Shown here: positions 1 through 64,000 of the stretch, in pieces
How positions within the stretch are numbered: position 1 is the first letter of the stretch
How the letters are laid out: the number at the start of each line of letters is the position of its first letter
Notes under the pieces: generated by a model
Told to the model about the DNA's origin: nothing
The model's database searches: none
Seen by the model: only the letters and a program-made list of their open reading frames with translations
Assembly: GCF_000242895.2 (NCBI RefSeq)
Contig: NC_021171.1
Span: 716,001-780,000, forward strand
Origin: Bacillus sp. 1NLA3E
GTDB lineage: Bacteria > Bacillota > Bacilli > Bacillales > Cytobacillaceae
Reading direction: 5' to 3'
Length of the DNA stretch: 64,000 nucleotides
Translations under genes and position numbers: made by a program

Positions 1-51
1 GAGTTCGAGGTAAGACTAATAGAACGGCAATCAACTAGGATTATGGGGTGA
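1..51 (+). CDS. rbsR: RbsR C-terminus (partial)
   Basis: Frame 1 is open from the window edge to TGA at 49-51 and encodes 16 residues ending LIERQSTRIMG. An 'ERQST' tail is usual for LacI-family repressors, and rbsR lies directly upstream of rbsK in Bacillus ribose operons. This is therefore most likely the last 16 codons of the ribose operon repressor. The call rests on a very short sequence and on context. The DNA-binding part and any promoter lie outside the window. Confidence 0.65.
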   Translation, partial: EFEVRLIERQSTRIMG

Positions 52-56
52 ACAAT

Positions 57-956
57 ATGACAAATAAGAAAATTACTGTTATAGGCAGCATTAATATGGA
101 TCTTGTCACCAAAACAAATCAAATTCCAAAGGTAGGGGAAACTCTCATTGGTGAGGCGTTTCATACCATTCCTGGTGGAAAAGGAGCAAATCAAGCAGTG
201 GCAGCAGCTCGTTTAGGCTCAGACGTAACCCTTATTGGTTGCGTTGGGGCTGACTCCTTTGGTGTCGAGTTAACAAAGCATTTATACAACCAAAGCATTA
301 ATACAGAAAATGTGGAACCGGTTACAGATTGTTCTACCGGAATTGCTTCTATCACTTTATCTAATGGGGATAATAGTATTATTGTGGTTCCTGGTGCTAA
401 TTACGCTGTAACTACAGATTTTGTGGCTAAGCATGAAGAAGTAATTGCCAACAGCGATATTTTACTTTTGCAGCTTGAAATACCTTTGGAGAGTGTAATT
501 ATGGCGGCAGAACTTGCCCGTAAGCATGATGTCCTGATCATTTTAAATCCTGCGCCTATCCAACCGCTACCGAAGTCTCTGTTAAAAATGGTGGACTACT
601 TGACGCCTAATGAGCATGAACAGGAGTTACTTCTTACTTCATGTGACTGGACCGCAGAAGAACTCAGGGAAATTAAAGAAAAATGTATTGTTACTAAAGG
701 ATCAAAGGGAGTTTCCCTTTTTAAAGATGGTGAAATACAGCTTCCAAGTTATAAGGTAGAGGCTGTTGATACAACTGGTGCAGGGGATTCCTTTAATGGT
801 GCACTAGCCTATTCATTGAGCAACGGTGCAAACCTTGAGGAAGCGTGTAGGTTTGCAAATATAGTTGGGGCAATCTCTGTAACAAAATTAGGTGCCCAAA
901 GTGGTATGCCAACCATTCAAGAGGTTGAGTTATTTTTACAATCACAGAAAGGGTGA
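57..956 (+). CDS. rbsK: Ribokinase
   Basis: ATP-dependent phosphorylation of D-ribose to ribose-5-phosphate in the cytoplasm. A PfkB-family protein of 299 aa. The N-terminal sugar-kinase signature is around residues 40-50 (GGKGANQAVAA) and the C-terminal signature is at 238-244 (DTTGAGD), with D244 the expected catalytic base. I chose ATG 57, which has GGGGTG six bases upstream, over an in-frame GTG at 48 that lies inside this Shine-Dalgarno site and overlaps rbsR. It is followed six bases later by rbsD. The order rbsR-K-D-A-C-B is the standard Bacillus ribose uptake operon. Confidence 0.95.
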   Translation: MTNKKITVIGSINMDLVTKTNQIPKVGETLIGEAFHTIPGGKGANQAVAAARLGSDVTLIGCVGADSFGVELTKHLYNQSINTENVEPVTDCSTGIASITLSNGDNSIIVVPGANYAVTTDFVAKHEEVIANSDILLLQLEIPLESVIMAAELARKHDVLIILNPAPIQPLPKSLLKMVDYLTPNEHEQELLLTSCDWTAEELREIKEKCIVTKGSKGVSLFKDGEIQLPSYKVEAVDTTGAGDSFNGALAYSLSNGANLEEACRFANIVGAISVTKLGAQSGMPTIQEVELFLQSQKG

Positions 957-962
957 ACGAAG

Positions 963-1358
963 ATGAAAAAACAAGGGATTTTAAACAGCCACATTTCTGA
1001 AGTCCTTTCAAGAATGGGCCATACAGATACTATTGTGATTGGTGATTGTGGACTACCAATTCCAGATGGGACGATTCGAATTGATCTAGCAATTAAGCTA
1101 GGGAATCCATCTTTCATGGAAGTACTAGAAGCAGTGTTCCAGGATATGGCAGTCGAAAAACTGACACTTGCTAATGAAATAAAAGAATTTAACCCAAATG
1201 TTATGAGTGAAGTATTAGCTTTGACTAATGGAATTCCAGCTCAATATATGTCCCACGAACAGTTCAAGGAAGAAACGAAAAAAGCAAAAGCGATTATTCG
1301 CACTGGGGAGGCAACTCCTTTTGCGAATATCATCCTACATGCAGGAGTGATCTTCTAA
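963..1358 (+). CDS. rbsD: D-ribose pyranase
   Basis: Interconverts the pyranose and furanose forms of ribose so that ribokinase can use the sugar. The 131-aa length is normal for RbsD. The residues expected in the active site are visible: H20 in 'RMGHTDT' and D28 in 'GDCG'. It starts at ATG 963, just after rbsK, and ends one base before rbsA. It is clearly co-transcribed with the transporter genes. Confidence 0.96.
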
Positions 1359-1359
1359 C

Positions 1360-2856
1360 ATGAGCATAAAACCAGTAATCGAAATGAAAGGAATCAGTAA
1401 GGCATTTTCTGGAAATAAGGTCTTAGAAAGTGTTGAGTTCACGATTTTACAGGGTGAAGTTCATGCTTTAATGGGTGAGAATGGTGCTGGGAAATCAACC
1501 CTTATGAAAATTTTGACCGGTATTTATGAACGTGATGCTGGAACGATATCGCTTAACGGAAAAGAGGTTCATTTTAAAAATGCTAAAGAGGCAGAAAATG
1601 CCGGCATTGCTGTTATTCATCAGGAGTTAAATATTATTCCCTATTTAACAGTTGCCGAAAATATGTTTCTTGGCAAAGAGCTAACTGTTGGGAAGTTAGG
1701 GATTACTAGAGATAAAGAAATGAGACAAAAGACAAGAGAATATTTGAATCGTTTAGGGATCGATATTGACCCTGCAATGGAAGCGGGTCAACTTTCAGTA
1801 GGGCAGCAGCAGATGATTGAAATCGCCCGTGCCGTTGCTGCAAAAACTGAAGTTTTAGTCATGGATGAACCAACCGCAGCCCTGACTGAACGAGAAATAA
1901 AAGCATTATTTAAAGTTATCTCTTCTTTGAAAAATGAAGGTGTTGGAATTGTCTATATATCCCACAGAATGGAAGAGATTTTTGAAATATGTGATCGAAT
2001 TTCGGTTCTGCGTGATGGACAATTTATCGGAGTCAAAGAGGTTTCTAATACTTCATTTGATGAAATCGTCAAAATGATGGTGGGACGCCAGCTTGGTGAC
2101 CGCTATCCAGAACGTGATACTGTAATTGGTGCAGAAAGATTAAAAGTGGAGGGCCTAACCTGTAAGGGTAGCTTTGAAAACATTAGCTTTTCCGTCAACC
2201 AAGGTGAAATTTTAGGTGTTGCCGGCCTCATGGGTGCAGGTAGAACGGAAATAATGGAAGCAATCTTTGGTTTTCGCCCCATTCAAGTCGGGCAAATTTC
2301 TATTGATGGACAAGCCATTTCCATTCGGAAACCATTTGATGCAATTCGAGCTGGAATCGGGTTTATTACGGAGGATCGTAAGAGTGAAGGCTTAGTGCTC
2401 GGTCTGTCTGTTAGGGAAAATTTTTCGCTGACAAATTTAAATAAAATTTCCAAAAACAGCATTATTTCAAACGCAGAGGAATTGAGTTTTGTAGATGAAA
2501 TGATTGATAAGCTTCGTGTGAAGACCTCAGGTCGAGAGCAAATCGTGAAATCACTAAGCGGAGGAAACCAACAGAAAATAGTCATTGGTAAATGGCTTGG
2601 GATTAATCCAAAAATATTAATATTAGATGAGCCAACCCGAGGTGTAGATGTTGGTGCTAAGAAGGAAATATATCAACTTATGAATGATCTAACTAAACAG
2701 GGTGTTGCCATCATCATGGTTTCTTCTGAACTTCCTGAAATTCTTGGAATGAGTGATAGAGTCCTGGTAGTTCATGAAGGGAAAATATCTGCTGTTATTG
2801 ACAAAGCAAATGCAGATCAAGAAATCATTATGCAAGCAGCGACAGGAGGGAAATAA
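1360..2856 (+). CDS. rbsA: Ribose ABC transporter, dual ATPase
   Basis: Energises ribose import through RbsC. The 498-aa protein has two ATP-binding domains, as in the sugar CUT2 class. The first has Walker [10 protein letters not shown] at 39-47, signature LSVGQQQ and Walker B 'LVMDEPT'. The second has the degenerate Walker [10 protein letters not shown], signature LSGGNQQK and '[11 protein letters not shown]'. The degenerate second P-loop is normal for RbsA/MglA proteins. It starts two bases after the rbsD stop and ends four bases before rbsC. Confidence 0.96.
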
Positions 2857-2860
2857 TATC

Positions 2861-3805
2861 ATGAAGTCCAATAATTCGATAACGAATCAATTGCAGAAAC
2901 TTGGGCCATTAGTAGGGTTAGCTATTATTACTGTCATCCTATCGGTTATTAGTCCAAGCTTCCTAACTTTGGATAATCTTTTTAATGTGTTACGTCAAGT
3001 ATCGATCAACGCTCTAATAGCTTTTGGGATGACCTTTGTAATTTTAACGGGGGGAATAGACTTATCTGTTGGTTCAATCCTGGCGCTTTCATCCGCGTTA
3101 ACTGCTGGTATGCTTGCAAATGGAATAGATCCAATCCTAGCGATTATATTAGGATTACTAGCAGGAGCACTTATGGGGTCAATAAACGGCTTGATTATTA
3201 CAAAAGGTAAGGTTGCTCCATTTATAGCTACATTAGCAACGATGACTATTTTTAGAGGTGCTACATTAGTCTATACAGATGGTCGTCCGATAACTGGTCT
3301 TACGGAGAGCAAGCTATTTGAAATGATGGGTAGAGGGTATCTTGGATGGATTCCTGTTCCGATTTTATGGATGCTTGCTTCTTATTTTATTCTTTACTTT
3401 ATCTTGAAAAAAACGACCTTTGGTCGCCGCGTGTATGCGATTGGTGGTAATGAAGAAGCTTCTATTTTGTCAGGAATTCGTGTAGATAGGGTAAAACTAT
3501 GGGTGTATTCCATTACTGGTACACTTGCAGCCCTTGCTGGTATTATCCTTGCATCACGGTTGAATTCCTCTCAGCCGACTGCAGGTGCAGCCTATGAACT
3601 AGACGCCATTGCCGCAGTTGTTCTAGGTGGGACAAGCCTTTCCGGTGGGAAGGGATGGATTTTTGGAACATTGGTAGGGGCCCTCATAATTGGGGTTTTA
3701 AATAATGGTTTAAATTTAATGAATGTGAGCTCCTTTTATCAGCAGGTCGTTAAAGGAGGTGTTATTTTACTAGCAGTCCTACTTGATCGCAAGAAAACAG
3801 CATAA
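2861..3805 (+). CDS. rbsC: Ribose ABC transporter permease
   Basis: Membrane channel subunit of the ribose importer, 314 aa with many hydrophobic helices and the CUT2 permease motif region 'GGIDLSVGSILALSS'. The start is ATG 2861, preceded by GGAGGG at 2845-2850. Longer in-frame starts would run back through rbsA. It should work as a dimer with RbsA and receive ribose from RbsB. Confidence 0.95.
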   Translation: MKSNNSITNQLQKLGPLVGLAIITVILSVISPSFLTLDNLFNVLRQVSINALIAFGMTFVILTGGIDLSVGSILALSSALTAGMLANGIDPILAIILGLLAGALMGSINGLIITKGKVAPFIATLATMTIFRGATLVYTDGRPITGLTESKLFEMMGRGYLGWIPVPILWMLASYFILYFILKKTTFGRRVYAIGGNEEASILSGIRVDRVKLWVYSITGTLAALAGIILASRLNSSQPTAGAAYELDAIAAVVLGGTSLSGGKGWIFGTLVGALIIGVLNNGLNLMNVSSFYQQVVKGGVILLAVLLDRKKTA

Positions 3806-3836
3806 CAGCATAATTATAATAGGGGGTCATTTTTCG

Positions 3837-4769
3837 ATGAAAAAGCTTTTTAAAGGATTATTATTTTTCTCACTTATGATGGTGTTACTTGTAGGTTGTT
3901 CAACAAAAGCTCCACAAACCTCTGATTCAAAAAAAGAGGATAAAAAGGATGATACAGTTAAAATTGGTTTATCCATTTCAACTTTAAATAACCCATTCTT
4001 TGTTTCATTAAAAGAAGGTGCTGAAGCAGAAGCAAAGGCTAAAGGAGCAGATATCATTGTTGTTGATGCTCAAAATGATTCCGCTAAGCAAGTTAGTGAT
4101 ATTGAAGATTTAATTCAAAAAGGTATTGATGTATTACTTGTAAACCCAACTGACTCAGCGGCAGTAACAGCTGCAATCGAGTCTGCAAACAGTGCAAACA
4201 TTCCAGTAATTACAGTTGACCGTAGCGCTGAAGGTGGAGAAGTAGTGGCTCACATTGCTTCTGATAACGTGGCTGGTGGTAAAATGGCCGGAGACTTTAT
4301 TTTAGAAAAGCTTGAAAAAAAGGGCAAAGTTGTTGAGTTAGAAGGAATTGCAGGATCTTCAGCTGCTCGTGAGCGCGGAGAAGGCTTCCATAAATCAATT
4401 GATCCAGTATCTGACATTAAAGTCGTTGCAAAACAAGCAGCAGACTTTGATCGCGCAAAAGGATTATCAGTTATGGAAAACATTCTACAAGCTAACAAAG
4501 ACATTAAAGCGGTCTTTGCTCATAACGATGAAATGGCTTTAGGTGCTGTTGAAGCATTAGAAGCTGCAGGCTTAAAAGATGTAATTGTTGTAGGTTTTGA
4601 TGCAAATGAGGATGCCGTAAAAGCAGTTGAAGCTGGAACTATGGCTGCAACAGTAGCACAAAAGCCTACTATTATTGGACAACAAGGTGTCACTACTGCT
4701 ATAAAGGTCGCTGCTGGTGAAAAAGTTGATAAATTTATTCCAGTTGCATTGGAATTAATTAAAAAATAA
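3837..4769 (+). CDS. rbsB: Ribose-binding lipoprotein
   Basis: Extracellular ribose receptor anchored to the membrane as a lipoprotein. The 310-aa product starts with a lipoprotein signal peptide ending in the lipobox LVGC (Cys21), followed by a Ser/Lys/Asp-rich linker and a periplasmic-binding-protein type 1 fold ('LSISTLNNPFF', 'FAHNDEMALGAVEA'). ATG 3837 follows AGGGGGTC. It is the last gene of the operon, with a strong terminator 14 bases downstream. Confidence 0.96.
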   Translation: MKKLFKGLLFFSLMMVLLVGCSTKAPQTSDSKKEDKKDDTVKIGLSISTLNNPFFVSLKEGAEAEAKAKGADIIVVDAQNDSAKQVSDIEDLIQKGIDVLLVNPTDSAAVTAAIESANSANIPVITVDRSAEGGEVVAHIASDNVAGGKMAGDFILEKLEKKGKVVELEGIAGSSAARERGEGFHKSIDPVSDIKVVAKQAADFDRAKGLSVMENILQANKDIKAVFAHNDEMALGAVEALEAAGLKDVIVVGFDANEDAVKAVEAGTMAATVAQKPTIIGQQGVTTAIKVAAGEKVDKFIPVALELIKK

Positions 4770-4782
4770 TAGCTGTTTCGAC

Positions 4783-4822
4783 CACAAAGGCTACCAGAAA
4801 TCTGGTGGCCTTTGTGTTGTTT
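4783..4822 (+). terminator. Terminator of the rbs operon
   Basis: Long hairpin with arms CACAAAGGC and GCCTTTGTG, extended inward by ACCAG/CTGGT, followed by TTGTTT. It lies directly after rbsB. Confidence 0.85.
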
Positions 4823-4857
4823 AAGAGATAATAACGTACTCATTTATGGAATTAAAA

Positions 4858-4909
4858 GGTGACTGACCTCCAGAGCACTAGCGCTTTAACGCGTCGGGGG
4901 TCAGGCACC
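4858..4909. repeat. Family A palindromic repeat, copy A1
   Basis: The right arm GGGGGTCAGGCACC (to 4909) is identical to that of copy A3. The left arm GGTGACTGACCTCC is an imperfect partner. The middle has the family core 'CTTTAACGCG'. It lies between rbsB and the 3' end of the DUF3784-type gene. Confidence 0.8.
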
Positions 4910-4927
4910 ACTTTGTGTTTTAAAGCA

Positions 4928-5683
4928 TTAAAGCGTCGCTGGGGAGTTTTCTTTATTGTGTTGATTGAATTTTGCTGTTATTTCATCATACCATTTCTGG
5001 GTATTATCAGAGCTGGCACTGTTTATGAAGATTTTCTTGTTTTTTAATTCGATGTAAAGGATGGGAGAAGAGCCTTTCTGGATAAACAGTAAGCTACTAC
5101 CATACCCTTTTACTTTGAAATACCCTTTGTCCATTGTTGATAGGCCGCATCCATTTTGTTTCCAGGTTACTTCGGGCATTTTCTCCAGCATTTCAATTTT
5201 CTGTATATCGTTAATCTTCCACTCGTCACCATATATTCCAGTGATTTCAAAGCTGTCCTTTTGGGTGATTAAGTCATAATCTTGATAACCAAAAAACATG
5301 AGGACAACGACAAAGCTGTTCACGACTACAAAGAGAGTGCTGCTAATAATGTAACTCCGCTTTCGCTTCTTCTCCACTTCGTATTTAGACAAATAAATGA
5401 GTCCGCCAAGTAAAAAGACAAGCATAAAGCCGAATTGGATTTCAATAGAATATTTGAATGAAGTGAATGTCAAAGGTAGCAGTAACAGCAACCCAGTCCC
5501 TGTTAACAGCAATAATGCTCCTGTCTTCTGTAGGTAACCATTTTCAATTAATTGTTGCTGTTCTTCTTTCGGGCGTGTCGCAAAACCAGAAAGGAGCCAA
5601 TATGCTTTTTTCTTCCGAAGAGCCCACCCCATAATTAAAAATAATAAAACCAGAAATAGTTGAATACCAAAAAGGAACCACAT
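4928..5683 (-). CDS. DUF3784-like membrane protein with C-terminal soluble domain
   Basis: Function unknown. The 251-aa product has an N-terminal helix, a 'LLSGFATRPKEE' segment typical of DUF3784 proteins, three or four further hydrophobic segments up to about residue 135, and a soluble C-terminal part that looks like a bacterial PH-like domain. I chose the ATG at 5683, whose mRNA has GGGAGGA upstream, over an in-frame TTG 15 bases earlier that lies within this site. It stands alone between repeats A1 and A2. The family assignment comes from sequence appearance only. Confidence 0.6.
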   Translation of the reverse strand: MWFLFGIQLFLVLLFLIMGWALRKKKAYWLLSGFATRPKEEQQQLIENGYLQKTGALLLLTGTGLLLLLPLTFTSFKYSIEIQFGFMLVFLLGGLIYLSKYEVEKKRKRSYIISSTLFVVVNSFVVVLMFFGYQDYDLITQKDSFEITGIYGDEWKINDIQKIEMLEKMPEVTWKQNGCGLSTMDKGYFKVKGYGSSLLFIQKGSSPILYIELKNKKIFINSASSDNTQKWYDEITAKFNQHNKENSPATL

Positions 5684-5776
5684 AAAGAGTCCTCCCAAAA
5701 AACTTTTATTTTGGATATGGAAGATCCAATCTGTTAATTAAATTATATATCTTTATGAAAATATTTGTTTAAATAT

Positions 5777-5828
5777 GTGTCTGGATCTCTGGTGGTTTAG
5801 CGCCTTAACACGTTGTGGGTCAGGCACC
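5777..5828. repeat. Family A palindromic repeat, copy A2 (decayed)
   Basis: The right arm GTGGGTCAGGCACC (to 5828) matches A1, A3 and A4 with one or two changes. The left arm is degraded. The core 'CCTTAACACGTT' resembles the 'TTTAACGCG' of the other copies. It lies upstream of the marR promoter. Confidence 0.7.
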
Positions 5829-5893
5829 TTTTTGTGTGTTGTTCATATTCAGTTCATATTGATTTAGTATTGTAATGTTGTAGTTTTTATATA

Positions 5894-5968
5894 TTGACTC
5901 TTGGCATAATCCGCAATATACTTAGGTGTATTAAATATTAGGTAACCTAATTATTATTATACCTAAGT
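5894..5968 (+). promoter_or_regulatory. marR promoter with overlapping palindromic operator
   Basis: A sigma-A promoter is visible: TTGACT (5894-5899), 17-bp spacer, TATACT (5917-5922). Overlapping and following the -10 box is a nested inverted-repeat array: ACTTAGGT (5920-5927), the perfect palindrome TTAGGTAACCTAA (5938-5950) and ACCTAAGT (5961-5968), the exact reverse complement of the first half-site. Binding there would block transcription, so autoregulation by the adjacent MarR protein is likely. The factor is inferred from position. Confidence 0.8.
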
Positions 5969-5975
5969 AAATGAG

Positions 5976-6440
5976 GTGCTTAAAATAGAGGATTATAATC
6001 AAAAATTGGCACAGGAGCTGTTATCGACTTTTAGGAAGTTTCCAAAGATCATGGTAAATCGCAGAAAGAGCACTGTACAAAAAAGAAGTGAAATTATGGT
6101 GCTGTTTTGTATAAAAAAATCCGGTGAAACCGAGATGAAGGTTTCAGAAATAAGCCGCATACTTCAGGTTAAAGCACCAACGGTTACACAACTAGTCAAC
6201 GAATTAGAAAATAGGGGACAAGTTGAAAGGATAACTCGTTCTTCTGACCGCCGCTCCGTATGGATCAAAATAACGGAAGAGGGAGAAAAGGTTATCGAGA
6301 AAGCCGAGGAGGAGATTCGCAGCACTTACAGTGGTTTAATAGACTACCTTGGTGAAGAAGAAAGCAGAATGCTGATTGCCTCATTGGACAAAGTATACGC
6401 GTTTTTTTTAAAGCGTATGGATGAGGAAAATTTAGAATAA
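5976..6440 (+). CDS. MarR-family transcriptional regulator
   Basis: Winged-helix regulator of 154 aa. The recognition region is 'MKVSEISRILQVKAPTVTQLVNELENRG', followed by the wing 'RSSDRRSVWIKITEEGEK' (quoted in two parts). It probably represses itself and the downstream ABC exporter genes, because a palindromic operator overlaps its promoter and the exporter follows in the same direction. Start GTG 5976 is used because the only nearby ATG (5971) runs into a stop. The Shine-Dalgarno site is weak, so a slightly later start (TTG 6006) is possible. The inducer is unknown. Confidence 0.88.
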   Translation: MLKIEDYNQKLAQELLSTFRKFPKIMVNRRKSTVQKRSEIMVLFCIKKSGETEMKVSEISRILQVKAPTVTQLVNELENRGQVERITRSSDRRSVWIKITEEGEKVIEKAEEEIRSTYSGLIDYLGEEESRMLIASLDKVYAFFLKRMDEENLE

Positions 6441-6490
6441 ATGCAGATATTTTAGCTAATTGAGTTACTCGAGTCAACTATTTAAGAAAA

Positions 6491-6678
6491 GGCTGTGTTA
6501 AAGCTCAATGTTGGTTTTTTGTACAATGTTGATTGGAGTGGAAGGCACGAAGACTCCTGCGGGAGCAGCGGGACAGGTGAGACCCCACAGGCGCCTAAGC
6601 GCCGAGGAGGCTCACCGCCCGCCCCTAAGGTGCGCGAGTGCCTGGAACGGAAATCAACATTCTAGTTTAACAAAGCCT
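6491..6678. repeat. Family B ~188-bp element, copy B1
   Basis: Almost identical to 37972-38157. The ends form an imperfect inverted repeat: GGCTGTGTTAAA at the left, TTTAACAAAGCC at the right. The GC-rich interior (for example GACTCCTGCGGGAG and GGCGCCTAAGCGCC) can fold into hairpins. It carries no convincing gene. It sits between marR and the first exporter gene, so a transcript from the marR promoter must cross it. Confidence 0.85.
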
Positions 6679-6712
6679 AAGAAAAAGAATAACCGATTGG
6701 AGATGGCGTAAC

Positions 6713-8440
6713 GTGCTGAAATTACTCAGGACTTTAAAAGCATTCAAGTTTCAAGTCGCACTGGTTTTTCTCTTTGTGTTTTTGCAGACATTATCTGATT
6801 TATATTTGCCAAAATTAATGTCGCATATTATTGATAAAGGAGTAGTGACTGGAGATAAGGATTATATATGGAGGATTGGCGGAATCATGCTGTTAGTTGC
6901 AGCGGGAGGACTGGTTTGTACTGTCCTTGTAAGCTTTTTATCAGCAAAGGTTTCTGCTGGCTTTGGAAGGAATACACGCAAGCAGGTATTTACACATGTA
7001 GAAAACTTTTCTTTACAGGAGTTTGACAAAATTGGAACAGCGTCTCTTATTACGAGAACGACAAATGACATTACTCAAGTACAAAACGTGTTAGTGATGA
7101 TGCTTAGGATGATGATTTGGGCACCATTTATGGCGATTGGTGGCATTTTTATGGCTGTAAATCAAGATGCTGAGCTCTCATGGGTTTTTGTTGGGGTAAT
7201 ACCGGTGATTGCTCTGCTTATTTTTGGGATTATGAAAAAAGGGGTCCCGTTTTTTAAAGCTATGCAAGTAAAATTGGACCGGTTGAACCAAGTTGTTCGT
7301 GAACAATTAATGGGAATTAGGGTCATTCGCTCATTCAACCGCAGTGATTTTGAAAAAAAACGGTTTAACAAAGCTAACCTAGATTTAACTGATACTGCAG
7401 TGAAAGTTAACAGGATTATGGCCTTTATGATGCCGGCGATGATGTTAATAATGAACGTTGCAATCGTGGCGATTGTTTGGTTCGGGAGTATCCGTATTGA
7501 TAATATGGCGATGGATCTTGGCGATTTAATGGCTTTTATTCAATACGCGATGCAAATCATGATGGCTCTCGTGATGGTTTCGTTTATGTTTGTTTTAGTG
7601 CCAAGAGCTTCTGTTTCGGCAGTCAGAATTAACGAGGTTCTGGATATGAAGCCTGTTATTAAAAATAGTATTAACACAAAACTTGCAAACCAACAAAGAG
7701 GAATGGTCGAGTTTAAAGACGTTACATTCAGCTATCCAGGTGCTGAAATCCCAGCTCTCTCTCATATATCTTTTATAGCAAAACAAGGACAAACAACAGC
7801 GATAATTGGTGGGACTGGCTCAGGGAAAACCACTATGCTCAGTTTAATTCCACGTTTTTATGATATTACAGGTGGGAGTATTTTAGTGGATGGAATTGAC
7901 ATACGTGAGCAATCACAAGAAAGCTTACGTGAAAAAATAGGATATGTCCCGCAAAAGGCAGTTTTGTTCAGTGGAACGATTGCGGATAATATTCGCTATG
8001 GGAAAGAAAACGCGACTGACGAAGAAATCCGTCATGCGGCGGAAATTGCCCAAGCGACAGATTTTATTTTGGTAAAAGAGGAAGGTTATGAATCACAAAT
8101 TTCTCAGGGCGGAACGAACGTTTCTGGTGGACAAAAACAACGCTTATCAATCGCCCGTGCATTGGTTAGAAAGCCGGAGATCTATTTATTTGACGATAGT
8201 TTCTCAGCATTAGATTTAAAGACTGATGCAAAATTGCGTGCTGCTTTAAAAGGGGAAACGACTGACTCTACCGTTATCATTGTTGCACAGCGGGTTAGCA
8301 CGGTAATGAATGCAGATCAAATCATTGTACTAGAAGACGGAGAAATTTCTGGAATAGGCACCCACAAGGATTTATTAAAAAATAGTGAAGTATATCGTGA
8401 AATTGTATCTTCTCAGATGTCAGAGGAGGAGTCAGCATGA
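6713..8440 (+). CDS. ABC exporter half-transporter, degenerate-site subunit
   Basis: First subunit of a heterodimeric multidrug-type exporter (LmrCD/BmrCD/TM287-288 style). The 575-aa product has six membrane helices in the first ~310 residues and then an ATPase domain with Walker A GGTGSGKTT (about 366-374), signature VSGGQKQ, and Walker B 'IYLFDDSFSALD', where the usual catalytic Glu is Asp. That substitution marks the non-hydrolysing site in this class. GTG 6713 follows a GGAG-like site. It overlaps the next gene by four bases (ATGA), so the two are translationally coupled. Substrate unknown. Regulation by the MarR protein is inferred. Confidence 0.9.
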   Translation: MLKLLRTLKAFKFQVALVFLFVFLQTLSDLYLPKLMSHIIDKGVVTGDKDYIWRIGGIMLLVAAGGLVCTVLVSFLSAKVSAGFGRNTRKQVFTHVENFSLQEFDKIGTASLITRTTNDITQVQNVLVMMLRMMIWAPFMAIGGIFMAVNQDAELSWVFVGVIPVIALLIFGIMKKGVPFFKAMQVKLDRLNQVVREQLMGIRVIRSFNRSDFEKKRFNKANLDLTDTAVKVNRIMAFMMPAMMLIMNVAIVAIVWFGSIRIDNMAMDLGDLMAFIQYAMQIMMALVMVSFMFVLVPRASVSAVRINEVLDMKPVIKNSINTKLANQQRGMVEFKDVTFSYPGAEIPALSHISFIAKQGQTTAIIGGTGSGKTTMLSLIPRFYDITGGSILVDGIDIREQSQESLREKIGYVPQKAVLFSGTIADNIRYGKENATDEEIRHAAEIAQATDFILVKEEGYESQISQGGTNVSGGQKQRLSIARALVRKPEIYLFDDSFSALDLKTDAKLRAALKGETTDSTVIIVAQRVSTVMNADQIIVLEDGEISGIGTHKDLLKNSEVYREIVSSQMSEEESA

Positions 8441-10314
8441 GTGAAAAAAATAAAAATAAACCAGCTGGAGGACCTGGCTTTGGTCCTGGACGAGGCATGG
8501 GCATGGGGATGCCAGTTCAAAAAGCAAAAGACTTTAAAGGAACTTTAGGAAGGCTAATTGTCTATTTTAAACCGCAAAAATTACAATTACTAACTGTTTT
8601 TGTAGCGGCAATATTGAGTACTATTTTTATGATTGCTAGTCCTAAGGTTTTAGGGAAGGCGATTACCAAGCTGTTTGAAGGGATGATGATGAAATTCAAG
8701 GGCGTCCCTGGAGCAGAAGTGGACTTTAGTTATATTGGGAAGATCCTGTTAATTTTAATAGGCTTATATATTATCAGTTCATTATTCACCTACATTCAAC
8801 AGTATATAATGGCTGGAGTAGCACAAAAGGTCGTTTATAAGCTACGGGAAGAAGTTAACGAAAAGCTGGCGAAGCTCCCGTTAAAATATTATGATTCACG
8901 GACCCATGGTGAAACATTAAGCCGAATTACAAATGATATTGATAATATTAGTAACACATTGCAACAAAGTTTGACACAGATGATTACTTCGGTCATAACG
9001 ATTATTGGTGTCATTGTTATGATGCTAACAATCAGCCCATTATTAACCCTGATTTGTTTATTAACTTTGCCTTTATCCTTTGTTGGCACGATCCTAATTG
9101 CAAAACGTTCGCAAAAGTATTTTAAAGCACAGCAAAAAACTCTAGGCGAACTTAATGGGCATGTGGAAGAAATGTATACAGGTCATCCAATTGTAAAAGT
9201 ATTTGGTCGTGAGCAACAGTCGATTGATACCTTTACTGGAATCAATGATCACTTGTACGATTCTGGCTGGAAATCGCAGTTTATTTCCGGGGTGATTATG
9301 CCCGTAATGATGTTCATTAACAATATTAGCTTTGTACTAATTTGTGTCATTGGTGGTATTCTCGTTACGAAAAGAACAATTGAAATTGGTGATATTCAGG
9401 CGTTTATTCAATATGCACGCCAGTTCTCTCAACCGATTTCACAAACTGCTCAGATCGCGAATATTGTTCAATCGACAATCGCATCTGCTGAGCGTGTGTT
9501 TGAAATTTTAGACGAAGAAAATATCGTGGAGACAGGAAAATCAGACATGATCGAAAACCCAAAAGGAACTGTAACTTTTGAACATGTTGATTTTTCCTAT
9601 AAAAAAGATGCTCCTCTGATTGAAGACATGAATATTGCTGTAAAGCCGGGGCAAACAATTGCAATTGTTGGACCAACTGGCGCAGGTAAGACAACCTTGG
9701 TTAACCTATTAATGCGTTTCTATGAATTGGATGGCGGAAAAATCTCCATCGATGGAGTAGACATTACCAGCATGAAACATGAAACATTAAGGAGCATGTT
9801 CGGAATGGTGTTGCAGGATACGTGGTTATTTAACGGATCCATTCACGATAATATTGGCTACGGTCGAATCGGGGCAACCGATGAGGATATCTATGCAGCA
9901 GCGAGAGCGGCACATGCCGATCAGTTTATCCGGACTTTGCCGGAAGGCTATGATACTGTGTTAAACGAAGAGGCTTCAAATATCTCGCAAGGGCAAAAAC
10001 AATTATTAACAATTGCTCGCGCGATTTTGGCAAATCCAAAGATCTTAATTCTAGATGAAGCAACGAGTAGTGTGGATACCCGGACTGAAATTCAAATTCA
10101 ACATGCGATGGATGCGTTGATGGAGGGTAGAACCAGCTTTGTTATTGCCCATCGTTTGTCAACGATTCGTGAAGCGGACTTAATTCTAGTCATGAATCAA
10201 GGTAGTGTAATTGAGCAAGGAAGTCACGATGAACTATTAGAACAAAATGGCTTCTATGCTGATCTATACAACAGTCAATTCGCAACTGGAAACTTTGAAC
10301 CAGAATCTGCATAA
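8437..10314 (+). CDS. ABC exporter half-transporter, catalytic subunit
   Basis: Partner of the preceding gene, 625 aa. A Gly/Pro/Met-rich N-terminus (about residues 10-27) precedes six membrane helices. The ATPase domain has Walker A GPTGAGKTT and a canonical Walker B 'ILILDEATSSVD' with the catalytic Glu, but an altered signature, ISQGQKQ, in place of LSGGQ. This pattern is complementary to the first subunit: one consensus site (this Walker A/B with the partner's SGGQ) and one degenerate site. Family A repeat A3 follows and can act as the terminator. Confidence 0.92.
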   Translation: MSEKNKNKPAGGPGFGPGRGMGMGMPVQKAKDFKGTLGRLIVYFKPQKLQLLTVFVAAILSTIFMIASPKVLGKAITKLFEGMMMKFKGVPGAEVDFSYIGKILLILIGLYIISSLFTYIQQYIMAGVAQKVVYKLREEVNEKLAKLPLKYYDSRTHGETLSRITNDIDNISNTLQQSLTQMITSVITIIGVIVMMLTISPLLTLICLLTLPLSFVGTILIAKRSQKYFKAQQKTLGELNGHVEEMYTGHPIVKVFGREQQSIDTFTGINDHLYDSGWKSQFISGVIMPVMMFINNISFVLICVIGGILVTKRTIEIGDIQAFIQYARQFSQPISQTAQIANIVQSTIASAERVFEILDEENIVETGKSDMIENPKGTVTFEHVDFSYKKDAPLIEDMNIAVKPGQTIAIVGPTGAGKTTLVNLLMRFYELDGGKISIDGVDITSMKHETLRSMFGMVLQDTWLFNGSIHDNIGYGRIGATDEDIYAAARAAHADQFIRTLPEGYDTVLNEEASNISQGQKQLLTIARAILANPKILILDEATSSVDTRTEIQIQHAMDALMEGRTSFVIAHRLSTIREADLILVMNQGSVIEQGSHDELLEQNGFYADLYNSQFATGNFEPESA

Positions 10315-10321
10315 ATAAAAT

Positions 10322-10379
10322 GGTGCCTGACCCCCGGCATGGTAACGCGTTAAACCACCGGGGGTCAGGCACCGTTTTT
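10322..10379. repeat. Family A palindromic repeat, copy A3 (complete; possible terminator)
   Basis: Best-preserved copy. Arms GGTGCCTGACCCCCGG (10322-10337) and CCGGGGGTCAGGCACC (10358-10373) are perfect 16-bp inverted repeats, with an inner 'AACGCGTT' palindrome in the loop. The right arm is followed by GTTTTTT, so the element probably ends transcription of the exporter operon. Confidence 0.9.
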
Positions 10380-10574
10380 TACATTAACGCGGTAAATTGT
10401 TGGAACGTTGCATATTAATCTAAATATTCGATTAGTTTCTATTTGTTTGATAGATAGAATGAATTTTTATCCAGTAGTCTTTGCTTTATACTGAAAAAGA
10501 TCTCAAACTTGATTTGGCTTTACGCATTTACTTGAGAACACCTTGTGTTTTCTAGTGAATGGTAAAGTCCTTTT

Positions 10575-11465
10575 TCATGGTAAATGCAATTCAACTGCTT
10601 TTTCAATAAATAATTTTGAGATCATTGAAAGGGTTTTATTTTTATTAAAAACGAGGTAAAAATCTCTTTCATCGGAAAAATCCTCAATCTCGTACATATT
10701 AATCATATTGTTATTAGCATAATCCTTTGCCACAATTTCTGAAATAATTGAAATTCCTATATCTTCCATCACGAACTGGATTAAGCTCTGACTATCATCA
10801 GTGTGGGCGATTATATTCATTTGATCCTTTGAAATGTGATGTTTTTTCAGGAACTGTGCAAGCATACCATACGTTCCCGAATCGGAATTTCTCATTACGA
10901 ATGGATATTTTAAAATTTCCTGAATATTAACAGGTTTGTTGATTTCAACTTGTTTAGAAGTAATGAGGACCAACTTTTCTTTTAATAAAGGAATATAATG
11001 AAGCTTATCATTTTCGTATTTCCCTCCTAAAAGACCCATATCAACACTACCATTCAAAACTTTATCAGCAACGACTTTTGAAGGAGATTGGTTGATATAG
11101 AAGGTTACAGATGAATATTCTTCTCTGAACTGCTTTACCATCTTTGGTAAGATGAACTGCCCGGGTACGGAACTAGCCGCCATTCTAATAACTCCTCGGA
11201 ATTCTGTCATTCCTTGATTGAGATCCAGTAACGCTTGGTCCTTTAATAAAAGGATTTTTTGGGCCCAAAGGTATAGACGCTCTCCATGAGGGGTGAGAAT
11301 ATTTTCTCGCCCAACCCGATCAAAAAGCTTCACCTTTAGCATCTTTTCCAAAGATTGAATATGCGAACTTACTGTGGATTGACTTAAAAAAATATCTTCA
11401 GCAGCTTTAGAGAAGCTTTTATGTTCAACTACTTTTGTGAAAACATATAGTTGGTGAAAATCCAT
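10575..11465 (-). CDS. LysR-family transcriptional regulator
   Basis: The 296-aa product has an N-terminal helix-turn-helix ('SFSKAAEDIFLSQSTVSSHI', residues 17-36) and a C-terminal effector domain. The stretch 'GVIRMAASSVPGQFILP' after the linker resembles the LysR subgroup often named selenium metabolism-associated. That similarity is from memory and unverified. The mRNA has GGGGGC before the ATG at 11465. The gene is divergent from the Ydj/Ynj-like unit, so it is the probable activator of that unit. Confidence 0.88.
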   Translation of the reverse strand: MDFHQLYVFTKVVEHKSFSKAAEDIFLSQSTVSSHIQSLEKMLKVKLFDRVGRENILTPHGERLYLWAQKILLLKDQALLDLNQGMTEFRGVIRMAASSVPGQFILPKMVKQFREEYSSVTFYINQSPSKVVADKVLNGSVDMGLLGGKYENDKLHYIPLLKEKLVLITSKQVEINKPVNIQEILKYPFVMRNSDSGTYGMLAQFLKKHHISKDQMNIIAHTDDSQSLIQFVMEDIGISIISEIVAKDYANNNMINMYEIEDFSDERDFYLVFNKNKTLSMISKLFIEKAVELHLP

Positions 11466-11512
11466 TTGATAGCCCCCTTCTTATCGGAAAAATCGATGAA
11501 ATATAATAGATG

Positions 11513-11537
11513 TTATATATAAATTGAATTTATATAA
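11513..11537. promoter_or_regulatory. AT-rich inverted repeat between divergent genes
   Basis: The arms TTATATATAAATT and AATTTATATAA face each other around a central G, with a two-base insertion in the left arm. It lies 48 bp from the LysR start and 88 bp from the lipoprotein gene, as expected of a LysR operator. Assignment is positional only. Confidence 0.45.
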
Positions 11538-11624
11538 GAATACCATTCCATTATACTGAAAAGGAAGCATGTTTTTAGACAGATTTCGACATTAAGAAAC
11601 TAAACTTTCGGGGGATAAATAACA

Positions 11625-12353
11625 ATGAAACGAAAACAACCAACTCTTTTCAAACTATTTATGGTCATAACTCTATCATTTTTAGTACTGGCGGCGTGTT
11701 CATCTAATTCTGATAAGTCAAAATCAGATACTTCAAAATCACAAAAAGATGAGAAAAAAGTAGCAGAAACAAAAATGGATGTAACGAAAGGGAATCCAAT
11801 TTTTGTTGATAAAAAGAATAAAGTTGTTAAGGTTTATGCCACTGTTAATGGCAAATATTTAGTTAGCCCAACTCGTCACGGGTTAAACTGGGTTGATGGA
11901 AACTACGGAGATCAATCAGTACTACAAGCTTACGCGAGCCCACTTAAATTTAACGAAGCATTAGTAGAAATCGGTGGCGTACCGGCTGTTGAAAAAGGCG
12001 GCGACGTAACGAAAGAGTTCAATGAAACTGCAGATGGTAAGTTCATTAAAGGGGACGAGGTTGCTGTTTCAATTACATGGGAAAATGCAAAAAAGGATTA
12101 CAATATCAATGATGTCATGGTCGATTCTACTGGGAAAAAATTAGAATACCATTTCGGTGGTAACTACGATACTCAAGAAGCTAAAAATACTGGTTGTTAT
12201 ATGTGTTTTGATAGCTGTCCTGCAGGGATTACGAGTAATGCAGCCCATCCAGTTGGAACTTTTGAAGGCGGCAAAGCAGAATTTCACGGAAACCCAGATG
12301 TGCTACCTGCTGATGGTACACCTGTCGTTTTAACTTATTCAATCGTTAAGTAA
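11625..12353 (+). CDS. YdjY-like Cys-motif lipoprotein
   Basis: Secreted, membrane-anchored protein of 242 aa. The signal peptide ends in a lipobox with Cys25 (VLAAC), followed by a Ser/Lys-rich linker. The C-terminal half carries three closely spaced cysteines (C191, C194, C198 in 'GCYMCFDSC') followed by PAG and a His-Pro. This is like E. coli YdjY, annotated as a putative Fe-S protein. A metal or Fe-S centre outside the cell is possible but unproven. It is the first gene of a long unit. The next gene starts 15 bases later. Substrate or redox role unknown. Confidence 0.7.
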   Translation: MKRKQPTLFKLFMVITLSFLVLAACSSNSDKSKSDTSKSQKDEKKVAETKMDVTKGNPIFVDKKNKVVKVYATVNGKYLVSPTRHGLNWVDGNYGDQSVLQAYASPLKFNEALVEIGGVPAVEKGGDVTKEFNETADGKFIKGDEVAVSITWENAKKDYNINDVMVDSTGKKLEYHFGGNYDTQEAKNTGCYMCFDSCPAGITSNAAHPVGTFEGGKAEFHGNPDVLPADGTPVVLTYSIVK

Positions 12354-12368
12354 AAAGGCGGGGATTAC

Positions 12369-13541
12369 ATGAAACAAGTTATACGAGGAACAATCCATTT
12401 TTTGTCAGCAATATTTTTATTTTTCATTGTAGGAATGGCATTATCTCTACTACTAATTCAAAATCAGTTCATAGATATGCGTTTTGACAGTGAATTTGTC
12501 ATTACGGTGATGACTGTTACAGGGATATGGTTTTTCTTCGCAAGGGTGTTCATGAATGCACACACCCTTGCTTTATGGGAAAAAAAGTGGATCAGTCTTC
12601 TTTTGGCTTTCGGCAGCTTAGCCTTGATTCTGATTATTACGATTCTTGAAGGTAGCATTTCCATTATGCCAGCCTATATGGCAAGAAAAGCGTTGTTTAT
12701 GGAAAACGCATTGACACTTAGTAATATGAATACGATTCTTATAGTGGGTTTGGTTATTGGTGCCTTAATGCTCATTATGTCCCACCGAAAACCGCTTTCG
12801 TTAAAAAAAGAAACGAAAATGGAGTGGAGTCGGCTCTCAAGAGGAAACCGGATTGGAATGATGTCACTATTTGCCTTGCTGGCAGTTTTTATTCTTGTCT
12901 ATATGGGGCAAGGCGGTATTCACGCTGCGATTAACCATTCGGTGGTATATTTAAAAAATGCTGATGTGGAAGGGTTCCGCGACTATTTGCTATCATTTGG
13001 ACCGTTGGCTGCTGTAGTATCTGGGTTATTGATGGTTTTTCAATCCGTCGTTGCACCACTTCCAGCGTTTGTCATTACCTTTGCAAATGGCCTGCTATTT
13101 GGCTGGTTCTTCGGGGCAATCCTTTCCTGGAGTAGCGCCATGCTTGGTGCAGTCATTTGTTTTTACTTGGCTAAATTTTTAGGAAGACCAGTAGTGGAGA
13201 AAATCGTTACAAAAAAAGCTTTGGAGTGGTGGGACCAATTTTTCGCTAAGTATGGGAAACATTCGGTTTTTATCGCCAGACTTGTACCGATTGTTTCGTT
13301 TGACTTAGTTAGCTATGCTGCCGGCGTAACTTCAGTTTCATTTTGGGAGTTTTTCTGGGCAACAGGTCTCGGTCAACTTCCAGCAACAATCCTTTACTCT
13401 TTCCTAGGTCAGAATGCAACCAACACCGTAAAAATCCTATTCTTTTTGTTCACGATTGTAATCGCGTTGGCAGTTATTGGGATGTTACTACGTCCTAAGA
13501 TTCAACAGTTGATCAATAGGAAAAAGGGAGTAAAAAGGTAA
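12369..13541 (+). CDS. VTT/TVP38-TMEM64 family membrane protein (YdjX/YdjZ-like)
   Basis: Polytopic membrane protein of 390 aa. The first ~150 residues hold four hydrophobic helices not typical of the short YdjX/YdjZ proteins. The C-terminal VTT (SNARE-associated) domain spans about 210-370, with the family features 'LPAFVITFANGLLFG', 'GAVICFYLAKFLGRP' and 'FIARLVPIVSFDLVSYAAG'. VTT proteins include lipid scramblases and DedA-type transporters, but no substrate can be read here. Its stop codon overlaps the next start by one base. Confidence 0.8.
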   Translation: MKQVIRGTIHFLSAIFLFFIVGMALSLLLIQNQFIDMRFDSEFVITVMTVTGIWFFFARVFMNAHTLALWEKKWISLLLAFGSLALILIITILEGSISIMPAYMARKALFMENALTLSNMNTILIVGLVIGALMLIMSHRKPLSLKKETKMEWSRLSRGNRIGMMSLFALLAVFILVYMGQGGIHAAINHSVVYLKNADVEGFRDYLLSFGPLAAVVSGLLMVFQSVVAPLPAFVITFANGLLFGWFFGAILSWSSAMLGAVICFYLAKFLGRPVVEKIVTKKALEWWDQFFAKYGKHSVFIARLVPIVSFDLVSYAAGVTSVSFWEFFWATGLGQLPATILYSFLGQNATNTVKILFFLFTIVIALAVIGMLLRPKIQQLINRKKGVKR

Positions 13542-14560
13542 TGAAATCATCCAAAGAACAAAAGGGAATACCTTTTCTTCAATTGGCAATTAGGATAACG
13601 ATTAGTTCCAGTTTAATGGTTTGGCTATTGAATAGGATACAATGGGACCAAGCTCTCCAGATAATGAAGGAGGGCTCCTTGGTTTATTTTGTGGCTGCGT
13701 TTATTGCTATTCAGCTTACGGTTGGATCAAGTGTATGGAAATGGCAGTTACTGGTCCATTCTTCTTTGCAAAAGACCGAGAGAAAAAATACGTCTTTGAC
13801 AAAATTGGGCCGATACTATTATATCGGTTTATTTTTCAATAATTTTCTACCCGGTAGCGTTGGTGGGGATGTTGTAAGAATTTTTTATTTAGGAAAAATT
13901 ATCGGAATCCCCCCGGCTGCTACTTCCGTTGCCTTTGAACGGCTGACAAGCGGTGCTGCTCTTACCGCAATTGTCCTCGTTTCAGCTTTATTCATGGAAA
14001 ATGTCAGACCATTCCTTTTATCTATTTACATCGTTACAGGCGCAGTTGTTGTTCTATTTGTTTTCATTGGATTTTGGATGAAAAAGGGGAACAAAAGTAA
14101 TGCTTTGATCTTAACAACAAGCGTTCCATCGAGTAAGTTCTCTATTTGGAAAAGCAAGGGTAAAAGTGCACTTGTTAAGATGGGAGAATCGGTTGGAAAT
14201 TATCGAAGTGAAAGCTGGAAATGGTGGGTGACCATCTTGGTCCTTTCAGCAATATTCCAGTTTGGGCTTGCATGGATTAATCAGTTATTATTTTTAGCGT
14301 TTGGCATTTCCATTCCTTGGGTTGAATTATTGGTGATCATTACGCTTATTTCGGTGATAACGATGTTGCCGGTAAGCTTAAATGGGATCGGTGTCCGTGA
14401 AGCAAGTTATGTGTTTTTCTTTAAAGAGCTCGGTGTTCCGGATGAACTTGCCGTTTCCGTTTCTTTGTTATTTTTCTTTCTCGTGACCCTTTCAAGTATT
14501 TTTGGCGGGGTATTTTGGCTATTTGAAAGGAGGAAGCGGTTTGAAGCTATCAGGCAATAG
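13541..14560 (+). CDS. Flippase-like membrane protein (UPF0104 / LPG-synthase TM family)
   Basis: Integral membrane protein of 339 aa with about eight helices and the motif 'FFNNFLPGSVGGDVVRIFYL' typical of lysylphosphatidylglycerol-synthase-TM/AglD-type proteins, followed by 'LPVSLNGIGVREASYVFFF'. Members move or flip lipid-linked substrates, so a lipid role is inferred. It overlaps the VTT gene by one base. Its 3' end overlaps the downstream selenoprotein gene by 20 bp, so all three are coupled. Confidence 0.8.
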   Translation: MKSSKEQKGIPFLQLAIRITISSSLMVWLLNRIQWDQALQIMKEGSLVYFVAAFIAIQLTVGSSVWKWQLLVHSSLQKTERKNTSLTKLGRYYYIGLFFNNFLPGSVGGDVVRIFYLGKIIGIPPAATSVAFERLTSGAALTAIVLVSALFMENVRPFLLSIYIVTGAVVVLFVFIGFWMKKGNKSNALILTTSVPSSKFSIWKSKGKSALVKMGESVGNYRSESWKWWVTILVLSAIFQFGLAWINQLLFLAFGISIPWVELLVIITLISVITMLPVSLNGIGVREASYVFFFKELGVPDELAVSVSLLFFFLVTLSSIFGGVFWLFERRKRFEAIRQ

Positions 14561-15293
14561 ATTGATTGAGTCAATTGTTACCCAACGAGCGAAACATATG
14601 GTAGATGCGATAAAAGGAGAAATCCCTTTTCATCCATTTAAAAAGTCGCCAAAGGATGCTGTTTTTGCTTTGATCACAACAGCTGGCGTTCATTTAAAAT
14701 CGCAGGAAATTTTCGACGTTGAAGCTGGAGACACAAGTGTTAGATTCATTCCTGCTAAAACAAATCAAGCGGATTTAATGATTAGCCATACACACTTTGA
14801 TCGAGCAGATGCCGATAAGGATATCAATTGCGTGTTCCCTTTATTTCGCCTTAGTGAATTAGCTGAAGAGGGTTTAATTGGTGGAGTGGCAGCAACCCAT
14901 TACGGCTTAATGGGATATATTACTGATCCCAAGTTGCTGATTGAAGAAACGATTCCCGCCATAATTAAGCAACTAAGAATGGACGGAACCGATGCAGTAA
15001 TTTTGAATCCTGGCTGATATATATGCCATCAATCCGTGGGATTGATTCAATATGCACTAGAGAAGGAAGGTATTCCAACGATTTCCATCTCACACTTAGT
15101 CGATCTAACCGAGAAAGTCAGGGTGCCAAGAGCACTGCATTTACGTTTTCCGCTTGGCCGTAGCTTTGGTAGGGCAGGAGAAGTAGACCTACAAAGGCAA
15201 ATCTTGCTTGACTGCATTCACTATTTGCAAGAGATCACCCAACCAGAAACGGTGGTCAAGCTTCCTCATAAATGGAAAGGAAGAAAGAGATAA
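14541..15293 (+). CDS. GrdB-family selenoprotein (in-frame TGA read as selenocysteine)
   Basis: Predicted 250-aa member of the glycine/sarcosine/betaine reductase selenoprotein B family. TTG 14541 has AAAGGAGG seven bases upstream. The frame is uninterrupted except for TGA at 15015-15017 (residue 159) and continues to TAA at 15293. Residues around the TGA read N-P-G-U-Y-I-C-H-Q-S, so Sec159 and Cys162 form a UxxC pair where non-selenium relatives are expected to have CxxC. Upstream, 'SHTHFDRADADKDINCVFP' is a conserved family stretch. Downstream, 'SVGLIQYALEKEGIPTISIS' continues the same domain. A SECIS-like hairpin follows the TGA. The protein is much shorter than classical GrdB (~430 aa), so it is unlikely to be a glycine reductase subunit. 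A thiol/selenol redox role is inferred. Confidence 0.85.
15018..15046 (+). promoter_or_regulatory. Candidate bacterial SECIS element
   Basis: Directly after the TGA, ATCAATCC (15028-15035) and GGATTGAT (15039-15046) form a perfect 8-bp stem closed by a GUG triloop. The loop begins 18 nt after the TGA, with G as first loop base. This agrees with the known bacterial SECIS rules: hairpin just downstream of UGA, short apical loop with an early G. It lies entirely inside the coding frame, as usual in bacteria. Confidence 0.8.
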
Positions 15294-15524
15294 TTGAAAC
15301 CGAAAACTGCTAAAACATGCCAGAAGGTTGTTTGGCATATTAGATGGATTCTTTTAGTTGCCTTAATGATTTTTAATCTAAATTCATTTTGTAAAGGTGT
15401 AAACTTTGAAGTGTATTTACCGTTTCATGGGTTTACCTTCGCATTGTACTTTTTCCTTGGATTAATTGAGGATTATTTTATGTGTAAATCCAGTTGTGGG
15501 TTAACCGAAAGGAGTAATAAATGA
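15294..15524 (+). CDS. Small membrane protein of unknown function
   Basis: 76 aa from a TTG at 15294, preceded by the purine-rich AAGGAAGAAAGAG. Two hydrophobic segments (about residues 15-31 and 43-60) and a short C-terminal tail with two cysteines, CKSSC. I do not recognise it. It starts right after the selenoprotein stop and its TGA overlaps the next start (ATGA), so it is embedded in the operon and probably real. It could be an accessory to the importer. Confidence 0.6.
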   Translation: MKPKTAKTCQKVVWHIRWILLVALMIFNLNSFCKGVNFEVYLPFHGFTFALYFFLGLIEDYFMCKSSCGLTERSNK

Positions 15525-16762
15525 GAATATCAAAAATTTTATTTGGAATCATGCTTGTTGTTAGTATTTTGTTAAGTGGATGTGCCTCATCAGATAAAAG
15601 CGAAAAGACTGCGACGAATGTTTTGGGGAATGATTGGAAAGAAATCCAAACAAATTCCAAAGGGAGCACGGTTAACTTTTATATGTGGGGCGGAGATGAA
15701 GGAATCAATCGCTATATTGATGAATGGGTAGCTCCAAAAATGAAAGAACAATATGGAATTAAAGTGAAACGCTATCCAATGGATGCGGCTGAATTTATTA
15801 ATAAACTAATCACTGAAAAGAAAGCAAATAAAAAGTCAGGTGAGATGGATGTTATCTGGGTTAATGGGGAGAATTTTAAAACGGCAAAACAGCAAGATCT
15901 TCTTCTAGGAAGAATCACTAATAAATTGCCTAATTTTAAAAACTATGTAGATGGCAGTAGTCCTAATGTTAACTATGATTTTGGGTTTCCAACGGGTGGG
16001 TATGAGGCCCCATGGGGAAAAGTTCAGTTTGTCTTTGCTTACGATTCAAGCAAAATCTCTAATCCACCTAAATCTATTGCCGAGTTGCAAATATGGATAA
16101 AAGACAATCCTGGTAAGTTTACCTATCCAGCTCCTCCTGACTTTACGGGAAGCGCTTTTATCCGTCATGTTTTAAATGAGAGCAGTGATCATTATTCCTC
16201 TTATTTGAAAAAATTCGACCAAACTCTAATGGAAAAGGATTCCGACAAGGTATGGAAAGAGTTAAATGAGATGGAGCCTTATCTATGGAAGGCTGGAAAA
16301 TCTTATCCACAATCACTTTCTCAGTTGGACCAGCTCTACAAAAATGGAGAGGTTTGGATGACAATGGGCTATGATGAAGCCGGTGCATCCAACTTAATCG
16401 CGAGTGGAGAATTTCCGAGTACGACGAAAACCTTTGTGCTAGAAAAAGGAACACTGTCAAATACTCATTTTCTAACCGTGCCATTTAACTCACCAAACCC
16501 TAGTGGTGCTTTGGTGCTTATTAATTATTTGTTATCTCCAGAGGCACAGTTAAAGAAAATGGATCTTCAATATTGGGGAGAGAATACCTCTTTGTCGGTA
16601 GACAAATTACCTGAGAACTATCGCAAGTCAATGAGTCAAATTGATCGGGGTCCTGCCACTTTACCGGAGGAAGAGCTAGCAAAGCATCGATTGCCTGAAA
16701 TAAGTGCAGAATATGTTCAAATGCTTGATCGGGGCTGGTTGACTCATGTTGCTAACGAGTAA
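15521..16762 (+). CDS. ABC transporter substrate-binding lipoprotein (YnjB-like)
   Basis: Extracellular solute receptor of 413 aa with lipobox LLSGC (Cys21). The mature part begins 'GSTVNFYMWGGDEGINRYID', typical of YnjB and related iron/spermidine/putrescine-type binding proteins of the PBP-II fold. It is followed by two permeases and an ATPase in the order of E. coli ynjBCD. The ligand is unknown. ATG 15521 overlaps the preceding stop, and the permease start lies inside its last 17 bases. Confidence 0.85.
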   Translation: MRISKILFGIMLVVSILLSGCASSDKSEKTATNVLGNDWKEIQTNSKGSTVNFYMWGGDEGINRYIDEWVAPKMKEQYGIKVKRYPMDAAEFINKLITEKKANKKSGEMDVIWVNGENFKTAKQQDLLLGRITNKLPNFKNYVDGSSPNVNYDFGFPTGGYEAPWGKVQFVFAYDSSKISNPPKSIAELQIWIKDNPGKFTYPAPPDFTGSAFIRHVLNESSDHYSSYLKKFDQTLMEKDSDKVWKELNEMEPYLWKAGKSYPQSLSQLDQLYKNGEVWMTMGYDEAGASNLIASGEFPSTTKTFVLEKGTLSNTHFLTVPFNSPNPSGALVLINYLLSPEAQLKKMDLQYWGENTSLSVDKLPENYRKSMSQIDRGPATLPEEELAKHRLPEISAEYVQMLDRGWLTHVANE

Positions 16763-17651
16763 AATTACTCAATATTTAACGGAAAATAAAGGGCTGTTGG
16801 GAATCTTCCCAGCCTTTTTATTTGTTTTAATCTTTTTTGTTGGAGGCTTTCTCCAATCGTTGTGTAGTAGTCTTGGCTTTGGTAATCAGATGGGGATGGA
16901 TGGTCACGGGTTCGGCTGGGTATATCAAGAGATAATGACGCCATACTACCTTCAAGCTTTTGGCGTAACCGTCTTGATGGCCGCTGTCATCTCGGTATTA
17001 GCAGGTGTTATTGGGATAATAGCTGCGCTTATGTTAGCAACTCTTTCAACAAAGTGGAAATGGCTGCACATTGTCTTTCAGCTACCTGTTGGTGTACCTC
17101 ATTTATTATCAGCCTATATGTTGACACAAGTTTTGATGCAAACCGGATGGTTTTCTCGAATAGCTTTTCATCTTGGGTGGATTGATCGTTTTGAGAGGTT
17201 TCCATCGATGATTCATGACACATGGGGAATTGGTTTCATTTTGGCTTATTTGTGGAAGGAAATTCCCTTTATAGTTTTATTAATCGCTCCTTTTATAGCA
17301 AAATTAATGGCAGAGTGGAAAGAAACGTCCATCATGCTTGGAGCGAGCCCTTTTCAAACTGTTCGTTGGGTGATCATCCCGATTTTAATGCCTCTTTGGG
17401 TAGGGGGAATGTGGGTCACGTTCGCTTTTGCGTTAGGGGCGTATGAAATTCCAGCTTTATTAGCTAGAACCTCGTTTCGATTCATTCCTGTTCTTGCATG
17501 GCAGGAATACACCCAATTTGGATTAGAACGGCAGCCAATTGCAATTGCTCTAAATATGGTACTTGCCCTCGTTTCCTTTATTATTGGATTGATATTAATC
17601 TATTTGCAAAAAAAGTGGTATGGAGAAGGGAGAAGAATATGGAACCGTTAA
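16746..17651 (+). CDS. ABC importer permease, YnjC N-half-like
   Basis: 301-aa permease with six or more helices and the cytoplasmic EAA-type loop 'ETSIMLGASPFQTVRWVIIP' that contacts the ATPase. E. coli YnjC is one protein containing two permease halves. Here the halves are separate genes. ATG 16746 overlaps the binding-protein gene by 17 bp, and the second permease begins 13 bp before this gene ends. Confidence 0.85.
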   Translation: MLLTSKITQYLTENKGLLGIFPAFLFVLIFFVGGFLQSLCSSLGFGNQMGMDGHGFGWVYQEIMTPYYLQAFGVTVLMAAVISVLAGVIGIIAALMLATLSTKWKWLHIVFQLPVGVPHLLSAYMLTQVLMQTGWFSRIAFHLGWIDRFERFPSMIHDTWGIGFILAYLWKEIPFIVLLIAPFIAKLMAEWKETSIMLGASPFQTVRWVIIPILMPLWVGGMWVTFAFALGAYEIPALLARTSFRFIPVLAWQEYTQFGLERQPIAIALNMVLALVSFIIGLILIYLQKKWYGEGRRIWNR

Positions 17652-18457
17652 CCTACATAAGGAAAATTCTAATCTGGTTTTTCCTCCTTTTGCTGAGCCT
17701 TTTTCTGGTTCTACCCTTTTTTTCTCTCTTTTTATGGAGTATCACAAAACTATGGCCTTGGCCTCAGCTATTACCTGAAAATTTTAGCATGGACTCATGG
17801 GGATACCTATTTTCTAGGTCTGGAATGGCGTTTGAAGGATTATTTAATAGTTTGGTTGTCGCGGGTATCACAGTGATAGGGAATTTATTATTAGGTCTCC
17901 CTGCAGCTAGAGTACTCAGCCAAAAACATTTTTTCGGAAAAGGATTTGTCGTTATCACACTTCTTTCCCCATTATTTATTCCTTTAACTGTATCAGTAAT
18001 GGGTCTACACGAAATCTCGATTCAGATCCAGTTCTTAAATGATTTTTTCAGTGTGGCATTGGCTCATATTTTGATTACACTTCCATATTTTATTGCGATG
18101 CTAACCTACCAGTATAAACTGATAGGGGTGAAATTACAGGAGGCTGCAAGGAGTCTTGGAGCGAGTCCATGGCAGACATTTTTGTGGATTGAGCTACCTC
18201 AAGCTCTACCAGCCCTGTTGTTGGTTTGTTTATTGGTTATCATCATTTCCTTAAGTCAATACTTACCAACTTGGATTATGAGTGGAGGGACATTGTTGAC
18301 TCTCCCATTAATCATCTTTCCTTTTGCTAGTAGCGGAAATGCCTCGATTGTTTCTGCCTATAGCATCTTTTTCTTCATCCCTGTTATTATATTTGTCCTA
18401 ATCTATTTTCTTCTTCTATCCTTTCAGCAAAAAAGAAATAAGGGGGTGGTCAAATGA
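17639..18457 (+). CDS. ABC importer permease, YnjC C-half-like
   Basis: 272-aa second permease of the importer. The EAA loop is 'KLQEAARSLGASPWQTFLWI'. I chose ATG 17639, preceded by AAGGGAGAAGA, over a longer in-frame start at 17498 whose extra 47 residues only shadow the previous gene. It overlaps the ATPase gene by four bases (ATGA). Confidence 0.87.
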   Translation: MEPLTYIRKILIWFFLLLLSLFLVLPFFSLFLWSITKLWPWPQLLPENFSMDSWGYLFSRSGMAFEGLFNSLVVAGITVIGNLLLGLPAARVLSQKHFFGKGFVVITLLSPLFIPLTVSVMGLHEISIQIQFLNDFFSVALAHILITLPYFIAMLTYQYKLIGVKLQEAARSLGASPWQTFLWIELPQALPALLLVCLLVIIISLSQYLPTWIMSGGTLLTLPLIIFPFASSGNASIVSAYSIFFFIPVIIFVLIYFLLLSFQQKRNKGVVK

Positions 18458-19464
18458 ACCTCGAAGACGTGAGTATTTGTTTCGAGAAACAAATAATAAT
18501 CGATTCCGTGAATTTAGACATTAATAAGGGAGAAATTTTCGTGTTAATGGGTCCGTCCGGAAGCGGAAAAACAACTTTATTAAAAGGAATAGCCGGGTTA
18601 TTGCCACTTTCGTCTGGTATACTAAAATGGAAAAACGACAAGGGGAAAACGGGCCTTGTTTTTCAGGATCCTCGGCTTTTTCCACATATGACAGTTGTTG
18701 AAAACTTAGCTTTCGGATTACGTGCAAAAGGGATTGCTAAGAAGGAGCGGAATCATCGGGTTAAAGAGTTTTTACAAATCCTGCAGCTTGAAAGGTTAGA
18801 AAAACGTTTCCCACACCAGTTATCGGGAGGGCAACAGCAAAGGGTATCGTTAGGACGAGTCCTCGTGTTAAAACCGGACCTGCTCCTACTAGATGAGCCG
18901 TTTGCTTCCTTAGATACGCCGCTTCGTATCCAATTAACAGAGTGGCTATATCAATTACAAAGAAAACAAGGTTTTTCTATCCTTTGGGTGACTCATTATC
19001 TGGATGAAGCCTTTTCTGTAGCTGACAGGGTCGGAGTGATCATGAATGGGAAGCTTCGGCAGGTTGGAAAACCGCAGGATTTTTACCAAAAGCCTTGGTC
19101 GGAAAATGTTGCAGCATTTTTCGCATTAAAAAATCGGTTTTCTTTTTCACAATGGAATAAGTGGTTTCCAAACGGGTTTCAACAGCTGGAAACGGATGAG
19201 ATGGGCTGGATTCCAGCAAATGCCCTTTCCCTTTCGACAGATAGTCAGTTATCAATATTGGAAGATTTTCCTGTTACGTGGTTAGATGGGGTTGTGACGC
19301 GAGTAAAGAATGAAACAAATGGACATATTGCTTTGGTAAAATCTGAAGGTGAAAACCTTGAAGTTGAACTGAATGTTTGGGAGGCATTACCCGCTGTAAA
19401 CAGTCCGGTAAAGGTTGGCGTTCCACTTAATAAAATTATTTGGTATCCGAAAGAAGATCATTGA
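18454..19464 (+). CDS. ABC importer ATPase (YnjD-like)
   Basis: Drives the importer formed by the preceding genes. Of 336 aa: Walker A GPSGSGKTT at 33-41, signature LSGGQQQR near 123, Walker B 'LLLLDEPFASLD' near 143, switch His in 'WVTHYLDEAF'. A C-terminal extension of about 120 residues after the ATPase core may be a regulatory or TOBE-like domain and makes it longer than E. coli YnjD. It is followed 14 bases later by the phosphatidyltransferase gene. Confidence 0.87.
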   Translation: MNLEDVSICFEKQIIIDSVNLDINKGEIFVLMGPSGSGKTTLLKGIAGLLPLSSGILKWKNDKGKTGLVFQDPRLFPHMTVVENLAFGLRAKGIAKKERNHRVKEFLQILQLERLEKRFPHQLSGGQQQRVSLGRVLVLKPDLLLLDEPFASLDTPLRIQLTEWLYQLQRKQGFSILWVTHYLDEAFSVADRVGVIMNGKLRQVGKPQDFYQKPWSENVAAFFALKNRFSFSQWNKWFPNGFQQLETDEMGWIPANALSLSTDSQLSILEDFPVTWLDGVVTRVKNETNGHIALVKSEGENLEVELNVWEALPAVNSPVKVGVPLNKIIWYPKEDH

Positions 19465-19478
19465 GGTGAAGATAAAAA

Positions 19479-20072
19479 ATGCTTGATACATACGGAAGGT
19501 CTTATGTACAACCAATCATTCGACGAACAGGAGACTTTTTGCTTAAAAGAGGACTGAAAGCGGATCATGTGACGGTGATAGCTTTCTTGATAGGAATCTC
19601 AGCAAGTTTCTTGGTTTATGGTGAAAAACCTATTTGGGGAGTCATTGTCCTTTGGTTATCAGGATTTCTCGATGCAGTTGATGGAAGTATGGCAAGACAA
19701 AGTAAAACCTCATCCTCGTGGGGGACAGTATTAGATGTCACGTTTGATCGAATCGTAGAATGCGGCATTATTATCGCTTTAGCGATTCGGCATCCGGATC
19801 CGGCTATTTTATTTTTGCTTCTGCTTTTGGCCATTTCGATCATTGTTACGATGACGGTTTTTTTGACAGTTGGCGCAGTGTCACAAAAGCCTAGTTATAA
19901 ATCATTTTACTATCAACCAGGGTTAGCAGAACGAACAGAAGGATTTATATTATTTTCTTTGATGGTTTTGTTTCAACCTCATTTGAAGTTTTGGACAATC
20001 ATTTTTCTAATAGTTGAATTAGCTACGGGGTTGCAAAGATTATTAGAAGCACGGAGGATATTGAAAGATTAA
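19479..20072 (+). CDS. CDP-alcohol phosphatidyltransferase (YnjF-like)
   Basis: Membrane enzyme of 197 aa that would transfer a phospho-substituent from a CDP-alcohol to an acceptor alcohol. The full catalytic signature is present: D65-x2-D68-G69-x2-A72-R73, then G82-x3-D86-x3-D90. Five or six hydrophobic helices. E. coli YnjF is at the same place after ynjBCDE. Substrate unknown; phospholipid or phosphonolipid headgroup chemistry is conceivable. Last gene of the unit, with a terminator behind it. Confidence 0.85.
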   Translation: MLDTYGRSYVQPIIRRTGDFLLKRGLKADHVTVIAFLIGISASFLVYGEKPIWGVIVLWLSGFLDAVDGSMARQSKTSSSWGTVLDVTFDRIVECGIIIALAIRHPDPAILFLLLLLAISIIVTMTVFLTVGAVSQKPSYKSFYYQPGLAERTEGFILFSLMVLFQPHLKFWTIIFLIVELATGLQRLLEARRILKD

Positions 20073-20090
20073 TTTTTAATAGTTAAATAG

Positions 20091-20146
20091 GAAGAAGCTA
20101 ACTCATCAAAGGTCTACACTTTTGGCTAAGAGTCAGCTTCTTTTTT
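20091..20146 (+). terminator. Terminator of the Ydj/Ynj-like operon
   Basis: Arms AAGAAGCT..ACTC and GAGT..AGCTTCTT with a ~25-nt loop, followed by TTTTT. It ends the unit that starts at 11625. Confidence 0.7.
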
Positions 20147-20149
20147 GTC

Positions 20150-20182
20150 TTTAACGCATTACGGCACCGGGGGTCAGGCACC
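20150..20182. repeat. Family A repeat, half copy A4
   Basis: Only the right half remains: core 'TTTAACGCATTA' and the arm CCGGGGGTCAGGCACC (20167-20182), identical to A3 over 16 bases. It marks the border between the Ydj/Ynj-like unit and the phosphonate cluster. Confidence 0.8.
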
Positions 20183-20273
20183 CATTAGCACTGCACTGTA
20201 TTAAATATGTGCTTTTGGTTCATGTCAAGGCTTGTTAGCGTAACATATTTTATAAAGAAGTTTAAAGTAGAAG

Positions 20274-21161
20274 GTGAAAAGGTTGGCCGAGCGAAAATCT
20301 TTGTCTGGTTTTAAGAAGGATGATAATGGCGTCTTATGGATATCGAATTATGTTGCGAACGCTAAGATAAAAACAGACTATAAAGTTAAAACATTATTAC
20401 ATTATGAGAAATCACAGTATCAACAAATTAGTATTGTTGAGTCGGAAGGTTTTGGGAGATTACTGGTTTTGGATGGAACCCCGCAAATATCGACCTTTGA
20501 GGGATTTATCTATAATGAAATGATTAGTCACGTTCCTATCCTGACCCATCATAATCCGAAATCAGTGGCAATGATTGGTGGAGGGGACTGTGGAAATGCT
20601 CGAGAGGCAATGAAATATTCTGAAATTGAGCAAATCGATGTGGTAGAAATTGATGAGAGGGTAACAGAGCTGGCCCGAAAGTGGCTTACACCAGCTTCAG
20701 CATATGAAAATGACAACAGATTTCAAATGATCCATCAAGATGGTTTTGAGTGGATTCAAGAAAAAAAAGGGGCTTATGATGTCCTGATCATAGACCGACC
20801 AGACCCAGTTGGCCCGGGAACAAAGTTATTTAAACCAGATTTTTACCAGTATGTTTTTAATAGTCTTAATGATGAAGGGATTGTAGTCTTTCAGTCAGGA
20901 TCCCCATATTATAATACCTCTACATTAAGAAGTACTGTGCAAAACCTTCACATACTATTCCCAATAGTCCGAACTTATTTGGTTTCCATCCCACTTTTTC
21001 CTTGTGGTGTATGGAGTTTTACGATTGCTTCAAAGAAATGGGACCCATTGCAGGCAGATTTAAGTAAATTGCAACACCAGGAAACAAAATATATTACACC
21101 AGAGGTGTTTCTTGCTTCATTTGCATTGCCCAAATATGTACAAGACATCTTTAATAAATGA
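20274..21161 (+). CDS. Spermidine-synthase-like aminopropyltransferase homologue
   Basis: 295-aa SpeE-fold methyltransferase-like enzyme. Seen: 'FEGFIYNEMISHVP', the nucleotide-binding loop GGGDCG at 102-107 (normally GGGDGG), acidic 'VVEIDERV', and 'DRPDPVGPG' at 174-182 matching the DxxDPxGP active-site loop. It may transfer an aminopropyl group, or have diverged. The C for G change in the glycine loop is notable. GTG 20274 is used; TTG 20283 has a slightly better Shine-Dalgarno site (AAGGTG). It stands 3 bp from a convergent gene and near the phosphonate genes, so a tailoring role there is possible. Confidence 0.75.
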   Translation: MKRLAERKSLSGFKKDDNGVLWISNYVANAKIKTDYKVKTLLHYEKSQYQQISIVESEGFGRLLVLDGTPQISTFEGFIYNEMISHVPILTHHNPKSVAMIGGGDCGNAREAMKYSEIEQIDVVEIDERVTELARKWLTPASAYENDNRFQMIHQDGFEWIQEKKGAYDVLIIDRPDPVGPGTKLFKPDFYQYVFNSLNDEGIVVFQSGSPYYNTSTLRSTVQNLHILFPIVRTYLVSIPLFPCGVWSFTIASKKWDPLQADLSKLQHQETKYITPEVFLASFALPKYVQDIFNK

Positions 21162-21163
21162 GC

Positions 21164-21850
21164 TTAAGATCGATCAAGAGCTACAAATTCAGTCTGAAAA
21201 TCAGTCATGATTTGGGAAAATATTTTGGAGATTCTAGTAAGATATTTTCTGCGAAGGGTTCGGGATAACTCGATTTGAAAAGTATGAAAGTGCTCCCCAT
21301 ACCCTAGATAGCCATTTAAATCGCCTTTTCTATGGAAAATAATAGATTCGTCACCAATGAATTTTTCGTTGAAAACTATTTTTATTTCTGAGGAAATTTC
21401 TTGAGCTTTGAATATTAATTTTTCCTGGAACCATTTTTGAACCGTGGAGGAACATGACTGCCCACACAAGGATCCAACTTCAATTCCCAACGGCCCATAA
21501 TGGGTGTCCTTCATTCCATGAAAGGATAAATGGAGATAAGGAGCAGTTAGTTTTTTGGTAAAAGGATCTATGATTTGTAAAAAATTTAGTAAGTCTTTTA
21601 CTGCCCCACGATATTCCTGTATTCCTTCATCGTTACTCCCATTTGGTCTTCGATTCAAGTCACATTCCATTCTAGATACTGTACCAATAATTCCAGCACA
21701 TCCAATCTCCTTGATAAGTTTCTCAACCATTTTATCTGTATATTTGTCAGCTGCTGGTGACGCTGCATGTAAAGCATCGACATGACCACAAATAAATCCT
21801 TTGCCTTTATTATATTTTATAAAGGTTTGTTGAATATAACGAATTGGCAT
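21164..21850 (-). CDS. N-formylglutamate amidohydrolase-like protein
   Basis: 228 aa. 'CGHVDALHAASP' and 'GTVSRMECDLNRRP' recall the metal-binding and 'SR..VDLNR' motifs of the N-formylglutamate amidohydrolase/Zn-peptidase-like fold, and 'HLSFHGMKD' could supply a further ligand. It may hydrolyse an amide linked to an acidic amino acid, which fits a neighbourhood of amide ligases. Start: the ATG at 21850 has GGAGG eight bases upstream, and the longer in-frame version has no site. It is convergent with the SpeE-like gene and divergent from the amidoligase. Assignment is by motif only. Confidence 0.6.
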   Translation of the reverse strand: MPIRYIQQTFIKYNKGKGFICGHVDALHAASPAADKYTDKMVEKLIKEIGCAGIIGTVSRMECDLNRRPNGSNDEGIQEYRGAVKDLLNFLQIIDPFTKKLTAPYLHLSFHGMKDTHYGPLGIEVGSLCGQSCSSTVQKWFQEKLIFKAQEISSEIKIVFNEKFIGDESIIFHRKGDLNGYLGYGEHFHTFQIELSRTLRRKYLTRISKIFSQIMTDFQTEFVALDRS

Positions 21851-22006
21851 CGCTATGCCTCCATTTTCCTCGAAATAAATATTTAAAATGCAAAAAAGAT
21901 GCATATGGTGATTTTTAAGGGAAATTACCTTCTTCAACTAACCAAAACCCTCGACTAATTTTTGTGATTTTCGATATCTTCATAAATACAAAGAAACTTC
22001 TTGTTG

Positions 22007-22027
22007 ATTACTTAATATATTAGTAAT
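22007..22027. promoter_or_regulatory. Palindrome upstream of amidoligase gene
   Basis: ATTAC and GTAAT flank the perfect palindrome TAATATATTA with a one-base asymmetry. It lies about 75 bp before the amidoligase start, in the 249-bp divergent spacer. Could be an operator or simply an AT-rich promoter region. Confidence 0.3.
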
Positions 22028-22099
22028 TAGCACCGAGCAATAAAAACAGGAGTGTAAACTTAGCGTAATAAAGGTCATCAAAAATTGGAGGTTTTACAT

Positions 22100-24718
22100 A
22101 TGGAATTGTCAGGAAAGCGATTCTGTATGGTTTCAGACAAAGAACAAATGTTACAGATCATGCACTTGAATAATGTTCCTTGTATCGAAGTAGTTGATCC
22201 AACGGCAAGTAAATATCCACTAATCGGTAGGAGATTTGGTCATCATGGTGGAAAAGACCTTGCCATTATTAATACAGCAGAAGAAGCGGTAGATGATGGA
22301 TATGATTACTTTACAAAACTATATGCAATCGAAAATGAATATTGTTTGGAAATTGAAGGACTCACAGTTAAAACGGCACAAATTGCTGTAGGTAAACAGG
22401 TAATATTCTACGAAATTCCGATTCGAACCACTGAATTTGGCTGGAATTGGCAGGATGTTGATATTAATAGCTTATCACCGGAGTGGATTGATCTTGCAAT
22501 TCGTGCCTTATATGTAACCGGATTAACTTATGGGTTTGTAAAAATAGGTCAGTTATCAAGCCAAACCATGATTGTTACGGACATTAATTCTGGTAGCACT
22601 CACTTTACTGAAACCACCATGAAACCAAGTCTTCCCTTTACGATGGGTGCGGATATTGAGTTTATGGTGAGCTGCGACGAGCAGCTTTTGCCAGCCTCCA
22701 CCTTTTTTTCATTACAAGGGGGAGTAGGCTGTGACGAACGCCAAATTGAACAGGATAGTGGAGAATATGCGCTGGCCGAAATAAGACCAGAAAAGGCTGA
22801 AACACCACAAGAATTATTTGACCACATTAAAGATTTAATCGGGAAAGCATCAGAAATGGTTCCGTATGAAAATGTTGAATTTCGGGCTGGGAGCATGCCT
22901 TTTTCAGGATATCAATGCGGTGGACATATCCATTTTGGTTTGCCACTTTCTTTGTCGATCCTAAGGGCACTTGACCATTATCTCGCTGTTCCATTTGCAA
23001 TGGTGGAGGATCCAAGAAAGGCAAGACTCAGACGGAAAACGAAGCACGGTGGATTCGGGCGTTATCGTGTAAAATCATATGGGTTTGAATACCTTACATT
23101 AAGTTCATGGATCCTTGATCCAAAACTGGCTAGCTCGATTTTATCACTTGCAAAGCTAATTGCTACACATCACCATGAGTTAGATAGTCAATTTCTGTTT
23201 CACCCCCTTGTGCAACGGGCCTACTATCAAGGAAATCATATTTTCCTCAAAGGGTTATGGGGAGAAATTAAGGCGAGGCTAATGAAAACCTCAAGCTATT
23301 CTCAATATGCACAAGAGCTTTCTTTTCTTTATGATGCGATCGAAAACGGATACTCGTTCGCTGAGTCAAGTGATATCCGAAGGAATTGGGGCTTCACCGC
23401 AGTTAAACAATCATATGACCCTGGTGATGTTATTCAAATCCCGAAAAAAACGAGATTGAAATTTAATCTTAAAGAGGGTATGACTGCAACAATTCGCGCA
23501 GGAAACAGAATATCTCTGGCCACCATTCATGCTTACCCTTTTTCATTTCGAAACTCAAATGTAGTTCAACTTTCGAAAGCTTTACGGGAAAGGTTAGCTC
23601 TACCCAAGGATTGGAATCCAAAAGTAACATCTGCAAATGGCGTCCTATCACTTGGACCAATAATAGGAATTCTCGCGGCGAGACCTTTCGAACGACAAAC
23701 TACCTATTTTCAACACTTATCTCGTCTCGCTGCCGAAAAGCAGATGCTTGTATATGTTTTTGAGCCTCAAGATATTATGTGGGACCAACAGTTGATTAAA
23801 GGAACCACGCTAAATGGAGACGGTCTATTCCCTTTTCCTGCGGTTATTTATGATCGTATTTTTCTTGGAGGAAAGAAAAATGTTGTAATCGATGAAGCCC
23901 GTGTAAAACTTCAATCTGTTTTTCATATCCCATTTGTTAATCCATTGACATTGTTTCGGTTAACAGGAGATAAATGGGACTCACACCAACTTCTCACTAA
24001 AGAATATAACGATGTATTGCCGGATTCTCGCTTGCTTCAACAGTCTTCAGATATTACGGATATGCTAGACCAATATGGGGAAATTTTCTTGAAACCTATT
24101 GGTGGGGCTTTAAGTATGGGAGTCATTAGAGTAATCCGTCGGCCAACAGGAATTTTTTGGTTGAGCATCAAACAGAAAGTATTTCATAAACTTACTCATA
24201 TCAATGAATTATTTGTCTTAATCGCTCCTTTGATAAAAGTAAATACCTATCTCGTTCAAGAAGGAATTAGAAAAAAACAATTGAATGGTAAAAACATTGA
24301 AATCCGTGTGTACATGCAAAAAAACGGCTTGCAAAAATGGTTTAGGACTGGAATGGTGGGTCGGCTCACGAATGAAGATGTGTTGACTGAGGAAACAGAA
24401 GTAAATATGCGGATGAGTAAGGTTATGAGTCAATTGTATTCTGATTTAACCGAAAGACGCTATATCATGAACCAATTAGCAACCATCTCTCGTAATATCG
24501 TCACAACAATTGAAAATGAAGTGGGTTCTTTTGGTGAATTGGCAGTAGATTTTTGTATTGACCAATATGACTCTATTAAGCTACTCGAAGTTAATTCGAA
24601 GCCCGACAATTTGTTTTCTCAAATCAGGGCTTATCAACTCCGAAACTTAGCCGGCATTCGGTTGCTCAATTACGCTGCTTCACTTGCTGGTTATGAAGGC
24701 GAAGATCAAAAAGTGTAA
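22100..24718 (+). CDS. Amidoligase / YheCD-type ATP-grasp fusion
   Basis: 872-aa protein with two ligase modules. After an N-terminal region of about 170 residues comes a glutamine-synthetase-like amidoligase domain (about 180-480): 'MGADIEFMVSCDE', 'EYALAEIRPEKAETPQEL' and 'GGHIHFGL' with H276/H278, matching COOH-NH2 ligase type 2. From about 510 to 865 is an ATP-grasp domain like the spore-associated YheC/YheD proteins ('FLKPIGGALSMGVIRV', then 'FGELAVDFCIDQ..IKLLEVNSKP' with ATP/Mg ligands). Both modules form amide bonds at ATP expense, so the protein should condense carboxyl and amine groups. ATG 22100 follows GGAGG. It is first in a run with a MurF-like ligase and AEP genes. Product unknown. 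Confidence 0.8.
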   Translation: MELSGKRFCMVSDKEQMLQIMHLNNVPCIEVVDPTASKYPLIGRRFGHHGGKDLAIINTAEEAVDDGYDYFTKLYAIENEYCLEIEGLTVKTAQIAVGKQVIFYEIPIRTTEFGWNWQDVDINSLSPEWIDLAIRALYVTGLTYGFVKIGQLSSQTMIVTDINSGSTHFTETTMKPSLPFTMGADIEFMVSCDEQLLPASTFFSLQGGVGCDERQIEQDSGEYALAEIRPEKAETPQELFDHIKDLIGKASEMVPYENVEFRAGSMPFSGYQCGGHIHFGLPLSLSILRALDHYLAVPFAMVEDPRKARLRRKTKHGGFGRYRVKSYGFEYLTLSSWILDPKLASSILSLAKLIATHHHELDSQFLFHPLVQRAYYQGNHIFLKGLWGEIKARLMKTSSYSQYAQELSFLYDAIENGYSFAESSDIRRNWGFTAVKQSYDPGDVIQIPKKTRLKFNLKEGMTATIRAGNRISLATIHAYPFSFRNSNVVQLSKALRERLALPKDWNPKVTSANGVLSLGPIIGILAARPFERQTTYFQHLSRLAAEKQMLVYVFEPQDIMWDQQLIKGTTLNGDGLFPFPAVIYDRIFLGGKKNVVIDEARVKLQSVFHIPFVNPLTLFRLTGDKWDSHQLLTKEYNDVLPDSRLLQQSSDITDMLDQYGEIFLKPIGGALSMGVIRVIRRPTGIFWLSIKQKVFHKLTHINELFVLIAPLIKVNTYLVQEGIRKKQLNGKNIEIRVYMQKNGLQKWFRTGMVGRLTNEDVLTEETEVNMRMSKVMSQLYSDLTERRYIMNQLATISRNIVTTIENEVGSFGELAVDFCIDQYDSIKLLEVNSKPDNLFSQIRAYQLRNLAGIRLLNYAASLAGYEGEDQKV

Positions 24719-24739
24719 AATGTGGGGGTTGATTTTACG

Positions 24740-26152
24740 ATGAAAAATTTAGCATTACAAGATATTCTAAACCAAATCGGCGGTCAAATTGTTCAGGGGT
24801 CAGGAAATCCGGTGATCGAACATGTAATGGACTATTCTGCAAAGAAAATTGAGAATCATACCTTGGTGTTCCATATGGATCGAGAACGAATCAAGGGGAA
24901 GTACTGGAAAGAAAATGAATCAATCGCGATTATTACGGACCAACCAACTCAATGTACCGACCTCGGAGATGAAATCATTTTAATCAAGACTGATCACTTA
25001 GAGAAAGCATATTGGAAATTTATTGAGTATTATCGCGGCCTTTTTGATATTCCGGTTATCGGTGTATCCGGGACTTGCGGCAAAACGACCACAAAAGAAA
25101 TGATCAAGCAGATTCTTCAAGAGGATTTTGCCGTGAAATCGACATGGATGAGCATGAACTCGATGTCGGTAAATTTACGTTATTTGACCAAAATTGATGA
25201 AAACACCGAGGTAGCCGTCTTTGAGATGCCGGTTGCCTATCCAGGCTATTTACGGGTCGCGTGCAAATGTTTTCAACCACAAATTCGAATTTTATTAAAT
25301 ATTGGCGTTCATCATTTGGCAGATTGTGAAACGCCAGAAGTATATATGAAGGCGAAGGGTGAGATCATTGAGGGTCTAGATCCAGCACAGGGCATCCTCA
25401 TCCTAAATGCGGATGATGAAAATATTAACAAAGTCATTAATACCACTGGTTTCCAAAGAGTCATCTATTTTGGAAAGAATGAAAATTCCCACTTTCGTGC
25501 AAAAGATGTCAAATATGGTGAAGGTGGCATGAATTTTACCTTCGTCCACGAAGGCAAATATTTTGAGGCATTTGTACCAGGATATGGTGAGCACAATATT
25601 TACAATGCATTGGCAGCAATCGCCGGGGTGTCATTCGTCGGTGTAGATATACCAACCTCAATTAAACGGCTGGCTTCATTTAAACAGGTTGAGGAACATC
25701 TAGAGGTGAAAGTGGGCAGCAATGGCTGTATGGTGATAGATGATTCATGGAACTCTTCGCCACTTTCAATGGCAACAGCCCTTCAAGTACTAAAGGATGT
25801 TAAGAAGGATAAAACATCAATCGCTTTATTAGGCTATATGCCTCAACTTGGTGATGGCCAATATGCCGATGAACAATACAGTGAAATGGGGAAAAAAGCC
25901 GCCGAGTCGAATGTAGATTTACTTATTGTTGTTGGTGAAAAAGCAAAGGAAATAGGGAATGCCGCTTTAAGGTTTGGAATGGATCCAAGCAAGGTTCATT
26001 TTTGTGAAACAGGTGTTGAAGTGTACGAGGCAATACAGTCTTATATAAATGAAGACACAACTATCCTTCTAAAGATTACCCATCGAGTTATGAAAAGACC
26101 ATCCTTTCAAAGCTTAAGAAAAAAACTCATCTCAGAATCTGATGATGAGTAA
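24740..26152 (+). CDS. MurF-like Mur ligase
   Basis: 470-aa amide ligase with the Mur ligase fold: P-loop 'GVSGTCGKTTTKE' near residue 110, 'LLNIGVHHLADCETPEVYMKAKGEI' region, 'GEHNIYNALAAIAG' and 'VIDDSWNSSPLSM'. This pattern is that of MurF (D-Ala-D-Ala adding) rather than MurC/D/E. The location, 21 bp after the amidoligase and 19 bp before PEP mutase, says it is not the cell-wall MurF but a dedicated paralogue attaching an amine compound to a carboxylate in this pathway. ATG 24740 follows GGGGG; GTG 24722 is a poorer alternative. Confidence 0.82.
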   Translation: MKNLALQDILNQIGGQIVQGSGNPVIEHVMDYSAKKIENHTLVFHMDRERIKGKYWKENESIAIITDQPTQCTDLGDEIILIKTDHLEKAYWKFIEYYRGLFDIPVIGVSGTCGKTTTKEMIKQILQEDFAVKSTWMSMNSMSVNLRYLTKIDENTEVAVFEMPVAYPGYLRVACKCFQPQIRILLNIGVHHLADCETPEVYMKAKGEIIEGLDPAQGILILNADDENINKVINTTGFQRVIYFGKNENSHFRAKDVKYGEGGMNFTFVHEGKYFEAFVPGYGEHNIYNALAAIAGVSFVGVDIPTSIKRLASFKQVEEHLEVKVGSNGCMVIDDSWNSSPLSMATALQVLKDVKKDKTSIALLGYMPQLGDGQYADEQYSEMGKKAAESNVDLLIVVGEKAKEIGNAALRFGMDPSKVHFCETGVEVYEAIQSYINEDTTILLKITHRVMKRPSFQSLRKKLISESDDE

Positions 26153-26171
26153 TAGGCAAGGGGAATAAGCC

Positions 26172-27674
26172 ATGAAGAAAACAACACAACTTAGAGAATT
26201 AATTACGAGTACACCGCTCCAATTCATCATGGAGGCTCATAATGCTTTGTCTGCAAAAATTGTGGAAGAAGCTGGTTTCAAAGGGATATGGGGAAGTGGT
26301 TTATCCATTTCAGCCACAATGGGGGTCCGAGATAATAATGAAGCTTCATGGACTCAGGTATTAGATGTTTTGGAGTTTATGAGCGACGCGACCAACATTC
26401 CCATTCTCCTTGACGGTGATACTGGATACGGAAATTTTAATAATGCTCGGAGATTGGTAAAAAAGCTTGAACAGCGTCAAATTGCTGGTGTTTGTATTGA
26501 GGATAAAATTTTCCCTAAAACCAACTCGTTTATAAAAGGGGAGGCCCAGCCGTTAGCAAATATTGATGAATTCTCCGGGAAAATTAAAGCAATGAAGGAT
26601 AGTCAAAAGGATGATGATTTTGTTGTCATTTCGCGAGTGGAAGCATTTATTGCTGGATGGGGACTCGATGAGGCTTTAAAACGAGCAGAGGCTTACCGGA
26701 AGGCAGGGACCGATGCGATTCTCATGCATAGCAAGCGCGCCGATCTTACTGAAATTGAAGCATTTATTCAGGAGTGGGGTGGAAGACTTCCCGTTGTCAT
26801 TGTGCCAACAAAATATTTCTCCGTTCCAACCGAGCGTTTCCGTGAATTAGGGATAAGCTTGGCCATTTGGGCAAATCATAATTTGCGCGCTTCGATAAAG
26901 GCGATGCAATCAAATTCAACACAAATTTATAGAGACGAAACTTTGTTACATGTCGAGCGGAATGTTTCTCCTTTAGAAGAAGTATTTCGGCTTCAAGGAG
27001 CGGAAGAGCTTGTTCAGGCTGAACAACTCTATTTAAATTCAAACGAAAATAATTGGAACTCCATTATTATCGTAAGAAAAACGGGGAAACAACCACTTGT
27101 TACAGAACAAATCAACCAAATAAAAACAATTGGAATTAGCGATATTTATAAGGTTGGTGGAAATGATTCTGAGGACACGAATACGGGAGGCGAGCTATAC
27201 TCGCTATACATGGCTAGGGATAAAATAGGAGTTAATTCGCTAATTAGCTACGCAGAAATTATCTATAAACCTCATGTTCTGGATGAAATAATCCTGGGTA
27301 CCAATGACATCACACTGATTGTTGATCCTGACTATGATAGCAGTACCATTAAGGAAAACTTGGTTACGACAACAACCCCATACTCCAAAATGCTTTATGG
27401 AAAAACAGTGGATTTTGTTTCTATGATAAGCGCCCAAAATGAGATTAGCCATGGAGAGTTTATTGGTCTTTGGAAAGCATCTGGAAAAGGCGCAGCAGCC
27501 GTAAAGGATGCCTTGGAAAAATTGGCAGAGCGAGAAGACTTTAAACAGCTTTCGCTTGTTGACCTGTTTAATTACCTCAAGCCACTCCATCCTATCGCTG
27601 TAAATTATGTAAAAGGATCATGGCTTGATCTTGTCACCTTTCAGAGAATTCAAAGCGCTGGTGAGGATGCATGA
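26172..27674 (+). CDS. aepX: Phosphoenolpyruvate mutase with extra C-terminal domain
   Basis: Converts PEP to phosphonopyruvate, the C-P bond-forming first step. Residues 1-~290 are the PEP mutase/isocitrate lyase barrel: D54 in 'GVRDNNE', D81/D83 in 'DGDTGYGN', and the mutase hallmark [11 protein letters not shown] at 110-120, which separates it from lyases. The C-terminal ~200 residues ('[14 protein letters not shown]...', '[12 protein letters not shown]') look like a nucleotidyltransferase-type fold without the usual G-x-G-x-R loop. At 500 aa it is longer than the common ~300-aa form. ATG 26172 has AAGGGGAA upstream, and its stop overlaps the next start (ATGA). Confidence 0.93.
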
Positions 27675-28801
27675 TTAACACATCAACCTTAGGTGGGGAA
27701 TTGAAAGCTTTGGGATTTGAAGTTTATAGTGGCGTCCCTTGTTCGTATCTAAAGGATCTGATCAATTATGCGATTAATGAGTGTGAATACGTAATGGCGA
27801 CAAATGAGGGCGAAGCTGTTGCCGTTGGTGCCGGAGCATCCCTAGGTGGGAAAAAGGCGGTGGTTTTGATGCAAAACTCGGGTTTGACAAATGCAACGTC
27901 TCCGCTAGTGTCTCTTACACATCCCTTTCAAATTCCAATTCTGGGCTTTGTTAGCCTCCGCGGGGAACCGGGACTACCGGATGAACCACAGCATGAGTTA
28001 ATGGGAAGAATCACAGCAGAGCTGTTGACGGTGCTGAACATTAAATGGGAGTATTTATCCTCCGAATGGGGCGAGGTCAAAAGGCAATTGCAGCGAGCAA
28101 ACCATTATATTGAACAAAATCAAGTTTTCTTTTTTATCGTAAAAAAAGGGACCATCGATTCTGTTTTGCTTAGAAAACAGAGGCTGAAGAAAAAGACCAA
28201 TCTATTGATGCGTCAAAAGGAGATGGCGGATCAACTACCGACTAGATATGAAGCATTGAGGGTGATCAATTCGTTAAAAGATCACGATACAGTCCAATTG
28301 GCGACAACCGGTAAAACCGGCAGGGAGCTTTATGAGCTTGAAGATGCTGCGAATAACCTATATATGGTGGGGTCAATGGGGTGTGTTAGTTCACTTGGAT
28401 TAGGCCTGTCATTAACAAGGCCTGAAAAATCAATTATCGCGATTGATGGTGATGGAGCATTGTTAATGAGAATGGGAAATTTGGCAACAAATGGAGCATA
28501 TTCACCTCCAAATTTACTTCATATTCTTCTTGATAATCAAACACATGATTCCACTGGTGGTCAACAAACAGTATCCGATCAAATTCATTTCACCGAAGTA
28601 GCCGCTGCTTGCGGTTACATAAACGCTGTTTATGTTCATAATCTTCAAGAGCTTGAGGAATTCATCGAAGGCTGGAAGCACGATAAATGCCTAACCTTTT
28701 TATATTTAAAAATTTCTGGAGGATCAAAAAAAGGGCTAGGCCGCCCGAAAATGAAACCATCAGAAGTGAAAGAAAGACTGCAGGTGTTTTTAGATGGTTA
28801 A
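27671..28801 (+). CDS. aepY: Phosphonopyruvate decarboxylase
   Basis: ThDP-dependent decarboxylation of phosphonopyruvate to phosphonoacetaldehyde, which pulls the unfavourable mutase step forward. 376 aa. N-terminal pyrimidine-binding part with '[16 protein letters not shown]' (cofactor Glu), C-terminal ThDP motif '[16 protein letters not shown]' with the downstream '[13 protein letters not shown]' near residues 258-300. Overlaps aepX by four bases and the next gene by eight, so the three enzymes are tightly coupled. Confidence 0.95.
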
Positions 28802-30659
28802 GACAGCAGTCATTTTAGCCGCGGGCATGGGGAGTCGGATTCGCGAAAGGACAGGAGAGCACCCAAAAGGATTTTTAAAGTTTGATGATAAGCCAATGAT
28901 TGAAATCTCGATTTTAAAGCTACTTGATGCAGGAATGACCAAGATATATATCGGAACAGGGTATCAAAAAGATGAGTACGAGAAGCTTGCATTAAAATAT
29001 CCACAAATCCAATGTGTTTTTAATCCAAAATTTGCTTCATCAGGAAGCATGTACACCCTATATCAGCTTAAGGACGTTATAAAAGATGACTTTTTGTTAT
29101 TAGAATCGGACTTATTATATGAAAAAGAAGCTTTAAAGATGTTAGTGGAACATGAACTTCCTAATGTAGTATTAGCTAGTAAATTCACGCAAACTGGTGA
29201 CGAGGTGCTGATCGAAACCAACAAAAATCATCAACTTGTCAATTTATCAAAAAAACAAGATAATTTAAAATCCGTTTACGCCGAACTGGTAGGAATTACA
29301 AAACTCTCCAATACAACATTTCAAAAGATGTCCGCAATCGTAGAGAGTTTATTTCAAATAAATCAGTATATGGAATACGAAGAGGGCCTCGTGTCGATTG
29401 CCAAAACGAATGATATTTACGTTCATAAACTGAATGACTTAGTTTGGTGTGAAGTTGATGATGAGCATCATTGGGCGAGAGCGGTTTCGATCATCTATCC
29501 TCTGATTAAAGCACGTGAGAATGTACCTAACCCAATCAAACGGAATATTTTATTGAACCCTGGACCAGTAACAACAACGGATACGGTGAAATACGCTCAG
29601 GTGGTACCTGATATTTGTCCAAGGGAAAAGGATTTTGGGCAAATCATGGAATGCATTTCAGGGGAATTGACAAAGCTTGTGGCCAATCCAAGAGAGTATA
29701 CAACCGTATTGTTTGGTGGCTCCGGAACGGCAGCGGTGGAGTCCATCCTTAGCTCCGTTATTGCTCAAAATGCGGTTTTGATTGTGAATAACGGTGCCTA
29801 CGGAAAGCGAATGTGCCAAATAGCTGAGATTTACGGGCTGAATTTTTCACAATACAAAAGTCCTGTTGATGAAGGCATCAATCTCAATCACTTAGAGGCG
29901 TTTATCCGCACGTCTTCGCAAAAGATAGCCTATCTCGCCGTCGTTCACTGTGAGACAACAACCGGTCTTCTAAATGATATTGAGTCGATTGGTGAACTTT
30001 GTAAAAAGTATCAGATAAAAATGATTGTGGACGCGATGAGTTCCTACGCAGGGATTCCAATTGATATGAAAAAAATGAATATTGACTATCTGGCAGCAAG
30101 TTCAAATAAAAATCTTCAAGGTATGGCAGGGGTATCGTTTGTTATTGCCAATAAGGAACAATTAGAAGAAACACAGCAGATCAAACCACGTAACCTTTAC
30201 CTCAATCTTTACGAGCAATATCATTCCTTTCAGAAGACAAAGCAAATGCAATTTACTCCTCCCGTCCAAACGCTTTATTCATTAAAGCAAGCGATTATCG
30301 AAACACATTGGGAGGGTATCCCAAACAGATATGAAAGGTATTCAAAATCGTGGGAGACACTGACAACTGGAATAAGGAGGCTTGGATTGACTCAAGTGGT
30401 CCCGGATAACTGTCATTCGAAAATCATCACCTCAATTAGAGAGCCAGATCATCCAAACTATCATTTTACCGGAATGCATGATTACTTTTTTAAAAAGGGT
30501 TTTACCATTTATCCAGGAAAAATTGATAAGCAAAATACCTTTCGAGTGGCGAATATTGGGGCACTAACTCATGTAGACATGAAGAGGTTTGTTGCCTTGC
30601 TTGAAAAATACTTGAATGGATTAAAGGAAGGTGATTCAAAATCTCCAGTCACCGATTAG
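28794..30659 (+). CDS. Nucleotidyltransferase / 2-aminoethylphosphonate transaminase fusion (PntC-like)
   Basis: 621-aa bifunctional protein. Residues 1-~235 are a sugar-nucleotidyltransferase-type domain (motif 'LAAGMGSRIRERTGEHPKG', metal-binding acidic residues in 'LLESDLLY' and 'EVDDEHHW'). Residues ~245-615 are a PLP-dependent AEP transaminase: 'LLNPGPVTTTDTVK', 'GGSGTAAVES', and PLP lysine K439 in 'SSNKNLQG'. The transaminase makes 2-aminoethylphosphonate from phosphonoacetaldehyde. By analogy with Treponema PntC the N-terminal domain activates it as CMP-AEP for transfer to a lipid, glycan or other acceptor. Nucleotide preference cannot be read from sequence here. Confidence 0.88.
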   Translation: MVKTAVILAAGMGSRIRERTGEHPKGFLKFDDKPMIEISILKLLDAGMTKIYIGTGYQKDEYEKLALKYPQIQCVFNPKFASSGSMYTLYQLKDVIKDDFLLLESDLLYEKEALKMLVEHELPNVVLASKFTQTGDEVLIETNKNHQLVNLSKKQDNLKSVYAELVGITKLSNTTFQKMSAIVESLFQINQYMEYEEGLVSIAKTNDIYVHKLNDLVWCEVDDEHHWARAVSIIYPLIKARENVPNPIKRNILLNPGPVTTTDTVKYAQVVPDICPREKDFGQIMECISGELTKLVANPREYTTVLFGGSGTAAVESILSSVIAQNAVLIVNNGAYGKRMCQIAEIYGLNFSQYKSPVDEGINLNHLEAFIRTSSQKIAYLAVVHCETTTGLLNDIESIGELCKKYQIKMIVDAMSSYAGIPIDMKKMNIDYLAASSNKNLQGMAGVSFVIANKEQLEETQQIKPRNLYLNLYEQYHSFQKTKQMQFTPPVQTLYSLKQAIIETHWEGIPNRYERYSKSWETLTTGIRRLGLTQVVPDNCHSKIITSIREPDHPNYHFTGMHDYFFKKGFTIYPGKIDKQNTFRVANIGALTHVDMKRFVALLEKYLNGLKEGDSKSPVTD

Positions 30660-30670
30660 CGGTAGCCGTA

Positions 30671-31042
30671 ATGGTTATTAATCATGAAAAAAAGATCTTA
30701 CTTGTTGAGGGTAATTTAAGGGGATGGGAGTTCCCAGGCGGATACGTGCAAAGGGGAGAATCTATTCAAGCTGCAGCCATCAGGGAAGTGAAGGAAGAAT
30801 CGGGAATAGATATCCACATTACAAAATTTTTAGGTGTCGAACAAAATATCGAAAAGTCGACAGTCGTCATAATACTGAAAGGGAAGCTTGTAGGTGGTAA
30901 ACTTACGATTTCTGATGAAAATCAAGATGTAGGTTTTTTTTCCTTCGATCATGCACTAAATAAAATCAATCGAAAAAATTTCAAGGCCCGCTTATTAAGG
31001 TGTGTTGATAAAAAGGTGATTCCTTTTTTCATTGAATCATGA
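30671..31042 (+). CDS. NUDIX hydrolase
   Basis: 123-aa NUDIX protein with a complete box, G-x5-E-x7-R-E-x2-E-E-x-G ('GGYVQRGESIQAAAIREV' then 'KEESGI'). Hydrolyses a nucleoside diphosphate derivative; in this cluster CMP-AEP or a related activated compound is a tempting but unproven substrate. ATG 30671 is the first regular start. In-frame sequence upstream (from 30635, reading '..HRLAVAV') still looks like NUDIX N-terminus but has no standard start codon, so the true start may be non-canonical. It lies 11 bp after the transaminase fusion and is the last gene of the cluster. Confidence 0.82.
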   Translation: MVINHEKKILLVEGNLRGWEFPGGYVQRGESIQAAAIREVKEESGIDIHITKFLGVEQNIEKSTVVIILKGKLVGGKLTISDENQDVGFFSFDHALNKINRKNFKARLLRCVDKKVIPFFIES

Positions 31043-31087
31043 TGTTATCAGCACTTATGGTGCTTTTGCTCTATACTATCAAAAAAA

Positions 31088-31214
31088 GTATCCACAATAT
31101 CCACACTTTTTCGAGGTTATCCACATTTTTTTATCCACATCCTACACGGAAAACAGGACCTTATAATTAGGTGTTCTATAAAGTTATCCACATTATCCAC
31201 ATATTTGTGGATAA
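31088..31214. other. DnaA-box cluster
   Basis: Five perfect TTATCCACA boxes: + strand at 31117-31125, 31131-31139, 31184-31192 and 31193-31201, and - strand at 31206-31214. Two 8/9 matches lie at 31088-31096 (GTATCCACA) and 31097-31105 (ATATCCACA), and a weaker site (TGTGCACAA) follows at about 31218-31226. The intergenic stretch 31043-31351 holds no gene. This resembles the DnaA-binding clusters known outside oriC in B. subtilis, which titrate the initiator. The function here is inferred. Confidence 0.8.
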
Positions 31215-31256
31215 ATATGTGCACAAGTCGATGGGGATAGATCATATAAACAAAAA

Positions 31257-31278
31257 AGCCGGGCGTATGCCCGGTTTA
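31257..31278. terminator. Terminator after phosphonate cluster
   Basis: AAGCCGGGC, loop GTAT, GCCCGGTTT, followed by ATTT. Strong GC stem; A-rich on the left and T-rich on the right, so it may work in both directions. Confidence 0.7.
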
Positions 31279-31316
31279 TTTCGTAAAGTAAGAAAGTATA
31301 ACTTTTAAATTAGAGA

Positions 31317-31348
31317 ACTGTCTAGCGCAGGCGCCTTGCGCTTTTCTA
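31317..31348. repeat. Family C repeat remnant, copy C1
   Basis: 'CTGTCTAGCGCAGGCGCC' followed by 'TTGCGCTTTTCTA': the two ends of the family C element (compare 34877-35030) joined with the middle missing. It lies right behind the yfhD stop and can fold through GCGC/GCGC. Confidence 0.7.
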
Positions 31349-31351
31349 ATT

Positions 31352-31543
31352 TTATTTATTTTTTTTCTTTACCCGTTGATTAGCTGCATTTGCGCGTGCT
31401 AGAGCTTCTAAGTCAGCATGGTCTGCTACCTCTTGTGAAAACTCCTCATCGATTCCATCAGACTTCTTTAAATTCTTTGGCACTTGAGGCAGGGAACCTT
31501 TATTGCTATCACGTGTTTTATGGCGACTATGCATTCGGCCCAT
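31352..31543 (-). CDS. yfhD: YfhD family protein
   Basis: Small, very hydrophilic 63-aa protein ('SLPQVPKNLKKSDGIDEEFS', C-terminal 'NQRVKKKNK'), matching Bacillus YfhD in length and pattern. ATG 31543 has AAAGGGGAT upstream. Function unknown. Start of the conserved core gene order shared with B. subtilis (yfhD, yfhE, recX). Confidence 0.8.
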   Translation of the reverse strand: MGRMHSRHKTRDSNKGSLPQVPKNLKKSDGIDEEFSQEVADHADLEALARANAANQRVKKKNK

Positions 31544-31634
31544 TTGTAAATCCCCTTTCGACAGTAAAATAAGAAACGTATCTGTTTCCCATGTTATCTT
31601 GTGTTGAAAGGGGATTCGTTATGAATGGTAATAA

Positions 31635-31760
31635 TTAATGTCTTGGGCGTTTTTCTGTAAAACCGCCAGCGCGGTCCGCCATTTTAAACTCGCGTTGATA
31701 GCTAACTTCTTGGGCACTTGATAATGTCGTTCTCATTTTTTCGCGTTTCTTTTTTTCCAT
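31635..31760 (-). CDS. yfhE: YfhE family peptide
   Basis: 41-aa basic peptide (MEKKKREKMRTTLSSAQEVS..., ending FTEKRPRH), matching the short Bacillus YfhE proteins. Upstream in its mRNA is AAAGGATG. It lies between yfhD and recX as in B. subtilis. Role unknown. Confidence 0.8.
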   Translation of the reverse strand: MEKKKREKMRTTLSSAQEVSYQREFKMADRAGGFTEKRPRH

Positions 31761-31892
31761 TTAGAATTCATCCTTTCCATACGGGACTTTTGATTTTTGA
31801 ACACAGTTTCCATTTTTCCCTATTAAAAAAGATCAATACCACAATAAGCGATTTTTTATTAAATATGGTACATTTAATTTGAGGTGACATGA

Positions 31893-32705
31893 ATGCCAGT
31901 TATTACAAAAATTACCGCTCAAAAGAAGTTAAAAGATCGTTACAACATTTTTACTGATGCTGGAGATGGAGAGAAATATGCCTTCAGTGTCGATGAGGAT
32001 GTATTGATAAAACATCAATTAAAAAAAGGGATGGAACTTGATGATTTTGCACTAACGGAAATCCTTTTTCAAGACGATATCCGGAAGGCATACGGACAGG
32101 CCGTCCAATACTTGGCAACAAGAATGAGGTCTGAATTTGAAGTGAGGCAGCAACTTAAGAAAAAAGAGGTTGCTGAACCAATTGTAAACGAAGTGATTCA
32201 TAAGCTTTATTATCATCAATTTATAAATGATCAGGAATTCTCCCTCGCTTTTGTTCGGACACAAATGAATACTACCGATAAAGGGGCTAATGTGATTAAG
32301 CAGGAGTTAAAGGAAAAAGGAATAAATGCCTCATTAATTGAGAATGCCTTATTAGAATACCCATTTGAGATGCAGCTTGAAAAGGCCATCACACTCTCAA
32401 ATAAATATTTACCAAAAAACACCAGAGATTCAGGAAAGATTGCAAAACAAAAAGTCGAACAAATGCTGGTTAGAAAAGGCTACTCCTTTGAAATCATCAA
32501 GGAAGCGAACAATCATATTGATGGTAGTAAGGATGAAAACGAAGAAATGGAAGCATTAAGAAAACAAGGTGAGAAACTGGTTCAAAAATATAAACTGTAT
32601 TCAGGTTATGAATTTTCGCAAAAAATCAAACAAACGTTGTATCGCAAGGGGTTTTCGATTGACCAAATTGATCAATTCTTATCTGAGGTTGAAAATCAAG
32701 AATGA
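31893..32705 (+). CDS. recX: Recombination regulator RecX
   Basis: Modulates RecA filaments. 270 aa with three tandem three-helix RecX repeats; the first includes 'ATRMRSEFEVRQQLKKKEV', the last 'GYEFSQKIKQTLYRKGFS'. Length is typical of Bacillus RecX. ATG 31893 follows GAGGTG. It has its own promoter region and is followed by yfhH. Confidence 0.92.
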   Translation: MPVITKITAQKKLKDRYNIFTDAGDGEKYAFSVDEDVLIKHQLKKGMELDDFALTEILFQDDIRKAYGQAVQYLATRMRSEFEVRQQLKKKEVAEPIVNEVIHKLYYHQFINDQEFSLAFVRTQMNTTDKGANVIKQELKEKGINASLIENALLEYPFEMQLEKAITLSNKYLPKNTRDSGKIAKQKVEQMLVRKGYSFEIIKEANNHIDGSKDENEEMEALRKQGEKLVQKYKLYSGYEFSQKIKQTLYRKGFSIDQIDQFLSEVENQE

Positions 32706-32802
32706 AAATGTGAACATTTGCTATTCTAGTACAGTGTTCTTTATTTATTCAAACAAAGTCTCTATACTGAAAATATAGAATAAAAACTATGGGGTGGGGG
32801 AA

Positions 32803-33132
32803 ATGCAACAGGAAAAACGATATAGTAACTTGAATGAATTTGAATTAAGGCAGGAAATTGCTACTTTAAACGAAAAGGCAAAAAAAGCTGAACAACTGGG
32901 CATGGTTAATGAATATGCAGTTTTAGAAAGAAAGGTCGTCATGGCAAAAGCATATTTGCTTAATCCTGAAGACTTTTTACCTGGTGAGATATATGAAATT
33001 ATCGGTGACCCAGGTGCCTACTTTAAAGTGGATTATTTAAATGGTGTATTTGCTTGGGGATACAGATTAAATGGAGATGGCAAGGAAGAGGCCCTACCAA
33101 TTTCAATGCTGAAAATTGAAGCACGAAACTAA
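32803..33132 (+). CDS. yfhH: YfhH family protein
   Basis: 109-aa protein of unknown function: helical N-terminal half ('ELRQEIATLNEKAKKAEQ'), then a small SH3-like half ('LPGEIYEIIGDPGAYFKVDY'). ATG 32803 lies behind GGTGGGGG; the in-frame GTG 32794 is part of that site. Position after recX matches B. subtilis. Confidence 0.88.
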   Translation: MQQEKRYSNLNEFELRQEIATLNEKAKKAEQLGMVNEYAVLERKVVMAKAYLLNPEDFLPGEIYEIIGDPGAYFKVDYLNGVFAWGYRLNGDGKEEALPISMLKIEARN

Positions 33133-33155
33133 TATCCAATCCGTGCTTCAATTTT
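33115..33155. terminator. Terminator between yfhH and sspK
   Basis: ATTGAAGCACG and CGTGCTTCAAT form a perfect stem overlapping the yfhH stop, followed by TTTC. The opposite strand also has a usable T-run from sspK. Confidence 0.75.
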
Positions 33156-33172
33156 CTTTTTCCTGTGCCTTC

Positions 33173-33349
33173 CTATTTTAAAAAGTCTGTTGTGTTGCTT
33201 TCTTGATGGCTTGATGCATTCATTCGTTCCTGAGGTTGAGTGTTAGTTGTCCCATCAGCTCTTTTTGAAGCATAATCTGCACTTGGCTGGGGTTTTCCTT
33301 CGAACTTATTATTATTTTGGTTTGGAAATCCCTGTACTTTATTCCGCAT
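33173..33349 (-). CDS. sspK: Small acid-soluble spore protein K
   Basis: 58-aa Ssp[19 protein letters not shown] at the start and '[19 protein letters not shown]' in the middle follow the family closely. Mature spore core protein. The start has GGAGGAGATTAA upstream in the mRNA. It lies between yfhH and yfhJ as in B. subtilis. The C-terminus is a few residues longer than the B. subtilis protein. Confidence 0.9.
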
Positions 33350-33493
33350 TTAATCTCCTCCACAAACGATTTAGGAAACGTGCTAAACAAATGCACGTAC
33401 ACATTAGCTTCACACGTGCCTATAGTATTTGAATTAAACAGGAAAGGTATGTTTGAAACTGCTATTAAATCATTGGAAATGGGGTACCGAAAA

Positions 33494-33763
33494 ATGAATG
33501 AATATCATCAACGGCTTGCAGACTACTTGCTAGAAAAAAATAGTCAGCTTTCATACGATCAAGCAATAACTTGGGTTGAACTCTTATGGGAAGACTTTGA
33601 AACAACCCGTGCTAAGTCAGGCCGAGAATACATGGGAAGATCGACAACAGAAAGAATTGTAAAACAATGGATTGGACTTTATGGGGATAAGTTACATGAT
33701 TTTGTCGCCCAAAATCCAAAATATAAGGATTATCTACATGAAAATCCAAGAATGCTCCATTAA
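33494..33763 (+). CDS. yfhJ: YfhJ family (WVELL) protein
   Basis: 89-aa protein with the name-giving 'WVELLWEDFETTRAKSG' stretch. Start ATG 33494 after GGGGTACC gives the usual family length (about 88 aa); longer in-frame starts run into the sspK promoter region. Function unknown. Strong terminator follows. Confidence 0.88.
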   Translation: MNEYHQRLADYLLEKNSQLSYDQAITWVELLWEDFETTRAKSGREYMGRSTTERIVKQWIGLYGDKLHDFVAQNPKYKDYLHENPRMLH

Positions 33764-33800
33764 AATAAAGCGATGCTAACATAGCATCGCTTTATTTTTG
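33762..33800. terminator. Terminator after yfhJ
   Basis: AAATAAAGCGATGCT and AGCATCGCTTTATTT form a perfect long stem, with TTTTG behind. Symmetric, so it can also serve the convergent yfhP. Confidence 0.85.
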
Positions 33801-33848
33801 TGAAACTTCTATCTGGACTTATACATACAATGTGTTTCCTTTTTCGAT

Positions 33849-34829
33849 TTAACTAGGAAGGACATCTAACTTTTTTCTAAGCTTTTCTTCACTAAAAATC
33901 CATCCTGTATAGGAATTGATAATGTTAAGCTTTAAATCTAATTGAACCACTGCAACAAATGGGTAATGATCTTTGCTCCTATAGCGTAGGTCAATAAATC
34001 TAACTTCATAAGATTCATCAAACTCATCCATCTCCCAACGGTAAACAGGGGAGAATGAAAGAAATGCAGAAAGGTTTTTATCCTTTTTCGCCGCTTCTAA
34101 AACCGGAGAATCAGGTACAGGAACACGGTTGAATTGATCAAGAATATTTACATGGTTGTTCCGTGCTCTACCTACAAAAAATTGGTGTTTATTCATAATC
34201 GCCAATCTCCATTGGTTAAATTTCATGGTTGGCGAAATAATGATTTCGGTATAATCTGGAATGATTTTTTTTACCTCAGACAAGACCTTTTGCTTCGCCT
34301 GATACCTTATAATATAATAAGCGACTAGGACTGCGTAGATGCCCAAGAAAGTATAGCCAGGATTGGCACCAAACAACCAAAATAATAAACCAGCAACATG
34401 AATACCGAAAATAAACGGGTCAAATGTGTTTATAACACCTAAAGCAAGCCACTTGCTAGAAAACGGTCGTAATGCTTGCGTACCGTATGCATTAAATATA
34501 TCTACAAAAACATGGAGAAAAACTGCCAAAAAGGTCCACATCCAAAGGTGCAGTAGGTTGGCCTCTGGGAAAATTGGATTGATGAAAGCAGTGATGATCA
34601 GTGGCCATAATAATACTGCTGGAATGGAATGGGTAACTCCTCTATGGTTGCGGATATAGACTGCATTATTCTTTAACTTTAAGACAGTATCAATATCAGG
34701 TATTTGAGAGCCAATAATTGTAGCAATAAAGACACTCGTCGCAGTTGCTGTACTTCCAGCAATTGCTGGGTCTAATGTGGATAATCCCCCAAGTGCTAGT
34801 CCCATCACTACATGAGTACCTGTATCCAA
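33849..34829 (-). CDS. yfhP: YfhP, membrane-bound metal-dependent hydrolase family (YdjM-like)
   Basis: 326-aa membrane protein. The N-terminal half has the YdjM-family features 'DTGTHVVMGLALGG', 'GSQIPDIDTVLK' and 'HRGVTHSIPAVLLWP' (His/Asp metal ligands), plus several helices. The C-terminal ~130 residues are soluble. The start is TTG 34829 with AAAGGAGGT upstream. In B. subtilis YfhP is a transcriptional repressor/membrane protein next to mutY; the same position here. Confidence 0.88.
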   Translation of the reverse strand: MDTGTHVVMGLALGGLSTLDPAIAGSTATATSVFIATIIGSQIPDIDTVLKLKNNAVYIRNHRGVTHSIPAVLLWPLIITAFINPIFPEANLLHLWMWTFLAVFLHVFVDIFNAYGTQALRPFSSKWLALGVINTFDPFIFGIHVAGLLFWLFGANPGYTFLGIYAVLVAYYIIRYQAKQKVLSEVKKIIPDYTEIIISPTMKFNQWRLAIMNKHQFFVGRARNNHVNILDQFNRVPVPDSPVLEAAKKDKNLSAFLSFSPVYRWEMDEFDESYEVRFIDLRYRSKDHYPFVAVVQLDLKLNIINSYTGWIFSEEKLRKKLDVLPS

Positions 34830-34876
34830 AAGGGAAGACCTCCTTTTATTTTAAAGTAAGAAAGTGAACTTCGATA

Positions 34877-35030
34877 ACTGTCTAGCTCCAGCGCCCAGCG
34901 CCTAGAGGACTTCACCCACCTCCCTACGATAAGTCAACATCGAATCGCTGTCGCTCTTCGTGTTTCCTTTATCTCAGTCGGTGTGCTCCAGTCCTGTCGT
35001 GCGCTAACCAGGGCGCTTGCGCTTTTCGTA
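34877..35030. repeat. Family C repeat, long copy C2
   Basis: About 150 bp, from 'CTGTCTAGCTCCAGCGCC' to 'GGGCGCTTGCGCTTTTC', a GC-rich dispersed element familiar from many Bacillaceae intergenic regions. The ends can pair through GCGC-rich arms. It fills part of the 434-bp gap between yfhP and mutY. The rest (35031-35263) is AT-rich, with no gene that I can support and presumably the mutY promoter. Confidence 0.75.
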
Positions 35031-35263
35031 ATAAGTTCCTATATATTAAGTGTAACAATAATTATCCCTTTTTCACAGCTAGAACGCTTGGTTTTTAACA
35101 TGATATATAGAGTTATGGTTCAATATTGAAAGTTTTACTTTATAGAGTATGCAACTTGGTCTTTCTTATTTCATAAATCATTATAGGGTTTTAAAAAAGG
35201 GCTTTTTTTATATCAATCTGCGATAAAAAAATAAATGTTTTCATTTACACGGAGGAAAAAAAC

Positions 35264-36364
35264 GTGAACGACAACAACATGGATAATCTTAAACAATTCG
35301 ATACTGAAGGATTCCAAGTAGATCTGATTGGTTGGTTTAATAAAGAACAAAGACAGCTGCCGTGGCGTGAAAATCAAGACCCGTATCGAGTTTGGGTTTC
35401 AGAAATCATGCTTCAACAAACAAGAGTTGATACGGTTATTCCGTATTATAATCGGTTTATGGAGCAGTTTCCGACAATCAAAGCGCTTGCTGTGGCTCAT
35501 GATGAAAAAGTATTAAAGGCATGGGAAGGACTCGGCTATTATTCCCGGGTAAGGAATCTCCATACTGCAGTGAAGGAGGTCTATGAACAATATGATGGAA
35601 TAGTACCAAATACTCCCGCCGAAATAGCATCTCTTAAAGGGGTTGGACCATATACCGCAGGTGCTATTCTAAGCATTGCTTATGGGCTTCCTGAACCTGC
35701 AGTGGATGGAAATGTTATGCGAGTGTTGTCGCGAATATTATTAATTCGGGAGGATATCGCCAAGCCTTCAGTAAGAAAGATATTTGAACAGGCGGTACGA
35801 AACCTAATTTCCCACGAGAATCCTTCTTTTTTTAACCAAGCACTAATGGAATTAGGGGCCCTAATCTGCACACCAACTTCCCCATCCTGCTTGTTATGCC
35901 CAGTACAAGATTATTGCCAGGCATTTGCAGTGGGAGTACAAGAGGAGCTACCGATAAAAACCAAAAAGAAAAAGCAGCGACTTGTTCAACTTGCTGCAGC
36001 AGTCCTTCGTGATAAACAGGGGAAGATTTTGATTCATAAACGACCAAGTGAGGGGTTATTGGCTGATCTATGGGAATTCCCTAATATGGAAATCAATCTT
36101 CATTTTAAAAACGAAAAACAGCAACTAAATAATTATTTTAAAGAACAATATCTAGTAGCGGTGGATCTCAAAGAATTTATCGGACAAATTGACCATGTTT
36201 TTACCCATTTAGAATGGAATATCCATGTATTCGCTGGTGAATTAAAATCAGAAGTACAGGAAACCTCTCATGTTCGCCTTGTTTCTGTAGAAGAGCTTAC
36301 CGAGTTTGCCTTCCCTGTATCCCATCAAAAAATGTTCCAATTGTTTTTGAATGGAGGAAGGTAA
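35264..36364 (+). CDS. mutY: A/G-specific adenine glycosylase MutY
   Basis: Removes A mispaired with 8-oxoguanine. 366 aa. Catalytic E47 in 'SEIMLQQT', helix-hairpin-helix '[12 protein letters not shown]' with catalytic D148, [4Fe-4S] ligands C202-x6-C209-x2-C212-x5-C218, and a NUDIX-like C-terminal domain for 8-oxoG recognition (from about 240). GTG 35264 has GGAGG upstream. Position after yfhP is as in B. subtilis (yfhQ). Confidence 0.96.
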
Positions 36365-36406
36365 AGGGTTCGACTATGAATGATGAGACCATTAAAAGTC
36401 ATCGTA

Positions 36407-36631
36407 TTAATCATAAGTAATTTCTGTCCCGTGTGTATAATCTGCTTCGTGGTGTCTAAGCCCACCACGCCGTTCGATTTCCTTTATTATTTCACGATGA
36501 ATCGTTTGACCCTCGACGTTCAAATATGGAACGACTTGTTGTAAGGAATGGTGGAAAAAGGCAAGTTCACTTTCTTTCCATTCTGATTTAGACATCATAA
36601 GTAATTCTGTCATGTCCCGACCAACATACAT
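36407..36631 (-). CDS. yfhS: YfhS family protein
   Basis: 74 aa beginning MYVGRDMTELLMMSKSEWKE, matching Bacillus YfhS in length and start. I chose the ATG at 36631 because GGAGG lies eight bases upstream; two earlier in-frame starts fall on or next to that site. Function unknown; B. subtilis has it at the same place between mutY and fabL. Confidence 0.85.
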   Translation of the reverse strand: MYVGRDMTELLMMSKSEWKESELAFFHHSLQQVVPYLNVEGQTIHREIIKEIERRGGLRHHEADYTHGTEITYD

Positions 36632-36727
36632 TTGCATAACCTCCAAAAAAGATAGTCGGGTTAGTTTTGTACTTTTGATTGTTATCTATACCGGGAAAAG
36701 CTAAAATAAATATACAAATGTACTTAG

Positions 36728-37495
<768 letters not shown>

Positions 37496-37597
37496 TATTG
37501 CAAGTCAACTATTCCTACCTAAAACATTAAATGGAAAAAAATAGTAGAATAGTTACCTCTACGGCTGGATACATTAATAGTCGTGGAGGTGATAACA

Positions 37598-37918
37598 ATG
37601 GCAAACTTCAATCAACAACCAAACAAAACTTCAGCTGGAACTAACATTCAGCAAGTAAGACAACAAAACGCTCAATCTGCACAAGGTGGGGCTGGAGCAT
37701 TTGGCACTGAATTTGCGAGCGAAACAAATGCTGCTGAAGTAAGACAGCAAAACGCTCAATCTGCACAAGCTGGAGCAGGAGCTAGTTCTAGTGCTAGTGC
37801 TGGTCAATTCGGTACAGAATTTGCGAGCGAAACAAATGCTGCTGAAGTAAGACAACAAAACCAACAATCTCAAGCTAACAAGGCTAAAAACTCTGGCCAA
37901 TTTGGAAGCCAAAGCTAA
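37598..37918 (+). CDS. sspE: Gamma-type small acid-soluble spore protein
   Basis: Spore-core amino-acid reserve protein, 106 aa, very rich in Gln, Ala, Asn and Ser. It contains two near-identical internal units each reading 'FGTEFASETNAAEVRQQN', the GPR protease cleavage region of gamma-SASPs. ATG 37598 follows GGAGGT. Monocistronic with its own terminator. Confidence 0.93.
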   Translation: MANFNQQPNKTSAGTNIQQVRQQNAQSAQGGAGAFGTEFASETNAAEVRQQNAQSAQAGAGASSSASAGQFGTEFASETNAAEVRQQNQQSQANKAKNSGQFGSQS

Positions 37919-37924
37919 TACGAT

Positions 37925-37963
37925 GAAGGCACTCTTCTAACCGAAAGAGTGCCTTCTTTTTTT
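37925..37963 (+). terminator. Terminator of sspE
   Basis: GAAGGCACTCTT and AAGAGTGCCTTC, perfect 12-bp stem, followed by seven T. Confidence 0.9.
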
Positions 37964-37971
37964 ATGATAAT

Positions 37972-38157
37972 GCTGTGTTAAAGCTCAATTGATTTTTTGC
38001 ACAATGTTGATTGGAGTGGAAGGCGCGAAGACTCCTGCGGGAGAAGCGGGACAGGTGAGACCCCACAGGCGCTTAGGCGCCGAGGAGGCTCACCGCCCGC
38101 CCCTAAGGTGCGCGAAGCGACTGGAGCGGAAATCAACATTCTAGTTTAACAGAGCCT
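37972..38157. repeat. Family B ~187-bp element, copy B2
   Basis: Near-identical to 6491-6678: same ends (TGCTGTGTTAAAGC at the left, TTTAACAGAGCC at the right) and the same GC-rich interior, with a few substitutions and short indels. Non-coding. It occupies half of the 380-bp gap between sspE and ygaB; the remaining 38158-38298 is AT-rich promoter-like DNA. Confidence 0.85.
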
Positions 38158-38298
38158 ACGATAAAAAAATTTAAAATCAGCGGGTCAACTTTGTTTTCGA
38201 CAAAACTACCTGATTCTCAACATAAGTAGTCAAAGGGAATCACAAGAAAAACACGAATACATAATAACAAATCTTATTTTTTAGGACGGTGGAGGAAA

Positions 38299-38550
38299 AT
38301 GACGGACTTTAACCGTTTGGTTTCGGAGCAAATGAAAACAATGGATCATTTGCTAAATCTTCAGTCAAAACTAGAAAGATGCCAAGAAATTGAACAAGAA
38401 CTAGAAAAGCAGCATGAAGAGACTAAATTGGTAGATGCTCAGTCCGAAATCAGCCGGTTGAAGAATGAGCTAAAGGAGGTTCATAACGTTTTTGAACAAC
38501 AAATAGAGGAAGTGATTCGTTCATACCAAATCATGAATGTTACATGTTAA
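38299..38550 (+). CDS. ygaB: YgaB family coiled-coil protein
   Basis: 83-aa, almost entirely helical, charged protein ('LQSKLERCQEIEQELEKQHE', then heptad-like 'EISRLKNELKEVHNVFEQQI'), as in YgaB of B. subtilis. ATG 38299 follows GGAGG. Function unknown. Located between sspE and ygaC as expected. Confidence 0.85.
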   Translation: MTDFNRLVSEQMKTMDHLLNLQSKLERCQEIEQELEKQHEETKLVDAQSEISRLKNELKEVHNVFEQQIEEVIRSYQIMNVTC

Positions 38551-38754
38551 TCAGGCACTTGTAATAAAAAATTCACATACAAATCGAGCTATTGAGCATT
38601 TTCAATGGCTCTTTTGTTTTAAAATTCATGTTTAACCGTTATAATAGTAGAAAATAGGAATAGTTCTTTGTTGCCTTTTTATTTTTTCTAAAAATAGAAA
38701 TTTTTATAAAGCTGATAGGTCACAAAGCGTCCGGGATGAAAGTAGGGGAGATTA

Positions 38755-39285
38755 GTGGGCGTACCCATCGAAGGTGAAACAGTACAAATTCATAGCTATA
38801 AACACAATGGGCACATCCATCGCGTCTGGGATCAAACAACCATTTTAAAAGGGACTCAGAATTTAGTGATTGGTGGAAATGATCGAACCATGGTAACGGA
38901 GTCCGATGGGAGAACGTGGATTACCCGGGAGCCTGCTGTAGTTTATTTCCATTCACAATACTGGTTTAATGTTATTGGGATGCTTCGGGAAGACGGTATT
39001 TATTATTATTGCAACATCAGCTCTCCGTTTATTTTTGATGGGGATTCGATAAAGTATATTGATTATGATTTAGATATAAAAGTATTCCCTGATATGACCT
39101 TTAATTTGCTTGATGAGGACGAATATGAACGCCATCGGAAGGAAATGAAATATCCCGATATTATAGATGTAATATTAAAGAGAAACGTGAATGAGTTAAT
39201 ACAGTGGATTCGCCAAAGAAAAGGTCCATTTGCACCAGATTTCATTGATATTTGGTATGAAAGATATTTGACCTACAGAAGGTAA
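38755..39285 (+). CDS. ygaC: Nucleoside tri-/diphosphate phosphatase (DUF402), YgaC
   Basis: 176-aa DUF402 protein. Family members (Ntdp) hydrolyse nucleoside di- and triphosphates with metal ions. Strong similarity to B. subtilis YgaC throughout, for example '[13 protein letters not shown]', '[14 protein letters not shown]' and '[14 protein letters not shown]' with its metal-binding acidic residues. GTG 38755 follows AGGGGAG. A terminator separates it from ygaD. Confidence 0.9.
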
Positions 39286-39310
39286 TGGTAAAATAATTAT
39301 AAGTGTCAAC

Positions 39311-39340
39311 AACCTGTTGATGATGGTCAACAGGTTTTCC
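39311..39340 (+). terminator. Terminator of ygaC
   Basis: AACCTGTTGA and TCAACAGGTT, perfect 10-bp stem, followed by TTCC. Confidence 0.75.
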
Positions 39341-39386
39341 TATGAATGGAAATAGATTTACCAGTTTTAATAAGGGGTGAAAAAAT

Positions 39387-41165
39387 TTGGGTAACATCCG
39401 GAGATATTTGCAATTTGTAAAACCATATCGACTTCAAATATTCGGAACTGTTTTGATTGGGATTTTGAAGTTTGTCATCCCCCTTATCATTCCTATTTTA
39501 ATAAAATATGTAGTCGACGATATTATCGGAAGTAAGGTATTAAGTGATCAAGTTAAACTAGATAGGTTATTTATGATTATGGGAGTCATGATCATTGTTT
39601 TTGTTATTCTTCGTCCACCCGTTGAGTATTATCGACAATATTTCGCTCAATGGACAGCAAACAAAATCCTCTATGACATTCGAGATCGATTATTTACTCA
39701 TATTCAAAAGTTAAGCTTCAAATATTATGCTAATACAAGATCTGGTGAAATCATTTCGAGGGTCATCAATGATGTGGAACAGACCAAAACATTTGTCATA
39801 TCAGGTTTAATGAATTTATGGTTAGATATTGCAACGATTGTCATTGCGATTGCCATCATGTTTTCAATGGACTCCGTACTGACAGCTGTTTCTCTTGTTC
39901 TCTTTCCATTTTACGCCTTTTCTGTTCGGTACTTTTTCGGGAACCTTCGTAGATTAACGAGGGCTCGTTCTCAGGCTCTAGCAGAGGTACAAAGCTATTT
40001 GCATGAACGAGTTCAAGGGATGCCCGTTATAAAAAGCTTTGCGATAGAGGACTTCGAGCAAGGCCAATTCGATAAACAAAATCGCAACTTTTTAACGAAG
40101 GCATTAGACCATACCAAGTGGAACGCCAAGTCCTTCGCTGTTGTTAATACCATTACCGACATCGCACCGATCATTGTGATTGGCTACTCCGCCTATGAAG
40201 TCATTCAAAATGACCTAACCTTAGGTACAATGGTTGCGTTCATAGCCTATATTGATAAGCTATATGGTCCATTAAGAAGATTAGTAAATTCTTCAACGAC
40301 GATCACCCAATCAATCGCGTCAATGGACCGTGTTTTTGAATTTATCGATGAAAAATATGACATTGAGGACGCACCCAACTCAATTGAGTGTCAGAATGTG
40401 CAAGGAAATATTATCTTTGATCATATAGACTTTTCTTACAATGAGAATGAAGAACCCGTTTTAAAGAATTTGAATCTTGATGTTAAAAGGGGAGAAACAA
40501 TCGCTCTTGTTGGGATGAGTGGCGGTGGTAAAACGACTTTGATTAGTTTAATACCCCGCTTTTATGATGTCACCAAAGGAAGGATTTTGCTTGATGGAGT
40601 TGATATTACCTCCTTTAAGGTCCGCTCCCTTCGTGATAAAATAGGTATGGTTTTACAGGATAATATTTTATTTAGTGAATCTGTCTTGACCAATATTTTA
40701 CTTGGAAAACCGACTGCTACAGAAGACGAAGTGATAGAAGCAGCAAAAGCAGCAAATGCTCATGAATTTATTTTGAACTTGGCTGAGGGTTACCAAACAA
40801 AAGTTGGTGAAAGAGGAGTAAAACTATCTGGCGGTCAGAAGCAAAGAATTGCGATTGCTAGGGTATTCTTGAAAAATCCGCCGATACTAGTCCTTGATGA
40901 AGCGACCTCGTCTCTTGATTTAGAAAGTGAGCATTTAATTCAGGAGGCGCTGGATAAACTAGCGAAGGAGCGGACAACGTTTATTGTCGCTCACCGATTA
41001 TCAACCATTACACATGCTGATCGAATAGTGTTAATTGAACACGGTGAAATAATTGAAATAGGTAGCCATGAACAATTGATGAAGAAGAAGGGCAATTATT
41101 ATAATTTATTCCAAGTACAACAACTTGAGCCAAGAGAAGTAGAAGGGACTCAGACCGTTAGTTAA
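39387..41165 (+). CDS. ygaD: ABC exporter, homodimeric type (YgaD)
   Basis: 592-aa half-transporter: six helices in residues 1-~310, then an ATPase with Walker A 'GMSGGGKTT', signature LSGGQKQR and Walker B '[12 protein letters not shown]'. Unlike the pair at 6.7-10.3 kb, both the catalytic Glu and the LSGGQ signature are intact, so it can work as a homodimer of the MsbA/Sav1866 type. TTG 39387 follows AAGGGGTGA. Same location as in B. subtilis. Substrate unknown. Confidence 0.92.
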
Positions 41166-41185
41166 CGGTTTGAGCTCTTTTTTTT
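41149..41185 (+). terminator. Terminator of ygaD
   Basis: CTCAGACCGT and ACGGTTTGAG (one G-T pair) around the stop codon, then CTC and eight or more T. Confidence 0.85.
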
Positions 41186-41254
41186 TAAGCATAGTTTATC
41201 GAACAATTGTTCATTCTATATTATGTTACGAGCAAATATGAAGGGAGTAATTAT

Positions 41255-41521
41255 ATGCCGAATCAAGTGCCAATTTCAAGTCCTCCTAGAGCGATCACAA
41301 CAAAGGATTTGCTCTATATAAAGGATGCATTATCATGGGAACTTCTCGCGTTTAAAAAATTCCATTTTCTCGCACAACAGGTGCAAAACTCTGAAATAAA
41401 GCAGGCTCTTAATAAAGTGGGGCAAATGCACCAAAGACATTTCCAAAAATTATTATCACATCTTCAAGTTAATAATAATAACGCACTAGCGAATCTGCCT
41501 AACCCACAACAGGTTCAATAG
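41255..41521 (+). CDS. Coat-F-like spore coat protein, small
   Basis: 88 aa from ATG 41255 (after AAGGGAG). 'ITTKDLLYIKDALSWELLAF' and the following helical His/Gln-rich stretch resemble one half of the CotF/ferritin-like four-helix proteins. Gln/Asn-rich ends. Probably forms a pair with the next gene, 24 bp downstream. Family call is moderate. Confidence 0.6.
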   Translation: MPNQVPISSPPRAITTKDLLYIKDALSWELLAFKKFHFLAQQVQNSEIKQALNKVGQMHQRHFQKLLSHLQVNNNNALANLPNPQQVQ

Positions 41522-41545
41522 ATAGCATTAATCAATGGAGGCTGA

Positions 41546-41881
41546 ATGATGCAAAACCAGCAAAATCAAATCGCAAATCCACAATCAGGACAATTGCCAC
41601 AAGTAAAGGGTCCAGAAATGAATGATCGTGATTTTATTAACGATGGCTTAAGTACATGCAAATACTTAACAGACAGCTTAAACAGTGCAGTTCGTGAAGC
41701 TAGTCACATTCAGCTTCATGGGGACTTGTTACAGATTCTGACAGAAACGCACCAAAGCTCTCGAGACCTCTATAACTTAATGTTTCAGAACGGTTGGTAT
41801 AAGCTAGAAGCTGAAGAACAACAAAAAATCGATCAGGCATTCCAACAATTTAATAACTATTCCACGCAATTTCCGTATTAA
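41546..41881 (+). CDS. Coat-F domain spore coat protein
   Basis: 111-aa protein: Gln/Asn-rich head, then the coat F helices 'NDRDFINDGLSTCKYLTDSL', 'QLHGDLLQILTETHQSSRDL' and the C-terminal 'FQNGWYKLEAEEQQKIDQAF'. These proteins are spore-coat or sporulation-associated. ATG 41546 or 41549, both behind GGAGG. Terminator downstream shared with the convergent gene. Confidence 0.85.
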   Translation: MMQNQQNQIANPQSGQLPQVKGPEMNDRDFINDGLSTCKYLTDSLNSAVREASHIQLHGDLLQILTETHQSSRDLYNLMFQNGWYKLEAEEQQKIDQAFQQFNNYSTQFPY

Positions 41882-41888
41882 GAACTAA

Positions 41889-41952
41889 ATAGGCTGATTC
41901 AGAATTTGGACCTCAAAAAAATATGAGAACCAAATATATTGAATCAGCCTAT
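41889..41952. terminator. Bidirectional terminator
   Basis: ATAGGCTGATTCA and TGAATCAGCCTAT form a perfect 13-bp stem around a ~38-nt loop, A- and T-rich outside. Serves both convergent genes. Confidence 0.75.
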
Positions 41953-41953
41953 A

Positions 41954-43033
41954 TTAATTTTTTTCCTCTTCAATTGAGACTTCATTATCTCGCTTATGAA
42001 AGGCTTGAAAGCTGTTAATAAGAGTTTCCAAGTGTTCAATTTGTTCACGATATTCAATGATTACGGCAATCACCTGCATTGAATGGAAAAGCATCGGGGA
42101 TTGAGGGTCTTCAACTTCCTGTTGCTGTGCCAAAAATAAATCAAATAATTCTTTTTTGCTCAGACATAAGGACTGTTCTTCAAAAATCCCGCCCGATTTT
42201 ATTTTTCCAATAAACTTCAGAAGTAGCTGCTCATGGTGATTTATGAGGCAATCAAGTTGAGATTGGACTGCATATTGGAACACCTGTGGCATTTGGTAGA
42301 GCTCATTTTCATAACGATGGAGGCGTTTTAAGGCTTCTAAAGCTCGTTTTGAAGTGGAAACCATCTGACGATAGACAACTAGCTTTCGTGATTTTACTAA
42401 ACCTGCTTTTTTGAAATAATTCCGTTCTTCTTTGTACATATAATAAAGTTGATCGAGTTTGATCATTTCATCTTTTATAGTCTCAATATCATGTTTTAAT
42501 AAGCGGTGTTCAGATGCATGACGAATGCTATGGCGAATCCAACGTATAATATCATCAGTTACATCGGTAATCCTATTGTAGAGCTTATTTTCATATTTGG
42601 GAGGTAAGAATACTAAGTTCACAACAAATGCGGAGAGGACACCAAGCATAATCGTAGCAAAGCGAATGATGGCAAATTGAATGAATTGATCTCCAGGCGT
42701 TTCCATAATCGCTAATAACGTAACTAGGGAGAGACCAATTGTTTTATCAATTTTCAACTTCAAATTAATTGTGATTACGATGATTGCAGCCAAGCCAATA
42801 ATGAAAATGTTATTTCCGAATAACAAAACAAAGATGATAGCTAGGAGTGCCCCAACTAAGTTTCCTTGGATCTGTTCAATGATTGTTAAATAAGAGCGAT
42901 AAATAGTAGGCTGGATGGCAAAGATTGCAGCAATTCCAGCAAAAACAGGGGAAGAGAAATTGAGCAGATTTGCGATAAAAAGTGCAAGAATAATTGCGAT
43001 TCCCGTTTTAAATATGCGGGCACCAAGCTTCAT
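41954..43033 (-). CDS. Aromatic acid exporter family (ArAE/FUSC-like) membrane protein, YgaE-like
   Basis: 359-aa membrane protein. The first ~150 residues hold six close-packed helices ('GIAIILALFIANLLNFSSPV', 'GNLVGALLAIIFVLLFGNN'), typical of the ArAE/DUF939 N-terminal domain; the rest is a helical cytoplasmic domain. The ATG at 43033 has AAAGGA seven bases upstream, better than the earlier ATG at 43063. The place between ygaD and gsaB suggests the ygaE equivalent. Confidence 0.78.
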   Translation of the reverse strand: MKLGARIFKTGIAIILALFIANLLNFSSPVFAGIAAIFAIQPTIYRSYLTIIEQIQGNLVGALLAIIFVLLFGNNIFIIGLAAIIVITINLKLKIDKTIGLSLVTLLAIMETPGDQFIQFAIIRFATIMLGVLSAFVVNLVFLPPKYENKLYNRITDVTDDIIRWIRHSIRHASEHRLLKHDIETIKDEMIKLDQLYYMYKEERNYFKKAGLVKSRKLVVYRQMVSTSKRALEALKRLHRYENELYQMPQVFQYAVQSQLDCLINHHEQLLLKFIGKIKSGGIFEEQSLCLSKKELFDLFLAQQQEVEDPQSPMLFHSMQVIAVIIEYREQIEHLETLINSFQAFHKRDNEVSIEEEKN

Positions 43034-43189
43034 AGTAGGATCCTTTCTAAAAACATTTTTCATTTAAACAGGTAGAATTCGCCTTACTGTTTACGTTTTT
43101 CCTTTTACCGAACAATTATGTACTATACAATGATTAATTATGAAGTTCAAGGGATTTTTTTAAAATAGTAAATTTATATGTATAGAAAA

Positions 43190-43220
43190 GGAAAACGCCC
43201 GCTATTTGCGGGCGCTTTTG
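43190..43220 (-). terminator. Terminator of the glutamate synthase gene
   Basis: CGCCCGC, loop TATTT, GCGGGCG; on the minus strand it is followed by TTTTCC. It lies just behind the stop at 43231. Confidence 0.85.
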
Positions 43221-43230
43221 CTTTTCTTTA

Positions 43231-46200
43231 TCACTCTGTTGATACAGATGGATCAGCTTGTTCTTTAATTGGGACAACTTGAACAAAGTTTTCTTCAGGA
43301 TTTTCTAATAGAAGCACTAGGTTTGCTGCTTCTTCAGATTGACCTTGTTGTTTTAAGGACTGAACATATTTGCCAAGTAATTCATTCACATCATTAATTC
43401 CTTTTGTGGATAATGGGAATACAGATACTTTAGCGCCTTTAGCGATTCTGCGCTGTAGGGCTTCTTTTGTTAATCCAAGCTCTGGCTGGTGACGTAGGTA
43501 TATAACTCCACCTGTCATACCTGCACAAATCCACGGTCCGGGATCACCAAGAACAAGAGCTCTTCCGTTTGTCATATATTCAAAGGCAAAGCCTTTAATA
43601 TTGGCATTTGTACCAATATTACCATTTTCCTTTTTGGGAATTGGTTTTTTCAATTGTCCACCGATTATGATATCGGCGCCGGATAATCTAATTCCGGCAC
43701 GGGCATCGGCGTCACCTTGAGCGACAAGCAATCCTTGTTGAGCACCGTAACCAAAGCCTTTTCCTACAGAGCCGTTATAGAATTTACCGTCTTTTCCTTT
43801 TGATTTAAAGATCTGGATGCTACCACCGAAGGACGTTTTACCGATGCCGTCTTGGGCTCCTCCACTGATTTCAATGTTGATACCATCACAGTTGTATGCT
43901 CCAAGTCCATTACCAGGAATTGATCCCTTGTACTGGAGATGAACGGGTGGTAATTGATGATAAGATCCGTCTAAGCGGCCGCGGACACGATGACAGGCAA
44001 CACGGCTACCAAGGACACGCTGTTCTGAGCTAACATTATTAAATTCACGTGAATGTCGAAGATCTGCTTCCACTGCATCCAAGTATTCTGCACCAACAGC
44101 CACTTGGAGTTGAGAAGACTCTATTGATGCGATCGCTTCTTTAGCACTAAGCTGACTAATATCAATGGCTTTTAATAAGTAAGTTAGATCCAGTTGATCT
44201 GTCCCTTTGGACTGTTCGAGTAGATCAGAACGACCAACGGCATCTTGTAAATTTCTAATTCCGATCGAAGCTGCTAATTGTTTAAGTTCATTTCCAAAGG
44301 CAGTGAACAAATTAACAACACCTTGAACGGCTAATTCTGATTGTCTTGGAACAAATCGACGTAAACCGTGTGCTTGAGCTTGTGCTTCTGTTTCGATTTG
44401 AGTGGCAATTCCAACATGGCAAGTGTCTAAGTGACAACCGCGACAAGTCGTACAACCAATGGCAATCATCGAGAGAGTTCCGAAACCAATTCGGTTTGCA
44501 CCAAGCAACATGACTTTTAATACGTCCTGTGCACTTTTAATTCCACCGTCTGCCCAAATTTCAACGTGCTGACGAAGGCCAGCTTCTAATAATGCATTAT
44601 GAGCCGCTTTAACGCCAATTTCTACTGGTAAACCAACGTGTTGAAGGGCATGGATTCTTGCAGCCCCCGTTCCACCGTCGAAACCACTTAGGGTGATAAT
44701 ATCGGCGCCAGCCTTGGCGATTCCAACAGCAATGGTTCCGATATTAGGAACGACTGGAACTTTAACAGCAACTTTTGCTTTATCGTTAGCAGTTTTTAAC
44801 TCATGAATCATTTGAGCTAAATCTTCTATCGAATAAATATCATGGTTATTGGAAGGAGAGATTAAATCCGAACCAATCGTGGCATTTCTGGCTTCAGCAA
44901 TTTTAGCTGTTACTTTTGAACCAGGTAAATGTCCACCTTCCCCAGGTTTTGCCCCTTGACCTATTTTTATTTCAAGCAAGTTTGAAGAGTTTAATAGTTC
45001 AGCGTTTACTCCAAAACGACCAGAAGCCACTTGCTGACCACGGGTTTTAGGGAATTTTCCAAGCATATCCTTAATTTCTCCGCCTTCACCGTTTAAGCTC
45101 ACCATATTCAAACGGTTGGCTCCTTCTGCATAAGCACGGAAAGCAATCTCATTCTGGGAACCAAATGACATTGATGCAATGATGAACGGTAGGTCATGCT
45201 CTCCTACACGAATATCAACTTCATTGGCAGAGAATGAAGGATTGGCTTTCTTCAAACTGGTTAAGTGACGGATTGTAATTGGATTTTGAACTTCTTGCTC
45301 ACTAATTTTTTCGCGGTAGGCATCATAACTTCCAGTAGAAGCCATCTCACCGATTGCCTTCCAGATTCTTGGGAACAAGTTAAATGTTTTTCCAATCCGT
45401 TCATTTTCATTATGATAGTCAATTGCTCTTAATAAGGAATCTTCTTTCATAGCATCTAAATTATAGGCTAGATCCTTTGATCCAAAGAAGTTAGTCATTT
45501 TTAGGAAACTAGCAATATCATCATTTAATCCAATTGCAGAAAATAGTCTTCCGTATCCACGAAGCTCATGAATACCAATTGTTGAAATGACTTTTTCGAC
45601 ACCTTTAGTTAATGCGGTATATAAATTTTTCACTGGTGTTAAGGATTCATCATGAATTGTCATAAACATATAGTAAGGGCTAATAACATTGGCGCCCAAG
45701 CCGATTGCAATCATAATATCGTGCAGTGAACGAATGGCTGCTGAACGAAGGAGAAGTGAGCATTCTCTTCTCAAACCGGAAGCAACGAGCGCTTGGTCAA
45801 CTGCAGATGTAACAAGATGTGGATCAATCCAGAAAGAGTCCTGTTGATGAGCCTTGGCATCATCTAAAACCAACAAGGTTTTTCCAGCTTTGACCGCTTC
45901 AATCGCTGCATCAGTAAGTCGGGTTAGTGCCGCTTGAATAGTTTCGCCTTTTTTGAATGTTGTAGATAAATAGGTAACTAGTTTTTTATCTTGGTAAAAT
46001 TGAACTAGTTGGTCGTAGCTAGGTTGTTCTAGTTCTTCTGAACAGTCAAATCCAACTTTCCCTTCAATTAACATAGGTGTTGTTAGTTCGATGACTGCAT
46101 CTGTTTCTTCTTTGCTAAACAGAGTTGGACGGTGTCCAATGATTGTACGAGTAGAAAAATGCTCTGTTTCCCGATCACGGTCAATCGCTGGGTTTGTTAC

Positions 46201-47712
46201 AACAGCCACACTCTCTTTAATAAAGTCGGAGATATTTTTGCGACCAAGGTTAAGTGCAGCTAGAGGCGAATCGTGTCCAAGTGAGCGGATCGGCTCGATT
46301 CCTTTTTCAGCCATTTGTTCAATTAATTGAATATGATCTCTTTCCCAGCCAAAAGCTGTGTACTGTCCATTGTTAACTTTGCTAGGATAGTTAAAAGAAA
46401 CTGTTTTATCAAGCTTTGGAGGCAAAATTCGTTTGCGTGCATCCTTAAAGTTGATACGACTGGAAAAACGGTTTAAAACTTCAGCTTGATATTCGCTTAA
46501 ATAATAAACATCCAGCACATCATCTTTCCATTTGAAACCAACTTTTTCGCCTGGTGCAAGTGGCTTAGGATCATTCATATATTCAGTTGTCGGAATGATA
46601 CCGGGTTCAGACGAGAATAGGTAAGAACTTTCTGTTTCAAGCATCCATAGCGGTCGAAGTCCAAGTGAATCTACACTAAATACGGCTTCATCACCAAAAC
46701 GAGAAATGATTCCCGCTGGTCCTTGGGCAAAATGTCCCCACGCTTCGCGAATATAGGTATAAAGATCTTGAAGATCTTTCGAAAATGCTTTTATTTCGTT
46801 TACGATTGGAGGAAACAGGACATCCAATGCTTCAAATAATGAAAAACCATCTCTACAGATTAATGTTTCAATAATTCTACTTAAATCCTGTGAGTCACTT
46901 CCATCTTTTACAAGAGGAACATCGATCATTCTAGCTTCATCACGCAATTTTGCGATTGTGTTGATTTCTCCGTTATGACCTAAAACACTAAATGGTTGAA
47001 CTCGGAAAAAGCTTGATAAAGTATTAGTCGAATAGCGGTTATGACCAAGTGTGATTGTAGACGCTACAAGTGGACTTGCAAGATCTTGGTAATATTTAGG
47101 AAGAATATCACCTGCACCCATCACTTTATATACGACATGGTGTTGACTAAGAGAAGCAACATGGACTGCTTCATTTAACTCAAATTCAACAATTAGTTCA
47201 AACAGTTTTTTTGATAATTCCATTCCGGATATTGGTGCAAGACAAGCGAATTGCCAAAAAACAGGATTTTCTTGAATGGCTATTGGACCTAATGCTGCTG
47301 AGTCAGTTACTTTATCTGATTCAAAAAGAATCTCGAAATTATTAGCAGCGAGTTTCGCTTGAAGATCAGATAAAATAGCCTTTGGTCCAGCGTTTTTCGT
47401 AATAAAAATGTGTCCAACAACAAAAGCTTCATGTTTGGTGATTTCTGGGTCTTTCCCAACGCTAGTTAATTTTTCTTCCCATAGTTGAGTTGGGATATCC
47501 ATGTGAATTCCTACACCATCACCTTCACCGTTAATAAATCCTGCACGGTGATTCATTGTGACAAGAGCATCTATACAATGGAAAATGTTTTCCCTTGTAG
47601 GTGTTTTCTTTTTTTCGAGACTTGCGACAATTCCGCAGGCATCATGTTCTTGTTTTGAAAAATCTTTAAATAGAGATGGACTCCAAATCTGATTCATGTT
47701 TTTCGGCTTCAT
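43231..47712 (-). CDS. gltB: Glutamate synthase large subunit
   Basis: 1493-aa GOGAT alpha-chain: makes two glutamate from glutamine and 2-oxoglutarate. Order: propeptide plus class II amidotransferase with the nucleophile C26 in 'HDACGIVA', central domain, FMN barrel (about 820-1190) containing the [3Fe-4S] ligands C-x5-C-x4-C in 'CTTCRGCHLDTC', and a C-terminal GxGxG helix domain ('GNGLGAYNCDGINIEISGGA'). No small-subunit gene is adjacent, so it either pairs with a subunit elsewhere or uses ferredoxin. The start is poorly defined: a strong AGGAGGTG lies ~30 nt upstream, too far, with a stop between; GGA nine bases before ATG 47712 is used here. Confidence 0.93.
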   Translation of the reverse strand: MKPKNMNQIWSPSLFKDFSKQEHDACGIVASLEKKKTPTRENIFHCIDALVTMNHRAGFINGEGDGVGIHMDIPTQLWEEKLTSVGKDPEITKHEAFVVGHIFITKNAGPKAILSDLQAKLAANNFEILFESDKVTDSAALGPIAIQENPVFWQFACLAPISGMELSKKLFELIVEFELNEAVHVASLSQHHVVYKVMGAGDILPKYYQDLASPLVASTITLGHNRYSTNTLSSFFRVQPFSVLGHNGEINTIAKLRDEARMIDVPLVKDGSDSQDLSRIIETLICRDGFSLFEALDVLFPPIVNEIKAFSKDLQDLYTYIREAWGHFAQGPAGIISRFGDEAVFSVDSLGLRPLWMLETESSYLFSSEPGIIPTTEYMNDPKPLAPGEKVGFKWKDDVLDVYYLSEYQAEVLNRFSSRINFKDARKRILPPKLDKTVSFNYPSKVNNGQYTAFGWERDHIQLIEQMAEKGIEPIRSLGHDSPLAALNLGRKNISDFIKESVAVVTNPAIDRDRETEHFSTRTIIGHRPTLFSKEETDAVIELTTPMLIEGKVGFDCSEELEQPSYDQLVQFYQDKKLVTYLSTTFKKGETIQAALTRLTDAAIEAVKAGKTLLVLDDAKAHQQDSFWIDPHLVTSAVDQALVASGLRRECSLLLRSAAIRSLHDIMIAIGLGANVISPYYMFMTIHDESLTPVKNLYTALTKGVEKVISTIGIHELRGYGRLFSAIGLNDDIASFLKMTNFFGSKDLAYNLDAMKEDSLLRAIDYHNENERIGKTFNLFPRIWKAIGEMASTGSYDAYREKISEQEVQNPITIRHLTSLKKANPSFSANEVDIRVGEHDLPFIIASMSFGSQNEIAFRAYAEGANRLNMVSLNGEGGEIKDMLGKFPKTRGQQVASGRFGVNAELLNSSNLLEIKIGQGAKPGEGGHLPGSKVTAKIAEARNATIGSDLISPSNNHDIYSIEDLAQMIHELKTANDKAKVAVKVPVVPNIGTIAVGIAKAGADIITLSGFDGGTGAARIHALQHVGLPVEIGVKAAHNALLEAGLRQHVEIWADGGIKSAQDVLKVMLLGANRIGFGTLSMIAIGCTTCRGCHLDTCHVGIATQIETEAQAQAHGLRRFVPRQSELAVQGVVNLFTAFGNELKQLAASIGIRNLQDAVGRSDLLEQSKGTDQLDLTYLLKAIDISQLSAKEAIASIESSQLQVAVGAEYLDAVEADLRHSREFNNVSSEQRVLGSRVACHRVRGRLDGSYHQLPPVHLQYKGSIPGNGLGAYNCDGINIEISGGAQDGIGKTSFGGSIQIFKSKGKDGKFYNGSVGKGFGYGAQQGLLVAQGDADARAGIRLSGADIIIGGQLKKPIPKKENGNIGTNANIKGFAFEYMTNGRALVLGDPGPWICAGMTGGVIYLRHQPELGLTKEALQRRIAKGAKVSVFPLSTKGINDVNELLGKYVQSLKQQGQSEEAANLVLLLENPEENFVQVVPIKEQADPSVSTE

Positions 47713-47793
47713 TAAAGAAATTCCTTATAAAGCCGTTTCACCTCCTGTGAAAAATAATGATCTATTCAAAATTTAAAATAACAAATTAAAAAC

Positions 47794-47828
47794 GCTTGAA
47801 ATAACAGTGTAAAATACATATTTCAAGC
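47794..47828. promoter_or_regulatory. Inverted repeat in gltB upstream region
   Basis: GCTTGAAAT (47794-47802) and ATTTCAAGC (47820-47828), perfect 9-bp arms 17 bp apart, 82-116 bp upstream of gltB. Candidate operator or leader structure. The gap 47713-48032 otherwise holds AT-rich promoter-like DNA and the gsaB terminator, no gene. Confidence 0.4.
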
Positions 47829-47983
47829 ATGACGAAATTATGGCATTATGAATACAATATTATTTTTATATTATCATAGGAATTTTCAGAAATCAATGGA
47901 ATATGCATTGGTAAGTGTAGTAAATAAAGTGGATATTTATAGAATAATAGTATTTTGAAAGCGCTATCAGAGGGGCGGATAAG

Positions 47984-48014
47984 AAAAACCAGGAGTTTTG
48001 GAAACTCCTGGTTT
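47984..48014 (-). terminator. Terminator of gsaB
   Basis: AAACCAGGAGTTT, loop TGG, AAACTCCTGGTTT; perfect 13-bp stem behind the gsaB stop, with T-run on the minus strand. Confidence 0.88.
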
Positions 48015-48032
48015 GAACTTCTTGGTGTATAT

Positions 48033-49328
48033 TTATTCATTAGAAAGTTGATAAAATGCATTTTGTACCGCATGAATAGTCGCTTCGATATCTTCCATTG
48101 TATGTGCAATGGTTATGAACCAAGCTTCGTATTTTGATGGAGCAAGATTGATACCTTGATAAAGCATATTCTTAAAGAATTTTGCGAACATCTCACCATC
48201 AGTATTTTCTGCTTGAACGTAATTTTCAATTTTTTCGGATGTGAAATAGACCGTTAAAGCACCTTTAAGTCGGTTAATCGTAATCGGGATATGATTTTCC
48301 TTAGCAGCATTTAATATTCCTTCTTCAAGTAGTGCGCCAAGTTGATCTAAATAATCATAAACCCCTTTTTGTTGTAAAACTTCAAGGCAAGCAATTCCCG
48401 CCAATATTGAAGCTGGATTACCGGCCATTGTCCCTGCTTGATATGCAGGACCAAGCGGTGCCACTTTTTCCATAATATCAATTCGTCCGCCGTAGGCACC
48501 TATAGGTAGACCCCCACCGATAATTTTACCCAAAACAGTTAAGTCAGGATTGACGCCCAGCAGATTTTGGGCACCTCCATACATAAAGCGGAAAGCTGTG
48601 ATAACTTCATCGTAAATCACAAGAGCGCCTGCAGCGTGAACAAGTTCATTAACTTGCTCCAAAAATCCTGGATTCGGTTCAACAATCCCAAAGTTTCCGA
48701 CAATTGGTTCTACTAATACGGCAGCGACTTGATTGCCCCATTTTTCAAGTGCGGCCCTTAAAGGCTCAATATCATTAAATGGAACAGTGATGACTTCTTG
48801 AGCGATACTTTTTGGAACTCCTGCGGAATTTGGTGTACCTAGTGTAGATGGACCAGATCCTGCTGCAACTAGGACTAGGTCTGAATGTCCATGATAGCAT
48901 CCAGCAAATTTAATAATCTTATCTCTACCTGTAAATGCACGTGCAACACGAATGGTGGTCATGACCGCTTCTGTACCTGAATTAACAAAGCGAACTTTTT
49001 CCATTGAGGGGATGGCCTCTTTTAGCATTTTAGCAAACTTCACCTCATGTGGTGTTGGAGTGCCATAGAGAACACCTGAATCTGCAGCCTTTTTGATGGC
49101 TTCGGAAATATGTGGATGAGCATGACCAGTAATGATTGGGCCATAAGCTGCTAGGTAATCGATATATTGATTTCCGTCGACATCCCAGAAATAGGCACCT
49201 TGACCTCTTTCCATTGCGATGGGAGCACCGCCGCCGACTGCCTTATAAGAACGAGATGGACTGTTAACACCACCAACAATATGCTCCAATGCTTCTTTAT
49301 GTAACCTTTCAGAATTCGTAAAATGCAT
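48033..49328 (-). CDS. gsaB: Glutamate-1-semialdehyde 2,1-aminomutase
   Basis: PLP enzyme converting glutamate-1-semialdehyde to 5-aminolevulinate for haem synthesis. 431 aa; '[16 protein letters not shown]' and the PLP-lysine region '[17 protein letters not shown]' are clear. It is the second (GsaB-type) paralogue, located outside the hem operon exactly as in B. subtilis, beside perR. ATG 49328 has AGGAGG upstream in the mRNA. Confidence 0.94.
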
Positions 49329-49508
49329 GATTGTACCTCCTAGTTCTTTTTGCCCTTCTTATTTTAACAGAAAATTCGAGTTGGATGGTCGGGTTTTCCA
49401 ATTTTCTCTATTTTTCAAAAACAATTGAAAAGGTATCTTGATAGTTGTTTTCATCACCATGTTTCGCTACACTAACTAATTAGGGCATTGAGTTCAGGAG
49501 GAGAAAAT

Positions 49509-50516
49509 ATGAAGGATGCAATTATCGTTCGCGATTTGCGCAAAGAATTTAACGCTTATTCAAGTCGATCTGGATTAAAAGGCGCTTTTCGTGATTTATT
49601 TACTCGTAATTATAAAGTCGTTGCAGCTGTTGACAGCATCAATTTTCAAATAAAGCAAGGGGAAATGGTTGGATATATTGGTGAAAACGGTGCTGGAAAA
49701 TCAACAACAATTAAAATGTTAACGGGAATCCTAACCCCTACCTCAGGGACTGTTACCGTTAATGGGATGAACCCGCATAAAGAACGCGAAAAATTCGTTC
49801 AAACAATTGGAGTAGTATTCGGTCAGCGCTCTCAATTATGGTGGGATATTGCAGTTCAAGAATCTTTTCGTCTTTTGAAGAAGGTTTATAAAGTATCCGA
49901 TGCACAGTATGACGAGCATATGGGACATATCATCAAAACACTTGATCTTGAACCGCTTTTGGATAAACCAGTCCGAAAATTATCATTAGGACAACGGATG
50001 CGGTGTGAACTTGCTGCTGCGCTTATCCACAATCCACCACTCTTATTTCTAGACGAGCCGACCATCGGCTTGGATGTATTGGTAAAAATGAAAATACGTG
50101 AATTTTTAAAAGAGATTAACCAAAAATACAACACAACTATATTGTTAACCACTCACGATTTAACGGATATTGAAGCCCTATGTGAAAGAGTTATCATGCT
50201 CGATGAAGGAAAAATTATTTATGACGGTGCCTTAAAAAGCTTAAAAGGAGAATGGGGAGAAGGAAAGGATATTCAATTTCAATTTTTACAAAAGGTTGAA
50301 TTGACTGCATTACAGGCTTTGACACTTGATTTCTCAGTCTTATGGCAAGTCGATGAGGAAAAACAAACCTTTACCGTTCACATTGATGATAATGATGAAC
50401 TTATCTCCCAGGTCATTGCAAAAGTCGTCGCTCATTACAAAATAAAGGATCTTAAAATAAATGAGCCATCTACGGAAGAAATTATCCGCAACATATATGA
50501 AAAAGGCTCTGTATAA
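49509..50516 (+). CDS. ABC-2 type exporter ATPase
   Basis: 335-aa ATPase: Walker A 'GENGAGKST', signature LSLGQRMR, Walker B 'LLFLDEPTIGLD', and a long C-terminal domain. The early 'FRDLFTRNYKVVAAVDSI' is typical of the DrrA-like group that works with two ABC2_membrane_6-type permeases. ATG 49509 follows AGGAGGAG. First gene of a three-gene operon. Substrate unknown; drugs or antimicrobial compounds are possible. Confidence 0.9.
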   Translation: MKDAIIVRDLRKEFNAYSSRSGLKGAFRDLFTRNYKVVAAVDSINFQIKQGEMVGYIGENGAGKSTTIKMLTGILTPTSGTVTVNGMNPHKEREKFVQTIGVVFGQRSQLWWDIAVQESFRLLKKVYKVSDAQYDEHMGHIIKTLDLEPLLDKPVRKLSLGQRMRCELAAALIHNPPLLFLDEPTIGLDVLVKMKIREFLKEINQKYNTTILLTTHDLTDIEALCERVIMLDEGKIIYDGALKSLKGEWGEGKDIQFQFLQKVELTALQALTLDFSVLWQVDEEKQTFTVHIDDNDELISQVIAKVVAHYKIKDLKINEPSTEEIIRNIYEKGSV

Positions 50517-50530
50517 AGGGGGAATGTCGG

Positions 50531-51322
50531 GTGGGTAAATATATTGAAATGATCCGCATTCGCTTTCTAATGATGCTTGCTTATCGGACCAACTATTACA
50601 CAGGGATTCTCATTTATAGTATAAATATTGGTGCTTATTATTTTTTATGGACAGGTATTTATGGCGATAAGAGCGAAATTCAAGGATTATCTGTGGCCCA
50701 GATGACAACTTATATCGCCGTCGCTTGGATGGCGCGAGCCTTCTACTTCAATAATATTGATCGGGAAATGGCGACGGAAATTATGGAGGGAAGAGTGGCA
50801 GTTGAACTAATTAGACCCTATAGTTATTTAGCGATGAAGGTCATGCAGGGATTAGGGGAAGGCATCTTTCGAATGTTTTTCTTCTCACTTCCTGGCATGG
50901 TGATTGTGGCGTTAATCTTTAGGTTAGATTTTTCGGTCTCTTTTTCAACCCTAGGCTTATTCTTTGTTTCGATCTTGCTTAGTTTCTTCATTAATACGCA
51001 AATTAATTTATTAACAGGAATTGCCACTTTTTTCTTGTATAATAATTCAGGATTAATTAGGGCGAAACGGGTAATAATCGACCTATTTTCAGGACTGTTG
51101 CTACCAATTAGTTTTTTCCCAGGCTGGGCACAGGAAATCATGAAATACCTTCCATTTCAAGGGATTAGTTATCTTCCTAGTATGATTTTCACTAGTGGCT
51201 TTTCGAACGGACAAGCAATGGATGCGATTTTGTCCCAAGCAATCTGGGTAGCCATCTTAATTGTCCCCATTTATGTATTGTGGGTTTTGGCAAAAAAACA
51301 ATTAGTTATTCAAGGAGGGTGA
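50531..51322 (+). CDS. ABC-2 type exporter permease 1
   Basis: 263-aa membrane protein with six helices and the family signature around 'MATEIMEGRVAVELIRPYSY' and 'SGLLLPISFFPGWAQEIMKY'. GTG 50531 follows GGGGGAATG. It overlaps no neighbour but lies 14 bp after the ATPase and 3 bp before the second permease. Confidence 0.87.
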   Translation: MGKYIEMIRIRFLMMLAYRTNYYTGILIYSINIGAYYFLWTGIYGDKSEIQGLSVAQMTTYIAVAWMARAFYFNNIDREMATEIMEGRVAVELIRPYSYLAMKVMQGLGEGIFRMFFFSLPGMVIVALIFRLDFSVSFSTLGLFFVSILLSFFINTQINLLTGIATFFLYNNSGLIRAKRVIIDLFSGLLLPISFFPGWAQEIMKYLPFQGISYLPSMIFTSGFSNGQAMDAILSQAIWVAILIVPIYVLWVLAKKQLVIQGG

Positions 51323-51325
51323 CGG

Positions 51326-52111
51326 ATGTTTTATTTATCGATGTTTTTTCAATATGTCGCCCAATATTTGAAAACTAGATTTGAATATCGTACGAACTTA
51401 TTTGTAGAAATCTTTACGGATTTCTTAAATCAAGCCGTGAATTTTGTGTTTATTTTGGTTGTATTTGGCCACACCAAATTATTGGCTGGATGGAGCCGTG
51501 AGGAAATTATTTTTATTTATGGCTTCTTTCTGATTCCATCGGCCCTTTTTTCGGCTTTCTTTAATATATGGGATTTTAATGAAAGGTATATAGTGAAGGG
51601 CGAGCTTGATCGTATCTTAACGAGACCGATTCATAGTTTATTTCAAATAATATTGGAACGGATGGAATTGGAGGCGTTATTCGGTGGGTTAACTGGGATA
51701 GCCGTCATGGTTTATGCAGGTAGGATGATAGGATTAGAAATACGATGGTTTGACCCGATTCTCTTTTTCATTTTTGTGGTAGGGGGAGTTCTGGTCTATG
51801 CTGGTATTTTCGTGTTAATTGCTTGTGTTAGCTTTTGGACTGATGCTCAGTCGTCGATTATGCCGATGATGTACAATATTAGCAATTATGGGCGCTACCC
51901 TGTTGATATTTATAATAAAGTGATTCGTTTTATTTTAACTTGGATCCTACCGTTTGCGTTTGTTGGCGTGTACCCTGCGTCCTTTTTTCTTGGCAAAAGT
52001 GAGTGGTATAACTATGCTTATATTACGCCCATTATTGGCTTGGTTTTTTTTGGTGCATCAATATTTGTTTGGAATGAGGGCATTAAGCGTTATCGAGGTG
52101 CGGGAAATTAA
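51326..52111 (+). CDS. ABC-2 type exporter permease 2
   Basis: 261-aa membrane protein, six helices, with the related 'RYIVKGELDRILTRPIHSLF' loop shared by this permease family (compare the 'GRVAVELIRPYSY' loop in permease 1). It forms a heterodimeric channel with permease 1. ATG 51326 follows GGAGGGTG. A strong terminator ends the operon. Confidence 0.87.
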   Translation: MFYLSMFFQYVAQYLKTRFEYRTNLFVEIFTDFLNQAVNFVFILVVFGHTKLLAGWSREEIIFIYGFFLIPSALFSAFFNIWDFNERYIVKGELDRILTRPIHSLFQIILERMELEALFGGLTGIAVMVYAGRMIGLEIRWFDPILFFIFVVGGVLVYAGIFVLIACVSFWTDAQSSIMPMMYNISNYGRYPVDIYNKVIRFILTWILPFAFVGVYPASFFLGKSEWYNYAYITPIIGLVFFGASIFVWNEGIKRYRGAGN

Positions 52112-52127
52112 CTTAGATAGAAGTGCT

Positions 52128-52160
52128 GGCAAAAAAAGGATTCCTTTTTTTGCCTTTTTT
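52128..52160 (+). terminator. Terminator of the ABC-2 exporter operon
   Basis: GGCAAAAAAAGGA and TCCTTTTTTTGCC, perfect 13-bp stem with TTTTTT behind. Confidence 0.88.
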
Positions 52161-52244
52161 CTGCACACTTTTTGTTAGACAGGCGGGTATATAGAAGGTG
52201 AATGGAGCGTATTCTTTATTGAGGAAGATAGAGGAGAGTATTCC

Positions 52245-52649
52245 ATGACCTTTTACTTAATGCTCATTTTCGTTCTTTTCAGTATTGGAATGAGTTTGCG
52301 ATCGTTGTTTTTGCCTTATAAAATAGCAGGAAAGTATGTTTCCTTAGAAAATTTTATATTTTTAGCGATGGTGTATGCAACCATAATGATCGGCTTCGGC
52401 CTTATTTATATGTTGCTCGATATGAAGGGGAACATTTTATTAATAGAAGAGACAAGAAGTATAGGCGCTGATTTTTTCTCTCGACTAGAAACCTTCATAT
52501 ATTTTAGTGGGATGACCTTGTTCTCAGTTGGTTATGGGGATATTGCCCCAATTGGAATAGGGAGGGTGATAGCTGTGTTAGAGGCGCTGATTGGTTATAC
52601 AATTCCGGCAGCTTTTGTTGCCCGAGCCGTTTTCGATAGAGATAGATAA
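52245..52649 (+). CDS. Two-TM potassium channel protein
   Basis: 134-aa membrane protein. Two outer helices at the N-terminus, then a re-entrant loop with filter SVGYGD (compare TVGYG) and a final helix ending in a short cytoplasmic tail. Ion_trans_2 family, no RCK regulatory domain. ATG 52245 follows GGAGAG. Probably monocistronic. Confidence 0.82.
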   Translation: MTFYLMLIFVLFSIGMSLRSLFLPYKIAGKYVSLENFIFLAMVYATIMIGFGLIYMLLDMKGNILLIEETRSIGADFFSRLETFIYFSGMTLFSVGYGDIAPIGIGRVIAVLEALIGYTIPAAFVARAVFDRDR

Positions 52650-52726
52650 CGATACAAATCATTTGTTATTTAACAAAAAATGGGATAGTCTAAATATAGA
52701 TATTTATAGAGTTGGAGGGTTTTTTT

Positions 52727-53194
52727 ATGTCTTTTAGTGTTGGTCAACCAGGACCTGAATTTGAACTACTGGCAAGCGATGGGAAAACGGTGAAATTATC
52801 CGATTTTCGTGGTAAAAATGTCGTTCTTTATTTTTACCCTAAAGACATGACGCCAGGCTGCACTACTGAAGCATGTGATTTCCGCGATTACCACGAAAAA
52901 TTTCAAGAAGTAAATGTAGTGATTCTCGGAGTGAGTCCTGACCCACTTAAGAGGCATGAAACCTTCATTGAAAAGTATGGATTGCCGTTTCAATTGTTAG
53001 CAGATGAAGACCATCATGTTGCGGAGAATTACGGAGTTTGGAAATTAAAGAAAACCTTTGGAAAAGAATACATGGGAATTGAGCGAACAACTTTTATCAT
53101 TGATAAAAATGGTATTGTAGCAAAGGAATGGCGTAAGGTAAAAGTAAAAGGGCATGTTGAAGATGCTCTTCAATATATTATGGAAAATTTATAA
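52727..53194 (+). CDS. bcp: Thiol peroxidase of the Bcp/PrxQ family
   Basis: Reduces hydroperoxides with thioredoxin. 155 aa with peroxidatic C45 in 'DMTPGCTTEAC' and resolving C50, as in atypical 2-Cys BCP. ATG 52727 follows GGAGGG; a TTG 15 bases earlier lies in that site. Equivalent of B. subtilis ygaF, next to perR, whose regulon deals with peroxide. Confidence 0.93.
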   Translation: MSFSVGQPGPEFELLASDGKTVKLSDFRGKNVVLYFYPKDMTPGCTTEACDFRDYHEKFQEVNVVILGVSPDPLKRHETFIEKYGLPFQLLADEDHHVAENYGVWKLKKTFGKEYMGIERTTFIIDKNGIVAKEWRKVKVKGHVEDALQYIMENL

Positions 53195-53365
53195 AATTGT
53201 TGGTGTGTTAACCATCGATTTTCATTCTATATATTTGAATAATAATTGAAAACAGCAAAAGTAATAGAAAGCTAGCCTATTTTTAAGTAGAAAGGCTTTT
53301 GTCCAATTCAATTATCTGAAAATTGAATATTATTTTATTAGGGCATACCTCCTCAGATGTTTTTT

Positions 53366-53396
53366 AAGCGAATCGATAGTGATTCGCTTCTTTTTC
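53366..53396 (+). terminator. Terminator after bcp
   Basis: AAGCGAATC and GATTCGCTT with loop GATAGT, followed by CTTTTTC. It lies 170 bp behind bcp. Between them (53195-53365) I see nothing else supportable. Confidence 0.75.
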
Positions 53397-53488
53397 TGTT
53401 CTTCTACAGTATTAAATAAATGAATTCTGTTGGATTCAGATGTTATGATAAGTTAAAGAGTATCAGGTAGTGAAAGGGGTTATTTACT

Positions 53489-54046
53489 TTGAAGATATAT
53501 ACAAAAACAGGTGACGCTGGTACAACTTCCTTGGTTTATGGACAACGGGTTCGAAAAGATGATATCAGAGTTGAGGCATATGGGACTTGTGATGAAGCCA
53601 ATTCAATGATTGGACTTGCGTTAAGTTATTTAAAAGGGGAAAATTTTCAAGCGAAAGAATCGATCGAAACTGCATATCATAAAATACAAACTATTCTATT
53701 CCATGTAGGGGCAGAACTTGCAACTCCTCAAGGGAAAGATGTTAAATGGAAGCTGTTACAAATAGATCTTGAAGAAATGGAAAAGCTAATTGATGAGTGG
53801 GATTCCGGACTACCGGCATTAACAAATTTCATTCTCCCTGGAGGGCACCCTTCTGGAGCGGCTTTTCATAGTGCGAGAACCATTGCGCGAAGAGCAGAAA
53901 GATGCTCCGTTAGGATTGAAGATGAGGTTAATCCACTAGTATTAGCTTATTTGAACCGTTTATCTGATTTATTGTTCGTTACGGCAAGATATGTTAATTT
54001 CCAATTGGGAGCAATTGAACATACACTACATAAAGACAACGACTAA
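53489..54046 (+). CDS. PduO-type ATP:cob(I)alamin adenosyltransferase
   Basis: Transfers the adenosyl group of ATP to cob(I)alamin to make coenzyme B12. 185-aa helical protein with the N-terminal motif 'IYTKTGDAGTTSL', 'GTCDEANS' and the C-terminal 'ARTIARRAER' with 'YLNRLSDLLF'. TTG 53489 follows AAAGGGG. Not part of the B. subtilis gene order at this point. Confidence 0.93.
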   Translation: MKIYTKTGDAGTTSLVYGQRVRKDDIRVEAYGTCDEANSMIGLALSYLKGENFQAKESIETAYHKIQTILFHVGAELATPQGKDVKWKLLQIDLEEMEKLIDEWDSGLPALTNFILPGGHPSGAAFHSARTIARRAERCSVRIEDEVNPLVLAYLNRLSDLLFVTARYVNFQLGAIEHTLHKDND

Positions 54047-54081
54047 ATATTATTTGAATATCTATATTAAAGGTTGTTATA

Positions 54082-54128
54082 TTGACAAAAGTATTTGGTA
54101 TTGAGTACACTAATTATAAAGATTATAA
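54082..54128 (+). promoter_or_regulatory. perR promoter with PerR box
   Basis: TTGACA (54082-54087), 18-bp spacer, TACACT (54106-54111), then TTATAAAGATTATAA (54114-54128), which matches the PerR box TTATAATnATTATAA at all but one position. Autorepression by PerR is expected. Confidence 0.88.
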
Positions 54129-54156
54129 TATGAAAATTCTTTTAGAAAAGAGGTGC

Positions 54157-54600
54157 ATGACGGTGTCACAAAATCCGCTTAAAGAAGCGTTGGATACCTT
54201 AAAAGAGACGGGAGTACGTATTACTCCGCAACGTCATGCGATACTTGAATATTTAATAAACTCGATGTTGCACCCAACTGCCGATGATATTTATAAGGCG
54301 TTGGAAGGGAAATTTCCAAATATGAGTGTAGCTACAGTTTATAACAATCTGCGAGTATTTCGTGAAGTTGGTCTTGTAAAAGAATTAACTTTCGGAGATG
54401 CATCTAGTCGATTTGATTTTGTAACTACCCATCATTACCATGTTATTTGTGAAAGTTGCGGTAAAATAGTTGATTTTCATTATCCGGGATTGGATGAAGT
54501 TGAGCAATTAGCTTCACACGTAACAGGATTTAACATAAGTCACCATCGAATGGAAATTTACGGAAGTTGCCCTGATTGCTCGGCTAAGGAAGTCCACTAA
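54157..54600 (+). CDS. perR: Peroxide-responsive repressor PerR
   Basis: Fur-family metal-dependent repressor of peroxide defence. 147 aa. The sequence follows B. subtilis PerR closely ('[17 protein letters not shown]', '[17 protein letters not shown]', 'GDASSRFDF'). Regulatory-site ligands by homology include H39, D87, H93, H95 and D106; the Zn site cysteines are in 'CESC' and 'CPDC'. ATG 54157 follows GAGGTG. The PerR box in front shows autoregulation. Confidence 0.96.
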
Positions 54601-54613
54601 AAATATTAATATA

Positions 54614-54647
54614 AAAAAAGGCTGCTGAAATCTGGCAGCCTTTTTTT
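54614..54647 (+). terminator. Terminator of perR
   Basis: AAAGGCTGC and GCAGCCTTT around TGAAATCTG, with further T. Confidence 0.88.
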
Positions 54648-54685
54648 AATGGATAAGAAAGAATCGAAATTTTGAACATAGCTGA

Positions 54686-54717
54686 GTGTCTAGCTCCATA
54701 GCCTTACGCTTTTCTTA
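54686..54717. repeat. Family C repeat remnant, copy C3
   Basis: 'GTGTCTAGCTCC' followed by 'AGCCTTACGCTTTTCTTA': the two ends of the family C element with the middle gone, directly behind the ygzB stop. Confidence 0.65.
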
Positions 54718-54718
54718 A

Positions 54719-55066
54719 TTATGAGTTCTTTCGATTATATTTTTTGTCAAAATCTTTTCCCTCAAGATTCTTATCAAGGGTTAAAGGTTCATTGCAATAC
54801 ATACACATATCAACTCGGCCAAGTACTTTAGTTGTTTTCCCACAGCTAGGACATTCAACTTGAACGGACTTAGTCGAGAGCATCCCAATCCAGAAATAAA
54901 CAACGGTACTAGCAATGATAAATAATAAACCTAGCAGCATAAAACTGGTCATTAAAATTGGTGAATTTCTAAAAAAAATACCCCCGTACATGACGATAAA
55001 CCCGATAAAAATTAAACTTAATGCGAATGTGCGAATTTTATTGATTTTACTAGATATTTTCCCCAT
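54719..55066 (-). CDS. ygzB: UPF0295 membrane protein YgzB
   Basis: 115 aa: two transmembrane helices (about residues 11-31 and 38-62), then a zinc-ribbon-like C-terminal part with CPSC and CMYC. Function unknown. Conserved next to perR and ygxA in Bacillus. Confidence 0.88.
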
Positions 55067-55217
55067 ATTTGGTCCCCCCTAAAGCTTCAACTTATTATAG
55101 CATTAGCATGGTTTAATGTGGTAATGATTGTATACACTGAAAATGTCCTTGATTTAGGAGGATTTTCTTTTGTGTTGTCGAACTATATACGCTATCTAAA
55201 TTTATGGAGGAATGATC

Positions 55218-56078
55218 ATGAAACACATTCTTCGGCCGATATATCAGGAACGTGCAAGTCAGGCTAATACTCTTGGAGTGTTGATGATAGAGAAGAGAGA
55301 AAATGCCAGTCCAATAACGGATACATTTGACACCGTTTTATTGATTATCGTAAAAGAATCGGAACAGCCTTTATTTGTTAAACACTATAGTTATGAAGAT
55401 AAAAAAGCCGCATTAAATATCGTTAGTGAGACCCAGCTGAATGATTGGCTTCTATTAGGATCTAATCGTAAAGTTCTCGAATGGCTTTTTAATGGACAAA
55501 TTCTATTTGATCGAAATGACTTCATCCACAATTTGAAAGTTGAGCTAAGGGAATTCCCGTTTTATGGACGGAAAATAAAAATGGGAATTGAGTTTGCTAA
55601 ATTAATACGGCGCTATATGGATGGAAAATCCTTTTTTGAAAATGGTCAAAATTTGGATGCTTATAATCATATCGTTCATTCGCTGCACCATTTAGCGCGA
55701 TTGTCAGTTATTGAAAATGGATTTCATCCGGAAATGACAGTTTGGAATCAAGTGAAACAGATTGAACCACAGATCTATAAGCTTTACGAGGAACTGATCA
55801 CTAGTGAGGAAACAATTGAAAAAAGACTGGAATTACTGTTTTTAGCGAGCGAATTTCTCATTCACTCCCGAACACAAATTGGGGCTGCCCATATCATTGA
55901 TACACTTAATGAAAAAGAAATCTGGACTTTTGATGAAATGATTAATCATCCTGAACTAAGTCTTTATTCTGTTGATTTAAGTGTTTTACTTGAATTTTTG
56001 ATCGAAAAAAAATATATCACTGTCGTTACAAAAGAAACGAAAGGTTACGGAGTGTTTCATCGCTACTATAAGGTTTGA
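55218..56078 (+). CDS. ygxA: YgxA nucleotidyltransferase-like protein
   Basis: 286-aa protein with a nucleotidyltransferase-like N-terminal half ('DTFDTVLLIIVKESEQPLFV') and a helical C-terminal half. Catalytic competence cannot be judged here. ATG 55218 lies seven bases behind GGAGG; the ATG at 55212 is too close. Same position as in B. subtilis, directly before the rRNA operon. Confidence 0.9.
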   Translation: MKHILRPIYQERASQANTLGVLMIEKRENASPITDTFDTVLLIIVKESEQPLFVKHYSYEDKKAALNIVSETQLNDWLLLGSNRKVLEWLFNGQILFDRNDFIHNLKVELREFPFYGRKIKMGIEFAKLIRRYMDGKSFFENGQNLDAYNHIVHSLHHLARLSVIENGFHPEMTVWNQVKQIEPQIYKLYEELITSEETIEKRLELLFLASEFLIHSRTQIGAAHIIDTLNEKEIWTFDEMINHPELSLYSVDLSVLLEFLIEKKYITVVTKETKGYGVFHRYYKV

Positions 56079-56109
56079 GAAATCTGTTTGTAAAAAAATA
56101 AAAAAAGTA

Positions 56110-56138
56110 TTGACCTTTTTAAAATTACTTGTTATATT
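56110..56138 (+). promoter_or_regulatory. rRNA promoter P1
   Basis: TTGACC (56110-56115), 17-bp spacer, TATATT (56133-56138). Upstream of the second promoter, as in Bacillus rrn operons. Confidence 0.8.
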
Positions 56139-56207
56139 TATAACCGTCGCTGCGAACGAAATAGACAAAATGAAAAAATATTCGCGGTTGGCGGTTTTAA
56201 AAAGGTG

Positions 56208-56284
56208 TTGACAGTACAAACACTGCATGGTATATTAATAAAGTCGCCTCTGAGAGACGACAAACAAATTGTTCTTTGAAAACT
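56208..56284 (+). promoter_or_regulatory. rRNA promoter P2 and boxA
   Basis: TTGACA (56208-56213), 17-bp spacer, TATATT (56231-56236). Downstream at 56270-56284 is TGTTCTTTGAAAACT, a boxA-type antitermination site. A hairpin with a TTCG loop (about 56319-56345) lies in the 16S leader. Confidence 0.85.
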
Positions 56285-56374
56285 AAACAAACAAACGTCA
56301 ACAATAAATTTTTTTATAGTGTGAATGACTTCGGTCATGACACTAGCCAACGTAACTTTTATGAGTCAATCAAC

Positions 56375-61065
<4,691 letters not shown>

Positions 61066-61184
61066 AAAAACGGTGTTATTAGTTTTACAACTTCTTCTGC
61101 ATTATCTAGTTTTGAGGGAATGAAAATTTCTCTTGCAAAACTTCAAAAAGTCATTATAATAAATAATGTCTTATGAAAATAATA

Positions 61185-61302
<118 letters not shown>

Positions 61303-61319
61303 TGTTTCATTATTATTAT

Positions 61320-61394
61320 TCCGCAGTAGCTCAGTGGTAGAGCATTCGGCTGTTAACCGAACGGTCGTAGGTTCGAGTCCTACCTGCGGAGCCA
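61320..61394 (+). tRNA. tRNA-Asn (GTT)
   Basis: Acceptor TCCGCAG/CTGCGGA, anticodon GTT in 'CTGTTAA', CCA encoded. First of the 16-gene cluster. Confidence 0.97.
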
Positions 61395-61399
61395 TTTTT

Positions 61400-61489
61400 G
61401 GAGAGCTGTCCGAGTGGCCGAAGGAGCACGCTTGGAAAGCGTGTAGGCGGGTAACTGCCTCAAGGGTTCGAATCCCTTGCTCTCCGCCA
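61400..61489 (+). tRNA. tRNA-Ser (GGA)
   Basis: Class II tRNA with long variable arm; acceptor GGAGAGC/GCTCTCC, anticodon GGA, CCA encoded. Confidence 0.97.
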
Positions 61490-61506
61490 CTTTAATTTAT
61501 CTTTTA

Positions 61507-61581
61507 GGCCCCTTGGTCAAGTGGTTAAGACACCTCCCTTTCACGGAGGTAACACGGGTTCGAGTCCCGTAGGGGTCACCA
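61507..61581 (+). tRNA. tRNA-Glu (TTC)
   Basis: Acceptor GGCCCCT/AGGGGTC with one G-T pair, anticodon TTC, CCA encoded. Confidence 0.97.
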
Positions 61582-61586
61582 TATGT

Positions 61587-61662
61587 GGAGGATTAGCTCA
61601 GCTGGGAGAGCATCTGCCTTACAAGCAGAGGGTCGGCGGTTCGAGCCCGTCATCCTCCACCA
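61587..61662 (+). tRNA. tRNA-Val (TAC)
   Basis: Acceptor GGAGGAT/ATCCTCC, anticodon TAC, CCA encoded. Confidence 0.97.
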
Positions 61663-61686
61663 TAAATTTCTTTACTTTTTTATTGT

Positions 61687-61760
<74 letters not shown>

Positions 61761-61763
61761 TTT

Positions 61764-61840
61764 GGTCCGGTAGTTCAGTTGGTTAGAATGCCTGCCTGTC
61801 ACGCAGGAGGTCGCGGGTTCGAGTCCCGTCCGGACCGCCA
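61764..61840 (+). tRNA. tRNA-Asp (GTC)
   Basis: Acceptor GGTCCGG/CCGGACC, anticodon GTC, CCA encoded. Confidence 0.97.
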
Positions 61841-61857
61841 TATTTTTTAAGTTGTTT

Positions 61858-61933
61858 GGCTCAGTAGCTCAGTCGGTAGAGCAAAGGACTGAAAATCCTT
61901 GTGTCGGCGGTTCGATTCCGTCCTGAGCCACCA
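61858..61933 (+). tRNA. tRNA-Phe (GAA)
   Basis: Acceptor GGCTCAG/CTGAGCC, anticodon GAA, CCA encoded. Confidence 0.97.
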
Positions 61934-61951
61934 TTAATTTTTTTAAGCAAT

Positions 61952-62027
61952 GCCGGTGTAGCTCAACTGGTAGAGCAACTGAATCGTAATCAGTAGGTTG
62001 GGGGTTCAAGTCCTCTCGCCGGCACCA
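61952..62027 (+). tRNA. tRNA-Thr (CGT)
   Basis: Acceptor GCCGGTG/CGCCGGC, anticodon stem ACTGA/TCAGT with loop ATCGTAA, giving anticodon CGT. CCA encoded. Confidence 0.93.
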
Positions 62028-62107
62028 TGCAGATAAACCAACTGGTTTTAATGAGGTATACGGTAAGAAGATTTAACACCTATCTATTAAAATTTAATTT
62101 TATATGT

Positions 62108-62192
62108 GGAGGGGTAGCGAAGTGGCTAAACGCGGCGGACTGTAAATCCGCTCCCTCCGGGTTCGGCGGTTCGAATCCGTCCCCCTCCACCA
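62108..62192 (+). tRNA. tRNA-Tyr (GTA)
   Basis: Class II tRNA; acceptor GGAGGGG/CCCCTCC, anticodon GTA, long variable arm, CCA encoded. Confidence 0.96.
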
Positions 62193-62203
62193 TTTAATAA
62201 CTT

Positions 62204-62277
62204 AGGGGTATAGTTTAAAGGTAGAACGAAGGTCTCCAAAACCTTTGGTGTGGGTTCAATTCCTACTACCCCTGCCA
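62204..62277 (+). tRNA. tRNA-Trp (CCA)
   Basis: Acceptor AGGGGTA/TACCCCT, anticodon CCA, CCA tail encoded. Confidence 0.97.
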
Positions 62278-62289
62278 ATTAATTATAAT

Positions 62290-62366
62290 GGCGATTGTGG
62301 CGAAGTGGTTAACGCATCGGATTGTGATTCCGACATTCGTGGGTTCAATTCCCATCAGTCGCCCCA
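62290..62366 (+). tRNA. tRNA-His (GTG)
   Basis: Extra 5' G facing C73, acceptor GCGATTG/CAGTCGC, anticodon GTG, CCA encoded. Confidence 0.96.
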
Positions 62367-62389
62367 TTATACAAAATAATCATGAATAT

Positions 62390-62464
62390 TGGGCTATAGC
62401 CAAGCGGTAAGGCAACGGACTTTGACTCCGTCATTCGTAGGTTCGATCCCTGCTAGCCCAGCCA
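62390..62464 (+). tRNA. tRNA-Gln (TTG)
   Basis: Acceptor TGGGCTA/TAGCCCA, anticodon TTG, CCA encoded. Confidence 0.97.
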
Positions 62465-62468
62465 TTTC

Positions 62469-62543
62469 GCGGAAGTAGTTCAGTGGTAGAACATCACCTT
62501 GCCAAGGTGGGGGTCGCGGGTTCGAATCCCGTCTTCCGCTCCA
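62469..62543 (+). tRNA. tRNA-Gly (GCC)
   Basis: Acceptor GCGGAAG/CTTCCGC, anticodon GCC, CCA encoded. Confidence 0.97.
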
Positions 62544-62559
62544 ATATTTATTTCATTAT

Positions 62560-62633
<74 letters not shown>

Positions 62634-62663
62634 ATTTCTTATAGTTTACTATTTAAGTAATTC

Positions 62664-62749
62664 GCCGGGGTGGCGGAACTGGCAGACGCACAGGACTTAA
62701 AATCCTGCGGTAGGTGACTACCGTACCGGTTCGATTCCGGTCCTCGGCA
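62664..62749 (+). tRNA. tRNA-Leu (TAA)
   Basis: Class II tRNA; acceptor GCCGGGG/CCTCGGC, anticodon TAA, no encoded CCA. Confidence 0.95.
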
Positions 62750-62769
62750 TAGAAACAAATTAATACCGC

Positions 62770-62851
62770 GCCGGTGTGGCGGAATTGGCAGACGCGCACG
62801 ACTCAAAATCGTGTTCCTTCTGGAGTGTCGGTTCGACCCCGACCACCGGTA
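62770..62851 (+). tRNA. tRNA-Leu (CAA)
   Basis: Class II tRNA; acceptor GCCGGTG/CACCGGT, anticodon CAA, no encoded CCA. Last tRNA of the block, followed by a terminator. Confidence 0.95.
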
Positions 62852-62856
62852 TAATA

Positions 62857-62890
62857 TAAAAATCCCTTGTAAATCACAAGGGATTTTTAT
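62857..62890 (+). terminator. Terminator of the rRNA-tRNA operon
   Basis: AAAAATCCCTTGT and ACAAGGGATTTTT around AAATC, T-rich behind. The following 62891-63176 is AT-rich with one weak hairpin (GGAGT/ACTCC near 62961-62978) and no gene I can support. Confidence 0.9.
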
Positions 62891-63176
62891 TTGCCGTTTT
62901 TTAGGAATATATAGGACTTTTTCCGGCATTGTTCGCTCTTATTGAGACTATCAAAAGTAGGAGTTCTTTGTTGGACTCCCTATCGGTCACTCCATCTCTG
63001 TACAGTGATTTTTGCTGTTCTTTTTATTACTTTTTGTTTGCTCAAGCAATGGACTTTTAAAAAAGAGAACGTTAATTTGCTTAGGCATCCCAAAATTATT
63101 GTATAATTTAACAATAAAAATAATTGAAGGGTTTACCTTAATTAAGGAAAAATTAAAAGTGAAAGGAGTACAAGCT

Positions 63177-63695
63177 TTGAAAAAATTTATTATAATAGGC
63201 ATTGGGCTACTAACAGTAGCATTTACCGCTGCTTATATTAACTTTGATAAGTGGAGTTTGGCAACTGTAAGTGATATTAACGCAAGCCCGCAAGACCAGG
63301 CAGTAGCAAAAGCTGAACTAAAAAAAAGATTTGAAGCTAGTACTTCCCAAGGAGAAATGCCTAAGTACGAAAAAAAGAGTGAAGCTCAGCTCCTTCAAGA
63401 AGTACATGGGATGACTCATCAAAAAGTGGCAGCAGAAGAAAAATGGGGTTCGACCGAAATTACCAAAGATAAGGTTCTGAAATTATATAATGTGGTACAA
63501 GAAAAAGAATTTGCCGATTATGAAATTCAGTCTATGTTATTAGATACTCTCGAACCATGGACACATGGAGATTTTAGTAATGCAGTAAGGGCACATAATA
63601 ATATTTGGGATTATCTTCATGGTAATGTTGGTAAAGCCAGTCGTTTATTAACACCTGTGGAAGAACAACGATATATTGAGAAAACCTTACGATGA
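63177..63695 (+). CDS. Membrane-anchored protein of unknown function (DUF6241-like)
   Basis: 172 aa from TTG 63177 (after AAAGGAG). The N-terminal hydrophobic segment (residues 2-20, then 'YINFDKW') looks like an uncleaved signal anchor; the rest is a charged, soluble, helical domain with 'EVHGMTHQKVAAEEKWG' and 'LEPWTHGDFSNAVRAHN'. It resembles proteins labelled DUF6241, which is a weak recollection. Longer in-frame starts upstream lack a ribosome site. Function unknown. Confidence 0.65.
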   Translation: MKKFIIIGIGLLTVAFTAAYINFDKWSLATVSDINASPQDQAVAKAELKKRFEASTSQGEMPKYEKKSEAQLLQEVHGMTHQKVAAEEKWGSTEITKDKVLKLYNVVQEKEFADYEIQSMLLDTLEPWTHGDFSNAVRAHNNIWDYLHGNVGKASRLLTPVEEQRYIEKTLR

Positions 63696-63706
63696 TTAAT
63701 TTTTAA

Positions 63707-63738
63707 AAAAGCGGGGTGGACTATGCTCCGCTTTTAAT
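63707..63738 (+). terminator. Terminator
   Basis: AAAAGCGGGG and CTCCGCTTTT around TGGACTATG (one mismatch), then AATTT. Confidence 0.65.
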
Positions 63739-63855
63739 TTACATCTCTCCTTATAGGTTAAAACAAGGCTTAAAAACTGTTGATCATTAACTTCACACCT
63801 TTTCTTTCCAACTTCATAAAATGTCTTTTAGGTAGGTATAGAAGAGGTGAAACCC

Positions 63856-64000
63856 TTGCAGAACGTTAATTATGATCAAACACAAACAATAAACTCTAGA
63901 GTACAATTGAAATATCAACTTATCGATCTGTACAATGAAATTGTGAAAAAGGTAAATGAAACGAATGCTCAGTTTACTACCATTCAAAAGGTACCGATGA
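63856..64000 (+). CDS. Unidentified gene, truncated at window end
   Basis: Open frame from TTG 63856 (GAGGTG upstream) to the edge, 48 codons read: MQNVNYDQTQTINSRVQL, then a charged helical stretch. Not recognised. The Shine-Dalgarno site and codon use favour a real gene, but the 3' part is missing. Confidence 0.45.
   Translation, partial: MQNVNYDQTQTINSRVQLKYQLIDLYNEIVKKVNETNAQFTTIQKVPM

Follow-up and report, generated by a model that had tools for sequence, protein, structure and literature searches.

The locus analysed here raises the question of what a selenium-containing protein might do among the genes of a predicted importer. The gene in question (14541..15293, + strand) lies in a stretch of 64,000 nucleotides from Bacillus sp. 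1NLA3E, which we call the window. It starts with TTG, ends with TAA and is open except for an in-frame TGA at 15015-15017. A Shine-Dalgarno-like sequence, AAAGGAGG, was found by eye at 14526-14533, 7 nt ahead of the start codon. The predicted product is a PrdB/GrdB-like protein of 250 residues with the UxxC motif U159-Y-I-C162. We have accepted the gene as one for a predicted selenoprotein, the TGA presumably being read as selenocysteine (Sec159).

PrdB-like UxxC selenoproteins are a family already known. What is new is the surroundings of the gene, that is its tie to an importer gene cluster, and this cluster, on which the original prediction is silent, is more informative than the selenoprotein call alone. 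The reading towards which we lean is that of a stand-alone PrdB/GrdB-like selenoprotein in a conserved gene cluster of the ydj/ynj type, a predicted importer operon, where it would likely reduce the imported compound. This connects a selenoprotein that has no assigned role with an uncharacterised, conserved ydj/ynj cluster which is also present in E. coli K-12, and the link makes both of them testable. No report linking a PrdB/GrdB-like selenoprotein to ydj/ynj genes was found among the literature matches listed, a scope that mostly leaves out subscription journals.

A predicted importer operon

The cluster consists of ten genes on the + strand, which we predict from their spacing to be co-transcribed as an ABC-importer operon. 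The first gene codes for a YdjY-domain lipoprotein with the motif TGCYMCFDSC (11625..12353; NF040466, 131.6 bits; 39% identity to E. coli YdjY). It is followed by a VTT/DedA-type membrane protein with a YdjZ-like C-terminal part (12369..13541; PF09335; 51% to E. coli YdjZ) and a flippase-like membrane protein of the LPG_synthase_TM type (13541..14560; PF03706, TIGR00374). Behind the selenoprotein gene come a putative membrane protein of 76 residues with a C-x3-C end (15294..15524), which has no Pfam or NCBIfam match, and a YnjB-type ABC solute-binding lipoprotein (15521..16762; NF008633, 496.7 bits, cut-off 203; 38.5% to E. coli YnjB). Then follow two ABC permeases, one corresponding to half of YnjC (16746..17651; PF00528; 26%) and one to its other half (17639..18457, with a probable start inside a listed reading frame that begins at 17498); in a direct comparison with E. 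coli MG1655 the identity of YnjC to both permeases was 24-26%. The last two genes code for a YnjD-like ABC ATPase (18454..19464; PF00005; 35% to YnjD) and a YnjF-like protein resembling CDP-alcohol phosphatidyltransferases (19479..20072; PF01066; 27% to YnjF). Divergent from the cluster lies a gene for a LysR regulator of the selenium-metabolism-associated family NF040786 (10575..11465, - strand; 295.8 bits, cut-off 250); a selenium-linked LysR subfamily is proposed in a passage of PMC5322559.

Seven of the nine neighbours of the selenoprotein gene match E. coli ydj/ynj genes, and the likeness to ydjXYZ-ynjABCDEF consists of homologues of YdjY, YdjZ/X, YnjB, YnjC, YnjD and YnjF. The E. coli cluster has YnjA and YnjE, neither of which has a match within the 64-kb window, and no PrdB-like gene there, whereas the window cluster additionally contains the selenoprotein, the LPG_synthase_TM protein and the 76-residue protein. 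In E. coli ydjXYZ-ynjABCD and ynjE are activated by FNR, according to a passage of PMC3688515.

Twenty-one Bacillaceae loci with flanking sequence could be compared (the window, L021-L035, L151, L154, L156, L160 and L161). In all 21 the gene for the binding protein is found downstream of the selenoprotein gene, with the 76-residue gene between the two. The flanks, which differ in length, contain a LysR match in 5 of the 21 loci and a ynjE-like gene in 3 (L023, L151 and, weakly, L154). The arrangement is also found, in part, in Clostridiaceae (L040), Tissierella (L048), Ammoniphilus (L058) and Facklamia (L091).

Split alignments had led us to suspect a second selenoprotein in YdjY, but a pattern search at its Cys motif in five loci (L023, L025, L026, L157 and L161) found no TGA, and this candidate was rejected. 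It should be noted that the two halves of YdjY are in different frames in L151 and L160, and that YdjY is alignable only in part in L022, L026, L028 and L035; the genes behind it were still found at all these loci.

The linkage between the selenoprotein and the importer was analysed in 193 genomes of the bacterial family. The PrdB profile has 58 matches in 48 of these genomes, and a YnjB-type protein scores above the cut-off in 22. In 20 of the 22 the TGA gene lies at most 0.4 kb away, and these 20 genes take up precisely ranks 3-22 among the 58 profile matches, ranks 1-2 being the two matches in genome G007 that are above the PrdB cut-off. SelA is present in all 20 linked genomes, but this says little, SelA being widespread in the family (above the cut-off in 182 of 193). 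The two exceptions are G066, which has the YnjB-type protein and no match to either SelA or the PrdB profile, and G121, which has SelA and a PrdB-profile match elsewhere in the genome. In the clusters of both exceptions a gene for an FAD disulfide-reductase-like protein adjoins the VTT gene.

At the level of the class, YnjB is above the cut-off in 65 of 398 genomes, our own included. Neighbourhoods were examined in 38 of the other 64; the counts do not include two more loci, which score under the cut-off. The TGA gene is present in 3 of the 38 stretches (L194, L200 and L203, the last from the same genome as L058), all of them with SelA, and the FAD gene is present in 20 (in L195 at a distance of ~7 kb). 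Both genes are found together in L194 and L200 and also in the Clostridiaceae locus L040. When the clusters of both surveys are counted together, 20 of the 37 that lack the selenoprotein have the FAD gene, compared to 2 of the 22 that contain it; these 22 are the three class-level clusters and the 19 family loci (of 20) for which flanks were available. The Fisher test (p 0.0007) takes no account of shared ancestry, and since the 19 loci are close relatives the apparent exchange of the two genes is only a hint. Of the 35 class-level clusters that lack the selenoprotein, 17 show neither gene in the examined stretch (11 of the 17 are from one family, L215-L224 and L226, and L209 is truncated by the end of its contig), which means that a reductive gene is not universal in these clusters. 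Two class-level clusters, L205 (genome G221) and L210 (genome G210), have the YdjY-VTT-LPG-YnjB arrangement in genomes with SelA and contain no selenoprotein gene, so the protein is not indispensable. The 76-residue gene is also present in L205, thus at a place without the selenoprotein gene.

Proposed role and competing readings of the cluster

What we infer from the cluster is a selenium-dependent reductive step on a compound brought in by the transporter. The ABC importer would bring in the compound and the selenoprotein, made by reading the UGA at 15015-15017 as Sec159 with the help of a hairpin at 15028-15046, would reduce it. By analogy with GrdB, Sec159 may be the nucleophile which attacks the imported compound; Cys162 would resolve the intermediate by closing a selenenylsulfide, which cell thiols would then reset. 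In work on GrdB the selenocysteine of this protein family is assumed to attack a polarised bond of its substrate, and the cleavage of C-N and, as proposed there, C-F bonds has been connected with family members (passages of PMC10838667). Unlike proline or glycine reductase the protein would need no pyruvoyl subunit. It would do the same job as the FAD-dependent disulfide-reductase-like protein of the sister clusters. A further step is to suppose that a GrdB-like selenoprotein without pyruvoyl subunit took over the reductive step which a flavin disulfide reductase carries out in those clusters, and this we put forward as a tentative and rather doubtful idea. If it were true, selenium chemistry would become part of nutrient import, and there would be a first way into the role of the E. 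coli genes ydjXYZ-ynjABCDEF, which are uncharacterised. A first guess for the substrate class is an oxidised sulfur- or selenium-containing compound, because the rhodanese YnjE is found in the E. coli cluster and in a few Bacillaceae clusters.

A known system with a similar combination of genes is the SAO selenoprotein operon (Haft and Gwadz, 2023, as described in a passage of PMC13188914), which also joins selenoproteins to an ABC transporter. According to that description its selenoproteins are several, belong to other families and include ABC subunits, whereas in the window cluster a single selenoprotein was seen, and this is no subunit of the ABC transporter.

The regulator suggests another reading, in which the cluster is a system for uptake and supply of selenium under a selenium-sensing LysR protein, with the selenoprotein as its reductase. 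The NF040786 gene adjoins the window cluster, selD of E. coli lies ~5.6 kb beyond ynjF, and a 2026 review states in one passage that no specific high-affinity transport system for selenium has been identified in prokaryotes (PMC13188914). This is at variance with the genomes of the class, since 24 of the 38 with YnjB above the cut-off have no SelA above the cut-off, and with the small share of Bacillaceae loci (the 5 of 21) in which a LysR match lies near the cluster. We consider this reading unlikely.

Relatives of the selenoprotein also lie in other contexts. Some are found in or beside arsenosugar-type clusters, in L048 (TIGR04282, TIGR04283), L091 (TIGR04282) and L100 (ArsS, TIGR04167); others lie beside MerA-like FAD oxidoreductases (L039, L040 and L090) or beside weak ynjE (rhodanese) matches (L098 and L100). 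These contexts fit a redox step coupled to the respective systems, and no common substrate emerges from them. The arsenosugar-type clusters and the MerA-like character of the FAD genes would suit a cluster handling a metalloid or a thiol-binding metal, which the selenolate binds or reduces. However, no arsenic or mercury family is found among the matches of the proteins of the window cluster, and the MerA-like proteins that were scanned score under the MerA cut-off, so that we give this reading a low probability as well.

The genes for the VTT protein, the LPG_synthase_TM protein and the CDP-alcohol phosphatidyltransferase in the same cluster could also mean that the cluster remodels membrane lipids and that the selenoprotein reduces a lipid-linked intermediate. 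This appears quite improbable: the most widely shared core is the ABC importer with its binding protein, which speaks for an imported solute, and just 2 of the 38 stretches examined in the class contain an LPG_synthase_TM match.

Relation to proline and glycine reductases

The reduction of an imported compound, which we prefer, has to be set against the known reactions of the family to which the protein belongs. The original prediction had placed the gene in the GrdB family. The Pfam model GRDB (PF07355) is just passed (26.6 against a gathering score of 22), in a short C-terminal part that covers profile positions 264-344 of 347. Among named families, however, PrdB is closer than GrdB. The best NCBIfam model is PrdB, TIGR04483, with 181.1 bits, which is under the cut-off of 300. 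With PrdB the protein shares its length, the UxxC selenocysteine motif and overall homology, and differs in the sub-cut-off score, the clade and the gene cluster. With GrdB it shares a homologous C-terminal part with UxxC, but it has 250 residues compared to ~430 (models 431-435). The UxxC motif is common to PrdB and GrdB (in a passage of PMC13188914).

A profile search of the host genome gave no match to PF09338, although the same search gave matches in the genomes G005 and G007. PF09338 comprises partner subunits of the pyruvoyl type (PrdA, GrdE); the window gene differs from both PrdB and GrdB in that no such partner was found in its genome. The search covered 15 genomes and gave no match in the 13 others. 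In G005 and G007 it lies close to their other PrdB-profile matches, which in G007 are the two above the PrdB cut-off and in G005 two with frames of ~440 residues. A gene of the window type is carried by 13 of the 15 genomes, and 11 of these 13 are without PF09338. Since no PF09338 partner was found, the protein does not qualify as a proline or glycine reductase of the classical kind.

A tree was built from 56 proteins, in which the copies linked to the cluster form one Bacillota clade (22 rows, support 100/98), separate from genuine PrdB. The label "cluster-linked" needs four changes on the tree, which shows that the clade also has members in other contexts; L036, L045 and L100 are such members outside ynj clusters.

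It could be argued that the gene codes for a working subunit of D-proline or glycine reductase in amino-acid fermentation, since PrdB is the top model, PF07355 is passed and the UxxC motif is as in PrdB and GrdB (PMC13188914, same passage). With a score under the PrdB cut-off, PF09338 not found in a genome search that detects it in G005 and G007, and a clade distinct from genuine PrdB, we find this very unlikely, and judging from these sequence comparisons we would therefore not file the gene as a proline or glycine reductase.

Selenoproteome surveys list PrdB-like selenoproteins, in the passages which name them, as proline reductases, and members like the window gene have probably been counted there. 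For a clade tied to an importer cluster, with PF09338 missing in 11 of 13 tested genomes, the usual name would mislead. The "PrdB" selenoproteins of marine metagenomes (PMC1088965, PMC2398784) are likewise PrdB-like UxxC proteins; in contrast to the situation in the window, ynj genes are not mentioned in the passages of these two papers that deal with them. They may also be without PrdA.

The 58 PrdB-profile matches of the family include 55 with one TGA, one with two TGA, one with two TAA and one stop-free fragment. Other TGA-containing PrdB-like subfamilies occur in the same bacterial family (L121-L130, L158), with motifs such as TPAUSHCHRS and TAGUPLCHRT. No ynj genes were seen in the stretches L150, L158 and L159, and G010 has two copies ~5 kb apart. 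Twenty-four plasmid records match the protein, all with less than 60% identity, and the annotated ones among the ten listed are called PrdB.

Reading of the TGA codon

The selenoprotein call itself rests on the TGA codon, the hairpin behind it and the genes needed to use them. It had been claimed that the frame is broken by this TGA only and continues with family sequence, and that the TGA replaces the first Cys of a CxxC-like motif; both claims were confirmed. Read through the TGA the frame gives a full-length alignment, with 65-80% identity to the operon-linked Bacillaceae relatives. The aligned codon was compared in 80 relatives, which belong to named genomes, span phyla and are the best of 188 confirmed stretches: it is TGA in 68 and Cys in 10, from Ktedonobacteria and Acidobacteria, while the other two have GGA and GAT. 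Thirty further loci of the family were compared, of which one is the window and 13 are from genomes already counted; the remaining 16 all have TGA. The same TGA in independent relatives speaks against a sequencing error in a TGT or TGC codon, which the original prediction had named as an alternative. The truncated annotation which it foresaw is seen in the database, where 78 of the 120 homologues listed (302 were found) have exactly 158 residues and end at the TGA site. A deltaproteobacterial member (L046, 10001-10678) has GGA (Gly) at the codon that is TGA in its close relatives, and the database proteins P0094 and P0106 have Trp at the Sec position, as if the gene caller had read TGA as Trp.

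Bacterial SECIS elements are hairpins just downstream of the TGA with a G in a small loop. A hairpin of this kind, AUCAAUCC-GUG-GGAUUGAU, is located at 15028..15046 (+ strand), exactly as had been described: a perfect 8-bp stem (15028-15035/15039-15046) with the loop GUG (15036-15038), 11-29 nt past the TGA. Its folding energy is ordinary (z -1.09; equalled or exceeded by 27 of 200 shuffles). The pairing was analysed in 32 sequences including the window, 30 of them distinct, and is kept in 97.1% of cells, which is above each of 500 shuffles. Covariation is modest, with double changes in one of the eight pairs (A-U to G-C, 3 sequences), a count of pairs matched by 172 of the 500 shuffles, and lends weak support. 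In 22 Bacillaceae genes, the window included, codons 163-169 use the same codon in 0.96 of the pairs with the same residue, compared to an average of 0.48 over 209 other codons, and this window of seven codons ranks at the top of 234 sliding ones. The hairpin is thus more than chance because it is conserved, in its pairing and in its frozen codons, and not because of its folding energy.

SelA, SelB, SelD and a tRNA-Sec with the anticodon UCA had been predicted for the host genome (one contig, 4.8 Mb), and all were found: one SelA, one full SelB and one SelD, each above its cut-off, and two tRNA-Sec genes above the Rfam cut-off, both of which ARAGORN identifies as tRNA-Sec with the anticodon UCA. 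The original prediction had named three findings that would speak against it, namely a genome without this machinery, homologues with neither Cys nor Sec at the position, and a sequencing error; on all three the results favour the prediction.

An ordinary stop, in a decayed gene or between two separate genes, would agree with the 158-residue database proteins and with the unremarkable folding energy of the hairpin by itself, but is hardly credible when the TGA is kept across phyla, with Cys in its place in 10 relatives, the frame downstream of it is conserved, the codons of the hairpin are frozen and the selenocysteine machinery of the genome is complete.

The SelD gene (L162, 3992-5044), divergent from selA, has an in-frame TGA of its own and codes for a predicted selenoprotein with the motif KAGUGCK. 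The two tRNA-Sec genes are ~5.1 kb apart (7675-7767 and 12777-12865 of L232, G000:C1:1524000-1543000). They have an identical stretch of 43 bases at the 5' end, and each is followed by a phage-integrase gene (PF00589); it looks as if elements have inserted at tRNA-Sec, possibly duplicating it.
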